Assembly (NCBI RefSeq): GCF_031877795.1
Contig: NW_027436638.1
Location: 558,001 to 622,000, forward strand
DNA from: Strix aluco
Taxonomy: Eukaryota; Chordata; Aves; Strigiformes; Strigidae
Reading direction: 5' to 3'
Length of the DNA: 64,000 nt
The number at the start of each line of letters is the position of its first letter. Position 1 is the stretch's first letter. Position numbers and translations under genes: made by a program. Under the pieces are notes generated by a model. It worked only from the letters and a program-made list of their open reading frames with translations, ran no database searches and had not been told where the DNA came from. This document shows, piece after piece, positions 1-64,000 of this stretch.

Positions 1-143
1 TATATACTTAGCCAACTATCGTGTGTTCAATTAGTACATTGTGAGTAGTTAATAAATGTTTAGACTTGGAGACTTGTTGTCCGCTCCATTGGGGATTTGC
101 GAATCTGAGTCACTTGTCCCCCTCGTCTGAGCGGGACGTGACA
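1..143 (+). mobile_element. 3' end of an LTR, cut by the window edge
   Basis: The first bases are unlike the telomere-like repeats that follow. They carry an AATAAA polyadenylation signal near 52-57, a GT-rich and then C-rich stretch, and a CA end at about 143. This is the layout of the R-U5 end of a retroviral LTR. A short linker of about 25 bases then leads into CCCTAA-type repeat. The start lies outside the window, so neither the terminal inverted repeat nor a target duplication can be checked. It could be another LTR inserted in the same telomere-like tract as the complete one at 1076-1767. Confidence 0.35.
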
Positions 144-169
144 ACCTGTCTCTAGGTTCAGGACATAAC

Positions 170-1075
170 GCCAAGCCCTAACCTTAAACCCTAACACAAG
201 CCCTATCCCTAAGCCCTAACCCTAATCCTTAACCCAAACCCCTAACCCCAACCCCCTAACCCTAACCCCTAACTTTAACACATAAATCCTAACCCCAACC
301 CCTATCCCTAACCCGTAACCCCATGTCCTAACTACTAACCCTAACCCCTAACACATACACCTAACTACTAACCTTAACCCTAACCCCTAAACCTAACCCT
401 AACCCCTAACACTTAACCCTAAAATCCAAGCATAACACATAACCCAAGACCTAACCTCTCAACCTAACCCTAACCCCTAACGCTAACCCTAAACATAACC
501 CCTAAGCCCTAAATCAGCCCCTAACACTAACCCCTACCCCCAATCCCTAATCATAACCCTAACCCGTAACCCTAAGTCCCAACCCTTAAGCCCCAACACA
601 TAACCCTAACCCACAACACTAACCCCTAACCCTACCCCCAACCCATAACATGCAACACTAACACCTAAGCCTAACCCCTAACACAATTCCTAACACCTAA
701 CATTAGCCATAACACTAGCCCCTAACCCTAACGCCTAACCCTAACCACTAACCCCAAGCCCTAACACTAAAACCTAACCATAACCCCTAACCCTAACCCC
801 TAAGCCTAACCCATAACCCCTAACCCCAACACTAAACCTAACCCTAACCCTAAATTCTAAACTCTAACCACTTACACTAACCCATAACCCTAACCCTAAG
901 CCCTAACCATAACCCACAACCCCAACCCCAATCCCTAACACCAACAGCTAACCCTAACCCCTAACCATAGCCACTAACCTAAACCCCTAACCCTAATCCC
1001 TAACACCAACAGCTAACCCTAACCCCTAACCATAGCCACTAACCTAAACCCCTAACCCTAACCCCTTACCCTAAC
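170..1075 (+). repeat. degenerate telomere-like (CCCTAA)n tract, first block
   Basis: Nearly every 5-7 bases match CCCTAA or a one- or two-base variant (CCCCTAA, CCATAA, CACTAA, CCTTAA). The C-rich strand reads 5' to 3' on the + strand, which is the orientation at a left chromosome end. No long pure array is present, so this is subtelomeric or interstitial telomere-like DNA rather than the functional terminal tract. A unit of roughly 65 bp holding CACCAACAGCTAACC and CATAGCCACTAACC is directly duplicated at about 940-1060, showing local segmental duplication inside the tract. Confidence 0.9.
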
Positions 1076-1767
1076 TGTAAGGAACTGTGTTAGACATTGT
1101 TTGTCTCAACATTGCTGCTCCGCGACCACCACTTCCCACCCCCAGCATCCTGTTGTTCTGAAGGAGTACGCTACAGAGTCCCCGAAAAAACCACGACATC
1201 CGCTCAAAGTGAGAACAATGACAGCCTTGGCAGTGCCTGCCAAGCTGTACCTGCGCGCGAGCTGGGTGCGGGACGAGGAAGACGTGCAAAGGCTGAAGGC
1301 ACTGCAGGTCGACCCCCCCCGCCAGAACACCTGGGCATGCGCGTATGGAGGACCACGGGGCGGCACATATTACAATGAGCTCCGTGGAAATGGGCGGACT
1401 CTTCGGGGAAATCGTGGGGACTAAAGGACTGCGTACGCCTCTCTTGGTGCCACCGTCTTTGCAACCTGCTTCGACACCTGTTACCTGGAGCTGGGACCTC
1501 GGCGGAGCTTGGAGCACCACCACCTGCACCGAGGCCGAGTCTACGCAACATCGTTGGATCCCTGGTGGTGGCGGTAATTAGCTGCATCTCTACCGTTTTC
1601 TGGCTTAGGGATTCTGACTTTCTCTTTCCTTTTCTCTCTGTCCTATCGCTATTACTAATTGTTACGGGAAATAAAGCTCACAAGGTTATACAGCATTTGA
1701 CCTCGTTTGTGTCTTAATCTCGCTCTTGGGATCGTTTAAGAACCCGCCCCGATATTGGATCGGGACA
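1076..1767 (+). mobile_element. solo LTR inserted in the telomere-like repeat
   Basis: A 692-bp non-telomeric block with TG at its start (TGTAAGG) and CA at its end (CGGGACA). It is flanked on both sides by CTAAC (1071-1075 and 1768-1772), consistent with a 5-bp target duplication, although the repeat background makes the match less informative than usual. An AATAAA signal lies near 1671. The short open frames on both strands between 1071 and 1587 have no recognisable product and are taken as chance frames within the LTR. There is no internal retroviral sequence, so it is a solo LTR. The family was not identified; a 5-6-bp duplication would suit a class II or class III element. Confidence 0.7.
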
Positions 1768-4700
1768 CTAACCCATAAACCTAACTCCTAACTCTAACCC
1801 CTAACACCTAACCCTAATCCCTAACCACTAACCCTTACCCCGAACCTTAATCCATAACCCTGAATCCTAAACCTAAACCCTAACATTTAGTGCCAAACCC
1901 TAACCCTAAAGCTAACCCATAACACAAGCCCTAAGCCTAACCCCTAAACCTAAGCACTAACCCTAAGCCATAAACCCTAACACTACCCCCTAAACCTTAA
2001 CACCTACCCCTAACCCCGAGCTCTAACCCCTACACTAACCCTAACCATAACCCCTAACCCTAATCCCTAACCCCAAACCCTAAACCCTAACCCTAACACT
2101 AACCCTTAATCCCAAACCCTAACCACTAACCCCTACCCATAACCCCTAACCCTAAGCCCTAAACCTAACCCTAAGTCCTAACTCCTAACCCCTAAACACT
2201 AACCCATAACCCTAACTTCTAACCTCTAACACTAACCCCTAACCCTACCCCCGAAACCTAACCCTTTACCCCAAGCCCTAACCCTAAATCTAACACTAAC
2301 CTATAACCCAAACCCCTAAGCCTAACACCTATCCCTAACCATATCCCTAAAGCTAACCACTAACCATAACCCTAACCCCTAACCCTAACCCCTAAACCTA
2401 ACCCTTAAACCTAAACCCTAACCCTAAGCGCTAACCCATAACAATAACCCTAAACCTTAACCCCTAAAACTAAGCCCTAACCCTCAATCTAGTCCCTAAC
2501 CACAAGCCCTAACCCTAAATCTAGTCCCCAACCACAAGTCCTAACCATAAGAACTAGCCCTAACCCCAAACCCTAACCCCCAACCCCCAAGCCCTAACCA
2601 CTAAACCCCAAGCCCTAACCCCTAAACCCTAACACTAAGCCCTAAACCTAAGTCTAGTCCCTAACCATATGACCAAGCCCTAAGCCCAAGACCTAATCCC
2701 AAACCCTAACCCCCTAACCCCTCACTCCTAAACCCTAGCCCTAACCCCTCACTCCTAAGCCCTAGCACCTCACTCCTAAGCCCTAGCCCTAAGCCCTAAC
2801 CCTAAACCCTAACCCCAAGTCCTAAACCTAACCGTTAACCCCAAACCCTAACCCCTAACCCTTAAACCATAACAGTAAATCCTAACCCTAAACCATAACC
2901 CTAACCTCTAAACCCTAACCCCTAACATTAACCTCTAACGTCTAAACCCTAACCGCTAACTCTGACCCCTAAGCCCTAAACCTAAGACCTAATCCTTACG
3001 CCTAACCCCAAATCCCTAACCCTAACCCCAGGTCGTAAACCTAAGACCTAACCCTAAACTCTAAACCCAAAGCCCTAACACTTAAGCCCTAACCAATAAC
3101 CACTAACCATAACCCCTAACTCCAACCCCTAACCCCTAAACCTAACCCATAACCTGCAACAGTAACCCCTAACCCTTACCCCTAACTCAAATCCTACCCC
3201 CTAACACTAACCATAACACTAACCCTTAACCATAATGCCTAACCCTAACCACTAACCCCAAGCCCTAACACTAAACCCTAACCCCAACACTAAACCTAAC
3301 CCTAACCCAAAGACCTAACCACTAATCCTTAACCCTAACACCTAACTCCTAACCACTAAACACTAACTCATAACCCTAACCCCTAACCATAACCCATAAC
3401 CCTAACCCCAATCCCTAACACCAACAACTAACCCCAACCCCTAAACCCTAACCCCTAATCACTAACCCTAACCCCAACCCCTAATCACTAACCCTAATCC
3501 CAACCCCCAAACCCCAACCTCTAAGCCCCAATGTCCCAACCCTAACCCCAACCCCTAAGACCCAACCCTAACCCCAAACCTTAACCCCAACCCCCAAGCC
3601 CTACCCCTACTAACCCCAACCCAAACCCCTAAGTCCTACCCCTAATCACTAACCCTAACCCCAACCCCTAATCACTAACCCTACCCCCCGCCCCTAAGCC
3701 CTACCCCTAATCACTAACCCCAACCCCTAAGCCCTACCCCCAATCACTAACCCCAACCCCTAAGCCCTACCCCCAACCCCTAAGCCCTACCCCTAATCAC
3801 TAACCCTAACCCCAACCTCTAATCACTAACCCTAACCCCAACCCCTAAGTCCTAATGCCAACCCCTAAGCCCTACCCCTAATCACTAACCCTAACCCCAG
3901 CCCCTAAACCCTACCCCCAACCCCAACCCCTAAGCCCTACCCCCAATCACGAACCCCAACCCCTAAGTCCTACCCCTAATCACTAACCCCAACGCCTAAC
4001 CCCCAATCCCAACCCCTAAAGCCTAACACTAACCCCTGAACCCAACCCCTAATCACTAACCCTAAACCCAACCGCTAATCACTAACCCTAAGCCCAAGCC
4101 CTAACCCCAACCCCCAACCGCTAACCCTAACCCCCAAGCCCTACAACCTTACCCTAACCTCTAACCCCTAACCCTAACACTGACTCTTAACCCCTTACCC
4201 TAACCCCAAAACCCTAATCGCTAACCCTAAACCCTAACCCCTCCCCTTAAACCCTAATCCTAAACTCTAAACCCAAAACCCTAACAACTCCTACCCCTAA
4301 CCCGCTACCCCTAACCCCTAATGCGTACCACTAAACCCTAACCCCTAACACTAACTCCTAACCCTACCCCCTAAACCTAATCCCTTACCCCCAGCCCTAA
4401 CCCCTATCCCCAACCCCTAATCCCAATACCTAACCCCTAACAATAACCCTAACCCTAATGCATAACCCTAACCCCTAAACCTAACCTCTAAGCCCAAACC
4501 CTAACCCCTAACTCTAATCCCTAACCCTTAACCCCCAGCCCTAACCCTAACACCCCTAACCCCTAACACCAACCCTTAACCCCAACCCTTAACCCCTAAA
4601 ACCTAACCCTAACCCCTAACCCTAACCTCTAACCCCTAACCCTATCCCTAACCTCCAACACCTAGACCTAACCCCTAACCCCGTCCATAACACTGTCCCC

Positions 4701-5345
4701 TAACTCCTAACCCTAACCCCAAGACCTAACCCTAAACTCTAAACCTAAAGCCCCAACACCTAAACCCTACCCCTAACCTTAACTCTCACCCTAATCCCTA
4801 ACCCTAACTCCTTCCCCTACCCTAACCCTAATCCTAATCCCTATCCTTCCCTTGACCCTAACCCTAACATGTAAATCTAACCCTAATCTGAAACCTAACC
4901 CAACCCTAACCCCTAAACCTACCCCTAACTCACCCTCACCCTCAATCCTAACCCAACCCCCAACCCCTAACACCTAAGACCTACCCCTAAACACTAACCC
5001 AAACCCATAACCTTAACCCTAACCCCAACCCTTAACCCCCAACATTAAAACCTAACCCTAACCATAACCCCTAACCCTCACCCTAATCTTAACCACTAAC
5101 CCTAACCTCTTCCCCTACCCTAACCCTAATCCTAACCCTAACCCTCCCCTAACCCTAACATGTAAATCTAACCCCAACCCTAACCCTCACCCTAACCCCT
5201 AACCTGACACCCTAGCCCTTATCCGACACACTAACCCTAACCCTAACTCAAACCCCTAACCCCAACCCTAATCACCATAATGCCTAACCCTTATTGCCCT
5301 AACCCTAACTGCCCTACCCCCAACTCGTAACCCCTAACCCCAACC
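1768..5345 (+). repeat. degenerate telomere-like (CCCTAA)n tract, second block
   Basis: Continuation of the same CCCTAA-derived repeat after the solo LTR. Composition drifts along the block. Around 3450-4130 it becomes an array with CTAATCACTAACC, CCCCAACCCC and CTAAGCCCTACCCC elements recurring every few tens of bases. Around 4790-4880 and again at 5100-5175 there is a repeated module containing CTTCCCCTACCC and ACATGTAAATCTAACC. No gene is seen. Open frames over this block are products of the repeat lacking stop codons in some frames. Confidence 0.9.
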
Positions 5346-5610
5346 CCTAATCCTGCCGCTGAGTCCACCCTCTAACCGTAACCACACCCCTCGCCCTGCC
5401 TAGTAACCCTAACCCCACCCCCAGCCCCACCTAGTAACCCTTCACCCAGCCCCCAGCCCCACCTAGTAACCCTTGACCCAGCCCCCAGCCACATCTAGTG
5501 ACTGTAGCCCCATCTCCAGCTCTGCCTAGTAACCCTAGTCCCACCCCTGGCCCTAACCCCAGTAATCCTAACCCTACCCCCAGCCCCACCTACTAACCAT
5601 AGCCACACCT
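5346..5610 (+). repeat. C-rich satellite with CCCCACCTAGTAACC core
   Basis: The telomere-like repeat changes into imperfect tandem units built around CAGCCCCACCTAGTAACCC, spaced about 40 bp apart and recurring about five or six times with decay. The final copies read CTACTAACCATAGCC. The units still contain TAACCCT, so this satellite probably grew out of the telomere-like tract. No coding potential is seen. Confidence 0.6.
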
Positions 5611-5777
5611 ACTTGTTGTTATTGGTATAGGTTGTGATGGAGTGAGTGTAGGTGGAGGATGTTATGTTGTTGTGTGGTGGTGGGTGTTATGGGGGGGGTA
5701 GGGGTTTATTCATTGGTGTCAGGTGTGTGGTGTATTAATATTATACAGTAAAAGAATAAAAATAGTAAGTGTGGTGC
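5611..5777. other. G/T-rich spacer, no feature seen
   Basis: A short stretch with TGTTGTTGTGTGGTGG-like composition and a run of eight G. It separates the C-rich satellite from the inverted repeat. No gene or known element is recognised. Confidence 0.5.
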
Positions 5778-5871
5778 AGCAGTAGAACATGGCCAAATTA
5801 CCAGGGAGTAATGTAGTTTAAATTTTTTTTTAATGATTACTCCCTGGCAACAGCCATGTTCTAGTACTGCT
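5778..5871. repeat. inverted repeat able to form a hairpin
   Basis: The left arm (5778-5812) and right arm (5836-5871) are reverse complements over 12 bp (CCAGGGAGTAAT against ATTACTCCCTGG) and about 16 bp (AGCAGTAGAACATGGC, with a 3-base indel in the other arm). They are separated by a T-rich loop of about 23 bases. It could be a foldback element, the fused ends of a small DNA transposon, or a remnant of subtelomeric rearrangement. There is no coding sequence in it. Confidence 0.7.
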
Positions 5872-5884
5872 AATTACCAATTAA

Positions 5885-6010
5885 CTAAAAGAGACAAAGA
5901 GAGAAATACAGACACAAAGTCCAAGTCTGAGAGAGACACAGAGAGACAAAATCAGAGAGACAAAGTCAGACACATGGCGAGAGAGACAGAGACAAACGGC
6001 AAACACATAG
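5885..6010 (+). repeat. GAGACA-rich low-complexity stretch
   Basis: A purine-rich run of AGAGACA and GAGAGACA motifs with irregular spacing. It keeps a reading frame open (an open frame spans 5833-6423), but the predicted protein is a low-complexity K/R/D/T string. I regard it as a repeat shadow rather than a gene. Confidence 0.6.
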
Positions 6011-6057
6011 AGACAAACTTACACATCCAGAGAAACCACACAAGAGCCAACCCCAAC

Positions 6058-6330
6058 AAATACACCTTTGTTAGAACTGCATTACAGAACAGCTTTTACT
6101 TATTTAATAAAGTTAGAACCAAGAGCAAATACAGCTTCATTGAGCCTACCTTGCACAAAGCTTTTATTTACTTTGGAAACCTTACAAGCACTGCAAGTAC
6201 ACCTTCACTAAACCCACATTACAAACCACCTTTTACATCCTTATTAAACCTTGGAACCAACAGCAAATACACCTTTATTGAACCTACACTACACAAAAAC
6301 TTATGGAATTCAAAAACCCCAAAACCATTA
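6058..6330 (+). repeat. 69-bp minisatellite, about four units
   Basis: Units start with AAATACACCTT or a close variant at 6058, 6127, 6195 and 6265, a period of 68-70 bp. Each continues with an ACCTACATTACA-like core. Because 69 is a multiple of three, the array keeps one frame open and makes a repeating peptide. That repetition, not a gene, explains the open frame from 5833 to 6423. Confidence 0.7.
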
Positions 6331-6464
6331 CAAGTGCTTTACCTACCACTATTACCCCTCTCAGCATTTATGGTCATTTCACACATGCCCATTAGGATCA
6401 TGTCTGTACGTAGGGCATACTAACTACATTCATAACTGTTTAGAGACTACTATGACATACGTGA

Positions 6465-7330
6465 GTCCAGGAACACCATTCCCAAGGACCTCAAAAATCA
6501 CCCTGCCTGCCAAAAACTCCATCCCTAGACTGCTCCGCATCCAAACACTGGTAACAATCATCACCTTGCAGAGTGGCCAGGACCAGGGTGAAAAATAAAT
6601 CCCCCAGCTGGGTTGTTTTTTCGTTTTTTTTCTGACTACTCAAAACACTCCACCTGCAACAACAGAAAAACCCCTACATTACATTAAACAGCCATGCACA
6701 GGCAAACACGTTTTAAACACACCACACATTCAGCTACCCCACTAACCACCCCCTGCTCTCAAAGCCATCCCAGTACAGGACCACCACGACATGTCCCTCA
6801 CCCCATGGCTGCATGGCTCCTCGGGAACACTGTTCCCGGAGGCCTCCAAAATCGCCCTGCCTGCAAAAACCCCGGCCCTAGACCTCTCCGTGTCCAAACA
6901 TTGGCGATGATTGTCGCCTCGCAGAGTGGCCAGGACCGGGGAAAAAAACCCAGCTGGGGGAAAAAAAAAAAGAATTCCCTGGCTGTTTTTGGTTTGTTTT
7001 TTTTTTTTTTTTTTCCCCCTAACTACTCAAAAAATTCAACTCCACCTGCAAGAAAAAAAAAAAAAACATTAAACACTCATGCACAGGCAGACACATACTA
7101 AACACACCACTCATTCAGCTACCCCACTAACCACCCCCTGCTCTCAGGAAACCCACCCGGCCACCTGACCCCCACAACACTTCCTTGACCCACTGCTGTG
7201 GCACTCCTCGGAACGTGGTTCCTGAAGGCCTCTAAAAATCACCCTGCCTGCAAACGCCACGGCCTGAGCCTAACCTCCACCCAAACGCTGGCCATGAACA
7301 TCACCTGACAGAGCGGCCAGGACTAAGCGA
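6465..7330 (+). repeat. subtelomeric satellite, monomers of about 350-390 bp, two to three copies
   Basis: Three landmarks recur in the same order. GGAACAC-type palindromes followed by TCACCCTGCCTGC occur near 6470, 6820 and 7208. CAGAGTGGCCAGGAC occurs near 6570, 6921 and 7308. CATGCACAGGCA followed by ATTCAGCTACCCCACTAACC occurs near 6693 and 7079. The spacings are about 350 and 388 bp, the difference coming mostly from A/T runs. Divergence between monomers is visible but modest. Partial similarity (CTCATTCAGTATCTACTC) continues near 7470. No gene is seen; open frames here are shadows. Confidence 0.75.
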
Positions 7331-8155
7331 CAATAAACCAGGTCAGGGAGATAAAGAAATCCCCCTGCTCAAGAGTTTCTTTATTTTTAAAAGACACATT
7401 AACTTTCTCTAAATTCAATATACCCTGAAATGAAAAACATCCTCACATACAAGGATAGATGCCTTCCAAAACTAACACTCATTCAGTATCTACTCTATCT
7501 AACCATCACCTCCCGGAGTGGCAGATCACCCCAACTGCATCATCATGCACCTCAAGCCATCACAATCACTTCATATGATTCCACACCGCAGGCCCTCATA
7601 GTTGGAAGAAGAGGAATATGTTCCCCTCTGTGCACTGCTCCCGGTCCTTCTTTGCTTCATTTTGTACACTCTGGAAAACTTCATGGAAGCATTTGCTTCT
7701 GGATTCCCGGTGGCCCTATTGTACCTGCAAAAGGCAAAAGAAGGAACTCTAGAGCCTGCTTGCCAATATCTACTGCCTATCCCCAAAACCAACCTACACA
7801 ATCTCCACCCGAACAGGCCACGCTCACCGACAAATCATCATCCCCTTCTGGGACCATTCCACCCCATCCAGAATGGCTACAAACACACAAAGCAGCTCCA
7901 CCTCAAACACACACGTCTACATGCTCACAAACATGACCTAAGGATGCAAGAGTACCACACAGGGTAGAGTTAATGCCAGACCAAGAGACACAGCCTGACA
8001 GTACACACAACGATGCTGAGGTGATGTGACGTAGATGCCCAGGTGTGGCCTGCCATGTGAGAATGCCAGAACGGTGGATGATATATGGGCGATAACACCT
8101 CAGTGAGTAATGGAGACAAAACACTGTGAAAGACTAAAGACTACAATGACACAGG
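7331..8155. other. no supported gene; possible minus-strand exon-like segment
   Basis: Mostly unique sequence between the satellite and the retroviral remnant. On the minus strand, a pyrimidine tract ending in TTTTGCAG (near 7725-7735) precedes about 50 open codons ending at a stop near 7571. This resembles a terminal exon, but the predicted peptide resembles no protein I know and a second frame is also partly open. On the + strand, open frames of 168 and 121 codons overlap the same interval without recognisable domains. I do not call a gene. Confidence 0.3.
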
Positions 8156-8540
8156 TGTGGGAGATACGGACATGCCGACAATCAACATGATTAAGCAATG
8201 TCAATTTTATTGCGGTGAAGCAAGCCTTTTATAATGCTAGTGAGAATCACATGATATAATGTGATATATATAATGTGGTATAATTCTTTCTGACTGGACA
8301 GTTAGCTTTGCACAAGCTCCTTAAGCTCTTTCTTCTGATTGGATGAAAACTGCCACATTGACATTGTACAAACTTCCTTCTCTGCCCAAACCCACACCCT
8401 GAAGTTGTTTAACTTCCCGTGTTCTTCTTCATTCTTTCCGGGTTATGTCCTTGCCGACGCTGAGGCTTTACCAGTCTTGCTCATATGCAGGATTGCTCAC
8501 AGGTCCATTTTCTCGCAGGGACTCCTTTAGAATCCCCACA
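8156..8540 (-). mobile_element. LTR of an alpharetrovirus-like element, minus strand
   Basis: Read on the minus strand, it starts TGTGGGGATT (8540) and ends CTCCCACA (8156), giving a six-base terminal inverted repeat (TGTGGG/CCCACA). A TATAAAAGG box lies near 8228-8236 and an AATAAA signal at about 8208-8213, in the expected order TATA then poly(A). Immediately upstream (8541-8560 on +) is an AAAAAGAGGGA-type polypurine tract. The length of 385 bp is in the range of short avian retroviral LTRs. It is the 3' LTR of the env remnant next to it. Confidence 0.7.
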
Positions 8541-8559
8541 TATCCCTCTTTTTGTTTTT

Positions 8560-9090
8560 AAGCAATCTAAACTCCTTGTAAGCCTTTTTGCAACGATTGT
8601 CCAATACAGGTAATTTAGCATGGCAAAATAATAGCAAACACAATAATCACAATAATTACAATGATTCCTCCTTTTAACAATTCTTTTAACCATCCTGTAA
8701 TTCCCAGGGAGTCAAACCATTCAGATAAGGCATTCCTTCAAGATCTTCACATCCATGCCCTTGTGCTAAAAGCAAAAATCAATGGCAGCTCTATTTTGTA
8801 ACATAGCATGTCTAACACTATCAGCATCAGTTAAAAGACCACTTAAAGCTAAAGAAGTAGCATTAGTTTGTTTGCTAAGCCAAAACTGCAGTGGATTCGG
8901 CCATGTATCCACAGGTATTTCTACCAAGCACGTAGAGAACGGATTTTCAGGGCTTCCGGTGGCGTTTGGTTGTGAGACCACCCATCCTTCACCCTGAGAC
9001 AGGTTCCAACACAGGCCAAACACCGAGCAGGAACCCAGCGAGAGCTGGCATCTGTGAAAACACAAACATAACCCTCGCTCCAAGTTAATA
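8560..9090 (-). pseudogene. env: env transmembrane-subunit remnant, alpharetrovirus-like
   Basis: In minus-strand frames there is a segment recognisable as the ectodomain of an alpha/beta-type retroviral transmembrane subunit. It includes an LQNRAAIDF motif followed, in a shifted frame, by a cysteine-containing segment where the family has its disulphide loop. Further on (about 8620-8670), an isoleucine/valine-rich stretch matches a membrane anchor. The pieces lie in different frames and are separated by stops, so the gene is dead. Upstream parts of env, gag and pol are absent. The order env then polypurine tract then LTR at 8540-8156 fits the 3' end of one old provirus. The subfamily assignment is inferred from motif similarity only. 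Confidence 0.7.
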
Positions 9091-9639
9091 TCTCATTCGG
9101 TTTCTGTTTCATCTTTCTTAACTTCCTTTTTCCAGTATCAAAGATTGGGTAAAGACCAAGATCAAAGTGAGAGGAAGACTGAGAAGAAGGATACTTTCAT
9201 ATTGCCTTCTGAAGAAACCAACCTCACACCCAGCTGTTACCTAGATGTGATTTCTATCTTTGTCTCAGGCATTTTCCCCTTTTCGCATTTACCTGACCTT
9301 TGGTCATTCTCAGAACATCATCGGTTTGGGAGGAGAGCCCTTCAAACTTCTTTCTGTAGCTCTGGGATCCAGCACTTATCTGGGTGGCACCTGTAACTGT
9401 GAATGTAAAAGTGTTTTTCTTCCTTGGAGCTTTTTCTTCATTGTGACTGTCTAGAACACGGGGATGGATCAGACACCTTCCAGGGTGCCTTCGAGCTGAA
9501 ATGATTCTATCGTTCTAGGAGAAATACAGTCATACAGCTCTCTACCCTACTTTATGGAGAGTATCTTGCATAAACCTCAGGTGGTCATGATGTAATTTTT
9601 TTTTCTATTTGGAAACCTAATTTTTAATCATTTGAATGG
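9091..9639. other. no feature recognised
   Basis: About 550 bases upstream, in the minus-strand sense, of the env remnant. It may include further decayed retroviral sequence, but no motif is visible. Open frames of 60-83 codons on the + strand lack any recognisable signature. Confidence 0.4.
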
Positions 9640-10018
9640 GGACTCTTTAGTCCGAGGAGGAGAAGGCTAAAGGGGACACCTCATCACTCTCTACAACTAC
9701 GTCTTGTAGAGAGGTTGGTGCTGGTCTCTTCTCACAGGTCATTAGCGATAGAACAAGAGGGAATGGCTTTCAAGTGCAACAGGGGAGGTTCAGACTGGAC
9801 ATTAGGACAAGATTTTTCACAGAAAAGAGTGGTCAGACGGTGGAATAGGCTGCCCAGGGAGGTGGTGGAGTCTCCATCCCTGGATGCGTTTAAGGGTCGT
9901 TTGGATGCGATGTTGCGGGATGTGGTGTAGGGGAGAACTTTGCAGAGTAGGCTGAGGGTTGGACTCGATGATCCCAAGGGGTTTTTTCAACCTGAACGAT
10001 TCTGGGATTCTGTGAAAT
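9640..10018 (+). mobile_element. CR1 LINE 3' end fragment
   Basis: The sequence has the familiar order of an avian CR1 tail: a GAGGAGAAGGCTAAAGGGGACACCTCATC-type opening, then CTCTACAACTAC, TAGAGAGGTTGGTGCTGGTCTC, GGGCTGCCCAGGGAGGTGGTGGAGTC-like and CCATCCCTGGATGCGTTTAA-like blocks. It ends in GATTCTGGGATTCTGTGAAA, the degenerate ATTCTRTG 3' repeat. It is 5'-truncated and noticeably diverged. The small open frames inside it are remnants of the CR1 tail, not host genes. Confidence 0.9.
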
Positions 10019-12500
10019 TTATAGAGGCTATAGTGATTGTAAACATGCATGAAGTTAGGCCTCACTTTCCTTAACTGAGAGAAGAACAGAAAAATCTAGA
10101 GTATCTGGTTTAGCTGAGAGTTAGAAAATGTAAAAAAACAGACAAGAAACACCTTTTTGAAATCAAGGACTAAGCGTCTCGCCTCCCCTCTAACTAGACA
10201 TCGCAGTTTCAAATTGTAGTACCCGATGCCTTGCGGCAACACGGTCTACGTTGTCTGCCTGAGGCAATTTAAAATCGTACTCAGAGGGATACTGTGTCCA
10301 GTTAGATAAGGCCTGGCCTAGCCGTTACCTAAGAGCGCAGCGACAGGTTCTCAGGTGAACGTCCTTTTTGTCTGACAGTGGAAATGAGGAATAGAGTTGG
10401 CTTCTTTGGGAAAGTCCTGTAAGAGCTCCAATGACCAAAACGGGGTGACTTTTCCATGGACGGGAGGTGCAGGGTGTGCTTGGGCCATAGTCGCAGGCCC
10501 ATTCAGTGCTGCACAACTTGGGGCTCCCAGCATCTGAATGGTTGTAGGATTATCTACACTGTCCTCCTTTCCTTTTAAATGCGATCTCAGAAAACCAGCA
10601 CCTGAAGAGATGCTTTACACAATCCGAGTGCCTTTCCAAACTGGGATCATAAAGAACTAGCACCTCCCGATGCAATTTCACCCACCTCCCCACCCCAAAA
10701 AGCCACCCCAACAAGCCAAAGCCAAAAGAAAATAATCTTCTAGCATCTTGACATGCCGATATGCTCAGCACAGGATCGGGCTGAGTGAGAGGCCCAGCTC
10801 AAGGGAAAGACAGACAAAAGCAGGAGGAGAAGGACACGGCCATGGGGGCAACACTTGGCTGGTCCTGGATTGTTGTGGAACCACAACCTCAGTACATTAT
10901 CTCCTCCCTCTTCACTGGAGCTTCCTGCAGAGAAATTACAAATCTTGTTCTCTTGAGTCATCAATTGCTCAGTCCAGAAAGTCATAGTTAGTAACAAATA
11001 CCTCATCACTGTACAATAAATACATGGGTCAATGAGATATTAGCAGTTCCTGTGAGGTGTGAACTGCTCTTGACTGAAATCAGGGGAACACACAGGGAAC
11101 GGTGCTTTGTGTAATCAAATCCTTATCTAAGATTTCCTTTTCACAGCCTCAACAGCACTAAGATCCATAAAAATATTAAAAACATACATGTGCTTTATAG
11201 ATCATGGGTGCATCCCCTACTATGTTTCTTAATCATCTTCTGTCTGGTTGTCTCTGTCATTAGGGCCCCAAAGGGGAGTCAAAGAAAATTGAGGATATTC
11301 TACATTCATGCAGCGGGGCCCTAAAGACTGTATTTCTGTGTTTTCACATACTCCCTGCATGACAAATCCCCCACACTGGTTGAAACTAACACTACTTGAA
11401 AATAAGTCCTGAGATAACGAGCCAAAGATCCAAGGCGGAGGGCTACTGAAGGAGAGCTGAACTTGCCTTGGTATTACGTGTGCACATACATCGTCTGCTG
11501 CTGAATTGAAAGGCCCAAGGGAAAGAAAGGATTTGTTGCTTTCACCTTACACCTGTTAAAACATACTAATGTTTTTCCAGATGGTACTTCTCAAGATCAT
11601 CAGACATCTCCTGTAGGTGCATCATATCAGATCTCGAACAGATTAACAGTGGTACCACCTGTATTGTATTAAAAGTTTGCAAAGCTTCCAGCCTGAGATC
11701 CAGCATTCCTGAACAAATTTATATGGCTAAATTTAAACCATCAACTCCCAACATCTTAGCAGCACTGATATTTTAATGAAGCTATTTCCTAATTAAGGTA
11801 GCAAAATCCATCTCAAGTCAACACTCAAATGAGAAAGAAATTGGTTGTTGTAAAATAAAAACTGAGCAAAATTTCTCTGGGAACTTAGAGATTGCTTAAA
11901 ATAGAAGGATGTTGACAATTTCCTCCTAATGAAGACACTTGCTGATAAAAGCTCCCTTGTAAAGCAAGATGTTATGTAAAGATATATACTTTTTTAAAAC
12001 AATTGAATCTGTTAATTATTTAACTGTTTCTGCAGTCACTAGGGGTCAGGGCAGTCACAGGAAGGGGCTTGAACAAGGCCCTAGAGCAAACCTTCGCTAG
12101 CATGTGCTTTATTCCAGCTCTCCAGAGCCACAGCCTCTCTGCAGTGCTCTGCAACGGCTTTAAATTAAGAAAAAAGGGTGCAGTAGGCTTGTTATGCTTC
12201 CTCATGGCCAACTCAGGGGAGAGGAACAACAACTTCTATTCAAAATCGCTAAATAGCTATTTTTTGTCTCTTAAAACACAGTGATGACACAACCCTACTT
12301 CTCCATCATCCTACACGGTTTCCAAAAGGCATTTCTGTTCCCTCCTGAACTGCAGAGCCCTCACCACACCTTCTCCTCAGGGAAACAGTCTTTGAAAAGA
12401 GGTGTTCCCAGGCAGGGAGTCTCATTTTACCTTTCCAGTCTGGAAATATTTTAGATCATTTTAACTGCCTTTGCTTTTCCCATTCTGTTTTTCTTACAGG
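10019..12500. other. no supported gene; possible old retroviral fragment at 10160-10540
   Basis: Between 10160 and 10540, minus-strand frames contain short open stretches with a retroviral look (for example a tract reading LLQDFPKEANSIPHFH, and another of about 40 codons ending near 10190). They fall in different frames and I could not place them in a specific gene. The rest is AT-rich unique DNA. The open frames from 10740 to 11009 overlap one another on both strands and carry no recognisable domain. Confidence 0.3.
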
Positions 12501-15500
12501 TGAAAATAATGATAGAAACATGCTACTGTTGAATGTAGTATTTGAGGCACCTGAGAGTACAACTACTATGCTGCAGAGTAACAGTTCCAGATCTGTGTCT
12601 ATGTTATCACTTTAGACCCAGCCTTTCTGAGGAACCTTCACTCAGAAGCGACATTCTACCTCAGACCGTTACATGATAACAAGATTTGCACAGCACAGTT
12701 AGGAACCAAGTATTTGGCCAGTAGGTGCTTCCTGCAGGCTTGACTAACTAGGGGTACAGATCACACACCACAGAAACATCTAAACGCCTAATCACATTAT
12801 TTATGTTTCAAAAAATTAATTTTACTTCCTGGTTTTTTGCCTCAAGAAATTATGAGCAGTGAAAGAAACCCTAAAGCAAAAGCAGACAATTCATAGATAC
12901 TGCTGCACACGTGGATGCCGCATCGAGGACAATTCTCACAGCAGCAAGATCACTGTAGTTTTGCTGCTAGAAAATCACAGCCCTGAGCTTCAGAACTGAG
13001 CTCTTCTCTTACTATGCTCCTCAGGCAGGTGACCTTGAAATACCATAGCCAGGAGGACACATGCAAAAGAAAGGTTAGAGAACGTAGAGCGACACAGCAG
13101 AGTCCACTTCATACAGTATGGCACATGTGGAAAGATCTCATGCCTGCTAGAAAGCCCTGCATAAGCCTCAAGTTTATACAAGAATCTGCATTTCAGCAGC
13201 ATCACACTGAAGTGACACAGTTACAGTACACCAACCACCAAAACCTAACTCAAGCTGATGATGATGATTCATGAACAAAAAGTTCTGCTCAACAATACCC
13301 ACTGCTTTCTAGGATCATTGCAACAAATTGTATTTACCCAGACTGTAGAGCGCATTCAGTGTCATTATCCATATACTTTACGCAACAGTCCCCAGAAACA
13401 TTAAGAACCTGCTGGTCATCCATCAAGGGAAGGAACCAGGAGTTTAACAAAAAGCATACTTGCACTTATGGGGACTACCTGGCAAATTTACAGGCACGCG
13501 AAGACCACCATTCTTCCCTCCACTTCCCCCCAACAGTTGTAACTGAACATTTTTTTTTTCCCCACCCAGTTTTCTGTTATCTCAGTTATCTTAAAATGGC
13601 ACACTATTTTCACGGCCATGTTGAAATGACCAGACTTCTTTTATTTCTCAAGATGTGCATGATTTTAGCTGTGTAACTCTTTCATCTCTTTAAGTGCTGG
13701 TCATTTGCTCAGGTGATACAGCAAATCATGTAACACTAAGCATTAAAGAATGACTTTTTGGGCTCACGCTTGTCCCCGGTTTCACACTAGGATTAAATAT
13801 TCCTGAAGTTTGGCAGATGAGAGCATAATTAAAAGCAACCTTGCAGAAAGTAGTATTATTTCCTAAATACCTGAAATAATTAAATATTCCTGCACAAAAT
13901 AGCAAAGAACACCGCCTAGAAACTTCTCTTTGAAGAGTAGACTGAGCCATCCCAGAAAGGGGTTACCATATCTAGTTATCATTGATTAAACAAGAGCTCC
14001 TCAGGGAAAAGAGAGTGCTCCAAAGATGGAAAACTTACCTGGCAACAAATTCCTAGTGCATCAATTTTCAATCATCTCAGAAGACAGTAACACAGTACAC
14101 ATGTCAAATCTTCACAGCCATCTTCCCTCTGAGCACCTCCCTTTCATTACATTGCTGCAGACAGCAAGCAAAAGAAAGATCTTTCAGACTAAAATGAAAT
14201 TTATTAATAGAAAAAGACTAAATATACATTATCTAAGAAGAACCTGGTAGGTGAAAGTACAATAAAGACATAAATGTGACTGCTAGATATACAGTAAGAA
14301 TTGTGAGCTCCCACAGACTGTGGGCTTATTTGCACAATTGCCATTTTCTTCTTTTCTCACAGCATAAAGAAAACATAAAGAAAAAAAAAAAGAGTAAATT
14401 ACATTTATACCACCTGGAAACCGTTTGTATTTTAGTAGACGATGTACCTGAGAATAAACCCTGTATTCAGCCGCTCAAAACCTGTCAGTGTTTCCCCACA
14501 CCCTGGAACACCCATCCCAGGCCATATATTCCTGCAGGCAGCCCCTGAACTGCCTTATTTACAAGCAGTTGCATGAACACCACGCTCATCTTTCCCACTG
14601 TTCATTTTTGTTCCTCTCTCGCTCTTGCTTTCTATTCTCTCACTCAAGTTTTACCTGTAGCTGAGAGAATACGTAATAGGTGTGTTAGAACAATTTTAAT
14701 GTCATTGGAAGCACTTTCATATTTGTATGGGATGTTGATTCTGTCCCATACATTTGTTTGCCAGTCATCAAGGCAAAAATGACTGACTATGCATAATCAC
14801 ATGTACAAACACAGATATGCGAGAAATCCTAAAGGATACTCACATAAACTACAGAATTGTAATAACTTTGTTCTGTAACGCTCCTCATCTTTTCCAAACT
14901 TCTCAGCCCATTACTTGTCATTCTCCTATGCTTCATCTTTTCTTTTTCAGGTTGTTATGATAAAGTCAGCATTACTTCCTTGCTTACCTTGCACATGCCA
15001 ATTCCCTGACTGGGCAACTGTTCAAACAGAAAAGAACAATTATTTATAGTCTACTTTATCAACTACAACAAAGAAGCCCCATGAACAATGCACCAGGCTG
15101 AGTACAGGTGCCAAAAATCACAAAGCTCTCTAAAAGAAGATGAGATCTAGCTATGACTGTACTCTTCTTTCACAGCTCCTTTCCAACTACTCTAAATTAC
15201 ATTTTTGCTTCAGAATATGGTGGTAGGCTTTAGTTAATTTTAAGTATTTTTTTCCTCTAAATTTGAAGATATAAATACAGTGGAAAAGCCAAAACAGTGT
15301 TTATGTCACGCTATATTTTTCAAAGCTCTCATCCCCTTCTCCATTCTGTAACAGAGTTCATGTATCCCCTGTGAGTTGCCCCTTCATAATTACCCAGGAA
15401 GAACAGCACAAATATACAAATATCAGAAGGGAAGCCCAGAATGGAAGCAAGCATAGAGAGAACATCAGGAGAGTTTCTTTAGCTTTCAATTTTTCTCTCC

Positions 15501-18500
15501 CCATTTCAGTGTAAGGACTATGGGAACACACAGACTATGGGAAAATAGCGACTGTGAACAAACAGCAGCAGAACAAACAGCCTTGTCCTTGCTCAGCTCC
15601 CGGAGACAGCGGGTCTCCACAAGAGCACAGCTCCACCCAGACAGCTGTTATCCATGTCTGGATGCACTGCCTAGCCATGCTGCCATCAAAGGAGCAATTA
15701 TTAAAAGGATCAATGTAATTTACTTGTGTTTTATGTTAGAGCAGAATTATTTATTTTTTGTTTCCCTTCAAACAATGGGCCCTATCAAGAACGGGTTAAA
15801 AACAAGCACACCTACACACCCTCCCTAGAGCCCTGCCAGCTAAAGGGGTGAGCCTCTGCCTCCTCAAGCACAGGAGACCAGCTAGATGAAGCTGGCCAGC
15901 TGAGGGTTCCCTGCCATGGGCTCAAGTTTACAATTCAAATTGACTATTTTCTGACGGATGTTAAGTTTCTGCATGAAGCTGAACATCATGCTATTGTGTA
16001 AAAAGGCGAGAAAAAACTTCAGCAAGGTCTTACTACAAAGCCAATGGATATGAACATTTCTCCCAGCTCTCACACAGAATTGAGGTGTTTCAGCAATTAT
16101 CAGTATCCATTCCTCTCTTTCGAGTTTCCCTGCAAGCAATAGAACTAGATGCGATCTCTGCAAGAAATGAATGAATTAATGGCAAAGACTCCTCAGCATG
16201 ATAAGAGATAGTGCATTGAGGGTATTAGGATCAGGCTTTAATACCCAAAACCAGTCTCACAGCCATGTTTGAGCCATAATGGAACTAGAACAAATAACAG
16301 TGCTACACAACATCAACTGTCCAAGGAGTTGGGTCCCCACCCCCACCCAAAATAAAACTTAAGAACAATGCAAAGATTAAACAGGTTAATTCTCTTTCTC
16401 TATCAAGAGAAAAGTGTTTATGCTCTCTGTTTAAAGCTATTCATAACAAAGATACAACACATTCATCTGTAGAAGCTTCTATTCAGGTCAGAGAAAACCC
16501 TTTTTAAACATCAACAAGTTACACCTCTTCAGCACTTCCTATAAAATAAATATTACCTATAAAATGAAGGTAGTATTGTAAAGAAAAAAAAAAAAAAAAG
16601 AACTACAGGAGGCATATCCCACTGAATTTGGGTAATACCTTCCTGGCAACTATTTCTGACCCAAGAGACTTCTGAACCAACACCTACCACAAAAGGTTTT
16701 TTCCTTCTTCAGGTGTTAGCTAGCAGAGATCACTGTTCTTTTAATTTAAGATTGTTTCTCTAGAACAAGTGCACTTTCCACTCAACTTTCTTCCCCAAAA
16801 GGAAACACCTTAATGGTAAACTGCTGTGCAAAGAATATTATGTGTGTAATACCTCTAGAGGGACCAGAGTTCAAATCAGATCTTTACAGAACCAAAATAT
16901 CTAGGCTGTCTATAGGAGATCAACACTTCAGAGGGACACTCAAACTCACCACCTTAGCTTTCCCCTTGAAGAAACCTGCGATCCATACGCCAGCTGCTTA
17001 TCCAAACACCAGCACACACAGACCTTGCTAAGCAGACCCTTTGCTTGTGCTTCGCTATCAAGCATCTAAGGTCCTGTCTGCACTTCCACATCAGTGACTA
17101 TCCCCAACATACTGTCTCTGTGTCTGATGGCTGCTGGTGGAATCAAAGGAGGCTCCTCTTCTGGGGTCAGGGAAGATTGTGGTATGGGCAAAAATGAGTG
17201 AAGAGGAAAGGCCACTGGTGGATTTGGACATGGTTGCAACAAATACACAGCACAGTACTTACACAGTTGGAAAAGTAAAAAAGGTTTCAACACCCTCTGC
17301 TATCACCTCACTAGTTCCTAGACATTGAAGGCTGCACCCCACTCCCACATGGCAGAATAGCAGAGTCCTTCAGCTGATGGGCTCAGGTAAGCCAAGCAGA
17401 GAACAGCTAGAAATAACACTGCCAAGTGATGAGGACTGGTTGTAAATTCAAACACCATTTTGATTCATTAATCTCCAACAGCTAAAGACAAACCTAAAGC
17501 AAAATCAACATGACTGTAGACTAAGCACTCATACTGGGGCTATTTTTCAGCCTGCTGAGAGAAAATGAGCTGATCAGAGACACACTTCATTGAGAGCAGC
17601 CACATTAGTGCTGCTTCAGCAAGCCTGCAGTTAGTTCCCATTAACTGACCTGTTTCAGAAGCTGGTAACACCATAATTAACCTTAGCTTCAATTTGAGGT
17701 GAAACCTGTCCACCTCCTGATGATACCGCACCTGCCCTACAAGCCAGTGCAAGTTTATCTCTAGTCTTTTGGTGGCAGTGTCCTGGTGATGAGCTGTGAC
17801 TCATTTCCCATTAAGGGGCACAAACATTCAACACTTCCCTGGGAAAGCAGCAGAGCAGAAGTACTGTTTTGCTGGCTCAACGGACAGTGGCCAGTTGAAA
17901 TCCTACCAGGTGATTGCAGGGAAGCCAGGAGCCCACTACAACTGGCAGCACCAGGAGCTAAGAGCCATCAGCAGCGAGCCAGCCGAGAAAGACACAGAGC
18001 AACACCACAGTGCCAGAGTCATGCCCGCCAAGGCAAGCTTAGTGCTTCAGCAGCAACAGTCTGGACCAACTGAAAATATGAATGGTTTATGCATTCACAT
18101 TTCAGAGTAGCTTGTTAGGTTACAAATACCAACATTCTATAGAATTATGTCCCTTAAGTAAATCGATGAGATTCAGAGATAAAGGAAAAACACAAAACCA
18201 CAAACAACCAACTAAAAAAAACCCTTCAACCACTATTTGTTTAAATCCATCCATCTGAAATCTGTCTTCAGCAGCCCCACCTTCTACTGGTCACTGTTAT
18301 CTCTTACCATATACCTGCCCACATAATGCGATGTATCAGTAAATCTTGAGAACATTTACTACAAAATGCAGCTTTCCAGTATTGAATTTCATGTTATTGT
18401 TAGCTGATATTCTTCAGGGCCTACATGCATATATACAACTTATTGCTGACAAAAATCTCTCTCTAGTGAAATAGTGTACATTACACAGATAAGATCCTCC

Positions 18501-20910
18501 ACATTTGTAAGAAAAATCCAAAGTTTGATGAAAATAATTTTGATAAGTTTTTCTCTGTTCTGGGGATAATATTTGAGTATCACACCTATATTTTCTCTGT
18601 AGCAGTTTCACCTTTCAGTAGATTTTGTATGTTGATGCAGAAAGGTTCAGGTACAATAGTTGGTACATAACTTTTCATGCATATACAAAAAGTTCCTCAA
18701 AACTGCCTTCAAAAATCTGTTTAAAGTTTCACTCTCCTCTAATCATTACATTTTAATATTCTAGCATTCTAACAAGAGTCATGAAGCACTTTGCCAAATA
18801 AAATACAATAAAAATCCTTCTGGATGAAGTTTTTAATAGCTTGCAAGACATAATTCATCTGAGAAAAAGCTACACGGTAAGAAAACGACAGACTAAAATA
18901 TCACACTTTTTCCATTCACATAGGCACATTGCTTATTGTTAGCATTGTTGTATGACTCCAGCAACACACTTCCTCATAAATATCAGCCCCTCAGAGACAC
19001 CCACTTAGTAAAAGAACTCTCTCAAACAAACACAGACAGACAACCAACAGTGCCAGAAGGTCAGCCGACAGATGGGACAGGTGTTAAAGCCCAGATCTGA
19101 ACGTATAATCTTCCCCATACCCCTAAGATACAGAGTTCAGCCTGTGACACAGATCATGAAAATATTTAACTGTGGTAATATTAATGTGCATCCCTCTATG
19201 GATAAGAGCTGATCCTATAAAGCTGATAGTTGTATTCTCCCCATCAGAAAACCTCCAAGCTATCTCGCCAATATAGAAACTCGAAGTACTTCACTAGAAT
19301 CCGCATTCATCTACGCGGTTACGGGTATGCCTGTGTACAACTCTGACAGGCAGACATGCACACCCAGCTGTACACATTTCACAATGCACAGAATTGCAGA
19401 AGGAGAATAAAAGCAGAGAAACTGTAGACAGATTGTAAACTTTCTTAAACCAACTGATATACTGGAAAAGGATGCAAGTTCTTGGGTACATTGTAAACCA
19501 ATCTAAATCCAGACTGCTGTCTGTCATCCCACCTCTCCCCTCCACAGCTGCGGCTCTGCTTCTCCCCTGCACCCCCAGCAGTGTTCAGGAGCCTGCACAT
19601 ATTCCAACAGTCAGGAAACCCATCTAGCTCAACACCAATTCAGCACAGACTCTGAGCGAAAGGAGAAAGTCACCTCAGCCTGGGTTAGACCGGTTTAATT
19701 GCCACAGAACTACTCTATGAAAATACAGTTTAAGTAAGCGAGAAGGATCTGATCTGTATAAGGTACAGGATTTACCTCGGGGATATTGAAAGAAACCATC
19801 TCATCCTCTTCTCTCCTCACAACATGTTCTTTCTTCTTCCCTTGGGTCAGTATTTCTGACCACAGCTACATGATAAGACACTTGAACTGACTTACCGAGC
19901 CAAAAATTGACACAGCAAAGACTTAAATTTAAAAGATTAGCCTAAACAACTTACAGGAATTGTGCACTGAGCAGAAAGTTAGCCCACTTTGAATAGACAA
20001 GAAGAGTTTCTAAGGGGTGAAAAATAAGACAAGATTGTCACCTTCTACTGAAAAGGGACAGGCATTTACAAGCAAATATCCCCTGTGGAATACAGGGGCA
20101 GCAGCTGAAAAGGGGTAAAAAGTGACAGCAAAGCCTACAGCGAGTACAAAAACAACTTTTTAGCCAAGAATAAGCATTCAGACTGTTGAATTTTGTAAGT
20201 TTATCAAACACAAGCTCTCCCAGAAGTGTTTTCTAAAACACATCACCCTACCATTAACTCTACAGACAAGATTAAAATACAAGATGCACAGACTATAACA
20301 CAAGAAAACACACAGCCTATGTATTTATAAAGCCCATCTCCATAAAATCAGTGATACCCTCTAACAGACTAGAAGTACTCAGGAATCACCTCATTTATAT
20401 TACAGAGAATATTTATTCCTTTAGAACATACCAGCAATTTATAAAGCTAAGCAAACAAACCCAAAACACCCCCCCACCCTATAGGACTCTAAGAACACAG
20501 ATTTCACTTTTTCAATATGCTATCCGGATAACACATATGCACATCAAAAAAAGAGCCCCAACTAACAGTATTTAATTGGTTATTGGGCTTTTCTATAACC
20601 CAGGCACTACACAGAACTCTTTTAAAGTTAACAGAATACACACAGCAAAGGAAAGCATTACCTTGAAACAAACTCTTCTCACATTCTACACATTCTGAAA
20701 CATAATCGGCTTTAATCACTGCTACACATAATACTATGGAAATGATGTAGGTGAAATGCAAGTCACATCTTAGAAAGAATTTTATGTAAATAGCTAGCAA
20801 AAACCAAAAGAACCTTGTTTTCTAGGAAAACATATTACTCACAGAGTAGCCATCCCAATCTGTCTTCTCAGTTCTCTCCTTCAAGAAACACTCTCAAATA
20901 AAGAAGATAA
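12501..20910. other. long AT-rich interval with no supported gene
   Basis: About 8.4 kb without any coding region I can defend. Exon-like pieces are visible but isolated. On the minus strand, 19776-19865 is a 90-bp open segment with an AG acceptor and a GTAAAT donor. Also on the minus strand, about 17070-17325 has two short open pieces with plausible splice borders. On the + strand, a TTTTTCTTACAG acceptor before 12501 opens a 38-codon frame. None encodes a peptide I recognise, and they do not join into a consistent gene. The interval could be an intron or intergenic DNA. A poly(A) tract lies near 16580-16598. Confidence 0.35.
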
Positions 20911-21433
20911 TGTGAAGAATATGGTGGTGATTCGTGTTAAAAATATGGTGACTTTGTTGGTGTTTGCCATGTACATAAGTTAAAGGAGATTTATCATGGC
21001 TTTATGGTTAAAAGGGGTTTGGAGGTTTTTTTTCCTCAGTGACTGTTGTTAAGCAGGTGGAAAATTACTGGCAGGACCCCCGTCAGAAGACCCCAGCAAC
21101 ACCGGACTGCGCAGGTGAAAAATGATTGGAGGAACCCCTGCCAGGAGCCCCAGCAACATCAGAAAGCCCGGGAAAGTTTAGGGGGCTCTGCTGATTGGAG
21201 GAACCCCTGCCAGGAGCCCCAGCAACACCAGAAAGCCCGGGAAAGTTTAAGGGACCCTGCTGCGCATGTGAAGATGGGACTATGAAAGGGAGTGACGCAG
21301 CACTACCTGGTGCTCGTCGGTGGGGAGCAGAAAGCCCCCCCTGCCCCCCGGCGTGCCACACTTTTTTTTACTTGTTCTTATTGCAAATAAATTTATAAAA
21401 GATATTTGCAGCTCTGCCTCTGCATTTATAACA
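20911..21433 (+). mobile_element. probable solo LTR with internal 69-bp duplication
   Basis: The block starts TGTGAAG and ends ATAACA, and is flanked by ATAA on both sides (20907-20910 and 21434-21437), a 4-bp duplication typical of gammaretrovirus-like elements. The centre is GC-rich and contrasts with the AT-rich surroundings. It contains two near-identical 69-bp units starting with GATTGGAGGAACCCC at 21124 and 21193, and a decayed third unit upstream at about 21061. AATAAA occurs near 21385, with the end about 45 bases beyond it. Open frames inside it on both strands (60-92 codons) come from the repeat units. No internal viral genes are present. Confidence 0.6.
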
Positions 21434-22792
21434 ATAATATCGGAAACTAGAATTCATAAACTCGAGCAAAAGTTCAACAGTGTTTCTGCTGAACTACTGC
21501 TCTCATAGCACTTCAGAACTGTCTCTTCTCCAGACAAAAAAATACTCTTTTTTTTCTATTTGAGCTCTAGTCACTATAAGAACTCACGACCTGACCATCT
21601 CGCTTCAACCATCAGTAACAGCCCTTGTTTCTCAGGCACCCCCACCCTTTTCAATAGTTTATGTGATTGAAGCAATCAAGATAAGCTTGATTACTCTTCA
21701 TTTCCATTTAACATTAGAATTGCACCTGAGGAAAACCTTCCTGCTTGAAGAGCTGTTTTCTCCTGAAAGTTGTAGGTGATTTAAAGAAAGGTATCACCTC
21801 TCCATGAAAAAACTTTCATCCCATCTGTAGGCAAATACAGCTAGCCTTGCAATACCAAAGCACGCAGCAGAAACAGATTTTTTAAAAAATTGGCTAATTA
21901 GCCATCTAAACTTGGAAAAAAATAAAGGCCGGTATTTTCCTCACATCAAATAGATGGTTATCAACCTGAGAGAAAAGCACAGAAGCAGCATACAAACAAC
22001 AGTTTTCCTGATTCTAGGATCACAGCAGTGCTGTGAGGATCATAAAGTGTTAAAAGCCACGATGAACTTCTGCAAATAACAAGAGCATGACCAGAGGTTT
22101 AAAAAAAACTCTCAACAAATCTGCTTGAAAACTTTTTTTCTTCTTTTTTGGCTTTACCACCACAACCTCCTAGAGAAGCATCTGATTTTCAGACTTTGAA
22201 ATGTTAGCACAAGTACTGTCACGCACATTCAACAAATAAATAAAGTCACTTTTAAACTTCCATAGTATGAAGGTATTTGATTAGGTTAGATAAGACTGTC
22301 CTGCTAAAAGTACCTTTGTGTCTGAACAGCAAACGTTGGTTTTCTGAGTTTGTTGAAGCTTCAGGACAAAAGTTCAGTTTGTGTTCCTTCAAAGTATCTT
22401 GCAAGAGAAAAATCTATTTTCCTTCAACAAAGGCAATACAGACAACCCAGAAAAGTACAGAAATGATGTACGTGCTAATCTCAGAGAAAGGCTCTGATAT
22501 TACAAGACATCAAGACAGTTGGGAAGCGAGCTTTTTTCCAAAGATGTATTCAACTTTACAAAAGCATTATGGTTTTACCTTAAACTTTCTGCATCTGGGA
22601 TGTTAGCGGGGCACTGCCATCTAAACGCCACGGTGCAGAGTAGCCTCAGGGTCTTTCGGTAGCTTTAGGACCTGGCTTGTGATAGACTCTGTTGGCCCAA
22701 AATCCACATGGCAGTGAGCTGTGGTGAGTGCTCGAATCCATCTGCCGCCATTAACCGCGTGTGCGAAGGGCTCCCAGTACCAGCTGAAGTCA
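21434..22792. other. no feature recognised
   Basis: Unique AT-rich DNA. A 109-codon + frame at 22277-22606 has no recognisable domain or convincing splice context, and I treat it as chance. Confidence 0.4.
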
Positions 22793-22850
22793 CAGAATCG
22801 TCCAGGTTGGAAAAGACCTTGAAGATCACCCAGTCCCACCATCAGTCAAG
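22793..22850 (-). mobile_element. short CR1 3' end fragment, minus strand
   Basis: TCACAGAATCGTCCAGGTTG followed by GAAAAGACCTTGAAGATCA is the reverse complement of the standard CR1 3' tail seen intact at 24990-25306. Only the last 50-60 bases are present. Confidence 0.75.
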
Positions 22851-22899
22851 CGACACTTGGCCGGCTCCTCAGCACTACCTGGGTGAGAACGAGCTGACG

Positions 22900-23530
22900 G
22901 GAGGGTGATGGGCTCTTCTCCTCGCCCTGTGCCCGGGAACGTCCCCCGGCTGGAGCAGGGACAGGGCTGCCGGTGGGGCCACCTTTGGCGGGCCCTGCCC
23001 ACGGGCAGCTCGGCCCGGCCCCGCTGCAAGGGCTCCCTCAGCGCCGGGCTCCCCGCGCCGAGGGCCCGGCGGGGCAGCGGCCGCCCGAGGAGCGTTTCCC
23101 ACAGCTCCCGAGCTGGCGAGCGCGGCCCGTCAGTCCCGCTGGAGGGAGGGGGGGGTGGATCCGCCCCCGCCGGCAGCTGCGGGTCCGCGCCCTGAAGGCG
23201 AGGGGCGGGGGGGGGCGGCGGCGCGTCTGCCCGAGGGGCTTTTCCCGCGCAGCCCCGTGAGGGGCCGGGCAGGGCCCTGGGGGGAACCCGCCCCCCGCCG
23301 GGGAAAGCTCCTCTCCAGAACTGCCCGGCCTCTGCCAGGGGCAGGCAGGGAGCGGGCGCGGCTGGAGGCTCTGGGGCTCAGCCCCGGGGGTCGCAGCCCC
23401 TGGTTTTGGGGTGGTTCTGGGGGCGGCTCTGTGCTGGGCTCTGCGCTGGGGTGTCCCGGCACCCTCCCAGCGGCCCGGCTGGCTGCGGGCTGCCGCCGGC
23501 TGAGGCTCTACGCTGGGATGAGGGTGGGTA
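22900..23530. promoter_or_regulatory. CpG island, possible promoter/first exon of the PAPOLG-like copy
   Basis: About 630 bases of very G+C-rich sequence with many CpG dinucleotides and GGGCGGGG-type Sp1-like boxes (for example 23200-23220), set within AT-rich DNA. Open frames on both strands are compositional shadows. Its position about 3 kb upstream of exon 2 of the PAPOLG-like pseudogene, on the same strand, fits the promoter and first exon of the duplicated gene. I could not identify exon 1; an ATG at 23519 followed closely by a GT is one candidate. It could equally belong to a divergent minus-strand transcript. Confidence 0.6.
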
Positions 23531-24136
23531 TCCAGCTTAAATGGGGGGGAGGGGGAAATGTGGCTTTCTCTGAATGTTCCTGATCAGGTTACTGTGCGAG
23601 GGATAATTTTGTAAGGTCTCTCTCAAAACCCCCAGTTTTTTTCCTGAGAAGTGAAGATTGGCAGTTGGAAATAGATGCTGAAAGACTTCTAAAAGTGGCT
23701 GAACTGCTGGGCCAGTTTTGCTGGGCTGTCTAAGCAAAGTGAAGTTCACGTCCTTTCCCCCTTCCAGCCGGTGTATCCTGACCCTGCGGCAGTAAATCGA
23801 TGGGCAGTCACACAAATGTTCTTCCCCAGTACCTGCTCTGCCCGTGCGGTGACACCGATGGGCAATCTTTAGTTTGTAGGTCAGGCGGCATTTGATTCCG
23901 TGGGCTTGTTTATCACTGCCCTGGAGTCGTTCAGGGGAGAGCTGGTGACTGAGTGTGAAGTGCTAGTTCGTACTTATTGTGGACCTTGAAATGTTTTTTC
24001 AGTAGCAGTCTAGCTGCTGTCTAGCAGTTCCTGTCTCCTTGGTGAATTCTGTTCCAGGTTCCTTGTTTTCATGATGCCTGGGTCAATCCCAGTGTTTCTC
24101 TATCCTGCTGCATTGAGACAGGGAATGCAAACAAAT
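23531..24136. other. no feature recognised
   Basis: Unique sequence downstream of the CpG island, probably intronic relative to the PAPOLG-like pseudogene. No exon is seen. Confidence 0.4.
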
Positions 24137-24688
24137 TGTAGTTAGACGGCACAAGACGGACTCGTGCAGAGGCAGGGAGGGCTACGTGCAGAGACATACC
24201 AGGTGCTGATAGTGTTGCTAGGCTACTATCTCCTGGTCCGGGCAGAAGCCTTGAAGATGTGTGGGTCAGCAGCAAGATTACCCCGGATTCCGGTGCAAAC
24301 TGGCCTGGCAGTTTGGCCAGGGAACAGGGAATGGCTGAGGCTGCGCAGAACGACTGGGTGAAAAGTTCACCAGCGAGGAAGAGGAGATACTTCATCTATA
24401 CGACCCCCGCCCAGGAATTTACGACCACTGCCCAGGACTTGAGGAGCTCAATGCGCAGGCGCAAGGGGAGGAGACCTAATTACCATGAGAAGCAAGGGGA
24501 GGCGGTGATAGGCTATGAATATGTATAGGCGTCTTATGAATATACAATACTTTGTACCATAAAAGCAAGGGAATAACTACAGAAAGGCGCGCATGCTTGT
24601 GGAGGAGCGATCCCCCATGCGCCCAGCGCTGAATAAACATACCTGCTTTACAACCCCAAAGTTGTAAAGTTCTTTTTTCTGCAAGTCA
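24137..24688 (+). mobile_element. probable solo LTR, boundaries approximate
   Basis: A GC-richer block with LTR features. There is a TGTAGTTAG start candidate at 24137, a CCATAAAAGCAAGG TATA-like region near 24560, and GCCCAGCGCTGAATAAACATACC carrying AATAAA at 24632-24637. A short U5-like segment follows and ends near CTGCAAGTCA. No flanking duplication could be found, so both ends are uncertain. The CCCAGCGCTGA motif is shared with the LTRs of the provirus at 34-43 kb (there CCCAGCGCTGATTTTTGC), hinting at a distant relationship. No internal viral sequence is present. Confidence 0.5.
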
Positions 24689-24966
24689 GCATTAACTTCT
24701 ATAGTCACTTTCTTTGGGTGGAAGAGTCAGGACGATTCCACTGTAAAAATATGCAGATGGGGTCAGAGTTGGGCTTTGCTAAGGTTTGCACAGAAAATGG
24801 GTTGTGTTGCCCATTCCTCTTAGTTCATTTGTATGGTTGAAGCATAATTCTTCATCGAAGCCAAAGCAGGAGATTGCTTTGAAATGTTCCTTATGCCAGC
24901 AGATCTTTGACCAACAAACCAAGAATCAACAGCTTGTATCGATATTAAAACCCTTCACAGCTGTAT
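24689..24966. other. no feature recognised
   Basis: Unique sequence between the LTR and the poly-G tract. Probably intronic. Confidence 0.4.
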
Positions 24967-24988
24967 GGGGGGGGGGGGGGGGGGGGGG
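24967..24988 (+). repeat. poly-G tract at the CR1 5' junction
   Basis: An uninterrupted run of about 22 G directly abutting the truncated 5' end of the CR1 copy. Its true length is doubtful because homopolymer G of this size is hard to sequence. Confidence 0.85.
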
Positions 24989-24989
24989 T

Positions 24990-25306
24990 AGCAGGGGAGA
25001 AGCTCCTGTGAGTGACTCTTTATCAGGGAGTGTAGTGATAGGATGAGGGGTGAGAGTTTCAAACTGAAAGAGGGCAGATTTAGGTTAGATGTAAGAAAGA
25101 AATTCTTCCCTGTGAGGGTGGTGAGACACTGGCACAGGTTGCCCAGAGAAGCTGTGGCTGCCCCCTCCCTGGAAGGGTTCAAGGCCAGGTTGGACGGGGC
25201 TTTGGGCAACCTGGGCTAGTGCAAGGTGTCCGTGCCCATGGCAGGGGGTTGGAACTAGATGATCTTTAAGGTCCATTCCAGCCCAAACCATTCTATGATT
25301 CTGTGA
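24990..25306 (+). mobile_element. CR1 LINE 3' end fragment
   Basis: A clear CR1 tail: GATAGGATGAGGGGTGAGAG, then TTTAGGTTAGATGTAAGAAA, then GAGACACTGGCACAGGTTGCC, then CAAGGCCAGGTTGGACGGGG, then GGAACTAGATGATCTTTAAG, ending CCATTCTATGATTCTGTGA. It is better preserved than the copy at 9640-10018. It is 5'-truncated and lies inside the presumed first intron of the PAPOLG-like pseudogene. Confidence 0.95.
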
Positions 25307-26565
25307 CTAACCCATCTAATATTTGAGGCTGGCTGACTGTGAAGTAGAAAAAGAGCCAGTTTGAATAATGGCATCATTAATCCCTTTAGCCTTAGGGTCT
25401 GACAAGCGTGATGAGTTGTACAGACCTTTTAATGCGTCTTCCCCCTTTTGCTACTGGTGTTTCTGTAGAGACCCTTGATCGTTAAGTACAGTGCTTCCCT
25501 CCTGTCCCGCTCCTTTCTCTCTCCTGGTTTCAGCTGGTAATGCAAAGTAGGGTTTCTTCTCCATTTTTCCCTTTCTAAAGCAAGGGTTCTGTGGCGTAAA
25601 GAAAATGTGAATGCTGCCTTTAATTTAATGTTGTCCTGCCATGTCAGCCCTGTGCTGCTTCTGATTGCAAATAAGTCTAAACACGCAGGGCAAGCAGAGG
25701 GTTGCAGGCACAAATTATGCCTTGCTATAATTGGAGTTACGGGGGCTCCAAACCCAGGTGCCTGGTGTCCTGCTCAGCCTAACTGGGCAGTGAGCTGGCT
25801 AAGCCAGGTTTGAGCACCCTCTGCATACGAAGCTTAACTTCTGCTGCTTTATATGCTGATGTACATCTCTTGGGTTTAGACCAAACAGATGTATGTACAG
25901 CTAAGCCTCTGAACTCTAAAAATTGAACACTGTGTTAAGTGCATGAGGCTCTCCTAGCAAAATTAGGTGCAGATTGGTTGATATTTTCATTCATACTCTC
26001 TTCCATAAACAAAAACAAGGCAATGCTGGATTTACTGCATCAGCTCTTTAACAGATCACTTTGTTATATGTCCTTCCTCTACAACCAACTGCAATGCCCT
26101 TCCAGAATCAGAAGCACAGCAAATACATTTAACTAAAAGAAGCCAGCGTTAAATGGTCTTATTTAATGTTAGCAGGAAGCTGATGGGAATATCCTTAAAT
26201 CAAAACTGATACGAAACCGAAATGTGTCCAAAACTTCTGCTGTGTGTAGCGTCACCCTTAGTGGATTTCAAACCTTTTCATTTCCTGGTGATCGGTTCTA
26301 ACTGTCTAGAGCAATGCAAGTAAGTTGGTAGCAACTTAGATGTTTTCTTACATCCACAGATATTTTTGAAAAAGTAGTTGTGACTTCTAAGTTAGGTCAA
26401 GTTATCTAAAAATCATAAGCAGGACAATTTTTTTCTCATTTATATTAATGCTGGGTAAAAGAACAGACATTGATTTGGAAACCTGTAAACTGAAGGATGT
26501 TTTCCAGTAAGGTTGTTTTTTTTTTTTCTTCTGTGAAGTCTTCAGTATTTTATTTTCTCCCACAG
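25307..26565. other. presumed intron, no feature recognised
   Basis: AT-rich unique sequence up to the acceptor of pseudogene exon 2. Open frames of up to 94 codons on either strand have no recognisable content. Confidence 0.4.
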
Positions 26566-29052
<2,487 letters not shown>

Positions 29053-29752
29053 GTAAGCGTTTTACATTTTTTCTTTTAAGTGAGAAATATTTTTTTCTTC
29101 CTTTGGAATAGGATAACTTCTCCAGGGACCTGTGACCATGCTATTTCACAAGGTTATTTGTACCTTATAGTGTATTTAGGAAGCTGTAATTAAACGGCCT
29201 GACCACAGCCTATCCCAGGAGAAGACGCTGCAGTAAAATGGGAGCTTACAGGAAAATAAGCCCCCAGGCAGCCTGGCAGGCATGGGAACGTCAGGGACAC
29301 CCCTTTCTAAACCTGTGCTGTGGAGCAGGGTAGCCTGCTGGAACAGCACTTATCTCACAAGGACTGTGCAGAGGGGCAGTAAAGGCAGTGCCCTTGCTGA
29401 CTCCTCCCAGCTCTGACCAGCTGGCTTTCTACAGAGGGATGGGTATGGGGTAGTTCACGGTGTGAATCATGTCAGCAGACTAAATGCCTTGTTGCAAACC
29501 AAAAATGAAGTGGGCATGAGACAAGCAATCTGGAAAATGGCAAGTAAAAGTACTCATGTGAGTCCTGCCTGGGTTTGTCAGCTGCAGGAATCCTTGTATC
29601 TGAACACATCTTGAACAGTGACTGCAGACCTGCGTGCTGTAGTACCTAAGCAAGTCACTGCTTGGTACCGCTCTCATGAAGTCACTTGTTCCGTGACCGT
29701 CTTGTGGCCTTTGTCTGGTGCAGACATTCACAGAATAACTTTCTGCCCTCAG
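29053..29752. other. remnant intron 6 of the pseudogene, no exon seen
   Basis: Begins with the exon 6 donor GTAAGC. No later PAPOLG exon is visible. The unique sequence ends at about 29752 with GCCGAAGTCATCGTCTGTCT, which closely resembles the repeat unit of the adjoining array and may be its seed. Confidence 0.5.
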
Positions 29753-32700
29753 CCGAAGTCATCGTCTGTCTGGGGGGGGGGGGGGCGAGGTCGTCGCCTG
29801 TCTTGCGGGGGGGGGGGGGGGGCGATGTGGTTGCCTCTCTTGGGGGGGGGGCGATGTCGTCGCCTGTGTTGGGGGGGGGGGTGTGCCGATGTTGTTTGTC
29901 TTTTGCGGGGGGGGGGAGAGGTCATCGCCTGTCTTGGGGGGGGTGGGCGAGGTCGTCACCTGTCTTGGGGGGGGGTGTCCGAGGTCGTCACCTGTCTTGG
30001 GGGGGGGGGGGACGAGGTCGTCGCTTGTCTTGGGGGTGGGGGGGGGGCGAGGTTGTCGTGTATCCTGGAGTGTGGGGGGGGCTGAAATCGTCGCCTGTCT
30101 TGGGGGGGTGGGGGCGAATTCGTCGCCTGTCTTGGGGGGGGGGCGGCGCGAGGTCGTCGCCTGTCTTGGGGTGGGGGGGCGATGTCATCGTCTGTCTAAG
30201 GGGGGGGCGGGGGGCGCCGATGTCGTCGTCTGTCTTGGGGGGGGCGAGCTCGTCGCCTGTCCTTGGGGGGAGGGGGGCTGAAATCGTCGCCTATCCTGCG
30301 GGGGGGGGCTGAAATCGTCGCCTGTCTTGGGGTGGGGGGGGCGAAGTCGTTGCCTGTCTTGGGGGGGGGGGCGATGTCATCGTCTGTCTTGTGGGGGATG
30401 GCGCCGATGTCTTTTATCTTTGGGGGGGGCGGGGGCGATGTCGTTGCATGTCTTGAGGGGGGGGGCGAGGTCGTCGCCTGTCTTGGGGGGGGGGTCCGAG
30501 GTCGTCGCCTGTCTTGAGGGGGGGGGCGAGGTCATCGTCTGTCTTGGGGGGGGGGGTCGAGGTCGTCGGCTGTCTTGGGGGGGGGGGCGAGGTCGTCGTG
30601 TATCCTGGCGTGGGGGGGGTGGCTGAAATCGTCACCTGTCTTGGGGGGGGTGGGGGGGGCGAAGTCGTCGCCTGTCTTGGGGGGGGGGGGGGCGAGGTCG
30701 TCGTCTGTCTTGGGGGGGGCGAGGTCATCGTCTGTCTTGGGGGGGGGCGAGCTCCTCGCCTGTCTTGGGGGGGGGGGGCGATATCGTCACCTGTCTTGGG
30801 GGGGGTGGGGGGGCGAGGTCGTCGCCTGTCTTGGGGCGGGGGCACGAGGTCGTCGCCTGTCTTCGGGGGGGCGCCGATGTCGTCGTCTGTCTGGGGTGGG
30901 GGGGGGGGCGATGTCGTTGCCTGTCTTGGAGGGGGGGAGGGCAATGTCGCCTGTCTTGGGGGGCGGGCGAGGTCATCGCCTTTCGGGGGTGGGCGGGGGG
31001 AGCGTGACGTCGTCGCCTGTCTTGGGGGGGGGCGTCGAGGTCGTCGTCTGTCGTGGGGGGGGGGGGGGCCGAAATCGTCGCCTGTCTTGGGGGGGGCGGG
31101 GCGATGTCGTCGCCTGTGTTGGGGGGGGGGGCAATGTCGTCGTCTGTCTTGTGGGGGGGGCAAGTTCGTCGCTTGTCTTTGGGGGGGGGCGAGGTCGTCG
31201 CCTGTCTTGGGGGGAGGGGTGGGGTGCGAGATCGTCGCTTGTCTTGGGGAGGGGGGGTGATGTCGTCGTCTGTCTGGGGGGGGGGGGGCGATGTCGTTGC
31301 ATGTCTTGGGACGGGAGGGGCGAGGTCGTCTTCTGTCTTGGGGGGGGGGTCGAGGTCGTCGCCTGTCTTGGGGGGCAGGGGCGAGGTCATCGTCTATCCT
31401 TGGGGGGGGGTGGCTGAAATCGTCGCCTATCCTGGGGGGGGGGGGCTGAAATTGTCGCCTGTCTTGGGGTGGGGGGGGTGAAGTCGTCGCCTGTGGTGGG
31501 GGGGGGGGCGAGGTCGTCGTCTATCCTGGGGGGGGGGCGGGGGCTGAAGTCGTCGCCTGTCTTGGGGGGGGGTGGGGGGGGCGAAGTCCTCGCCTGTGTT
31601 GGAGGGGGGGGGCGACGTCGCCTGTCTTGGAGGGGGGGTGGTGCCGAGGTCGTCGCTTGTCTTGGGTGGGGGGGGGCGAGGTTGTCGTCTATCCTGGGGG
31701 GGGGGGTGGGGGGTTGAAATCGTCGCCTGTCTTGGGGTGGGGTGGGCAAAGTCGTCGCCTGTCTTGGGTGGGGGGGGGGTCGATGTCGTCGTCTGTCTGG
31801 GGTTGGGGGGGGGGGCGATGTCGTTGCCTGTCTTGGGGGGGGGGGCGGCAAGGTCGCCTGTCTTCGGCGGGGGGGGAGGGCGATGTCGCCTGTCTTGGGG
31901 GGGGGCGCCGATGTCGTCGTCTGTCTTGGTGTGGGGGGGGTGAAGTTGTCGCCTGTCTTGGGGGGGGGGGGCGATATCGTCACCTGTCTTGGGGGGGGTG
32001 GGGGGGCGAGGTCGTCGCCTGTCTTGGGGCGGGGGCGCGAGGTCGTCGCCTGTCTGGGGTTGGGGGGGGGGCGATGTCGTTGCCTGTCTTGGGGAGGGGG
32101 GGCAAGGTCGCCTGTCTTCGGCGGGGGGGGAGGGCGATGTCGCCTGTCTTGGGGGGCGGGCGATGTCGTATTCTGTCTTTGGGGAGGGGCAAGGTCGTCG
32201 CCTGTCTTGGGGGGGGGCGAGGTCATCGCCTTTCGGGAGTGGGCGGGGGGAGCGCGACGTCTTCGCCTGTCTTGGGGGGGGGCGTCGAGGTCGTCGTCTG
32301 TCGTGGGGGGGCGGATCGAAGTCATCGCCTGTCTTGGGGGGAGGGGGATGTCGTCGCCTGTCTTGGGGGGCGGGGGCGAGGTCGTCGTCTATCCTGGGGG
32401 GGGGGTGGGGGCTGAAGTCGTCGCCTGTCTTGGGTGGGGTGGGGGGGCGAAGTCCTCGCCTGTCTTGGAGGGGGGGGGGCGACGTCGCCTGTCTTGGAGG
32501 GGGGGTGGTGCCGAGGTCGTCGCTTGTCTTGGGTGGGGGGGGGCGAGGTCGTCGTCTATCCTGGGAGGGGGGTGGGGGGTTGAAATCGTCGCCTGTCTTG
32601 GGGGGGGGTGGGGGCCGAATTCCTCGCCTGTCTTGGGGGGGGTGGGTGCCGATGTCGCCTGTCTTGGAGGGTGGGGGGCGATGTCGTCGCCTGTCTTGGG

Positions 32701-34010
32701 GGAGGGGGGGGCAAGGTCGCCTGTCGTGGGGGGGGTGGGCGGCGAGATCGTCGCCTGTCTTGGGTGGGGGGTGGGGTCCGAGGTCGTCGCCTGTCTTGGG
32801 GAGGGGGGTGGGGGGCGAGATCGTCGCTTGTCTTGGGGAGGGGTGGTCGAGGTCGTCGCCTGTCTTGGGGGGGGCGATGTCGTCGTCTGTCTTGGGGGGG
32901 GGGGCGAGGTCATCGTCTGTCTTGGGGGGGGTCGAGGTCTTCGTCTGTCTTGGGGGGGGCGCCGATGTCGTTTGTCTTTTGGGGGGGCGGGGGGCGATGT
33001 CGTCACCTGTCTTGGGGGGGGGAAGGCAATGTCGTCGCTTGTCTTTGGGGGGGGGCAAAGTCGCCTCTCTTCCGGGGGGGTCAAGGTCGCCTGTCTTCGG
33101 GGGGGGGTGGGCGAGGTCGTCGCATTTCTTGGGGGGGAGGGGGCGCTGTCCTCTGTCTTGGGGGGGGGGTCGATGTCGCCTCTCTTGGGGCGGGGGCGAG
33201 GTCGTTGCTTGTCTTGGGGGGGGGAAGGCGATGTCGTCGTCTGTCTTGGGGGGGGGGTCGAGGTCGTCGTCTGTCGTGGGGGGGGGGGGGTCGAGGTCGT
33301 CGCCTGTCTTGGGGGGCAGGGGCGAGGTCATCGTCTATCCTTGGGGGGGGGGGGCTGAAATCGTCGCCTATCCTGGGGGGAGGGGCTGAAATTGTCGCCT
33401 GTCTTGGGGTGGGGGGGGTGAAGTCGTCGCCTGTGGTGGGGGGGGGGGCGAGGTCGTCGTCTATCCTGGGGGGGGGGCGGGGGCTGAAGTCGTCGCCTGT
33501 CTTGGGGGGGGTGGGGGGGCGAAGTCCTCGCCTGTCTTAGAGGGGGGGGGCGACGTCGCCTGTCTTGAAGGGGGGGTGGTGCCGAGGTCGTTGCTTGTCT
33601 TGGGTGGGGGGGGGCGAGGTTGTTGTCTATCCTGGGGGGGGGGGTGGGGGGTTGAAATCGTCGCCTGTCTTGGGGTGGGGGGGGCGAAGTCGTCGCCTGT
33701 CTTGGGGGGGGGGGGTGTCGAGGTCGTCGCCTGTCTTGGGGGGGGGCGAGCTCCTCGCCTGTCTTGGAGGGGGGTCGATGTCGTCGCCTGTCTTGGGGAG
33801 GGGGGGCAAGGTCGCCTGTCTTCGGCGGGGGGGGAGGGCGATATCGCCTGTCTTGGGGGGCGGGCGATGTTGTATTCTGTCTTTGGGGAGGGGCAAGGTC
33901 GTCGCCTGTCTTGGGGGGGGGCATCGAGGTCGTCGTCTGTCGTGGGGGGGCGGATCGAAGTCATCGCCTGTCTTGGGGTGGGGGGGGATGTCGTCGCCTG
34001 TCTTGGGGGG
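29753..34010 (+). repeat. G-rich minisatellite, units of about 30 bp, about 4.26 kb
   Basis: The array consists of some 130-140 imperfect units of the form (G)7-12 + CGAGGTCGTCGCCTGTCTTG. Variants are GATGTCGTCGTCTGTC, CTGAAATCGTCGCC and CCTATCCTGG. Because G runs vary in length, the unit size varies from about 27 to 38 bp. Stops are almost absent in most frames, which makes open frames of up to 634 codons on both strands with glycine-rich or proline-rich nonsense proteins. I call no genes here. Long blocks recur: sequence at 31340-31760 reappears at 33280-33690, offset about 1940 bp, and a block starting GAAGTCCTCGCCTG occurs near 31582, 32450 and 33520. Every unit has a long G run, so the strand has strong G-quadruplex potential. 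Exact length is likely unreliable in any assembly. Confidence 0.95.
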
Positions 34011-34688
34011 TGTGATAGATTGGGTGGGTTTGTTCACTAAAATGTCAGCAGGATAAAGTGCTTGTTTGCTTGGCAGGATATGCTGGGGGCCTCTTGGTGG
34101 GTGAGACCCAGATACCGTTAGGCCTGCTTAATCAGCCCCCACAGGTCTGGTCTCCACCCAGATGTCGTTTGGCTTGCTTAATCAGCCCCCACAGGTCTGG
34201 TCTCCACCCAGATGTCGTTTGGCTTGCTTAATCAGCCCCCACAGGTCTGGTCTCCACCCAGATGTCGTTTGGCTTGCTTAATCAGCCCCCACAGGTCTGG
34301 TCTCCACCCAGATGCCGTTAGGCCTGCTTAATCAGCCCCCACAGGTCTGGTCTCCACCCAGACGCCGTTAGGCTTGCTTAATCAGCCCCCACAGGTCAAG
34401 TCTCCACCCAGATATTGAGAGGATCGAATAAGGAAGATTGAGAACCTCCATCCCTGCGACCCCCTAGTAGCAAAACGAACATGCGCAGAGCATATCGAAA
34501 GAAACTACGTCAACCGAGAAGACTGTATATAAAAAGGGACTGTAAAAAGGGAAGAGGGCCGCCGTTGATGGAGTGGAGACTCCCCGGCTGCCCAGCGCTG
34601 ATTTTTGCTCACTAACTTTGCTTGCTGAAATTATAATAAATTCTGATTGGGTTGGAAACTTTTGGTCTCGGTTTCTCAACATATAACA
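34011..34688 (+). repeat. 5' LTR with six 50-bp tandem units
   Basis: 678 bp, TGTGATAG at the start and ATATAACA at the end (imperfect terminal inverted repeat). U3 carries six tandem 50-bp units starting GAT.CCGTT or GATGTCGTTT at 34111, 34161, 34211, 34261, 34311 and 34361, each with GCTTAATCAGCCCCCACAGG. A degenerate seventh start is at 34411. Units two to four share a GTCGTTTGGCTTG variant absent from the 3' LTR. A TATATAAAA box lies at 34526-34534 and AATAAA at 34635-34640, so R begins around 34550-34560. The repeats are in the position of retroviral enhancers. Confidence 0.95.
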
Positions 34689-34691
34689 ATT

Positions 34692-34709
34692 TGGTGCCGT
34701 GACTCGGAT
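34692..34709 (+). promoter_or_regulatory. primer binding site, tRNA-His
   Basis: TGGTGCCGTGACTCGGAT begins three bases after the LTR end and is an exact 18-base complement of the 3' end of vertebrate tRNA-His including CCA. Reverse transcription would start here. The match has no mutation. Confidence 0.93.
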
Positions 34710-35070
34710 GGAAATATAGTGGCTGGACTTGGGCAGCAGGGAAGGCGCCCCACCATCCTTTGGTGGTCCTAGCTGTTCCCAAAGTCTCCACACTTTCCAC
34801 TGACGAACCCAAAATCTAAAGTAGTGAGCAAAAGGAACCGGTCGACCCTGTAATCTTTGTGCACAAAAAGTCCGGACGAAGACACAGGACGTGTAAGTAT
34901 ATTTGGAAATCCGTTCGGTTGGGGTTGGTGATCCTGAAGCGTTGCATGTGAGTGGTTCCAGTGGAACCAAGCGAGTGCGGACCCTCAGTAGTGCGGTTCC
35001 CATAGCCCGCGAGGGCGTGGGCCACGAACCAGGGGAACGTGTGTGAGTGAGAAAGAGTGCGCTTCGGAAG
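34710..35070 (+). other. 5' leader of the provirus with candidate splice donor
   Basis: About 360 bases of untranslated leader between PBS and gag. A strong donor-like GTGTAAGTAT places GTAAGT at 34893-34898, suitable for making subgenomic env and possibly accessory mRNA. The packaging signal would lie in this interval, but no structure was computed. Confidence 0.6.
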
Positions 35071-36564
35071 ATGGGACAGGGGAAAAGCAAGCCCCCTGGT
35101 CCCATGGGTGGAGGGCCCCCTGTGCGGTTGCCCCCTATCCCGCCTGATAGTCCCTTAGGATTAATGTTGAAAAATTGGAGGGATTTTTCAAAAAGCAAAG
35201 GAAAGAATAAAGCAAAAATGATCCATTTCTGTATGGAAATTTGGGGAGGTCAGAATATTAAGGAAGAACATGTCTGCTGGCCAATCTTTGGGTCTTTTGA
35301 AAATTGGGTATGTGAGGCCCTAAACACATATGTCAATTCTAAGGAACCGGTTAATCCGGAGGAGAGTGATTATGCTAACATGTGGATGGGATCAGGAGCC
35401 AAAAGCTATCTGTTTGCCCTAAAAGAAAAGGGGGGTGGGAAAAACGATAAGAAAAAACGAGACAAAGAAGAGGTTCCCTTATTACCCCCACCTTATATAC
35501 CACCCCCACCACCTATTGCCAATCCACCACCCTCAGCCCCTGAGGAAACTGAGAGCGACTCTGGAACTTCCTCAGACACCCCCAGAAGTTCCAGAAGGGC
35601 AACTAGAAGTCAGGCAAAACAACAAAAATTATATCCACTCCGGGAGACACCAATGGGGGGACCACAACCAGGGATAGGATTTGTATCTATACCCCTTAAC
35701 TCAGGGGATGTTAGGGAATTCAAAAAAGAAATGGGAAACTTGATAGAAGATCCTTTGGGGGTTGCTGAAAGGATTGATCAATTCCTAGGTCCTAACACCT
35801 ATACCTGGGATGAAATGCAGTCTATTTTGAGTATACTATTTACTGCAGAAGAAAGAAATATGATCAGAAGGGCCGGAATGAGAATATGGGATGCCCAGCA
35901 TGTACAAGGTCCTTTTGCAGATGAAAAATGGCCCATACAGCGACCAAATTGGGACCACCAAAACCCAAACCACAGAACTCATATGCAGGACCTAAGGACT
36001 ATTATTATTCAAGGCATCCGAGAATCTGTGCCCAGGGGGCAAAATATAAACAAAGCCTTTAATGAGAGGCAGAAAAAAGAGGAAAGCCCCACCGATTGGT
36101 TAGAGAGGCTGAGAAAAAGCCTCCAGATGTATTCAGGATTGGATCCGGACACCCAAGTGGGACAGGCATTGCTGAAAACTCAATTTGTAGCCAAATCTTG
36201 GGATGACATAAGAAAAAAATTAGAAAAGATGGACAACTGGCAGGACCGGGGGTTAGATGAGTTATTGCGAGAGGCTCAGAAAGTGTACGTCCGGAGGGAT
36301 GACGAAAATCATAAGAAGCAAGTCAGGATGATGGTGGCAGCTGTCCGGGAGGGACAAAAAGGCCCAAGGAATCAGACACCTCCTCGTACACTAGGAAAAT
36401 ATGGGGATTTCCTAAAAGAAAACCCCAGATTCAGGACAGAAAAAACTGAAGGAATGATAAGACGAAGAGAACAGGGCACCTGTTTCTATTGTGGTGCCCG
36501 AGGACACATAAAAAGGGAATGCAGGAAGCGGCTGCGGGACGAAAGAATGTTCAAGGAAGATTAG
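35071..36564 (+). CDS. gag: Gag polyprotein, ends at UAG
   Basis: Structural precursor of matrix, capsid and nucleocapsid. I start at the ATG at 35071 because it gives MGQGKSK, an N-myristoylation signal, in a good context; the frame is open slightly upstream but without an ATG. The product is 497 residues. A late-domain region holds PPPY (139-142) and PSAP (154-157), which recruit NEDD4-type ligases and TSG101. A capsid region follows, with a major-homology-like segment at about 334-350 (Q, E, W, R in order). There is one zinc knuckle, C471-C474-H479-C484 (CX2CX4HX4C), in a basic tail. A single knuckle and the P-rich linker are typical of gammaretroviruses. The stop is TAG in the same frame as pol. 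No frameshift or nonsense is seen. Confidence 0.95.
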   Translation: MGQGKSKPPGPMGGGPPVRLPPIPPDSPLGLMLKNWRDFSKSKGKNKAKMIHFCMEIWGGQNIKEEHVCWPIFGSFENWVCEALNTYVNSKEPVNPEESDYANMWMGSGAKSYLFALKEKGGGKNDKKKRDKEEVPLLPPPYIPPPPPIANPPPSAPEETESDSGTSSDTPRSSRRATRSQAKQQKLYPLRETPMGGPQPGIGFVSIPLNSGDVREFKKEMGNLIEDPLGVAERIDQFLGPNTYTWDEMQSILSILFTAEERNMIRRAGMRIWDAQHVQGPFADEKWPIQRPNWDHQNPNHRTHMQDLRTIIIQGIRESVPRGQNINKAFNERQKKEESPTDWLERLRKSLQMYSGLDPDTQVGQALLKTQFVAKSWDDIRKKLEKMDNWQDRGLDELLREAQKVYVRRDDENHKKQVRMMVAAVREGQKGPRNQTPPRTLGKYGDFLKENPRFRTEKTEGMIRRREQGTCFYCGARGHIKRECRKRLRDERMFKED

Positions 36565-36641
36565 GGGTGTCAGGGGCTCTATTTGCTGGGGACCCAAAAA
36601 CATAAGGAGCCCTTGATAAAAGTTAAGGTAGGTCCCCAGCA
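36562..36641 (+). promoter_or_regulatory. stop-codon readthrough site with predicted pseudoknot
   Basis: The gag UAG (36562-36564) is followed by six spacer bases and then complementary segments. CAGGGGCTC (36571-36579) can pair with GAGCCCTTG (36607-36615) with one G-U pair. Inside that loop, TGCTGGGGACC (36584-36594) is an exact 11-base complement of GGTCCCCAGCA (36631-36641). Together they make an H-type pseudoknot just downstream of an amber codon, the arrangement gammaretroviruses use for about 5-10% readthrough into pol. Pairing was found by eye; no energy calculation was made. The second stem has a longer A-rich connector than classical examples. Confidence 0.75.
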
Positions 36642-39600
36642 ACAGGAATTCGAGTTCCTGGTAGATTCAGGGGCTGAAAGATCCACTATCCAGATAATGC
36701 CCCAGGGCTGTAAAGTATCGTCAGAAACGGCCCAAGTTATAGGAGCCAAGGGAGAACCCTTTGAAGTACCCATTATCAAAAATATAGTATTTGAAACACA
36801 TTCCAAATTTGGGATGGGATCATTATTATTAGTCCCTGAGGCTGATTACAATTTATTGGGTAGAGATCTAATAATAGAATTAGGAATTAATTTGGAAGTA
36901 AAAAATAAAGAACTAAAGATTAGGTTATGCCCCCTTCGAGTGGAAGATGAAAAGGAAGTTAACCCAGAGGTATGGTATACCCCAGAAACGATTGGTAAGC
37001 TACAGATACCTCCATTTTCAGTAACCATTATTAATCCGGAGGTACCTATACGAATCAAACAATATCCAATTCCACCAGAAGGAAAGTGGGGGTTAAAGCC
37101 TGAGATTGAAAGGTTACTTGAAAAAGGCCTTTTAGAACCATGTATGTCCCCCTTTAACACTCCCATCCTACCCGTAAAGAAATCAGATGGGTCTTATAGA
37201 TTAGTGCATGATTTAAGGGAAATTAACAAAAGAACCGTAACTCGATTCCCCATAGTGGCTAATCCTTATACCTTGCTTAGTAGGATAGGGCCAGAAAATC
37301 ACTGGTATAGTGTAATTGATTTAAAAGATGCCTTCTGGGCTTGCCCCCTGAGTGAGGAAAGCCGAAATTATTTTGCCTTTGAATGGGAAGATCCTGAAAC
37401 CCACCGTCGACAGCAATTAAGGTGGACGGTCTTACCTCAAGGATTTACCGAGTCACCTAATTTATTCGGGCAAGCATTGGAGAAAATTCTCCAAGAATAT
37501 GTGGTAAATGAAAATACCATCTTGATCCAGTATGTGGATGATCTTTTAATTGCAGGAAAGGAGGAAGCAATAGTAAGGCAAGAAAGCATTAAATTATTAA
37601 ACTTCCTGGCTCTAAAGGGACTGAAGGTATCACGATCCAAGCTACAATTTGTGGAAGAAGAAGTTAAATATCTGGGGCATTATTTATCAAAAGGAGAAAA
37701 GAGAATAGATCCCGAACGAATAAAAGGGATATTGTCAATACCCCCTCCTACAAATAAAAAGCAGATAAGACAATTATTGGGTCTGGTCGGGTATTGCAGA
37801 CAATGGATTGAAAATTATAGCAGCAAAGTAAAATTTTTGTATAATAAATTGAGCCAGGATAACCTGCTAAAATGGACTGTGGAAGATGAACAACATTTGG
37901 AACAACTGCGAAAAGATCTTATAACTGCCCCAGTACTAAGCTTACCTGACCTAAAAAGACCCTTTTCCCTCTTTGTTAATACTGATGAGGGAACTGCCTA
38001 TGGAGTCCTTACCCAGGACTGGGCAGGGAAAAAGAAACCAGTAGGATATCTGTCTAAGTTACTAGACCCGGTTAGCAAGGGTTGGCCCACCTGCCTACAA
38101 GCAGTAGTAGCAGCTGCACTCCTGGTAGAAGAAGCAAATAAAATAACTTTTAATGGAGAATTAAGGGTTTTATCGCCTCATAACATTCGGGGCATCTTGC
38201 AACAAAAGGCAGAAAAATGGGTCACAGATTCCAGGCTTTTAAAATATGAAGGAATATTGATTGATTCCCCAAAACTATCCCTGGAAGTCACAACCCTCCA
38301 GAATCCAGCCCAGTTCCTGTACGGAGAACCCTGGGACTCACAGTTGATACATGATTGTTTCATAACCATAGAAAGTCAAACTAAAATTAGACCAGATTTG
38401 GAAGAGGAAGAACTAGGAGAAGGAGAAAAATTATTTGTGGATGGCTCGTCACGAGTAGTGAATGGGAAAAGAAAATCAGGATATGCAATTATTAAAGGAC
38501 CAAATCTCAAAGTATTGGAATCAGGACCATTAAATCATTCCTGGTCAGCCCAGGCGTGTGAATTATATGCAGTGCTAAGAGCTTTGGAATATCTAAGAAA
38601 TAAAGTAGGAACTATATTTACCGACTCTAAGTATGCATATGGAGTAGTGCATACCTTTGGGAAAATATGGGAAGAAAGAGGATTAATAAATTCACAGGGA
38701 AAGGACATAATCCATCAGGAATTAATAGTGCAGATATTAAAAGCTCTACGGGGTCCAAAAGGAATTGCAGTGGTACATCTAAAGGGACATCAAAAAGGAG
38801 TGGATATCCGAAATAGGGGAAACAATGTAGCTGACCGAGAAGCAAAAAGAGCAGCCCTAAAAGACTGGACCCCAGTTGATACTCTTAGCCACGATACCTC
38901 AGAGGTAAAGAAATACAGATTGTATAGCTTCACCCTGCAGGAGAAAGCTAAATTAAAGGAGATGGGCGTAAAAGAAAACCAGGGGGGACATTGGAATCTC
39001 CCCGATGGGAGAACTATTCTACCAAAAACACTTGCATTAGAAACTTTGCAAAGGTTTCACGATCAGACTCATTGGGGAGTACAAGCATTAGTAGACCAAT
39101 TTGCTACTAAATATATGAGCATTGGAATATATAATTTGGCAAAACGAGTAGTAGAAGACTGCCTAATTTGCAAAAGGGTCAATAAAACCCAAGTTAGAGA
39201 AAGACCACTGGGTGGCAGACAGCTTGCCCACAGACCATTTGCTAACATTCAGATAGATTTTACTGAGCTACCAAAAGTGGGAAGATATAAATATTTGCTA
39301 GTGATAGTAGACCATCTAACTCATTTTGTAGAGGCTTTCCCCACTGTTAGAGCAACTGCTCACACAGTAGTAAAAATACTGTTGGAAAACATAATACCAA
39401 GATATGGAATGAGTGAAGTTATTGACTCAGATCGAGGTCCCCACTTTGTGTCTAAAATAATACAGGAGGTTTTGGTAGCAATGGGAACAAAATGGGAACA
39501 TCATACACCATGGCATCCCCAAAGTTCGGGGAAAGTAGAGAGGATGAATGCAGAAATTAAGAAACAGCTCACCAAACTAATGATGGAAACCCGGTTATCC

Positions 39601-40065
39601 TGGGTGAAGTGTTTACCACTCGCACTACTTAATTTGAGAACTAGACCAAGGGCTGATCTTGGGATTTCACCTTTTGAGATGCTATACGGAATGCCTTATG
39701 ATTTAGAGGAACCCCAAGACCATCCTAGAGTAAGAGACCAGAAATTAAACTCCTATATTATAAACTTAATGAAATATCGAAATGAATTATGGAAAAAGGG
39801 AATGGTGGTGCAAAGACCTCCTCTGGACTTGGCTATTCATAAAATCCAGCCAGGAGACTGGGTATTAATTAAATCATGGAAGGAATCATCATTAACCCCT
39901 CAATGGGACGGACCTTACCTTGTATTGCTTACCACAGAGACTGCTGTCCGAACTGCTGAACGAGGTTGGACCCATGCCCGCTTAATAAAAGGACCTATCA
40001 CTAACTCTTCGTGGAAAATCACCAGCCCGGTTGGAGACTTGAAATTAAAATTCCAGAGGACTTAA
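36565..40065 (+). CDS. pol: Pro-Pol (protease, reverse transcriptase, RNase H, integrase)
   Basis: 1166 codons from the base after the gag UAG to TAA, in the gag frame and expressed by readthrough; there is no own ATG at the start. Protease: LVDSGAE (Asp at residue 34), DSG rather than the commoner DTG. Reverse transcriptase: a VIDLKDAF block and the YVDD catalytic box at 37531-37542 (residue 323). RNase H: VDGSS with Asp near 626, then TDSKYA and GNNVADREAK. Integrase: HX3H (from 39058) and CX2C zinc domain, catalytic D898, D956 and E992 with 35 residues between the last two, and a C-terminal domain with WDGPYLVLL, the GPY/F module of gamma- and epsilonretroviruses. No stop or frameshift and all catalytic residues are present, so it may encode active enzymes. 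The TAA overlaps the ATG of the next frame (TAATG). Confidence 0.95.
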   Translation, partial: GCQGLYLLGTQKHKEPLIKVKVGPQQQEFEFLVDSGAERSTIQIMPQGCKVSSETAQVIGAKGEPFEVPIIKNIVFETHSKFGMGSLLLVPEADYNLLGRDLIIELGINLEVKNKELKIRLCPLRVEDEKEVNPEVWYTPETIGKLQIPPFSVTIINPEVPIRIKQYPIPPEGKWGLKPEIERLLEKGLLEPCMSPFNTPILPVKKSDGSYRLVHDLREINKRTVTRFPIVANPYTLLSRIGPENHWYSVIDLKDAFWACPLSEESRNYFAFEWEDPETHRRQQLRWTVLPQGFTESPNLFGQALEKILQEYVVNENTILIQYVDDLLIAGKEEAIVRQESIKLLNFLALKGLKVSRSKLQFVEEEVKYLGHYLSKGEKRIDPERIKGILSIPPPTNKKQIRQLLGLVGYCRQWIENYSSKVKFLYNKLSQDNLLKWTVEDEQHLEQLRKDLITAPVLSLPDLKRPFSLFVNTDEGTAYGVLTQDWAGKKKPVGYLSKLLDPVSKGWPTCLQAVVAAALLVEEANKITFNGELRVLSPHNIRGILQQKAEKWVTDSRLLKYEGILIDSPKLSLEVTTLQNPAQFLYGEPWDSQLIHDCFITIESQTKIRPDLEEEELGEGEKLFVDGSSRVVNGKRKSGYAIIKGPNLKVLESGPLNHSWSAQACELYAVLRALEYLRNKVGTIFTDSKYAYGVVHTFGKIWEERGLINSQGKDIIHQELIVQILKALRGPKGIAVVHLKGHQKGVDIRNRGNNVADREAKRAALKDWTPVDTLSHDTSEVKKYRLYSFTLQEKAKLKEMGVKENQGGHWNLPDGRTILPKTLALETLQRFHDQTHWGVQALVDQFATKYMSIGIYNLAKRVVEDCLICKRVNKTQVRERPLGGRQLAHRPFANIQIDFTELPKVGRYKYLLVIVDHLTHFVEAFPTVRATAHTVVKILLENIIPRYGMSEVIDSDRGPHFVSKIIQEVLVAMGTKWEHHTPWHPQSSGKVERMNAEIKKQLTKLMMETRLSWVKCLPLALLNLRTRPRADLGISPFEMLYGMPYDLEEPQDHPRVRDQKLNSYIINLMKYRNELWKKGMVVQRPPLDLAIHKIQPGDWVLIKSWKESSLTPQWDGPYLVLLTTETAVRTAERGWTHARLIKGPITNSSWKITSPVGDLKLKFQRT

Positions 40066-40712
40066 TGGACTTGGACCCTTACAGGATTGAGTATTTACCT
40101 AACCCTTATTACTTAGATGATGGACTTATAAGTAATGATGATGTTAGAATAAGGTGTGGAAATAAGTACTGTAATTGTCATCCCTTTGTATGTTATACCT
40201 GTAAGGTATGCAAGGAAAGGTGGTGGACTCATTGTGTTAAAGGATACCCTCCCCGAGGGGTTTGCATTTCCTGTTATAAATCGCAAAGGGAAATCACTAA
40301 TTGGACATTAACCTGCAAAATATCTAAAGGAGAATTAACCTCAGGCTCAAAAGAATGGTGGGATATATTTACAAAAGGAATTGAACCAAATTTTTATTGT
40401 TATCACCCGAATGAACCAAAGCCTTTTGTAGCGGAAATCACTGAGAGCCTCTGTCGTAAGCTCATCAGTAAAGTCCGTTGTGACGTTCCTGAAATTAAAC
40501 ATACAAATTGGAGACCCTATTTTACGAGACAGGATCTTAGACAGCGAGTGTTTCCTCCTGAAGAGCATCCTTGCTGCCGAGAAGATGGTACACCTCGTGG
40601 CTCGAAGCACCCGAGTCGACGAGCGAGGCAGAGGGAAAGACGACTGTGGAGGAAGGAGCCGTCCAACTGGAGCGTTGCTGAGATGCTGGCAGAATTACCA
40701 CGGAATTGGTAA
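40065..40712 (+). CDS. accessory ORF between pol and env: Cys-rich, Arg-rich, function unknown
   Basis: 215 codons in a frame different from both pol and env. Its ATG (40065) overlaps the pol TAA as TAATG; the frame is open about 18 codons upstream but without ATG. Residues 31-70 hold nine cysteines, C31-x4-C-x-C-x4-C-x2-C-x2-C-x7-C-x9-C-x2-C, with His next to the third, a likely zinc-binding fold. The middle (about 75-155) is rich in Trp and aromatics. Residues 178-197 form an arginine-rich stretch including RRARQRERRLWRK, resembling RNA-binding/nuclear-import motifs of complex-retrovirus regulators. The last 15 residues (SVAEMLAEL) have export-signal-like spacing. The first about 415 bases are covered by neither pol nor the env frame, so an open frame here is unlikely to be chance. 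The last 230 overlap the env leader. Expression could be by reinitiation after pol or from a spliced mRNA. I know of no equivalent in simple gammaretroviruses; function is inference only. Confidence 0.75.
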   Translation: MDLDPYRIEYLPNPYYLDDGLISNDDVRIRCGNKYCNCHPFVCYTCKVCKERWWTHCVKGYPPRGVCISCYKSQREITNWTLTCKISKGELTSGSKEWWDIFTKGIEPNFYCYHPNEPKPFVAEITESLCRKLISKVRCDVPEIKHTNWRPYFTRQDLRQRVFPPEEHPCCREDGTPRGSKHPSRRARQRERRLWRKEPSNWSVAEMLAELPRNW

Positions 40713-42627
40713 AGAAAAATGGGTGAATAACATACTTTTAACCCTGTCTGCATTTCACAGGAATCAACACAGAGGGAATCTGGTATACAGGGGAACATCA
40801 TCTCAAACCTTGCATATCATAATTGTAATATTGTTATGGTTAAAATTAAGTTATTGTACTGCAGAACTGGAAACACATCAACCTTTTAAATGGTCCCTAA
40901 CCAGATTAGATGGTAAAATCTTACGTACATCAACTGTACCAGGGGCTCCAAGCTTCATTGTGGGATTGTGTGATCTAACGGGAATAGACCACTGTGGTAA
41001 AATTTTGAATTTAACAGGATTTTACATGTGTCCTAGTTCCAACCGAGGGAAACCATATTGTAATTACCCTGGCCATTATTTTTGTGCCTATTGGGGCTGT
41101 GAAACTATCGCTTCTGATTGGGCTCCAGGAGGAGGACCAGATCAGTATCTTAAAGTAGGATTTGGTCCAGCTGGGTGTACACCACCTTGGAAAGGTCCCT
41201 CAGGAGAGATGCTCTCTAAAGGAACATGTTCATATATATATATTAATATAAAAAACCCAGAAGACCCAGGGTGGATCCTGGGAAGAACCTGGGGAATTAG
41301 ACATTGGGAACCTGGAGCAGATCGGGGAAATCTTATAACAATTAAGAAAGAAATTGCACCTAATGAAACCCCAGAACCCATTGGACCAAATCTGGCAATT
41401 TCTACTATTAATGTTAAAAACAATACCACTAATTACCAGAGAAAGTATACCCAACCCACTAATTTGACCTCTGAAATCAATATATATGGATATAGTACTC
41501 TATGGAAAATTATGCAAGCTAGTTATGGGATACTAAACAAAACCAAACCTGAGTTAACGAAAGACTGTTGGTTATGTTATAATATTAGACCACCTTTTTA
41601 TGAGGCTGTAGGAATGACTGCTAAAGCTAAAAGAGTAAATGGAACTAACCCTGCACGGTGCATATGGAAAAAAGGAAAGGACCAGACACAGGGACTCACT
41701 TTGTCCCAAGTAACAGGTAAAGGGAGATGCATTGGAAAGGTCCCCACCCATAAAATGCATCTCTGTGGAGCAAAAATATCAAAAAACGAGAGACCTGCAC
41801 AGTGGCTGATTCCCGCCGCTAATACGAAATGGATATGTTCAAACATTGGGATCACCCCGTGTATATCTCTTGTTGCATTTAACGAAAGCAGTGAATACTG
41901 CATTCAGGTATCAATAATACCACGTATTACTTACCATCCTAGCGAATATATTTATGATCAGCATATAACCCCTGAACATCATTTAGTAAAACGAGAACCA
42001 ATCACTGTCCTTACCATCGCTACTCTTCTCACCATCAGTGGTATAGGCGCAGGAACAGGAATCGCCTCCTTAGTAAACAATCAAAAAGAAATGAAGGCAC
42101 TCCGAGTAACAGTAGACGAAGATCTCGGTAAAATCGAGCTAGCGATTGATGGATTGGTAAAGTCATTAAGATCCTTATCTGAGGTAGTAATGCAAAATAG
42201 AAGGGGATTAGATCTCTTATTACTACAACAAGGAGGATTATGTGTAGCACTCAAGGAAGAATGTTGTACTTATGCAGACCATACAGGGGTAACAATTGAT
42301 ACAATGACTGAGTTACGAAAGAGGTTAGAACAACGAAAACGGGAAAGAGAGGCTCAACAGAGCTGGTATGAATCCTGGTTCAATTATTCCCCTTGGCTAA
42401 CAACTTTGCTTTCGACTATAGCTGGCCCTCTGCTGTTGCTTATTTTGGGATTAACTTTTGGACCATGCATTTTTAACAAACTAATTACAATTGTAAAAAG
42501 TCGCTTGGAAGCTGCACACTTAATGCTTGTTAGAGCTAAATACGAACCACTCCGAGGAGATATGGAAATGGAAGAAAGCTTGAATTTGAGTCAACAAGAA
42601 TTAAAAAGGTTTAGTGAACAAAATTAA
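40585..42627 (+). CDS. env: Env glycoprotein precursor (SU-TM)
   Basis: 680 codons from the first ATG of the frame (40585, good context), although a spliced leader could provide another start. The first about 75 residues, overlapping the accessory ORF, are basic; a hydrophobic signal core follows (about 76-93, ending in SYCTA), then mature SU. SU has many cysteines, several N-glycosylation sequons and a CWLC motif (CXXC, residues 328-331), as in covalently linked gamma-type SU-TM. A furin-like LVKR site ends at 470 (41994). TM has a hydrophobic alanine/glycine/isoleucine N-terminus acting as fusion peptide, coiled-coil heptads, the conserved QNRRGLDLL block, CX6CC (from 553), a membrane anchor (about 604-630) and a tail containing YEPL, a YXXL sorting motif. 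The gene is uninterrupted and about the usual gammaretroviral length. The assignment is secure; receptor and activity are unknown. Confidence 0.93.
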   Translation: MVHLVARSTRVDERGRGKDDCGGRSRPTGALLRCWQNYHGIGKEKWVNNILLTLSAFHRNQHRGNLVYRGTSSQTLHIIIVILLWLKLSYCTAELETHQPFKWSLTRLDGKILRTSTVPGAPSFIVGLCDLTGIDHCGKILNLTGFYMCPSSNRGKPYCNYPGHYFCAYWGCETIASDWAPGGGPDQYLKVGFGPAGCTPPWKGPSGEMLSKGTCSYIYINIKNPEDPGWILGRTWGIRHWEPGADRGNLITIKKEIAPNETPEPIGPNLAISTINVKNNTTNYQRKYTQPTNLTSEINIYGYSTLWKIMQASYGILNKTKPELTKDCWLCYNIRPPFYEAVGMTAKAKRVNGTNPARCIWKKGKDQTQGLTLSQVTGKGRCIGKVPTHKMHLCGAKISKNERPAQWLIPAANTKWICSNIGITPCISLVAFNESSEYCIQVSIIPRITYHPSEYIYDQHITPEHHLVKREPITVLTIATLLTISGIGAGTGIASLVNNQKEMKALRVTVDEDLGKIELAIDGLVKSLRSLSEVVMQNRRGLDLLLLQQGGLCVALKEECCTYADHTGVTIDTMTELRKRLEQRKREREAQQSWYESWFNYSPWLTTLLSTIAGPLLLLILGLTFGPCIFNKLITIVKSRLEAAHLMLVRAKYEPLRGDMEMEESLNLSQQELKRFSEQN

Positions 42628-42632
42628 GAAAT

Positions 42633-42644
42633 AGAAAAGGGGGG
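42633..42644 (+). promoter_or_regulatory. polypurine tract
   Basis: AGAAAAGGGGGG lies six bases after the env stop and is followed by AT and then the 3' LTR (TGTGATAG at 42647). It is the expected primer for plus-strand synthesis. The two bases between it and TG fit the dinucleotide removed at integration. Confidence 0.9.
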
Positions 42645-42646
42645 AT

Positions 42647-43177
42647 TGTGATAGATTGGGTGGGTTTGTTCACTAAAATGTCAGCAGGATAAAGTGCTTG
42701 TTTGCTTGGCAGGATATGCTGGGGGCCTCTTGGTGGGTGAGACCCAGATACCGTTAGGCCTGCTTAATCAGCCCCCACAGGTCTGGTCTCCACCCAGATG
42801 CCGTTAGGCCTGCTTAATCAGCCCCCACAGGTCTGGTCTCCACCCAGATGCCGTTAGGCTTGCTTAATCAGCCCCCACAGGTCAAGTCTCCACCCAGATA
42901 TTGAGAGGATCGAATAAGGAAGATTGAGAACCTCCATCCCTGCGACCCCCTAGTAGCAAAACGAACATGCGCAGAGCATATCGAAAGAAACTACGTCAAC
43001 CGGGAAGAAGACTGTATATAAAAAGGGACTGTAAAAAGGGAAGAGGGCCGCCGTTGATGGAGTGGAGACTCCCCGGCTGCCCAGCGCTGATTTTTGCTCA
43101 CTAACTTTGCTTGCTGAAATTATAATAAATTCTGATTGGGTTGGAAACTTTTGGTCTCGGTTTCTCAACATATAACA
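42647..43177 (+). repeat. 3' LTR with three 50-bp tandem units
   Basis: 531 bp, with the same ends as the 5' LTR. Only three 50-bp units (starts at 42747, 42797 and 42847) are present, against six in the 5' LTR. It also has a 3-base insertion (GGGAAGAAGAC against GAGAAGAC) near 43003. These two changes explain the 147-bp length difference exactly. TATATAAAA lies near 43015-43023 and AATAAA near 43124-43129. Outside the repeats the two LTRs are almost identical. Confidence 0.95.
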
Positions 43178-43720
43178 GGGTGAATCCTTTCACCAACGAC
43201 GCACACCATGCACCAAAATCATACATCTTATGTGGAACGTACTCATACATATTCATTAAGTATTCATGCATAAACATAACAATTCCTGGAAATCATTATC
43301 ATACTCTCCTCCTATTTCCGATTCTGCACAGTAGAGTCCAGAAGCACCTGGATGGGTCTGGGGTGTAATGTGAGTTGGTGGGTAATGAGTCGGTGGTCGC
43401 GATCTCCCCCTGTCGGAGTTACCTATTGCCTGAGGACACTTTCTTGGCTTAAACTTACATGTTGCTTCAGCCGATTTCCCTATTTTCCCATTAATTTGGA
43501 TTCTGACATCTCTCTGCATTCTTTCAGGTTATTAAATACCTTATAAGTAAAATTATCTTGAATCTTAAGCCTGTTAGCTATAGTTCTAAATGTTCCTACT
43601 AGGTGATTCTGACCAATTCTTTCAGCCTTGGTACAGGGCTGTACAGGGGAGTTCGTAGTAGCCTCGGTTCCTGTATAGAGTGCAAATGCAGCATAGGATT
43701 TTTACTAAATATCTCTTATA
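43178..43720 (-). other. possible antisense retroviral remnant
   Basis: Directly after the provirus, the minus strand reads GGTGAAAGGATTCACCC at the provirus border, preceded (higher coordinates) by ATGAATATGTATGAG-like LTR-type sequence and a purine-rich GGAAATAGGAGGAGAG. Further up (about 43500-43715), roughly 70 minus-strand codons are open and contain TKAERIGQNHLVGTF and NLKECREMSES. The arrangement of coding remnant, purine tract and then LTR-like end suggests an old element in reverse orientation. I do not recognise the peptide, and no family can be named. Confidence 0.3.
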
Positions 43721-44018
43721 ATTCTATAGACCTATTAAAATTAAACAAATTAATACTAATCTATATTAAATCAATAACATATCAAATCAGTAACATTGGT
43801 ATACTGCTGTTGGATTGGGGTGTATTTATTTATTTAAAGTCTCATGAACAGCAGCTTGTAGTTGGCACCACCTGTCAGCTTTTCAGTGACCAGTATAAAA
43901 GGAGCTGATGGTTTGTTTCTTTGGGTGGAGGTAAGCCTGGGGTGTTTGTCATCTCTGCTGGAATCTGCTCTTAATACCTGTTTAACAGAGCATCTTGTCT
44001 CAGGGACTTCTTTTCTAA
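43721..44018 (+). other. no gene; TATA-like box and splice-donor-like motif
   Basis: AT-rich, with AGTATAAAAGGAGCTG near 43890 and GGAGGTAAGCC about 35 bases later. These look like a promoter followed by a 5' splice site, but no transcript or coding exon is evident. Confidence 0.25.
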
Positions 44019-44537
44019 TGCATATTAGGTGATGATTGCTGGGAGTTCTGTGTTGTTACTTCATATCAAACTAGTTGTCAACAAAATCCCTTTGAATATT
44101 GGAGCATTTTTAAGAAAGAAAAGAATGTGGTAGAATTTTCTTCAAGCAATTGCAGTAGAAGCCCTAAAAGCATAGATCTAGAACAAAAAAAAAAAATAAT
44201 TTTGAAAAACATGGCAAAAAATGAAAGGCGAAGCATTGAAGAAGTGGTCATAGGACTCGGAACTGACCTTGTTTTGGTTCTGTTGTTCTGACTTACCAAA
44301 AATATTCTGAAAATAAGAATTCAAAACAGTAAGTGGAAACATGCATATACTGATTATCCTTAAAGATTCTGTAAAATGTAGGGAAATTTTATTACAGCTG
44401 TGCTCATAGAACAGGAAGAGGAAGATGTATCCTCAGGATATTTTCCTGCAATTTTGGAGCGTTTTTGCCAGAATTCCAACAGTGATGTGATAAAAGCTTC
44501 CAGACCTCTCTGTTTGGAAGAGCTCTGCCTTGGGTAA
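44019..44537 (+). other. two short unrecognised open segments
   Basis: A 90-codon frame without an early ATG (44019-44291; contains NPFEYWSIFKKEKN) is followed by a second segment, 44398-44537, opening right after a TTTTATTACAG acceptor and containing VLIEQEEEDVSSGY. Both have protein-like composition, but neither matches a family I know and no donor joins them. They could be exon remnants of a gene or of a transposon, or chance. Confidence 0.25.
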
Positions 44538-47500
44538 TTTTCCTGCCATCCTCAGCATGGGCCAAGGGGAGCTGGGGGGGCTGAAGCTTTGGCAAGAGCA
44601 TGGGTTTTTTTTTTTCCCCCTGCAACTTTCTCTGTCAAATGGCCCTCAAGAAAAATAGCCTTCGCTTGTGCCTTAGACCCAGAGCCAGCACATGGTTCAT
44701 CAAATGCATCTGTTATCTAAGTGCAGTGAAAGGTGGGGAAGGAGGGAAGAAAACAGGTGAAAAAAAACAGAGTTTGTTTTTTGTGGGTTTTTTGTTTGTT
44801 TGTTTGTGGTGATGTGGGTGTGTTTGGGGTTTTTTTAATAACTAATTAAGTTCTCTGATTTGATTTCTTCTATGCCCAGGTAGCACCCATGCCAGCAGGA
44901 AAGGGTGAGGGGGCGATGAGGCCCCTGGGTGGGAGAGGAGGCCAGAGCCCACCTGGGGAGGCAGGAGGGGTTGAAGTGTCTCACAACTGTTGGCTGGGGG
45001 ATTTGGCAGGCCTGACAGCAAACAAAAAGGAAAATCAATATTGTGTTTTGTTTCTACCCTTAAGAAAGGAAATATTTTAAAAGGAAAAAAAAAATCAAGA
45101 AAAACAATGAATGTATTTCTTTCAGTACTGAAAACAAGAACCAGATTCATACTGCCAGATTCGGTCTGCAATCACCCTTCCTTTACTTTTTGAATATTAT
45201 TGAGGTACACACGTTTATGACTGATGAGCTTTCTTAATGGAAAGCACCATGTCTGGCAGCAGTGTGACAGCCGCAGGGACTTCCAGCTGGTGCCCCGGCT
45301 GAGTAGGTAAATGGCTTAGGACGCAGGTTGCACCCCCCTGCAGATGTTGTTCTGAGCCCTCTGCAGTTCCAGACTGCACTGCACTCTTCGTGCTGGTCTT
45401 AGAGCCCTTCCCTCAGCTGGCCTCATGTGAAGGATTGCAGCAGAGGAGTGGGAGGCTCCATGGGAATTTCCTTTGCTGAGCCATCAGGGCTGGTCTGACC
45501 TGTGCTGTTGTGTTTTAGGGCACTGCCAAGCACAGGAGTGTTCTTCTGCCTGGCTGGGGCATTCCTGCCACGTAGCATTCCCATTTCTTAGTCTGAAGGA
45601 CTCTGTTTCAACAACCCAGTGAAGTTGTGTAAGATGTATTTAACACTTAGTAAACAAGCCCTTGAGCTGGCTCATGTGTTTTTGCAGTTAATTTAGTACT
45701 TTACTAAGCGCAGCTACACTGTTGGTTTCTAAATCTGGTGCATTCGGTGTCTTTTTTTGTCCATACAGCACATTTAAGAAGGGTTTTACTAATTGCAGTT
45801 CAGTAGTTCAGACCTGTTGTATGTTGAGATCACTCTAATTGCATTCTCAGAGTATGCATAGAGCTTGATGGTGACGCTTATGACTTTATTTCGTTGAAAT
45901 TGCTACTCCCATCTCATCCATGGAAATGCTTTCTGTCTGAAACACAGCTGCATTATGATTTGCTGTGATAAATGTTAATTGATAAATGAGAGTCATCGTC
46001 TCTTGTTTGAACCTTATTACAGATTCCAAATTAAAACTCAGAAAGCATTTTTCTGGATGCATGAATGGTAAAAGGTATGGGGAAGAATAGGTTTTGGAAA
46101 ATATGTAGAAGATCCCACAACTGGACAGGCATCATGTTTTTAGCACGGACTGATTCTTGCATTAATCATTAAAGCGAACACTAAAGTGACTCCCGTGCTA
46201 ATGGATTAAAGCAATGCACTTAACAATATGTATTCCCTGCTCATTAATGTGTGAAAAATCTTTGTTTCCAGCTTTTGTGAATATATTTAGGAAGGAGGTG
46301 ATTGATGCTCCTGCTACATGCAGTTTTATTGCAACTCAGAGCTGCAGCTGCCTCAAGTTCAGCAAACAGAATCTCCAAGTAAAGATTAAAAGCAGTTTCC
46401 GTCTGTGGGAATACAGTAATTCCTGAACTGGGAGAGGTCTGGGGCCCAGTGCTGGTGACCAGATCTCAAAATCATTGCACTTCAGCCAGCAGTGGGAGCT
46501 CTCTGGAGCAGATTTCTATTTGTGTTCATTTATTAGCTAATGTGTGCAGCTTCATTTTGCATGGATGATGTAGCTGATGCATGTGAGGTCCACAGTGCCT
46601 CACAGTCAGGTCTTCACATGTTTATCCGCATTAGGAACCTTGTGGTGGGAGTACAAATGCACCATGATCACTTGGAAGACTTACAAAATGACACAGCAGC
46701 TCTGATCTGTCAGTCCAGTTCATGATTTCAGTCATTGTCAGTGCAAGATCTGCTGGATTCATACAAAGGTGTATTTCAACACCAGGTTTGTTTAGAAAGG
46801 GTAGGAGAGTGAATTTGTACTGATGTATATTCAAACTGTCCTGGCACCAGACTCTTCTGTTGATTTAACTCACCTTAATGCCATAATTCATTAGAACCAA
46901 CTCCATGGATACGTGTACAGTAAGTGATGCTTTGTACTGAGCAGTGGCAAAGAGCAAGGGTTGTTTTCTGTTTAACACGTGTACAGCACACACAGGTTTG
47001 CTAGTCTAATTCTACGTACGTATGGATCTATCTTAAGGTTAATTTTTTTTTTAGATGAACACCTGTAGTTCTGCATAGTGGAGCCTGTTGACTTCAGAAA
47101 GTATAATTGCATGTGAAATTGTCACACAACCCTTTCCACTTAGTTCTGTTTAAGAATTTTGCAGTAAGCAGGGTGCTTTATCCCAGCCTGTGAGATAGCG
47201 ATGTTGGTTTGAGTTTAATAGGAGTGTGTTTAGTGTATGTGTTCAGAATGTAATATGTGTGTTTTTGTGGATGTTGACAGTGCTTACGTATTGTATAATG
47301 AGCGTTGTCTGTTTTAAAGATTGGATAGAGGATTGCTAGGTTTTAAGAATGAGGGGGAATTGTTTCTGTTACTATTTGGTGCATCAACGTCCCTTCCTTA
47401 TGCCTCTGCATTGTCTATGTTTCTCTGTTTTTACTCTCTTCATTTATTGTAGAATGTGCTTCTTCCAAAAATTGTGTTCAGAAGACCGCTTAGAATATGG

Positions 47501-48500
47501 AATTTAATGGCATAGGAATGAAAGACTAATTAAAATGAATGGATTGTGAGGATGTGGGCTTGGGCTGGAGGAGAAGGAATGGGCGTATGTGGCAGGTGAA
47601 CAAGGAGGCGGTGGGTGATACGGAGCTGTGGATGAGGTTGTGCTGTTCTGATAATGCCTTCTGTGTCCTTACCATTGATCAAACTGCTGTGGATTTTAGA
47701 AGGTGACTCAGGCTTTGTTTCTGTGGTCTAGTCTGTACAGATGTACAAGTGCAGTGCTTGGTTAAATTTGTGCCAGCTCCATGTAGGTGCTGGGATCTGT
47801 CCATGGGCAGCTGACAGGAGGTGGATTGGAGATACCTGAGCTTCAAACATAGAGTGAGGAAAACAGAATTCTGCCTCTGCACTGCTCTGCTAGCAGTAAG
47901 GCTTTTGCTTTTTCTCTCTCTCAAATGGTTTCTTCTAATATTCCTCACTCTCCTCTCTGTAAGATCACTTTTGTCTATAAAACTTACTTTGCCTTATCAT
48001 CATCTTTTTTCCTCTTTTTTTTCCCTCAATCCTCTTCTTTTCTTCAGGATTCTTGTAGGATTCTTAGCTGTAACCTTTCCTGCTGCCTCTGCTGGTTTGG
48101 CTTGCAGTCTCGTGATTGATGACTGTGCTTCTGACCTTACTCTTTAATTTCTACAAACCTGTGTGGCACCCCTCAGAAGTGCCTTTGAGTGGCTGGAGCT
48201 GAAACCTGGATGAACAGTTCTTACTGAACCTGTTTGCCTTCGGGTGGCCATCATGAGACCGTAGTTGGTGGAACTTGGTCAAGAAACTCTGGTTTTCATT
48301 GTAATATCCCTAAATAATTAAGTGTGCACACCAATCTGTGTGGACTAGAAACGCAGCACCATAATTTTCCATACCCTGTTGCTTCATTTATTTATACATT
48401 TTTAATTATATTTAAATTTAAAGCTCTGCTTTCTAGGAATACTTTTTCCATGACTTTTTTTTTATATTCCAACTACACTAATTTATTTCTTCATACGCTG
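44538..48500. other. no supported gene
   Basis: About 4 kb of unique, AT-rich sequence. Open frames on either strand (60-109 codons) overlap each other and have no recognisable content; the 108-codon one at 47821-48147 is a leucine/phenylalanine-rich chance frame over a CT-rich stretch. No repeat element was recognised. Confidence 0.4.
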
Positions 48501-48920
48501 TCCCGTTCTGCTTAATTCTGTAGTAAAACCTATGACAGACAACTTGCTTAAGAGCAGTACAGGTAAGGCCGTGTAGTTCAAAAGTAGTTACTTGTTTGAA
48601 AAGAATTTGTAACTTGAATGAGTATCATCTGACAGTATGTACAGTAAAACTTTAAGGTGGTTTGCTCTTTCTCTTGTTTGAAGTAGAATAAGATTTTGCT
48701 TTAGGAAATTGGCTTCTTTAGAGCAGTTGAGTACTTTCAGAAGTATTCAGTGTGCACATCTATATATTACTGAGAGTGAAGCAGCAATAGGAGATTTATC
48801 AGCTGACTGATGCTGATTACAGACATCTCGTTCTGCAAATAATTTGTTTATTTTCTTTCAGGTAAAAAATGAGGATACAGTAATTTTTCACCCAGTTAAA
48901 TCCACAGTGTATTAACTTTC
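48501..48920 (+). other. pair of exon-like segments, identity unknown
   Basis: 48524-48562 is bounded by TTCTGTAG and GTAAGG and reads KPMTDNLLKSST. A second acceptor, TTTATTTTCTTTCAG (ending 48861), opens a segment which in the matching phase gives G-K-K and a stop. The splice signals are good and the phases agree, but the result is only a short C-terminal peptide of no known protein. It may be the end of an unrecognised gene or chance. Confidence 0.2.
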
Positions 48921-51900
48921 TTTGCCAGTATGGATTTTCTGTATCAATAGCGATTTTGAGAAGAGAGACCTTTTATTTGCTCGTGGAAGAGGCCAAGCAG
49001 CACACACTGGCCCATTCCCTCATTCAGACTGCAGCTGGAATTGGGTAGTGAGGCTTGTAATGGACTAAATGAGCTGTCGGAACTTTGCACTCCCTGAATA
49101 AGATTCAGCAAGCTTTTTCCTAGTTTTTAGAAGAAAGAAGATACTGAAAATTGAGATCTTCATGTACTTTGTACAAGAAGTAAATTTAACTTAGGAGATC
49201 CACACATAGAGACGTACACGCAGTTGCTGAAGTTTTATTCTTTAACAATGAATGAGTCTGATTCTGAAAATTCCCAAGTTTGTGGGAAATCCCAAATTCT
49301 GAAGTTGGAAATGGCTTTAAACTCTGACGCTGTTCTGGTGTTTGACCATCAGCGAGAACCTTGTATAACTTTGTCTGAAGTTACCCTTCTGTAATGTCAT
49401 TGTCTGTAGGGTGGGTGTGTGGCTCCGGTAACACCTACAAACCACCCAGGGCATTTGGATGAAAAAATTCTGAGAAGTCTTTGGATGATGATGATTTTAC
49501 AAGGCAGTTTTTAAAATAGCACTTTGAGGTTTGAGTGGTGTGGGTGTTTTTGTTTGTTTGCTTTTTCTTTGTCTCCTCTTGAAACATTGTTTAAAATGGT
49601 GATAAAATGTGTTCCTCTGGCCTTGTGCAGTTTTTCTAAGTGTATGGGGTTTGGGGGGTTTTTTTGGTAATGGTCTTTACTGGAGGTTCTTTGTTGCTTG
49701 CAAAGTTCATTCTGTATGTCAGTTGAATCTGAATTTAGTTGTAAAACACGAGGCCTTGGTTTGTTCCTGTAAATTGCTGGGTCATCTTGGTTGACTATAC
49801 TATGAAATCTAGTATTTGGTGAACTCTGTAAGATAACTCTGCGTTAGAACAATTAGAGACAGTGTGGTGCCACTGGCTCCTTGTGGACAAGCCCTTTGGA
49901 AGCTGCACTTCTGCTTTAGTTCAGGGGATGGTTAAAGTGCTGCAGAGGCTCAGACAAGGCAAAGGCCTCCCAGGTTCTGCCACACAGTTCACACGATCTG
50001 CTACATGCGGGGTTCTCCATCATGCAGTGATGCAGTGGGATATTCACATCAACAAGGCTTTATTAAAATACTTGTCATTTGAATCCAAAGGTAACAGACA
50101 GACAACCTTCAGTTTTTTCAGGAAAAATATGTGTGGTCGTTTTATTATCAATTTAACATTGTCTTCTAAACCCAGACTCTGTTGTGGATTTAATTTTAAG
50201 TTGATCTCTGCTCAGTAAAATACTTAAACCTATGGTAGATTTTTGCTGCAAACAATGGCTTAGGTGAGACTTTTCTTTTTCATAGTTGTTTTCTGTTATG
50301 AGAAAGTAGAGATGTAAAGAAAACCAGGGGTGTTCTATGTATTAAAGCATCCCTAACTGTCACACCACCCGGTGGTTCCCTTGTCTGCCTCCTGCGGTTC
50401 CAGGTTCTGAGCAGTACCAGGAATTTGGATGTTCAGATCGTCTGACGTGGTAGGAAGGAGTACTTGAGTGTGTGTTTTATCTTTACCACTTACCTGGAGT
50501 GAAACAAGAAATTTTTTTTTTTTGCTTGTTCAGATTTATTTGAAGGAATAATGTAATTCTAGTAGTGAATCAAAGGCAATTTTTTTACCCATTTCCTGAA
50601 GCCATAGTTATAGGCAAATAATAGTGTTTTTATCTGCAGTGAGAACATGTGTACATTGTGAGTGGTCCTGGTACAATGAAGTGTTGATTTCAACTATTTC
50701 ACTTGTTCTGATTTCTGCTGTCATTTAGCTTGTGCCTTAAGTACTTAGTGAGCAGCCTTTTATTTATTTATTTTCTAAAAAAGGTACTGTTATACTCTTA
50801 AAGACGAAGCATTGCAAGTATTAAGTGATTGTGAATGTAGTGTCAGAGGATTAAAGCCCGGAGCTCACTTTCCCTGTGCAGATACAGTGGTTCCTTGTTC
50901 TGGTCAGTGTGATGCCGTGGAAGAGACTGATCACTGCAATATCTCCCTGCACAAACTGCCCTGAGATCCTGCTGATGGCCAGGCTGCAGCATCAGGCTTC
51001 AAGTCTCTTGATGTGAGTCCTTCTGTTTGAAACCCTCAGGGAAGAAGTGTACCTGTGATAGTGCCTGGAAGAGTTAACTTGTTCAGTTTTGAAATTAGGG
51101 CAATTTTTCTAATTGTGCTACTTCCAAGAGCTGTTCTGTTGTTGGTTTACCTTTCATATATGGGAGGTTCTGCTTTTGAGAGGCAAAAAAGTTCTGTAGG
51201 ATTTAAAAAGATCAGTTTTTATAACACCGATTTCTGATCAGGTGTACATAGGGAGGTGGCCAAAGGTAATACCAGCAGTGGTGACTCTGAAAATCTTGGA
51301 GTAAAAAGCCTTGTTCACATTTTTTAATATTTGATTAAACAGCTTAGAAGGATTTCCTGGTACAGTTATTTGGGCACTAACAAATGGTCAGGCTATTGTA
51401 ATATGTATGTTAAGCTCTCTCCAACGTTCAGGTGTAATCAGGATCCTGAACCTGGTATTAGCCCTCTCACTGATCATATGGGCCGGGTATATTGATGGAG
51501 TGACACTGAATGTCTGCAGGTGCCTGACTTGTCACACACACGGCACCTCTGGGCATGTGAAGCAGGTGGAGTCTGCAGGTGTGCAAGGGTCAGCAGGTGT
51601 GTATTGTATGAAAAAGGACCTGTCAGTCACACAGTGTGTTCCCTGGGTTTCGGTGAGAGCATTTCATGGGTAGAGCATTACACCAATGATCCTTCTCCCA
51701 GAGGCAGGGAAGGCGAATCACCGGGACACTGGTACCTGCCTAAAGTCACCAGAGAGTCCGCTGGCAGGAGCTGCCTCTGCATCTCATAAATCTCTTGTCC
51801 ATTTTATGTCCACACAACCACAAGAAGACATTCGTATTGAATTATTTTCTTAAAAACTCTGGAAGTGCTGCTCTATTGTTACAGGCATTGTATTTCAGAA

Positions 51901-54409
51901 TGCTTTCAGGTGTTTTCAAGCGTTATAATTCTCCATATTCAGAGAAAAGAGGAAAAATGCAGACCCCTTTTTTTTTCTTGCACCGAAAAAGGGTTTCACA
52001 CCCAGATGCAAAATCCCCTCCCAAAGCAGATTTTACAGCTCAGTTATTAACCCCTGGAAAAGAATTCACACTGGGAGTGCTGACAGTTCCCTAATTACAG
52101 AGATTCTAATAGAACCCGTAATAATAAGGTAGCACCCAAGTTCGCTGAGCTGCTGTGTCAGCTGTCGAACCCAAGCTCACAGAAATCTCTTTCTGAGTGG
52201 AAATGTGGGGTGATGCCATTCAGGGCTGGTTTGCATCTGCTGTTCTCGGTGAGCACGCTGGCTGATGTATGAAATGGTGTTTTCCTGCCGTTAGGGCTGC
52301 CTGGCCTGCTGCTGGAGGTGTGTCTGAACACAGCTGAGGTTATCTCTGCGCCTTTGAAACGAAACCCAGTGCATTCTTAGACTAGATAAACACCAGTGTT
52401 ATTCTGGGCAATTGTGGAAGGATTAGCAGTGTTAAAAATGTTAATTTTTCTTTTTCGTTAAAAAGATCCTTAAGGCAGACTTCACTTTGAAGCAGCGGTA
52501 TTTCAGTTACAGTGCAATAGTCTCCACAGCAACACTTGCCCACATGGGGTGGGAAACTGATACACCAGTGACCCAATTTTTCAAGGTCTGTCCACTTTCC
52601 ATTCTGCTGTGTCATAAGCTAAAGATTTTTCCAACTTACTTTAGACTATAGAAACTAGTTAATGGAGTTGGACTTGGTGAGAGCAAGGGCCTTGAAGGGG
52701 CATTGCATGTGCAGTGCTGGAAGTTCCCCTGCGGAACAAATCCTGTCCCAGGTGAGCTGCCGTCCAGAAGTGAGCACTGGGTCACGCTGGGTGCTGTAGG
52801 CAGACCACAGTCTCTAGGAGCAGCTGATACTTGGACTTTTTTTCTGGGCTGTGAACACACTGCCAACACAACACCTGGTAGTGTCAAACCAAACATCTGA
52901 GCCTGGGTCCTTCTAAGAATTGACCTGATTGAGCTGTAACTGGTAGTCGGTGTGCTGCGAGACTTCTGGAGTAGGAGAAAGATAGAAAGGGTTGCTGCTA
53001 AAAACAAACATCTTCTGTGCTTGATTTTTAAAACATACTTTCAATATGGGATGAAAAAGTACATTTTTAGAGTAATTTTGTGTAGTAAACAGGGCATTTG
53101 AGATAACGGTGATGATAGTGTTGATGTGTCTTCAGGAGCTAATCTTTAACATAACGGCTTCTCTGATGGCTGCTCAGACAATCACATTGATCACTGAGTG
53201 CTGCTGAGACACAGACTGTGCTTCCAGCATTGATCCATGACAGCATGAGAATACTTTGGGTAAGTAGTCATGTATAAAATTAACTGCAGTTTTATTTTTC
53301 AAGTGATGTAATGTCAGGAAAATTAAAGAAGTCTTCACCCATATCAAAAAAATCAGTTTTATTTCATATTTATTGATTATAGTGTTTTAATCAGCATGAC
53401 TTCATTTCTAAAAAATTAGCAAAATTGTATTGTTTTCCTGAAAGTAAGCAGTTAAGTACTAACTGAAACATAGTTAAATTTCTTTGGCTCTTAGAGCTGG
53501 AAGGAACAAGTTGTTTTTGCAGGTGGATTCATAAACATGGCTGTAATATCTAATAATGCAAAGTCTCTTTTCTTTTATGTTATAAATTAAGACAAATGCC
53601 AGGATCTGGTTTTGGTGCTACTGGATGTCCTCTCCTGCTAACATTCATTTGGGGGAAAAACGACTGGAAAATGCTGAATAAAGCTTGAAGGCCTGAAGCC
53701 ATAGGCTGGGGCTCTCCCAGACAGCTGCTGCTTCAGCTGCAGCCATTGAGAACCCTCCGCAGAGCCGCCTCGGAAGGGCCAGGCGCTGCCTTGGGCTGGC
53801 AGCCGTTTTTAGGCTGTTCTAAAAGCCGGTGGGAGAGCAGTGCTTACCCCTGGAGTCCAGGCTGGGAGCGCTGTGTGCAGGTCATTGCTGCTGACCTAAA
53901 TCCCAGCCCTGGGGTTCAGTGCTGTGCAGTGTGTGTGCTGCACAGCTCAGGGGGCAGCAGGCAGTCACTGCTAGTGCTTTGGGACTGGTACCACCAAAAC
54001 TGCAGGTCAGGGGGAGACACAAAGGGAAAAGCTCTGCTGTGCCCTGCAGCCACTTACAGCTGCTGTACAGTTTTCTTACTGTTTCTGTTTGCCATGTCCT
54101 GATGGCTGTGGTAGTATGGTGTGTGCTATTTAAAGCTGACTGATAAACCAGAGCCAACCCAAGGTGTTGCAGGATCCCACTTCTCTTGTCCCTTAATCAG
54201 CAGACAAGCCATTGCCATAATGTGGTGGGACAAAATTTCTTGTCCTTTCATGTTGCATCACAGCGAGAACAATGCAAGAATAGATCTCTGTCAATTTTTT
54301 CAGTACTTCAAGCTAAAATATCTCAGTTATTTTAAAATGTTCATTTTGAGATGTCAGTGATGATCCATGAGGCTGGGAAGATGCTTAATTTATGAAACCA
54401 GTTTGGCTG
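48921..54409. other. no supported gene
   Basis: About 5.5 kb. Frames of 60-123 codons occur but none carries a recognisable domain. A 48-codon ATG frame near 49249-49395 (starting MNESDSENSQ) looks protein-like but has no support. 53650-54060 is locally GC-richer, without the CpG density of an island. Confidence 0.4.
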
Positions 54410-54886
54410 TCACATCTCACTTTTCAAACTTAATGGATTCAAATTCCAAGTTATTTTTCCCTTGCCTTCTGAGTCGCTCATTTTATTTTGTTGATCTGTG
54501 ATAGAGAAGGTGGCTGAAATAAAACTAGAAGAAAAAAAGCAAAAATTATTAATGTCCAGGTGATAAGGATATGTTCTTGCCCTTATCTCTTCTTCTCGAC
54601 ACCCCTCACCACCTTTAGCCTCACTTTTTTCTGCTTTCCATGCTTCCAGTTTGAAACTGGGTTTTTTATCTTTTTGGTCTGCATTTTCTTCCTGTTGCTC
54701 TTTGCTGTGCTCAGATCCTGGTTCTAAAGAGATGGTGAGTCTTATTTTCAGCACTCGATGACTGACAGTGGAATTTCTTTGATGAGGCAGACTGTGCCTG
54801 TAGAGTCTGTTCTTTGGCTCTGGCATCAGTACAAGCTTTCCAGAGTGTTCGCTGCTGAATGTGATGCTCATCTCTAGTCTAGACAA
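54410..54886 (-). other. unrecognised 158-codon open frame, minus strand
   Basis: An ATG-started frame, the longest in the 43-58 kb interval. The predicted protein has a charged middle (KEQQEENADQKDKK) and no domain, signal peptide or membrane segment that I can see. It lacks clear promoter or splice context. At this base composition one such frame in tens of kilobases is possible by chance, so I list it without calling it a gene. Confidence 0.2.
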
Positions 54887-57800
54887 AACCTTGGCACCTT
54901 TGATTCATTTACTGTCTCTTTTACATTTCCTTCCCTGTATATCCAAACACTGATATTGCTTGGAGTCATGTTTAGAATATTTAGTACAAGCAATTAGAGA
55001 GCTTTTTGGCTACTGTCTTTTTATTTTTAGAATCTCTGTGAGGCAGAGTGAGGGAGTTACCTCTGGGGAGTGCAGCCGTCAGCATGTGTTTTAGATTCCA
55101 TCTGTGGCAGAACTGAATTTCTGCATGGCTCACCAGACCAACCTGCAGCCAGAGGACTGGCTCTGAAGAAATCCATGCTTTTGGTTCCTGAGGTCTTTGA
55201 CTCAGTCCTGAGTATTCTGGCAGTCATAGACAGAACACTTCAGTGTTTTGTGGTGGGTCTTTTTGGTTTGTTTTGCCTTTTTTTTTTTCCGCACCAGGAG
55301 TGGGACAAATAAAAATGCTATTAAAGAAAAAGTACAAAAAACTTCAGTGCTGGTAGTGGGTCATTACCACAGGTAGTTACAAACTGTACAACAGAAAGAA
55401 ATTTGCTTGCTTTTGAAATGTGAACCATCTTCTAAATGTAATAAGGGCACAGAGAAGTACGCTGTGTTGAGAAGTGACCCTACTTGTTTGGAGAGCAAAG
55501 CACGGAAAGGCAGCCCTGCAGCTGGGGGTCAGCTGGGACCCACTGAAGCCAGGAGCAGGCTGTTGGGTGCCCGCCGCGGGGGCTGCAGGAGCCGGTGGTG
55601 CCGGGGCCAATCCTCCAGCCCAGGGGGGCTCTTGCCAGAGCCAGCAGGTTCTGCGGAGGGCAGCGTGCCTGGGCAGCGAGCTCTGGCCCAGCACTGCTCT
55701 GCTCTGGGCAGGGGCAGCTGCTTTTGTAGGACAGTGTCACTGGCACAGAGACTCAGACGGGGCAGATGGCACTTGCTGGATGTTTTCCTGAGATTTCTGG
55801 CACAGCAGAAGTTGTCTCCAAGAGTCTGACAAAGTTGCCCGTGTAATCTGTTTGTGTTTGTCAGTGCAAGGAAAACAGATTTTTCAGTGTTTTTAATTTG
55901 CCTTTAAATAGAGAATAGGAAAAAAAGATCCTAACTCTGTATTTTTTTGTCAGACAACAGCTTAGAACCAGAGAAGAGATACTTATGAGTAAAATAAAAC
56001 ATTCAAATTACCTTAGTGGATCATTGGCAGCAAATTATGTTTCTGTGTTTAAAAACAATGACATATTTTGATTTTTAATTGGAACTGGGCACGCAACTCC
56101 TTGAGGTTTTTTGAAAGCTTCACCATTCCCAAGTGCCACCTTCAGAGATGTACACATTACAGAACAGGTTAAACTGCCCCTTCAGTTTTCTGCTTGAAAT
56201 GTGTCATAACAGTTCAGTTTATTTTGTTCAAAACCTGTAAATATAAAGGTTGTGATGGTAAGTAACAGAGCTTTGTCTCTCTGCCAAAAAGGCACTCAGT
56301 AGCATCTTGCATTGTCACTACAGATTTTGGACATAATAAAAAAGTAAGCAGTACTAATAATGACCATAGCAAAAACTGATCAATAACACCACTCTATAGA
56401 TATCCTAATAGCAATTAAAGTGGGAAGTTCATGGTAGTTTTTAATTTTGCAAGGGAAAAAGACTCACTGAGTAAATGCTCGCTATTCCTCTGTGAAACTT
56501 CTTGTGAAGGGAGAGCAGCACGAGCCAGAACTGTGGCCTGATTTCACATGTACATCCAACTTCCATCGTGGCTTCGAAGTGTAGAACGGAGAGTCACATG
56601 CAGCTGGTTTCTCCATAGCTAGAAAAGTTAGAGGGATTTCTGTATTTTCAGAATGACCTCTTGTACTAAGCTACACATTTTCCCCAAAGCATTGTTTAAT
56701 AAATCTGACACACTAATGGAGTAACTTAAGGTCTGCAGGGAAATGAAATAAAACTTGTCATCTTTTAAACTCTTTTAACCCTGATCTACAGCTTCTGAAA
56801 GAGCACTGGGGACGGGGGAAACGGATTTTTGTGGGCTTTGCAGTGAAAGAATAGGTAGCATTATCAAATGAAAAGAGCGTGTTTGTGTTGGTCAAAAATA
56901 ACCATTGCATGCTTGTGGCTAGGCGTGTTCTTAGGAGGATTGATGCTTAAGTCACTGAAAGGAAGGAGAAGAAGAAGTAATGACTAGAGAAGAAGTTAGT
57001 ATTAAATTGGAATGAAACTAAACAGAAATCATAGGCTACTATAAAGTTAGTCCTCCAGCATTCTGGAAAAGTCCTACTAAACTGAGAGTCCGAGTCCTGT
57101 TTCTGTTCTGTTATTTATGTAAGTGAATGGTGTATCTTAATCCAATTTTAAATGAGGGAAGAAACCTCCAGAACTGCTACCAATTTAACTTTATCTTGAA
57201 AGTCTTAGTGTGTTTTACCTGAAAATTTGAGTTGCGAAGGAGCCTGGCTGGTGAGCTGCAGGAGGCGTGTAACACTAGCTTCTGGCTGTGCGTCCTTCAG
57301 AACGTGTTTAAAATGTGTCTGAGATACAGATGATTGGCCCGTGCTGTGTATTCTCAGTGGGTCAAGGAAAATACTGTTTCCTGAGCAAATTAGTATTTTT
57401 GGCTCTTTTTTTGGTGTGAAGAGAGGTGAAGGACTGCTATGTTCCAATGCTGGGTATAAGTTAGATTCCTTTCTGGCTGACACAGATTTTATTAATGACA
57501 CGTACTTGTAAATCCTGTTCGGGTAAATGGAGCAGTTAGAAGATCAGCATCACAGAACATCACAGCCTTCATTTAGATGCCAAGAGGTTTTTCCTTCATA
57601 AATAGACAAGAAGGGCAAAAGAGCAGTCCGGGGTCATGAAAGAATACTTGGAGTGATACGCGTTCATATGGTTATCATGGAGCAGTTAGGATCACAGTCT
57701 GTATCTCAGTTTCCTGCTCTTTCATAATTACAGTGTGACGTTTAGTTACAAATCCTTATTCATATTGGTATGCTCAGCCATCGTTTACTGAAAGAACCAG

Positions 57801-58027
57801 GACAGTAATTAAATCAGGCACACTGCCTTTCTTTTCTCCTTTGATTTTATATGTACATTGAAATGAAATGTCTTTTTTAATAATAATATCTGCAAGCAGA
57901 AAATAAATGTAATCATAATCATTGTGACAAATCAAAGCATACCATCCTATTTAAAGCAATTCTGCATTTTTAGATGGCAAGGGTTAAGTAGGGTGCCAAG
58001 TGCTGCTTTTCTGTCCTGCTTTGTGAG
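54887..58027. other. no supported gene
   Basis: Includes a G+C-richer patch at 55490-55740, where three overlapping frames are open on both strands (88-140 codons); overlapping openness in several frames points to composition rather than coding. The rest is AT-rich unique DNA. Confidence 0.4.
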
Positions 58028-58640
58028 TGTACCGGGTCTGGCTGAGCCAGAATTGGTTTTCCCCTGTAGCAGCCCTCATGGTGCTGTGTTTTATGCTGGG
58101 AGCTGGCAGGGTGTTGATAGCACACTGGTGTTGTGGCTACTGCTGAGTGGTGCTTACACAGCACCAAGGCTCTTTCTGACATTTCCCCCCCCCACAGTGG
58201 GACAGGGTGGGCAAGATCTTGGGAGGGGACACAACCAGGACAGCTGACCCGAACTGACCAAAGGGATATTCCAGACCATATGACGTCTGCTCAGTATAAA
58301 GCTGGGAGAAAGGAGGAAGGGGGTGGGGTCACCCTTCGTCCTCCAAGGCAACCACTACGCGTATCAGAGCCCTGCTTCCTGAGAAGGCTCGACATCGCCT
58401 GTTAATGGGAAGTAGAGAATAAATCTGTTTTCCTTTTTTTGCTTCCGCACGCGGACCTTTGCTTCGCTTTGCTTATATTAAAACTGCTGTTGTTTTACCC
58501 ACAAGGGTTGGGTTTTTTTTTTCCTTTCTTATTTTCTTTCCCGTCTTTGCCCTGTTGAGAAAAAAAGGGGAAGGGGGGGGGGAAGTGATAGAGCGACTTG
58601 GTGGGTACCTGGCATTTAGCCAAGGTCAAACCACCAGAGT
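58028..58640 (+). repeat. 5' LTR of the ERVL-like element, 3' border approximate
   Basis: Starts TGTACCGGGTCTGGCTGAGC at 58028. It contains GTATAAAGCTGGGAG (TATA-like, near 58295) and AGAATAAATC (AATAAA near 58419). The right border should lie just before the primer site at 58648, but no clean CA end is evident, so I place it at about 58640. Confidence 0.7.
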
Positions 58641-58647
58641 CTTTTTT

Positions 58648-58665
58648 GGCGCCCAACGTGGGGCG
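58648..58665 (+). promoter_or_regulatory. primer binding site, tRNA-Lys(1,2) type
   Basis: TGGCGCCCAACGTGGGGC is the standard 18-base complement of the tRNA-Lys1,2 3' end, the primer used by spumaviruses and several beta-type viruses. It is unmutated. Confidence 0.9.
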
Positions 58666-58786
58666 GGACAACGGCAGTTTATATTAATTGTGCTATAGCT
58701 ATAGCAGTTAGTAAGCGACAAGCTCTTGTGCTGGTCACGGGTTTGTTTATTGCTCTGCTTTTCTTTATTTTGCTAAGCTCGGGAAC

Positions 58787-60373
58787 ATGCTGGAAGAAAT
58801 TGGGAACATCATGAGTGGTTTTATTCTGCAAGCTCCCGAAGTACTTATTAATTCTTATGTTAGCTCTTTGATACTGTTCATTGATGCTATTTGCCTATTG
58901 TGGGCTGTGTGGAGCTCATTAGGTTTTTGGTGTAAGAGAAGGCAAATTTTGGGTGAGAGAATACCAAAATGTGCCCTGAGGCGGCCTGTCCCTGGGTGGC
59001 AGGGGGAGTGGAAGGATTTGGGCAGATTCCTAGGACGGTTATCACCTCCTGTAGCCTGGGATCTTACCCCTGAACAGGCAAGCAACCCCGCAAAACTGAC
59101 ACAACACCTGATAGAAGGGTGCCTTGTCTATCTCGATGAAAATCAGCAACTCCTAGCGCTGTACTGGGGCCTGGCCTGTGCTTATCGAGCTGCAGTTCAG
59201 TGCTCTCAAAGGACTGTGGTGGAGATGGGGACTCAAACAAAAACAATAACAGCAGAGATTGCCCCAGTAGTAAAAAAGAAACAGTGGACAAGGAGAACAA
59301 CAGGTCCATACCCTCAATTAATAAGGGACGAAAAAGAAGAGGAAGAAGCGGGTCCTTCAGCAAAGGGGTCAGAAGAGGGAATAACAGAGCTCAAACAGGA
59401 GGCAGAAACTACCCGGTCCCTGACATCATCAGAACTGCGAGATCTGCGGAAAGACTATAGCCGCCAGCCGGGTGAGCGGATTGCTGCCTGGCTGCTTCAA
59501 TGCTGGGATAATGGGGCTGATGCTCAGCAGCTGGAAGGTAAGGAAGCCCAACAGCTGGGTTCCCTTGCTAGAGATCGAGGAATTGAAAGGGGAATTGGAA
59601 AAGAAACAGGAATTTGCAGTCTGTTGAGACGGTTCCTTTCAAGTGTTAAAGTAAGATATCCCTTCAAGGAAGATCTTACGGACAACTCCCCAGGGAAGTG
59701 GACTACTGCAGATGAAGGTGTGCAGTACCTGAGAGAATTAGCAGTGCTGGAAGTCATCTATGGTGATCCAGATAATGATGAAGCCCCTAAAAATCCAGAG
59801 GATGTCCTGTGCACACGGGCCATGTGGAGGAAGGTGATTAAAGGTGCACCATCCTCGTATTCTGCTGGCTTGGCTGCGATGTACTATCCAGAAATGGATG
59901 TGGGAGAAGGACTAAGATGTACGCCAACTGTGGAGGCAGTCTCTTCCTGGCTTCAGAACTTTGAAGAGAGTCTTGGTACCTCCTCATCTCTACGGGCGAG
60001 TGCCTTAAATGTCAGGAGCACCCCAAGAAATCAGTTCTCTTCCACCCCAGTCAGAGGGAAAGGGAAACCTAGGCGCATGACACGTGGCGAACTTTGGTTC
60101 TTCCTGCGTGACCAGGGGGAGGACATGAGGAAGTGGGATGGTCAACTCACCTTCAAGTTGGAAGCTCGTGTACATGAATTGCGAGGAAAGACCCCTGCCA
60201 AGAAGACATCCAAGAAGGTTGTTAATGTAGCTGGTGTGAAACCGCAAGAAAGTAATCAGCGATCTCCCAGATACAGGAAGACTGAGATCACCTCCCTTGG
60301 CCCTGATGAAGGAGTCTCCGGCCTGGCACGGCAAGGGTCAGACAGTGAATACTCTGACCAAGAACAGGAATAG
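58787..60373 (+). CDS. gag: ERVL-like Gag, intact frame
   Basis: 528 codons from the ATG at 58787 to TAG. The N-terminus carries a hydrophobic stretch (about 20-45, SLILFIDAICLLWAVWSS), unusual for a myristoylated Gag. A charged linker with a KEEEE run follows at about 185-192. A capsid-like half contains PGERIAAWLLQCWDNGA, QQLGSLARDRGI, KVRYPFKEDL and GKWTTADEGVQYL, all blocks I associate with ERVL Gag. There is no CCHC zinc knuckle; the C-terminus is basic (KKTSKK) and then acidic, as in spuma-like Gags. The frame is complete although pol is broken, so intactness may reflect recent insertion or selection. The stop TAG is in frame with the downstream protease. Confidence 0.85.
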   Translation: MLEEIGNIMSGFILQAPEVLINSYVSSLILFIDAICLLWAVWSSLGFWCKRRQILGERIPKCALRRPVPGWQGEWKDLGRFLGRLSPPVAWDLTPEQASNPAKLTQHLIEGCLVYLDENQQLLALYWGLACAYRAAVQCSQRTVVEMGTQTKTITAEIAPVVKKKQWTRRTTGPYPQLIRDEKEEEEAGPSAKGSEEGITELKQEAETTRSLTSSELRDLRKDYSRQPGERIAAWLLQCWDNGADAQQLEGKEAQQLGSLARDRGIERGIGKETGICSLLRRFLSSVKVRYPFKEDLTDNSPGKWTTADEGVQYLRELAVLEVIYGDPDNDEAPKNPEDVLCTRAMWRKVIKGAPSSYSAGLAAMYYPEMDVGEGLRCTPTVEAVSSWLQNFEESLGTSSSLRASALNVRSTPRNQFSSTPVRGKGKPRRMTRGELWFFLRDQGEDMRKWDGQLTFKLEARVHELRGKTPAKKTSKKVVNVAGVKPQESNQRSPRYRKTEITSLGPDEGVSGLARQGSDSEYSDQEQE

Positions 60374-61513
60374 AGGGCCCCTGCCTCCAGCCAGGAGGAG
60401 GAAAGGGATGATCGGGTGTATTGGACAGTGTGGATTCGATGGCCTGGCACATCAAATGTGGCTTTAATCGACACCAGGGCACAGTGTACATTAATGCCAT
60501 CAGGTTATAGAGGGGCAGAACCTATCTGGATCTCAGGAGTGACAGGTGGATATCAAGAACTGTCAGTACTGGAAGCCGAGGTTAGCTTGACCGGGGATGA
60601 GTGGGAAAAACGTCCCATTGTAACTGGCCCAGAAGCCCCTTGTATCTTGGGCATTGACTACCTCAAGAGGGGGTATTTCAAAGACCCAAAAGGATACTGA
60701 TGGGCTTTTGGTGTGGCCAGTGTGAACACAGAGAAAGTCAAACAGTTGTCTAATCTGCCTGGCCTCTCGGAAGATCCTTTTGTTGTAGGACTGTTGCGAG
60801 TTGAAGAACAACAGGTGCCAATTGCTACGAGGACCATGCACCGACGGCAGTATCGCACGAACCGAGACTCTCTGGCTCCCATCCAAGAACTGATCCGTCA
60901 ACTGGAGACCCAAGGTGTCATCAGTAAGACACATTCGCCTTTTAATAGCCCAATATGGCCAGTGCGAAAGTCTGACGGAGGGTGGAGGTTGACAGCAGAC
61001 TATCGTGGCCTGAACGAAGTGACGCCACCACTGAGTGCTGCTGTACCAGATATGTTAGAGCTCCAATATGAACTGGAGTCAAAGACAGCCAAGTGGTACA
61101 CCACAATCGACATCGCCAATGCATTCTTTTCAATTCCTTTGGCAGAAGAGTGCAGGCCACAGTTTGCTTTCACGTGGAGGGGTGTCCAATATACCTGGAA
61201 TCGACTGCCCCAGGGGTGGAAGCACAGCCCCACTATTTGTCATGGACTAATTCAAACTGCACTGGAAAAGGGTGATGCCCCTGAACATCTACAGTACATC
61301 GATGACATCATTGTGTGGGGCAACAAGGCAGAAGAAGTGTTCAAGAAAGGACGAAAAGTAATTGAGATTCTTCTGAGAGCTGGGTTTGCCATAAAGAAAA
61401 GCAAGATCAAGGGACCAGCACAGGAGATTCAGTTCTTGGGAATAAAATGGCAAGATGGACGCCACAGGGTTAATTCTACTCAAAATTATGCCTCCTCAGA
61501 GTGCTATGAGTGA
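60374..61513 (+). pseudogene. pol: ERVL-like protease/reverse transcriptase, broken and truncated
   Basis: In the same frame as gag after TAG. The protease region reads ALIDTRAQCT, where the catalytic DTG has become DTR, and continues to GIDYLKRGYF. A TGA at 60698-60700 interrupts it; CGA to TGA decay of an arginine would explain this. Reverse transcriptase follows: HSPFNSPIWPVRKSDG, LTADYRGLNE, TTIDIANAFFSIPL, LPQGWKHSP, the catalytic YIDDI box near 61297-61311, and FLGIKWQDGR. After this, similarity stops in this frame, with a short continuation in the next frame (KIMPPQ), implying a frameshift close to the truncation. It cannot produce active protease or polymerase. Confidence 0.85.
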
Positions 61514-63119
61514 TAGTTTCTTGGTGCTTGAGGCTATAGCCAGAAAACTTGAGGTGTAGCAGGTAAGTCTCCCTTTGTTTGTAAGTGGGAATGGTGTCGG
61601 GCTGTCATTGTCACCTGATGTATTTTCTTTCTTGGTAACAGGCAGATGCTGGAATAAGCCCGCATGTTTTCCCCTCAGCTCGTCCAGGCTCAGCCACTAA
61701 AGATGCTGGAGCAGGGATGAGGCGGTCAGGCTCCTGTGAACGGTGACTGCTTCCAGTCCTTGTGTGGTACCATGTCTGCTGCCTCCCGCCATGGTTCCCA
61801 AGGGACACACGGCTCATTCTGTAGTGCTGTTACTTCCTTTAAGGATCTGTTCCTAAGATAATTCTTCAGTTCCCTTTCTCTTATTTTTCAGTTATTATTC
61901 CTTATTCTCATTGTTCTTTTACAGGGCTGTGTCAAACTATACAAAACCCATTACTGTTGTATGGTTTTACAAAATATTTTTTCAGCTACATTTGAATTTT
62001 ATTCTTTCCTTCTACCATTTGTTTGTGGTCTAATTTTTTTTAATGGCAGGGTAATATTTCTTGATGTATTAACAGTCCTCCTCTAACCAGTCAGAGTAGC
62101 GCATATTCATTTTGTTGTAACGCTTTTGCTCTGCTTCCTTAATTTTTTTGTTTTTGATTGTATTTTAATCCCTTTCCCTTTGTCCCGCTTTTGATGTTAT
62201 TTAAATTTTGAGCTGTCCGTTGTAAACAGTTGTCTATTATGTTGTTAGTCTTTTGTTTTTGAGGAGCTGTAATGGATTATTTATGCCTCCTATGTATCTC
62301 TGGGACTCTCTGCTTCTACTTTTTCCACAGAAGTAGATTTGAATTCTGTTTTCACTTATTTCTGAATTATTTTCCCCACATGTACTTGAAATCCAAGAGG
62401 CTCAAAGTCTTCTGTTGTATGGGTTCAATGACAGTACAGTATCTCTTGGTCAGCAACCTTTGTTACTTTTCAATTCCATACCTTTCTCTATTAGTAAGAG
62501 GTTATTTAGAATTTATTTTCCTTTTTATGGATTTACCATACTTATATTCTGCAACTCCCCCTTCAGCCATAGATTCTTTCAGTATTAGCCTTTTTATTAA
62601 AGAAACTGAAAGCTTAGAATTCAGCTAGCGATTGTGAACATGTAAACTCTGATTTGAATTTTTGGTTCTTCTGTAGGTTTGTGAAATCTTGGATCAAATT
62701 GCTAAACTTGTCAGAGGGTGCTATGCAAGTTGAGCACAAACTAAAGCACTTTGAATTCAGACGATCTTTCTTAGTCTCAATTCCTCACCTGTAAAATAGG
62801 GTGAGTAATTCTAAACTTTGTAGTCAGACTTTATGGCTTTTAAGCAAGAATTCTTCTAGGAATTTATACTAAATTTATACATCTGTTGTGTCCTCTAAAA
62901 CCAATTCAGGGATTTTTGATTTGCTGATTTTCCCTTTTTTTTTAATGATTGTGCATGTAAATCTGCTAACAGGACTTCTAAATGATTTTTTTATTTGCCT
63001 TGTAAAATGTAGGGCTTAATCCGTTATCAAGCGTTCAGTACATATTTGTAAACTACAGGCTAGAACTAAAATACTGTATTTGTATCACTACTTTTTTTTT
63101 AACTGTTGTAAATTCACAG
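61514..63119. other. presumed intron or intergenic, no exon identified
   Basis: AT-rich sequence between the ERVL remnant and the HDAC11-like exon. A CTTCTGTAG acceptor before about 62678 opens 18 codons (VCEILDQIAKLVRG) but ends in a stop without a donor and is unlike HDAC11. No upstream HDAC11 exon was found. Confidence 0.4.
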
Positions 63120-63362
63120 GGAATTGTGAAGAGAGGTGAAGTTGTGTTCGAGGCTGCCAGAAGCCGCAGAATCCCAATCCTGATGGGAACACCTGGAGGT
63201 GACCAGAAGAGGACAGTGAGGATTGTTGCCGATTCCATCCCCGACTTGCCTGACCTGGGGCTTATTGACAAGGAGCTGGCAACCAGTGGAGCTGGAAATC
63301 CCAAGGTAGAACAGATGATTAGAGACTCTACTAAAGCCTTAAGCAACTTGTCACTGCAATGA
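63120..63362 (+). CDS. terminal coding exon of an HDAC11-like gene (partial)
   Basis: Starts after the acceptor TAAATTCACAG and is open for 80 codons to TGA at 63360-63362, beginning in phase 0. The first about 49 residues match the C-terminal exon of the class IV histone deacetylase/fatty-acid deacylase HDAC11: GIVKR, E.VF, R.RR.PILM, GG.QKRT.RI.ADSI and LGLI are kept. The exon starts at the point I recall for the HDAC11 last exon. The key difference is in the active-site block: HDAC11 has S-G-G-Y-Q, here P-G-G-D-Q, so the tyrosine that supports catalysis is Asp. Several other conserved positions changed (PDLPDLG), and the last 31 residues are unlike HDAC11. It could be a divergent paralogue without deacylase activity or a decaying duplicate with an open last exon. 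No other HDAC11 exon is recognisable in the window, so the gene is partial here. Confidence 0.7.
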   Translation, partial: GIVKRGEVVFEAARSRRIPILMGTPGGDQKRTVRIVADSIPDLPDLGLIDKELATSGAGNPKVEQMIRDSTKALSNLSLQ

Positions 63363-64000
63363 CAACTTACTGCATTTTAGGAAGCAGCTTCCTGGTTTAG
63401 GAGCAGGAAGTCTCCACATCGTTATCAGGGTTAATATAACATATTTAAAAAGGACTCAACGTGCCAGTAAAATAACAGAGTAGAGATAATATGCAGTCAC
63501 AGAATAATTGTGTCTAATTTCTGAAGCTATCTTGAGCAAAGGCAACAAGTCCTTCTAAGGTATTTGAGACATACACTCAGGGGTACTGTCTTTCAGTTTA
63601 TAATATTACTGTAGAAAACTCTGATTGCTTCTCTTATTGTTATGGGTTGTCTGTTATGTTGAAAGAACTTGTAGCTGGTATCCAAAGACTGTCCCAGACC
63701 TATTTCAGATGATGCAGTTCAGACTGTGGTGGGAGAAAGGACTAAACTACTGGCATTTTTTTTAGATACTGCATTTTATTGATTGCTTTTTTTATTGCAA
63801 TATTTTTATAAAATGGGTTCTGTGCGGGCTTCAACTGTCAGTTCAATACTAAAGTTCAGTGCAATACTATAAAAAACAGTTCAGTTGGTAGCCTTTTAAG
63901 CCATAGCCTATTAGAATGAAAGTTCATTAATTTATACTTTATTCCTGTTGTTGATAGTGACTTAAATCCTGCTTATAAACACCTTGAGAAATAAAATATG
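63363..64000 (+). other. 3' UTR-like region of the HDAC11-like gene
   Basis: AT-rich sequence after the stop. A polyadenylation signal AATAAA occurs at 63990-63995, close to the window end, and would give a 3' UTR of about 650 bases. No other feature is seen. Confidence 0.4.

What the first reader, a model, noticed from the sequence alone, without database searches (positions are those of the whole stretch)
40065..40712. Extra regulatory-protein-like gene between pol and env in a gammaretrovirus-like provirus
Seen: a 215-codon frame whose ATG overlaps the pol stop (TAATG), filling about 415 bases used by neither pol nor the env frame, then overlapping the env leader. It encodes a nine-cysteine cluster, an arginine-rich stretch (RRARQRERRLWRK) and a hydrophobic tail with export-signal-like spacing. 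Known: simple gammaretroviruses carry no such gene; Arg-rich plus Leu-rich or Cys-rich plus Arg-rich architectures belong to the RNA-binding regulators of complex retroviruses. Inference: this lineage may have evolved its own post-transcriptional or transcriptional regulator, or captured a zinc-finger protein.
Basis: partly seen in the sequence, partly recalled or inferred. Interest (0 to 1): 0.88.

Follow-up and report, generated by a model that had tools for sequence, protein, structure and literature searches.

The report
Extra gene in bird gammaretrovirus-like proviruses
Bird relatives of mouse leukaemia virus, a group described as having only the basic retrovirus genes, carry an extra, unnamed gene that natural selection has preserved across several virus families, although one spreading family has lost it.

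Summary
The 215-codon frame 40065-40712 lies between pol and env of a young, MLV-type provirus (34011-43177; LTRs differ at 1 of 528 aligned sites). It is a real gene: 27 database homologues (6 of 27 named, those six from birds) and further ERV families in the same genome carry it. In the single-coding part pS exceeds pN in 8 of 8 compared pairs (w 0.08-0.51). In a related family the gene is broken in 10 of 10 fetched copies while the pol and env parts seen stay open; there the gene drifts (w 0.97, pol 0.09; one pair). So it is a selected but dispensable accessory gene.

The predicted protein is a compact domain with up to three candidate zinc sites plus a conserved arginine-rich stretch; no significant relative was found. 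'Regulator' is possible but unproven, the export signal is unsupported, and an essential Tat/Rev-type role is unlikely. Best guess: a dispensable nucleic-acid-binding accessory protein; a host-factor antagonist is the close rival. Ten paper searches showed no description.

The parts
34011..34688 (+). 5' LTR (678 nt; carries more copies of a 50-nt unit than the 3' LTR)
34692..34709 (+). primer binding site TGGTGCCGTGACTCGGAT (tRNA-His type as recalled, not tested)
   Evidence: sequence; naming from memory
34893..34898 (+). candidate splice donor GTAAGT (another 5'ss-like site at 34948)
   Evidence: consensus match only
35071..36564 (+). gag (Gag_p30, one CCHC knuckle), ends in UAG with pol in the same frame
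36565..40065 (+). pro-pol open frame (protease, RT, RNase H, integrase; RT nearest to the MLV/XMRV type)
40065..40712 (+). accessory gene of the finding, 215 aa
40155..40274 (+). nine-Cys cluster (C31-C70) with H56: two candidate zinc sites
   Evidence: conservation; model
40398..40481 (+).
   Evidence: 24 and 22 of 25; 26 and 25 of 26 rows
40572..40588 (+). 17-nt stretch TGCTGCCGAGAAGATGG, identical in 22 of 24 loci printed; codes CCREDG here and holds the env ATG
   Evidence: L016 and L026 differ; the five representatives were picked by this string
40617..40655 (+). arginine-rich stretch RRARQRERRLWRK (R188 and Q189 in 25 of 25 rows)
   Evidence: predicted helical with low confidence
40585..42627 (+). 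env (TLV_coat), with a leader of about 90 residues (cleavage inferred) whose start overlaps the accessory gene
42647..43177 (+). 3' LTR (531 nt), preceded by a polypurine tract

Best explanation
SHOWN: 40065-40712 is a protein-coding accessory gene of a group of gammaretrovirus-type bird endogenous retroviruses, kept by purifying selection on its own frame between several families and lost without stopping amplification in at least one. INFERRED: it is made from its own spliced mRNA, because nine out-of-frame ATGs lie between its ATG and the env ATG, so scanning from one to the other is unlikely, and its start is not always next to the pol stop. The first 165 residues or so fold into a compact domain held by two or three zinc ions; this part binds a partner. 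The arginine-rich stretch carries the protein to the nucleus and onto RNA. Most likely it is a trans-acting, helpful but dispensable RNA-binding accessory protein that raises expression or transport of viral RNA.
For: Gene found after the pol end in 47 of 48 gene pieces fetched (L048 shows no pol in its piece but has the env start), and in 12 of 12 pieces fetched by integrase. 8 of 8 pairs pS>pN in codons 1-173 (A-E w 0.51, A-F 0.30, E-F 0.32, A-C 0.10 and C-D 0.08 with saturated dS, A-D 0.21, D-D 0.23, A-Aold 0.37; bootstrap fraction pS<=pN 0 to 0.04). Controls there: pol end 0.03-0.13 in the 8 pairs, env 0.10-0.31 in the 4 pairs that have it. 20 of 24 family A copies have no stop in the frame. 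Family G as internal control: gene stops in 10 of 10, none in the pol and env parts seen in 10 of 10; L049-L054 gene w 0.97, pol 0.09, env 0.35. Cys/His ligands and R188, Q189 conserved. AlphaFold2: pLDDT 84-96 per block over residues 11-160, tail low; a family D protein gives the same order of main elements. After the env ATG the gene frame is more alike than the env frame in 9 of 10 (not independent) family pairs.
Against: No expression, splicing, zinc or RNA-binding data. The arginine stretch and tail have low model confidence. Loss in family G, shared breaks in B, E and F, and the missing in-frame ATG in family C do not suit an important regulator of viral RNA. Cys-rich plus Arg-rich misled before (snakehead retrovirus). 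CCREDG may owe part of its constancy to the env start at DNA level. Between-family dS is often saturated, so single w values are rough; one within-family pair (C-C2) has w 2.6 on 1 synonymous and 10 other changes, and overlap values reach 1.4-1.5. The dead-gene control rests on few changes: L049-L054 3.3 and 12.7; a second pair, L049-L056, gives 0.52 on 1 and 2.
Confidence: 0.48

Rival explanations
1. The protein is an antagonist or adaptor against a bird restriction or immune factor (works like Vif, Vpr or Vpx): the zinc-held domain docks on host proteins and the basic stretch gives localisation only.
For: Place between pol and env, size and a Cys/His-rich predicted domain; it is less constrained than pol and nearer to env; dispensable in a family that amplified in the germ line, as expected when the target is absent there.
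Against: No partner known; no sequence relation found, fold comparison inconclusive. A best kept feature outside the Cys/His set is an arginine-rich stretch, which fits nucleic acid better.
Confidence: 0.34
2. Essential Tat- or Rev-like regulator.
For: Cys cluster followed, later, by an arginine-rich stretch; gene present in several families.
Against: Family G amplified with the gene broken in 10 of 10 fetched copies while the pol and env parts seen stay open, unless helped in trans; the tail lacks export-signal spacing by eye and is absent in C and D.
Confidence: 0.1
3. A host gene, for example a zinc-finger gene, captured by the ancestor of these viruses.
For: Some crocodilian ERVs captured host genes (PMC4299795, passages seen).
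Against: Best Pfam E-value over the 26 members is 0.026, no PDB sequence match with the profile. In the own genome, 47 of 48 fetched gene pieces have a pol end upstream; the other matches were not read.
Confidence: 0.05
4. Not a protein gene: the frame is a by-product of an RNA element (splice or start signal) or of the env leader.
For: The 17 nt around the env ATG are identical in 22 of 24 loci.
Against: The selection signal is in codons 1-173, before the env ATG, and third positions change most in the between-family comparisons; where the frame is dead the signal is weak or gone.
Confidence: 0.03

Closest known systems
Simple gammaretroviruses and class I ERVs (MLV, ERV-Fc)
   Same: gag-UAG-pol in one frame, one zinc knuckle, MLV-type RT, TLV_coat env
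   Different: Described as lacking accessory genes (PMC4798954, passages seen) or having few if any (PMC9967133, passages seen); here an extra gene separates pol and env
Lentiviral Tat, Vif and Vpr (features recalled)
   Same: gene between pol and env; Cys/His-rich; basic stretch as in Tat
   Different: no detectable sequence relation to PDB chains; larger Cys/His set; fold comparison inconclusive
Snakehead retrovirus 3'ORF (PMC12193657)
   Same: Cys cluster then basic region, about the same length (205 codons)
   Different: its start overlaps the end of env, so it lies after env; shown there to matter little for transcription (passages seen)
JSRV orf-x and Xenopus XtERV-S Orf-x2 (PMC8278194)
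   Same: extra frame near the end of pol
   Different: Orf-x2 lies inside pol in another frame, at about the place of orf-x (passages seen); this one has its own space after pol

Membership tests
gammaretrovirus-type (class I) ERV | gag and pol in one frame separated by a stop | tested here: met
   UAG at 36562-36564, pol in the same frame
gammaretrovirus-type (class I) ERV | MLV-type reverse transcriptase | tested here: met
   best PDB chains are RT/RNase H p80 and the MMLV RT set (516 to 215 bits); the next chain scores 158 bits (virus names partly recalled)
gammaretrovirus-type (class I) ERV | TLV_coat envelope and Gag_p30 | tested here: met
   E 5.6e-112 and 6.9e-31
gammaretrovirus-type (class I) ERV | no accessory gene between pol and env | tested here: not met
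   this gene
retroviral accessory gene (general sense) | own frame under purifying selection, dispensable for at least some spread | tested here: met
   help in trans to family G not excluded
Tat/Rev/Rex-type regulator | sequence or fold relation to a known member | tested here: inconclusive
Tat/Rev/Rex-type regulator | arginine-rich RNA-binding/nuclear motif | tested here: inconclusive
   conserved arginine-rich stretch; binding not testable
Rev/Rex-type exporter | leucine-rich export signal | tested here: inconclusive
   judged by eye only: no regular spacing in the window tail; tail absent in families C and D
Tat/Rev/Rex-type regulator | required for virus expression | tested here: inconclusive
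   family G amplified with the gene broken; help in trans from other copies not excluded
Vif/Vpr-type antagonist | binds and removes a host restriction factor | not testable with these tools
   needs interaction data
captured host gene | detectable host parent | tested here: inconclusive
   none found in Pfam or PDB sequences. Of the 6 named database homologues, P0012, P0021, P0023 and P0024 have no named function, P0027 carries an integrase domain, P0025 is a CENP-Q isoform whose residues 23-96 match this gene

The most novel reading that the evidence does not exclude
A clade of gammaretrovirus-type viruses of birds evolved its own accessory protein family, with a fold not recognised in other viruses and a zinc-domain plus arginine-rich layout, independently of lentiviruses and deltaretroviruses; so 'simple' class I retroviruses in birds are, or recently were, complex viruses with a trans-acting protein.
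Probability: 0.5. Interest if true: 0.82.

Novelty: new variant of a known kind. Interest (0 to 1): 0.7.

Why it matters
Gammaretroviruses are the textbook simple retroviruses. A selected extra gene, kept across divergent families, seen in several kinds of birds, and lost cleanly in one family, would give a natural before-and-after comparison for asking what accessory genes do for a retrovirus. It also adds an unnamed protein family to the annotation of bird genomes, where pieces of it already appear in gene models.

Tried and rejected

My own errors, corrected: the pol query was in a wrong frame (right in 45 and 66); the env ATG was first taken as 40584, so the env rows and the env row are void (redone; true ATG 40585); one search failed on my coordinates.

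Rejected: termination-reinitiation from TAATG as a shared mechanism; the overlap is seen in family A, while in D the ATG is about 20-45 nt after the pol stop and in E/F about 150 nt. One bicistronic mRNA by leaky scanning: nine ATGs in other frames lie between the two starts.

Full report
WHAT IS THERE. The window holds a provirus from 34011 to 43177. Its LTRs (678 and 531 nt; the difference lies in the number of 50-nt units) differ at 1 of 528 aligned sites in a gapped alignment, so the insertion is young. Gag ends in UAG and pol follows in the same frame. Pfam gives Gag_p30, one CCHC knuckle, the MLV integrase end and TLV_coat. The polymerase is nearest to the MLV/XMRV type (516 bits; first chain outside that set 158). 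Between pol and env lies the frame of the finding, 40065-40712, 215 codons. The env frame is listed as open from 40480 but its ATG is 40585, so about 519 bases code in this frame alone.

IS IT A GENE. Three searches of a 5.8-billion protein set gave 27 homologues in all; none shows a described family over the matched part. Six of the 27 bear names: Accipiter gentilis (P0012), Bubo scandiacus (P0021), Hirundo rustica (P0023, P0024, P0027) and Melopsittacus undulatus (P0025), all birds. In the window's own genome there are 151 matches, a lower bound (150 of 658 candidates were scored). I fetched 60 pieces: 8 (one is the window's own), 40. By my grouping they fall into families A (window and 23 others, 93-100% identical), B/E, F, C, D and G. 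The pol end lies upstream of the gene in 47 of 48 pieces of the first two sets (the exception, L048, has the env start). In one search, 37 listed rows by my count have no stop in the matched part: 20 of the 24 family A rows and 17 others; the rest carry stops, often the same ones.

SELECTION. In codons 1-173, before the env ATG, synonymous change exceeds amino-acid change in 8 of 8 pairs: A-E w 0.51, A-F 0.30, E-F 0.32, A-C 0.10, A-D 0.21, C-D 0.08, D-D 0.23, A-Aold 0.37 (A-C and C-D have saturated dS). I chose the pairs as family representatives. One search gives all pairs of nine sequences, including one within-family pair against the trend (C-C2, 1 synonymous and 10 other changes, w 2.6) and overlap values up to 1.5. 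Within family A, changes seen in two or more of the 23 other copies are 9 synonymous, 12 other and 1 stop on 101.7 and 379.7 sites; changes seen once are 6, 12 and 3. Pol ends of the 8 pairs give 0.03-0.13 and env, available in 4 of them, 0.10-0.31: the gene is less constrained than pol and nearer to env. In the overlap, after the shared start, the gene frame is more alike than the env frame in 9 of 10 pairs of five representatives; C-D is the exception (the pairs are not independent).

A NATURAL CONTROL. A search with the integrase end found a related, amplified group (150 of 3568 candidates scored), many rows with an open pol frame of 1202 codons. Of 12 pieces fetched from it, 10 are one family (G; all ten have the 1202-codon frame), one is family C (L057), one is divergent (L055, gene also broken). 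In G the gene has 2-4 stops and frame breaks in 10 of 10 copies, while the pol end and the part of env in the pieces have 0 stops in 10 of 10. Between L049 and L054 the dead gene has w 0.97 (3.3 synonymous, 12.7 other), pol 0.09, env 0.35; between L049 and L056 only 3 gene changes exist (w 0.52). Pairs of G with D, whose history includes time with an open gene, give 0.36-0.41. So the signal is clear where the gene is open and weak or gone where it is dead, on few changes, and the gene is not needed for amplification unless other copies help in trans. Families B, E and F also carry shared breaks, and family C lacks an in-frame ATG before the Cys cluster.

EXPRESSION. Nine ATGs, all in other frames, separate the gene ATG from the env ATG; the gene ATG has T at -3 and G at +4, the env ATG has A at -3 and G at +4; donor-like sites lie at 34893 and 34948, acceptor-like sites at 39937 and near 40563-40584 (consensus only). 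I infer separate spliced mRNAs. Three Hirundo gene models join different retroviral pieces to the gene at the same residue, which may reflect a modelled acceptor inside the gene; it does not prove splicing.

MECHANISM. Shown: a selected, dispensable gene. Inferred: a zinc-held domain plus a basic stretch. I favour a nucleic-acid-binding accessory protein that helps viral RNA (0.48), closely followed by a host-factor antagonist (0.34). An essential Tat or Rev role is unlikely (0.1): family G spread without it, and the snakehead retrovirus shows that a Cys cluster plus a basic region can mislead (PMC12193657).

NOVELTY. Class I retroviruses are described as lacking accessory genes (PMC4798954, passages) or having few if any (PMC9967133, passages). 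In ten searches of an open-access library I saw no account of this gene; one may exist in journals not held. I rate it a new variant of a known kind: an accessory gene of a new family in a lineage held to be simple.

Noticed in passing
P0025 (Melopsittacus undulatus, 367 aa): In a gene model named centromere protein Q isoform X2, residues 23-96 match residues 139-214 of this gene (50%), suggesting a provirus-derived alternative 5' exon of a kinetochore gene.
   Followed up: partly
P0023, P0024, P0027 (Hirundo rustica models): Three models join different gag, protease/RT and integrase pieces to the gene at the same residue (AEI), as if one acceptor were used.
   Followed up: no
window 40572-40588; loci: 17 nt holding the env start are identical in 22 of 24 loci from several families, also at synonymous positions: perhaps a start or splice signal nested in the accessory gene.
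   Followed up: partly
L023 versus L025: dS is 0.20 in pol and 0.32 in the gene but 1.77 in env: env was probably exchanged between families, with the accessory gene travelling with pol.
   Followed up: no
window 34011-34688 against 42647-43177: The 5' LTR has extra copies of a 50-nt unit relative to the 3' LTR (678 against 531 nt) although the rest is almost identical.
   Followed up: no
window 31387-33964: Long G/C-rich repetitive stretch giving overlapping Pro/Arg-rich and Gly-rich frames on both strands just before the provirus.
   Followed up: no
P0027 and P0028: In two records the accessory frame runs into the env frame right after EDGTP, at a run of C, giving accessory-env fusions.
   Followed up: no
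P0002 (98% identical, on an 8854-base ENA contig): A nearly identical gene on a contig about the size of one provirus in a public source; whether it is a transcript, a virus or genomic could not be told.
   Followed up: no
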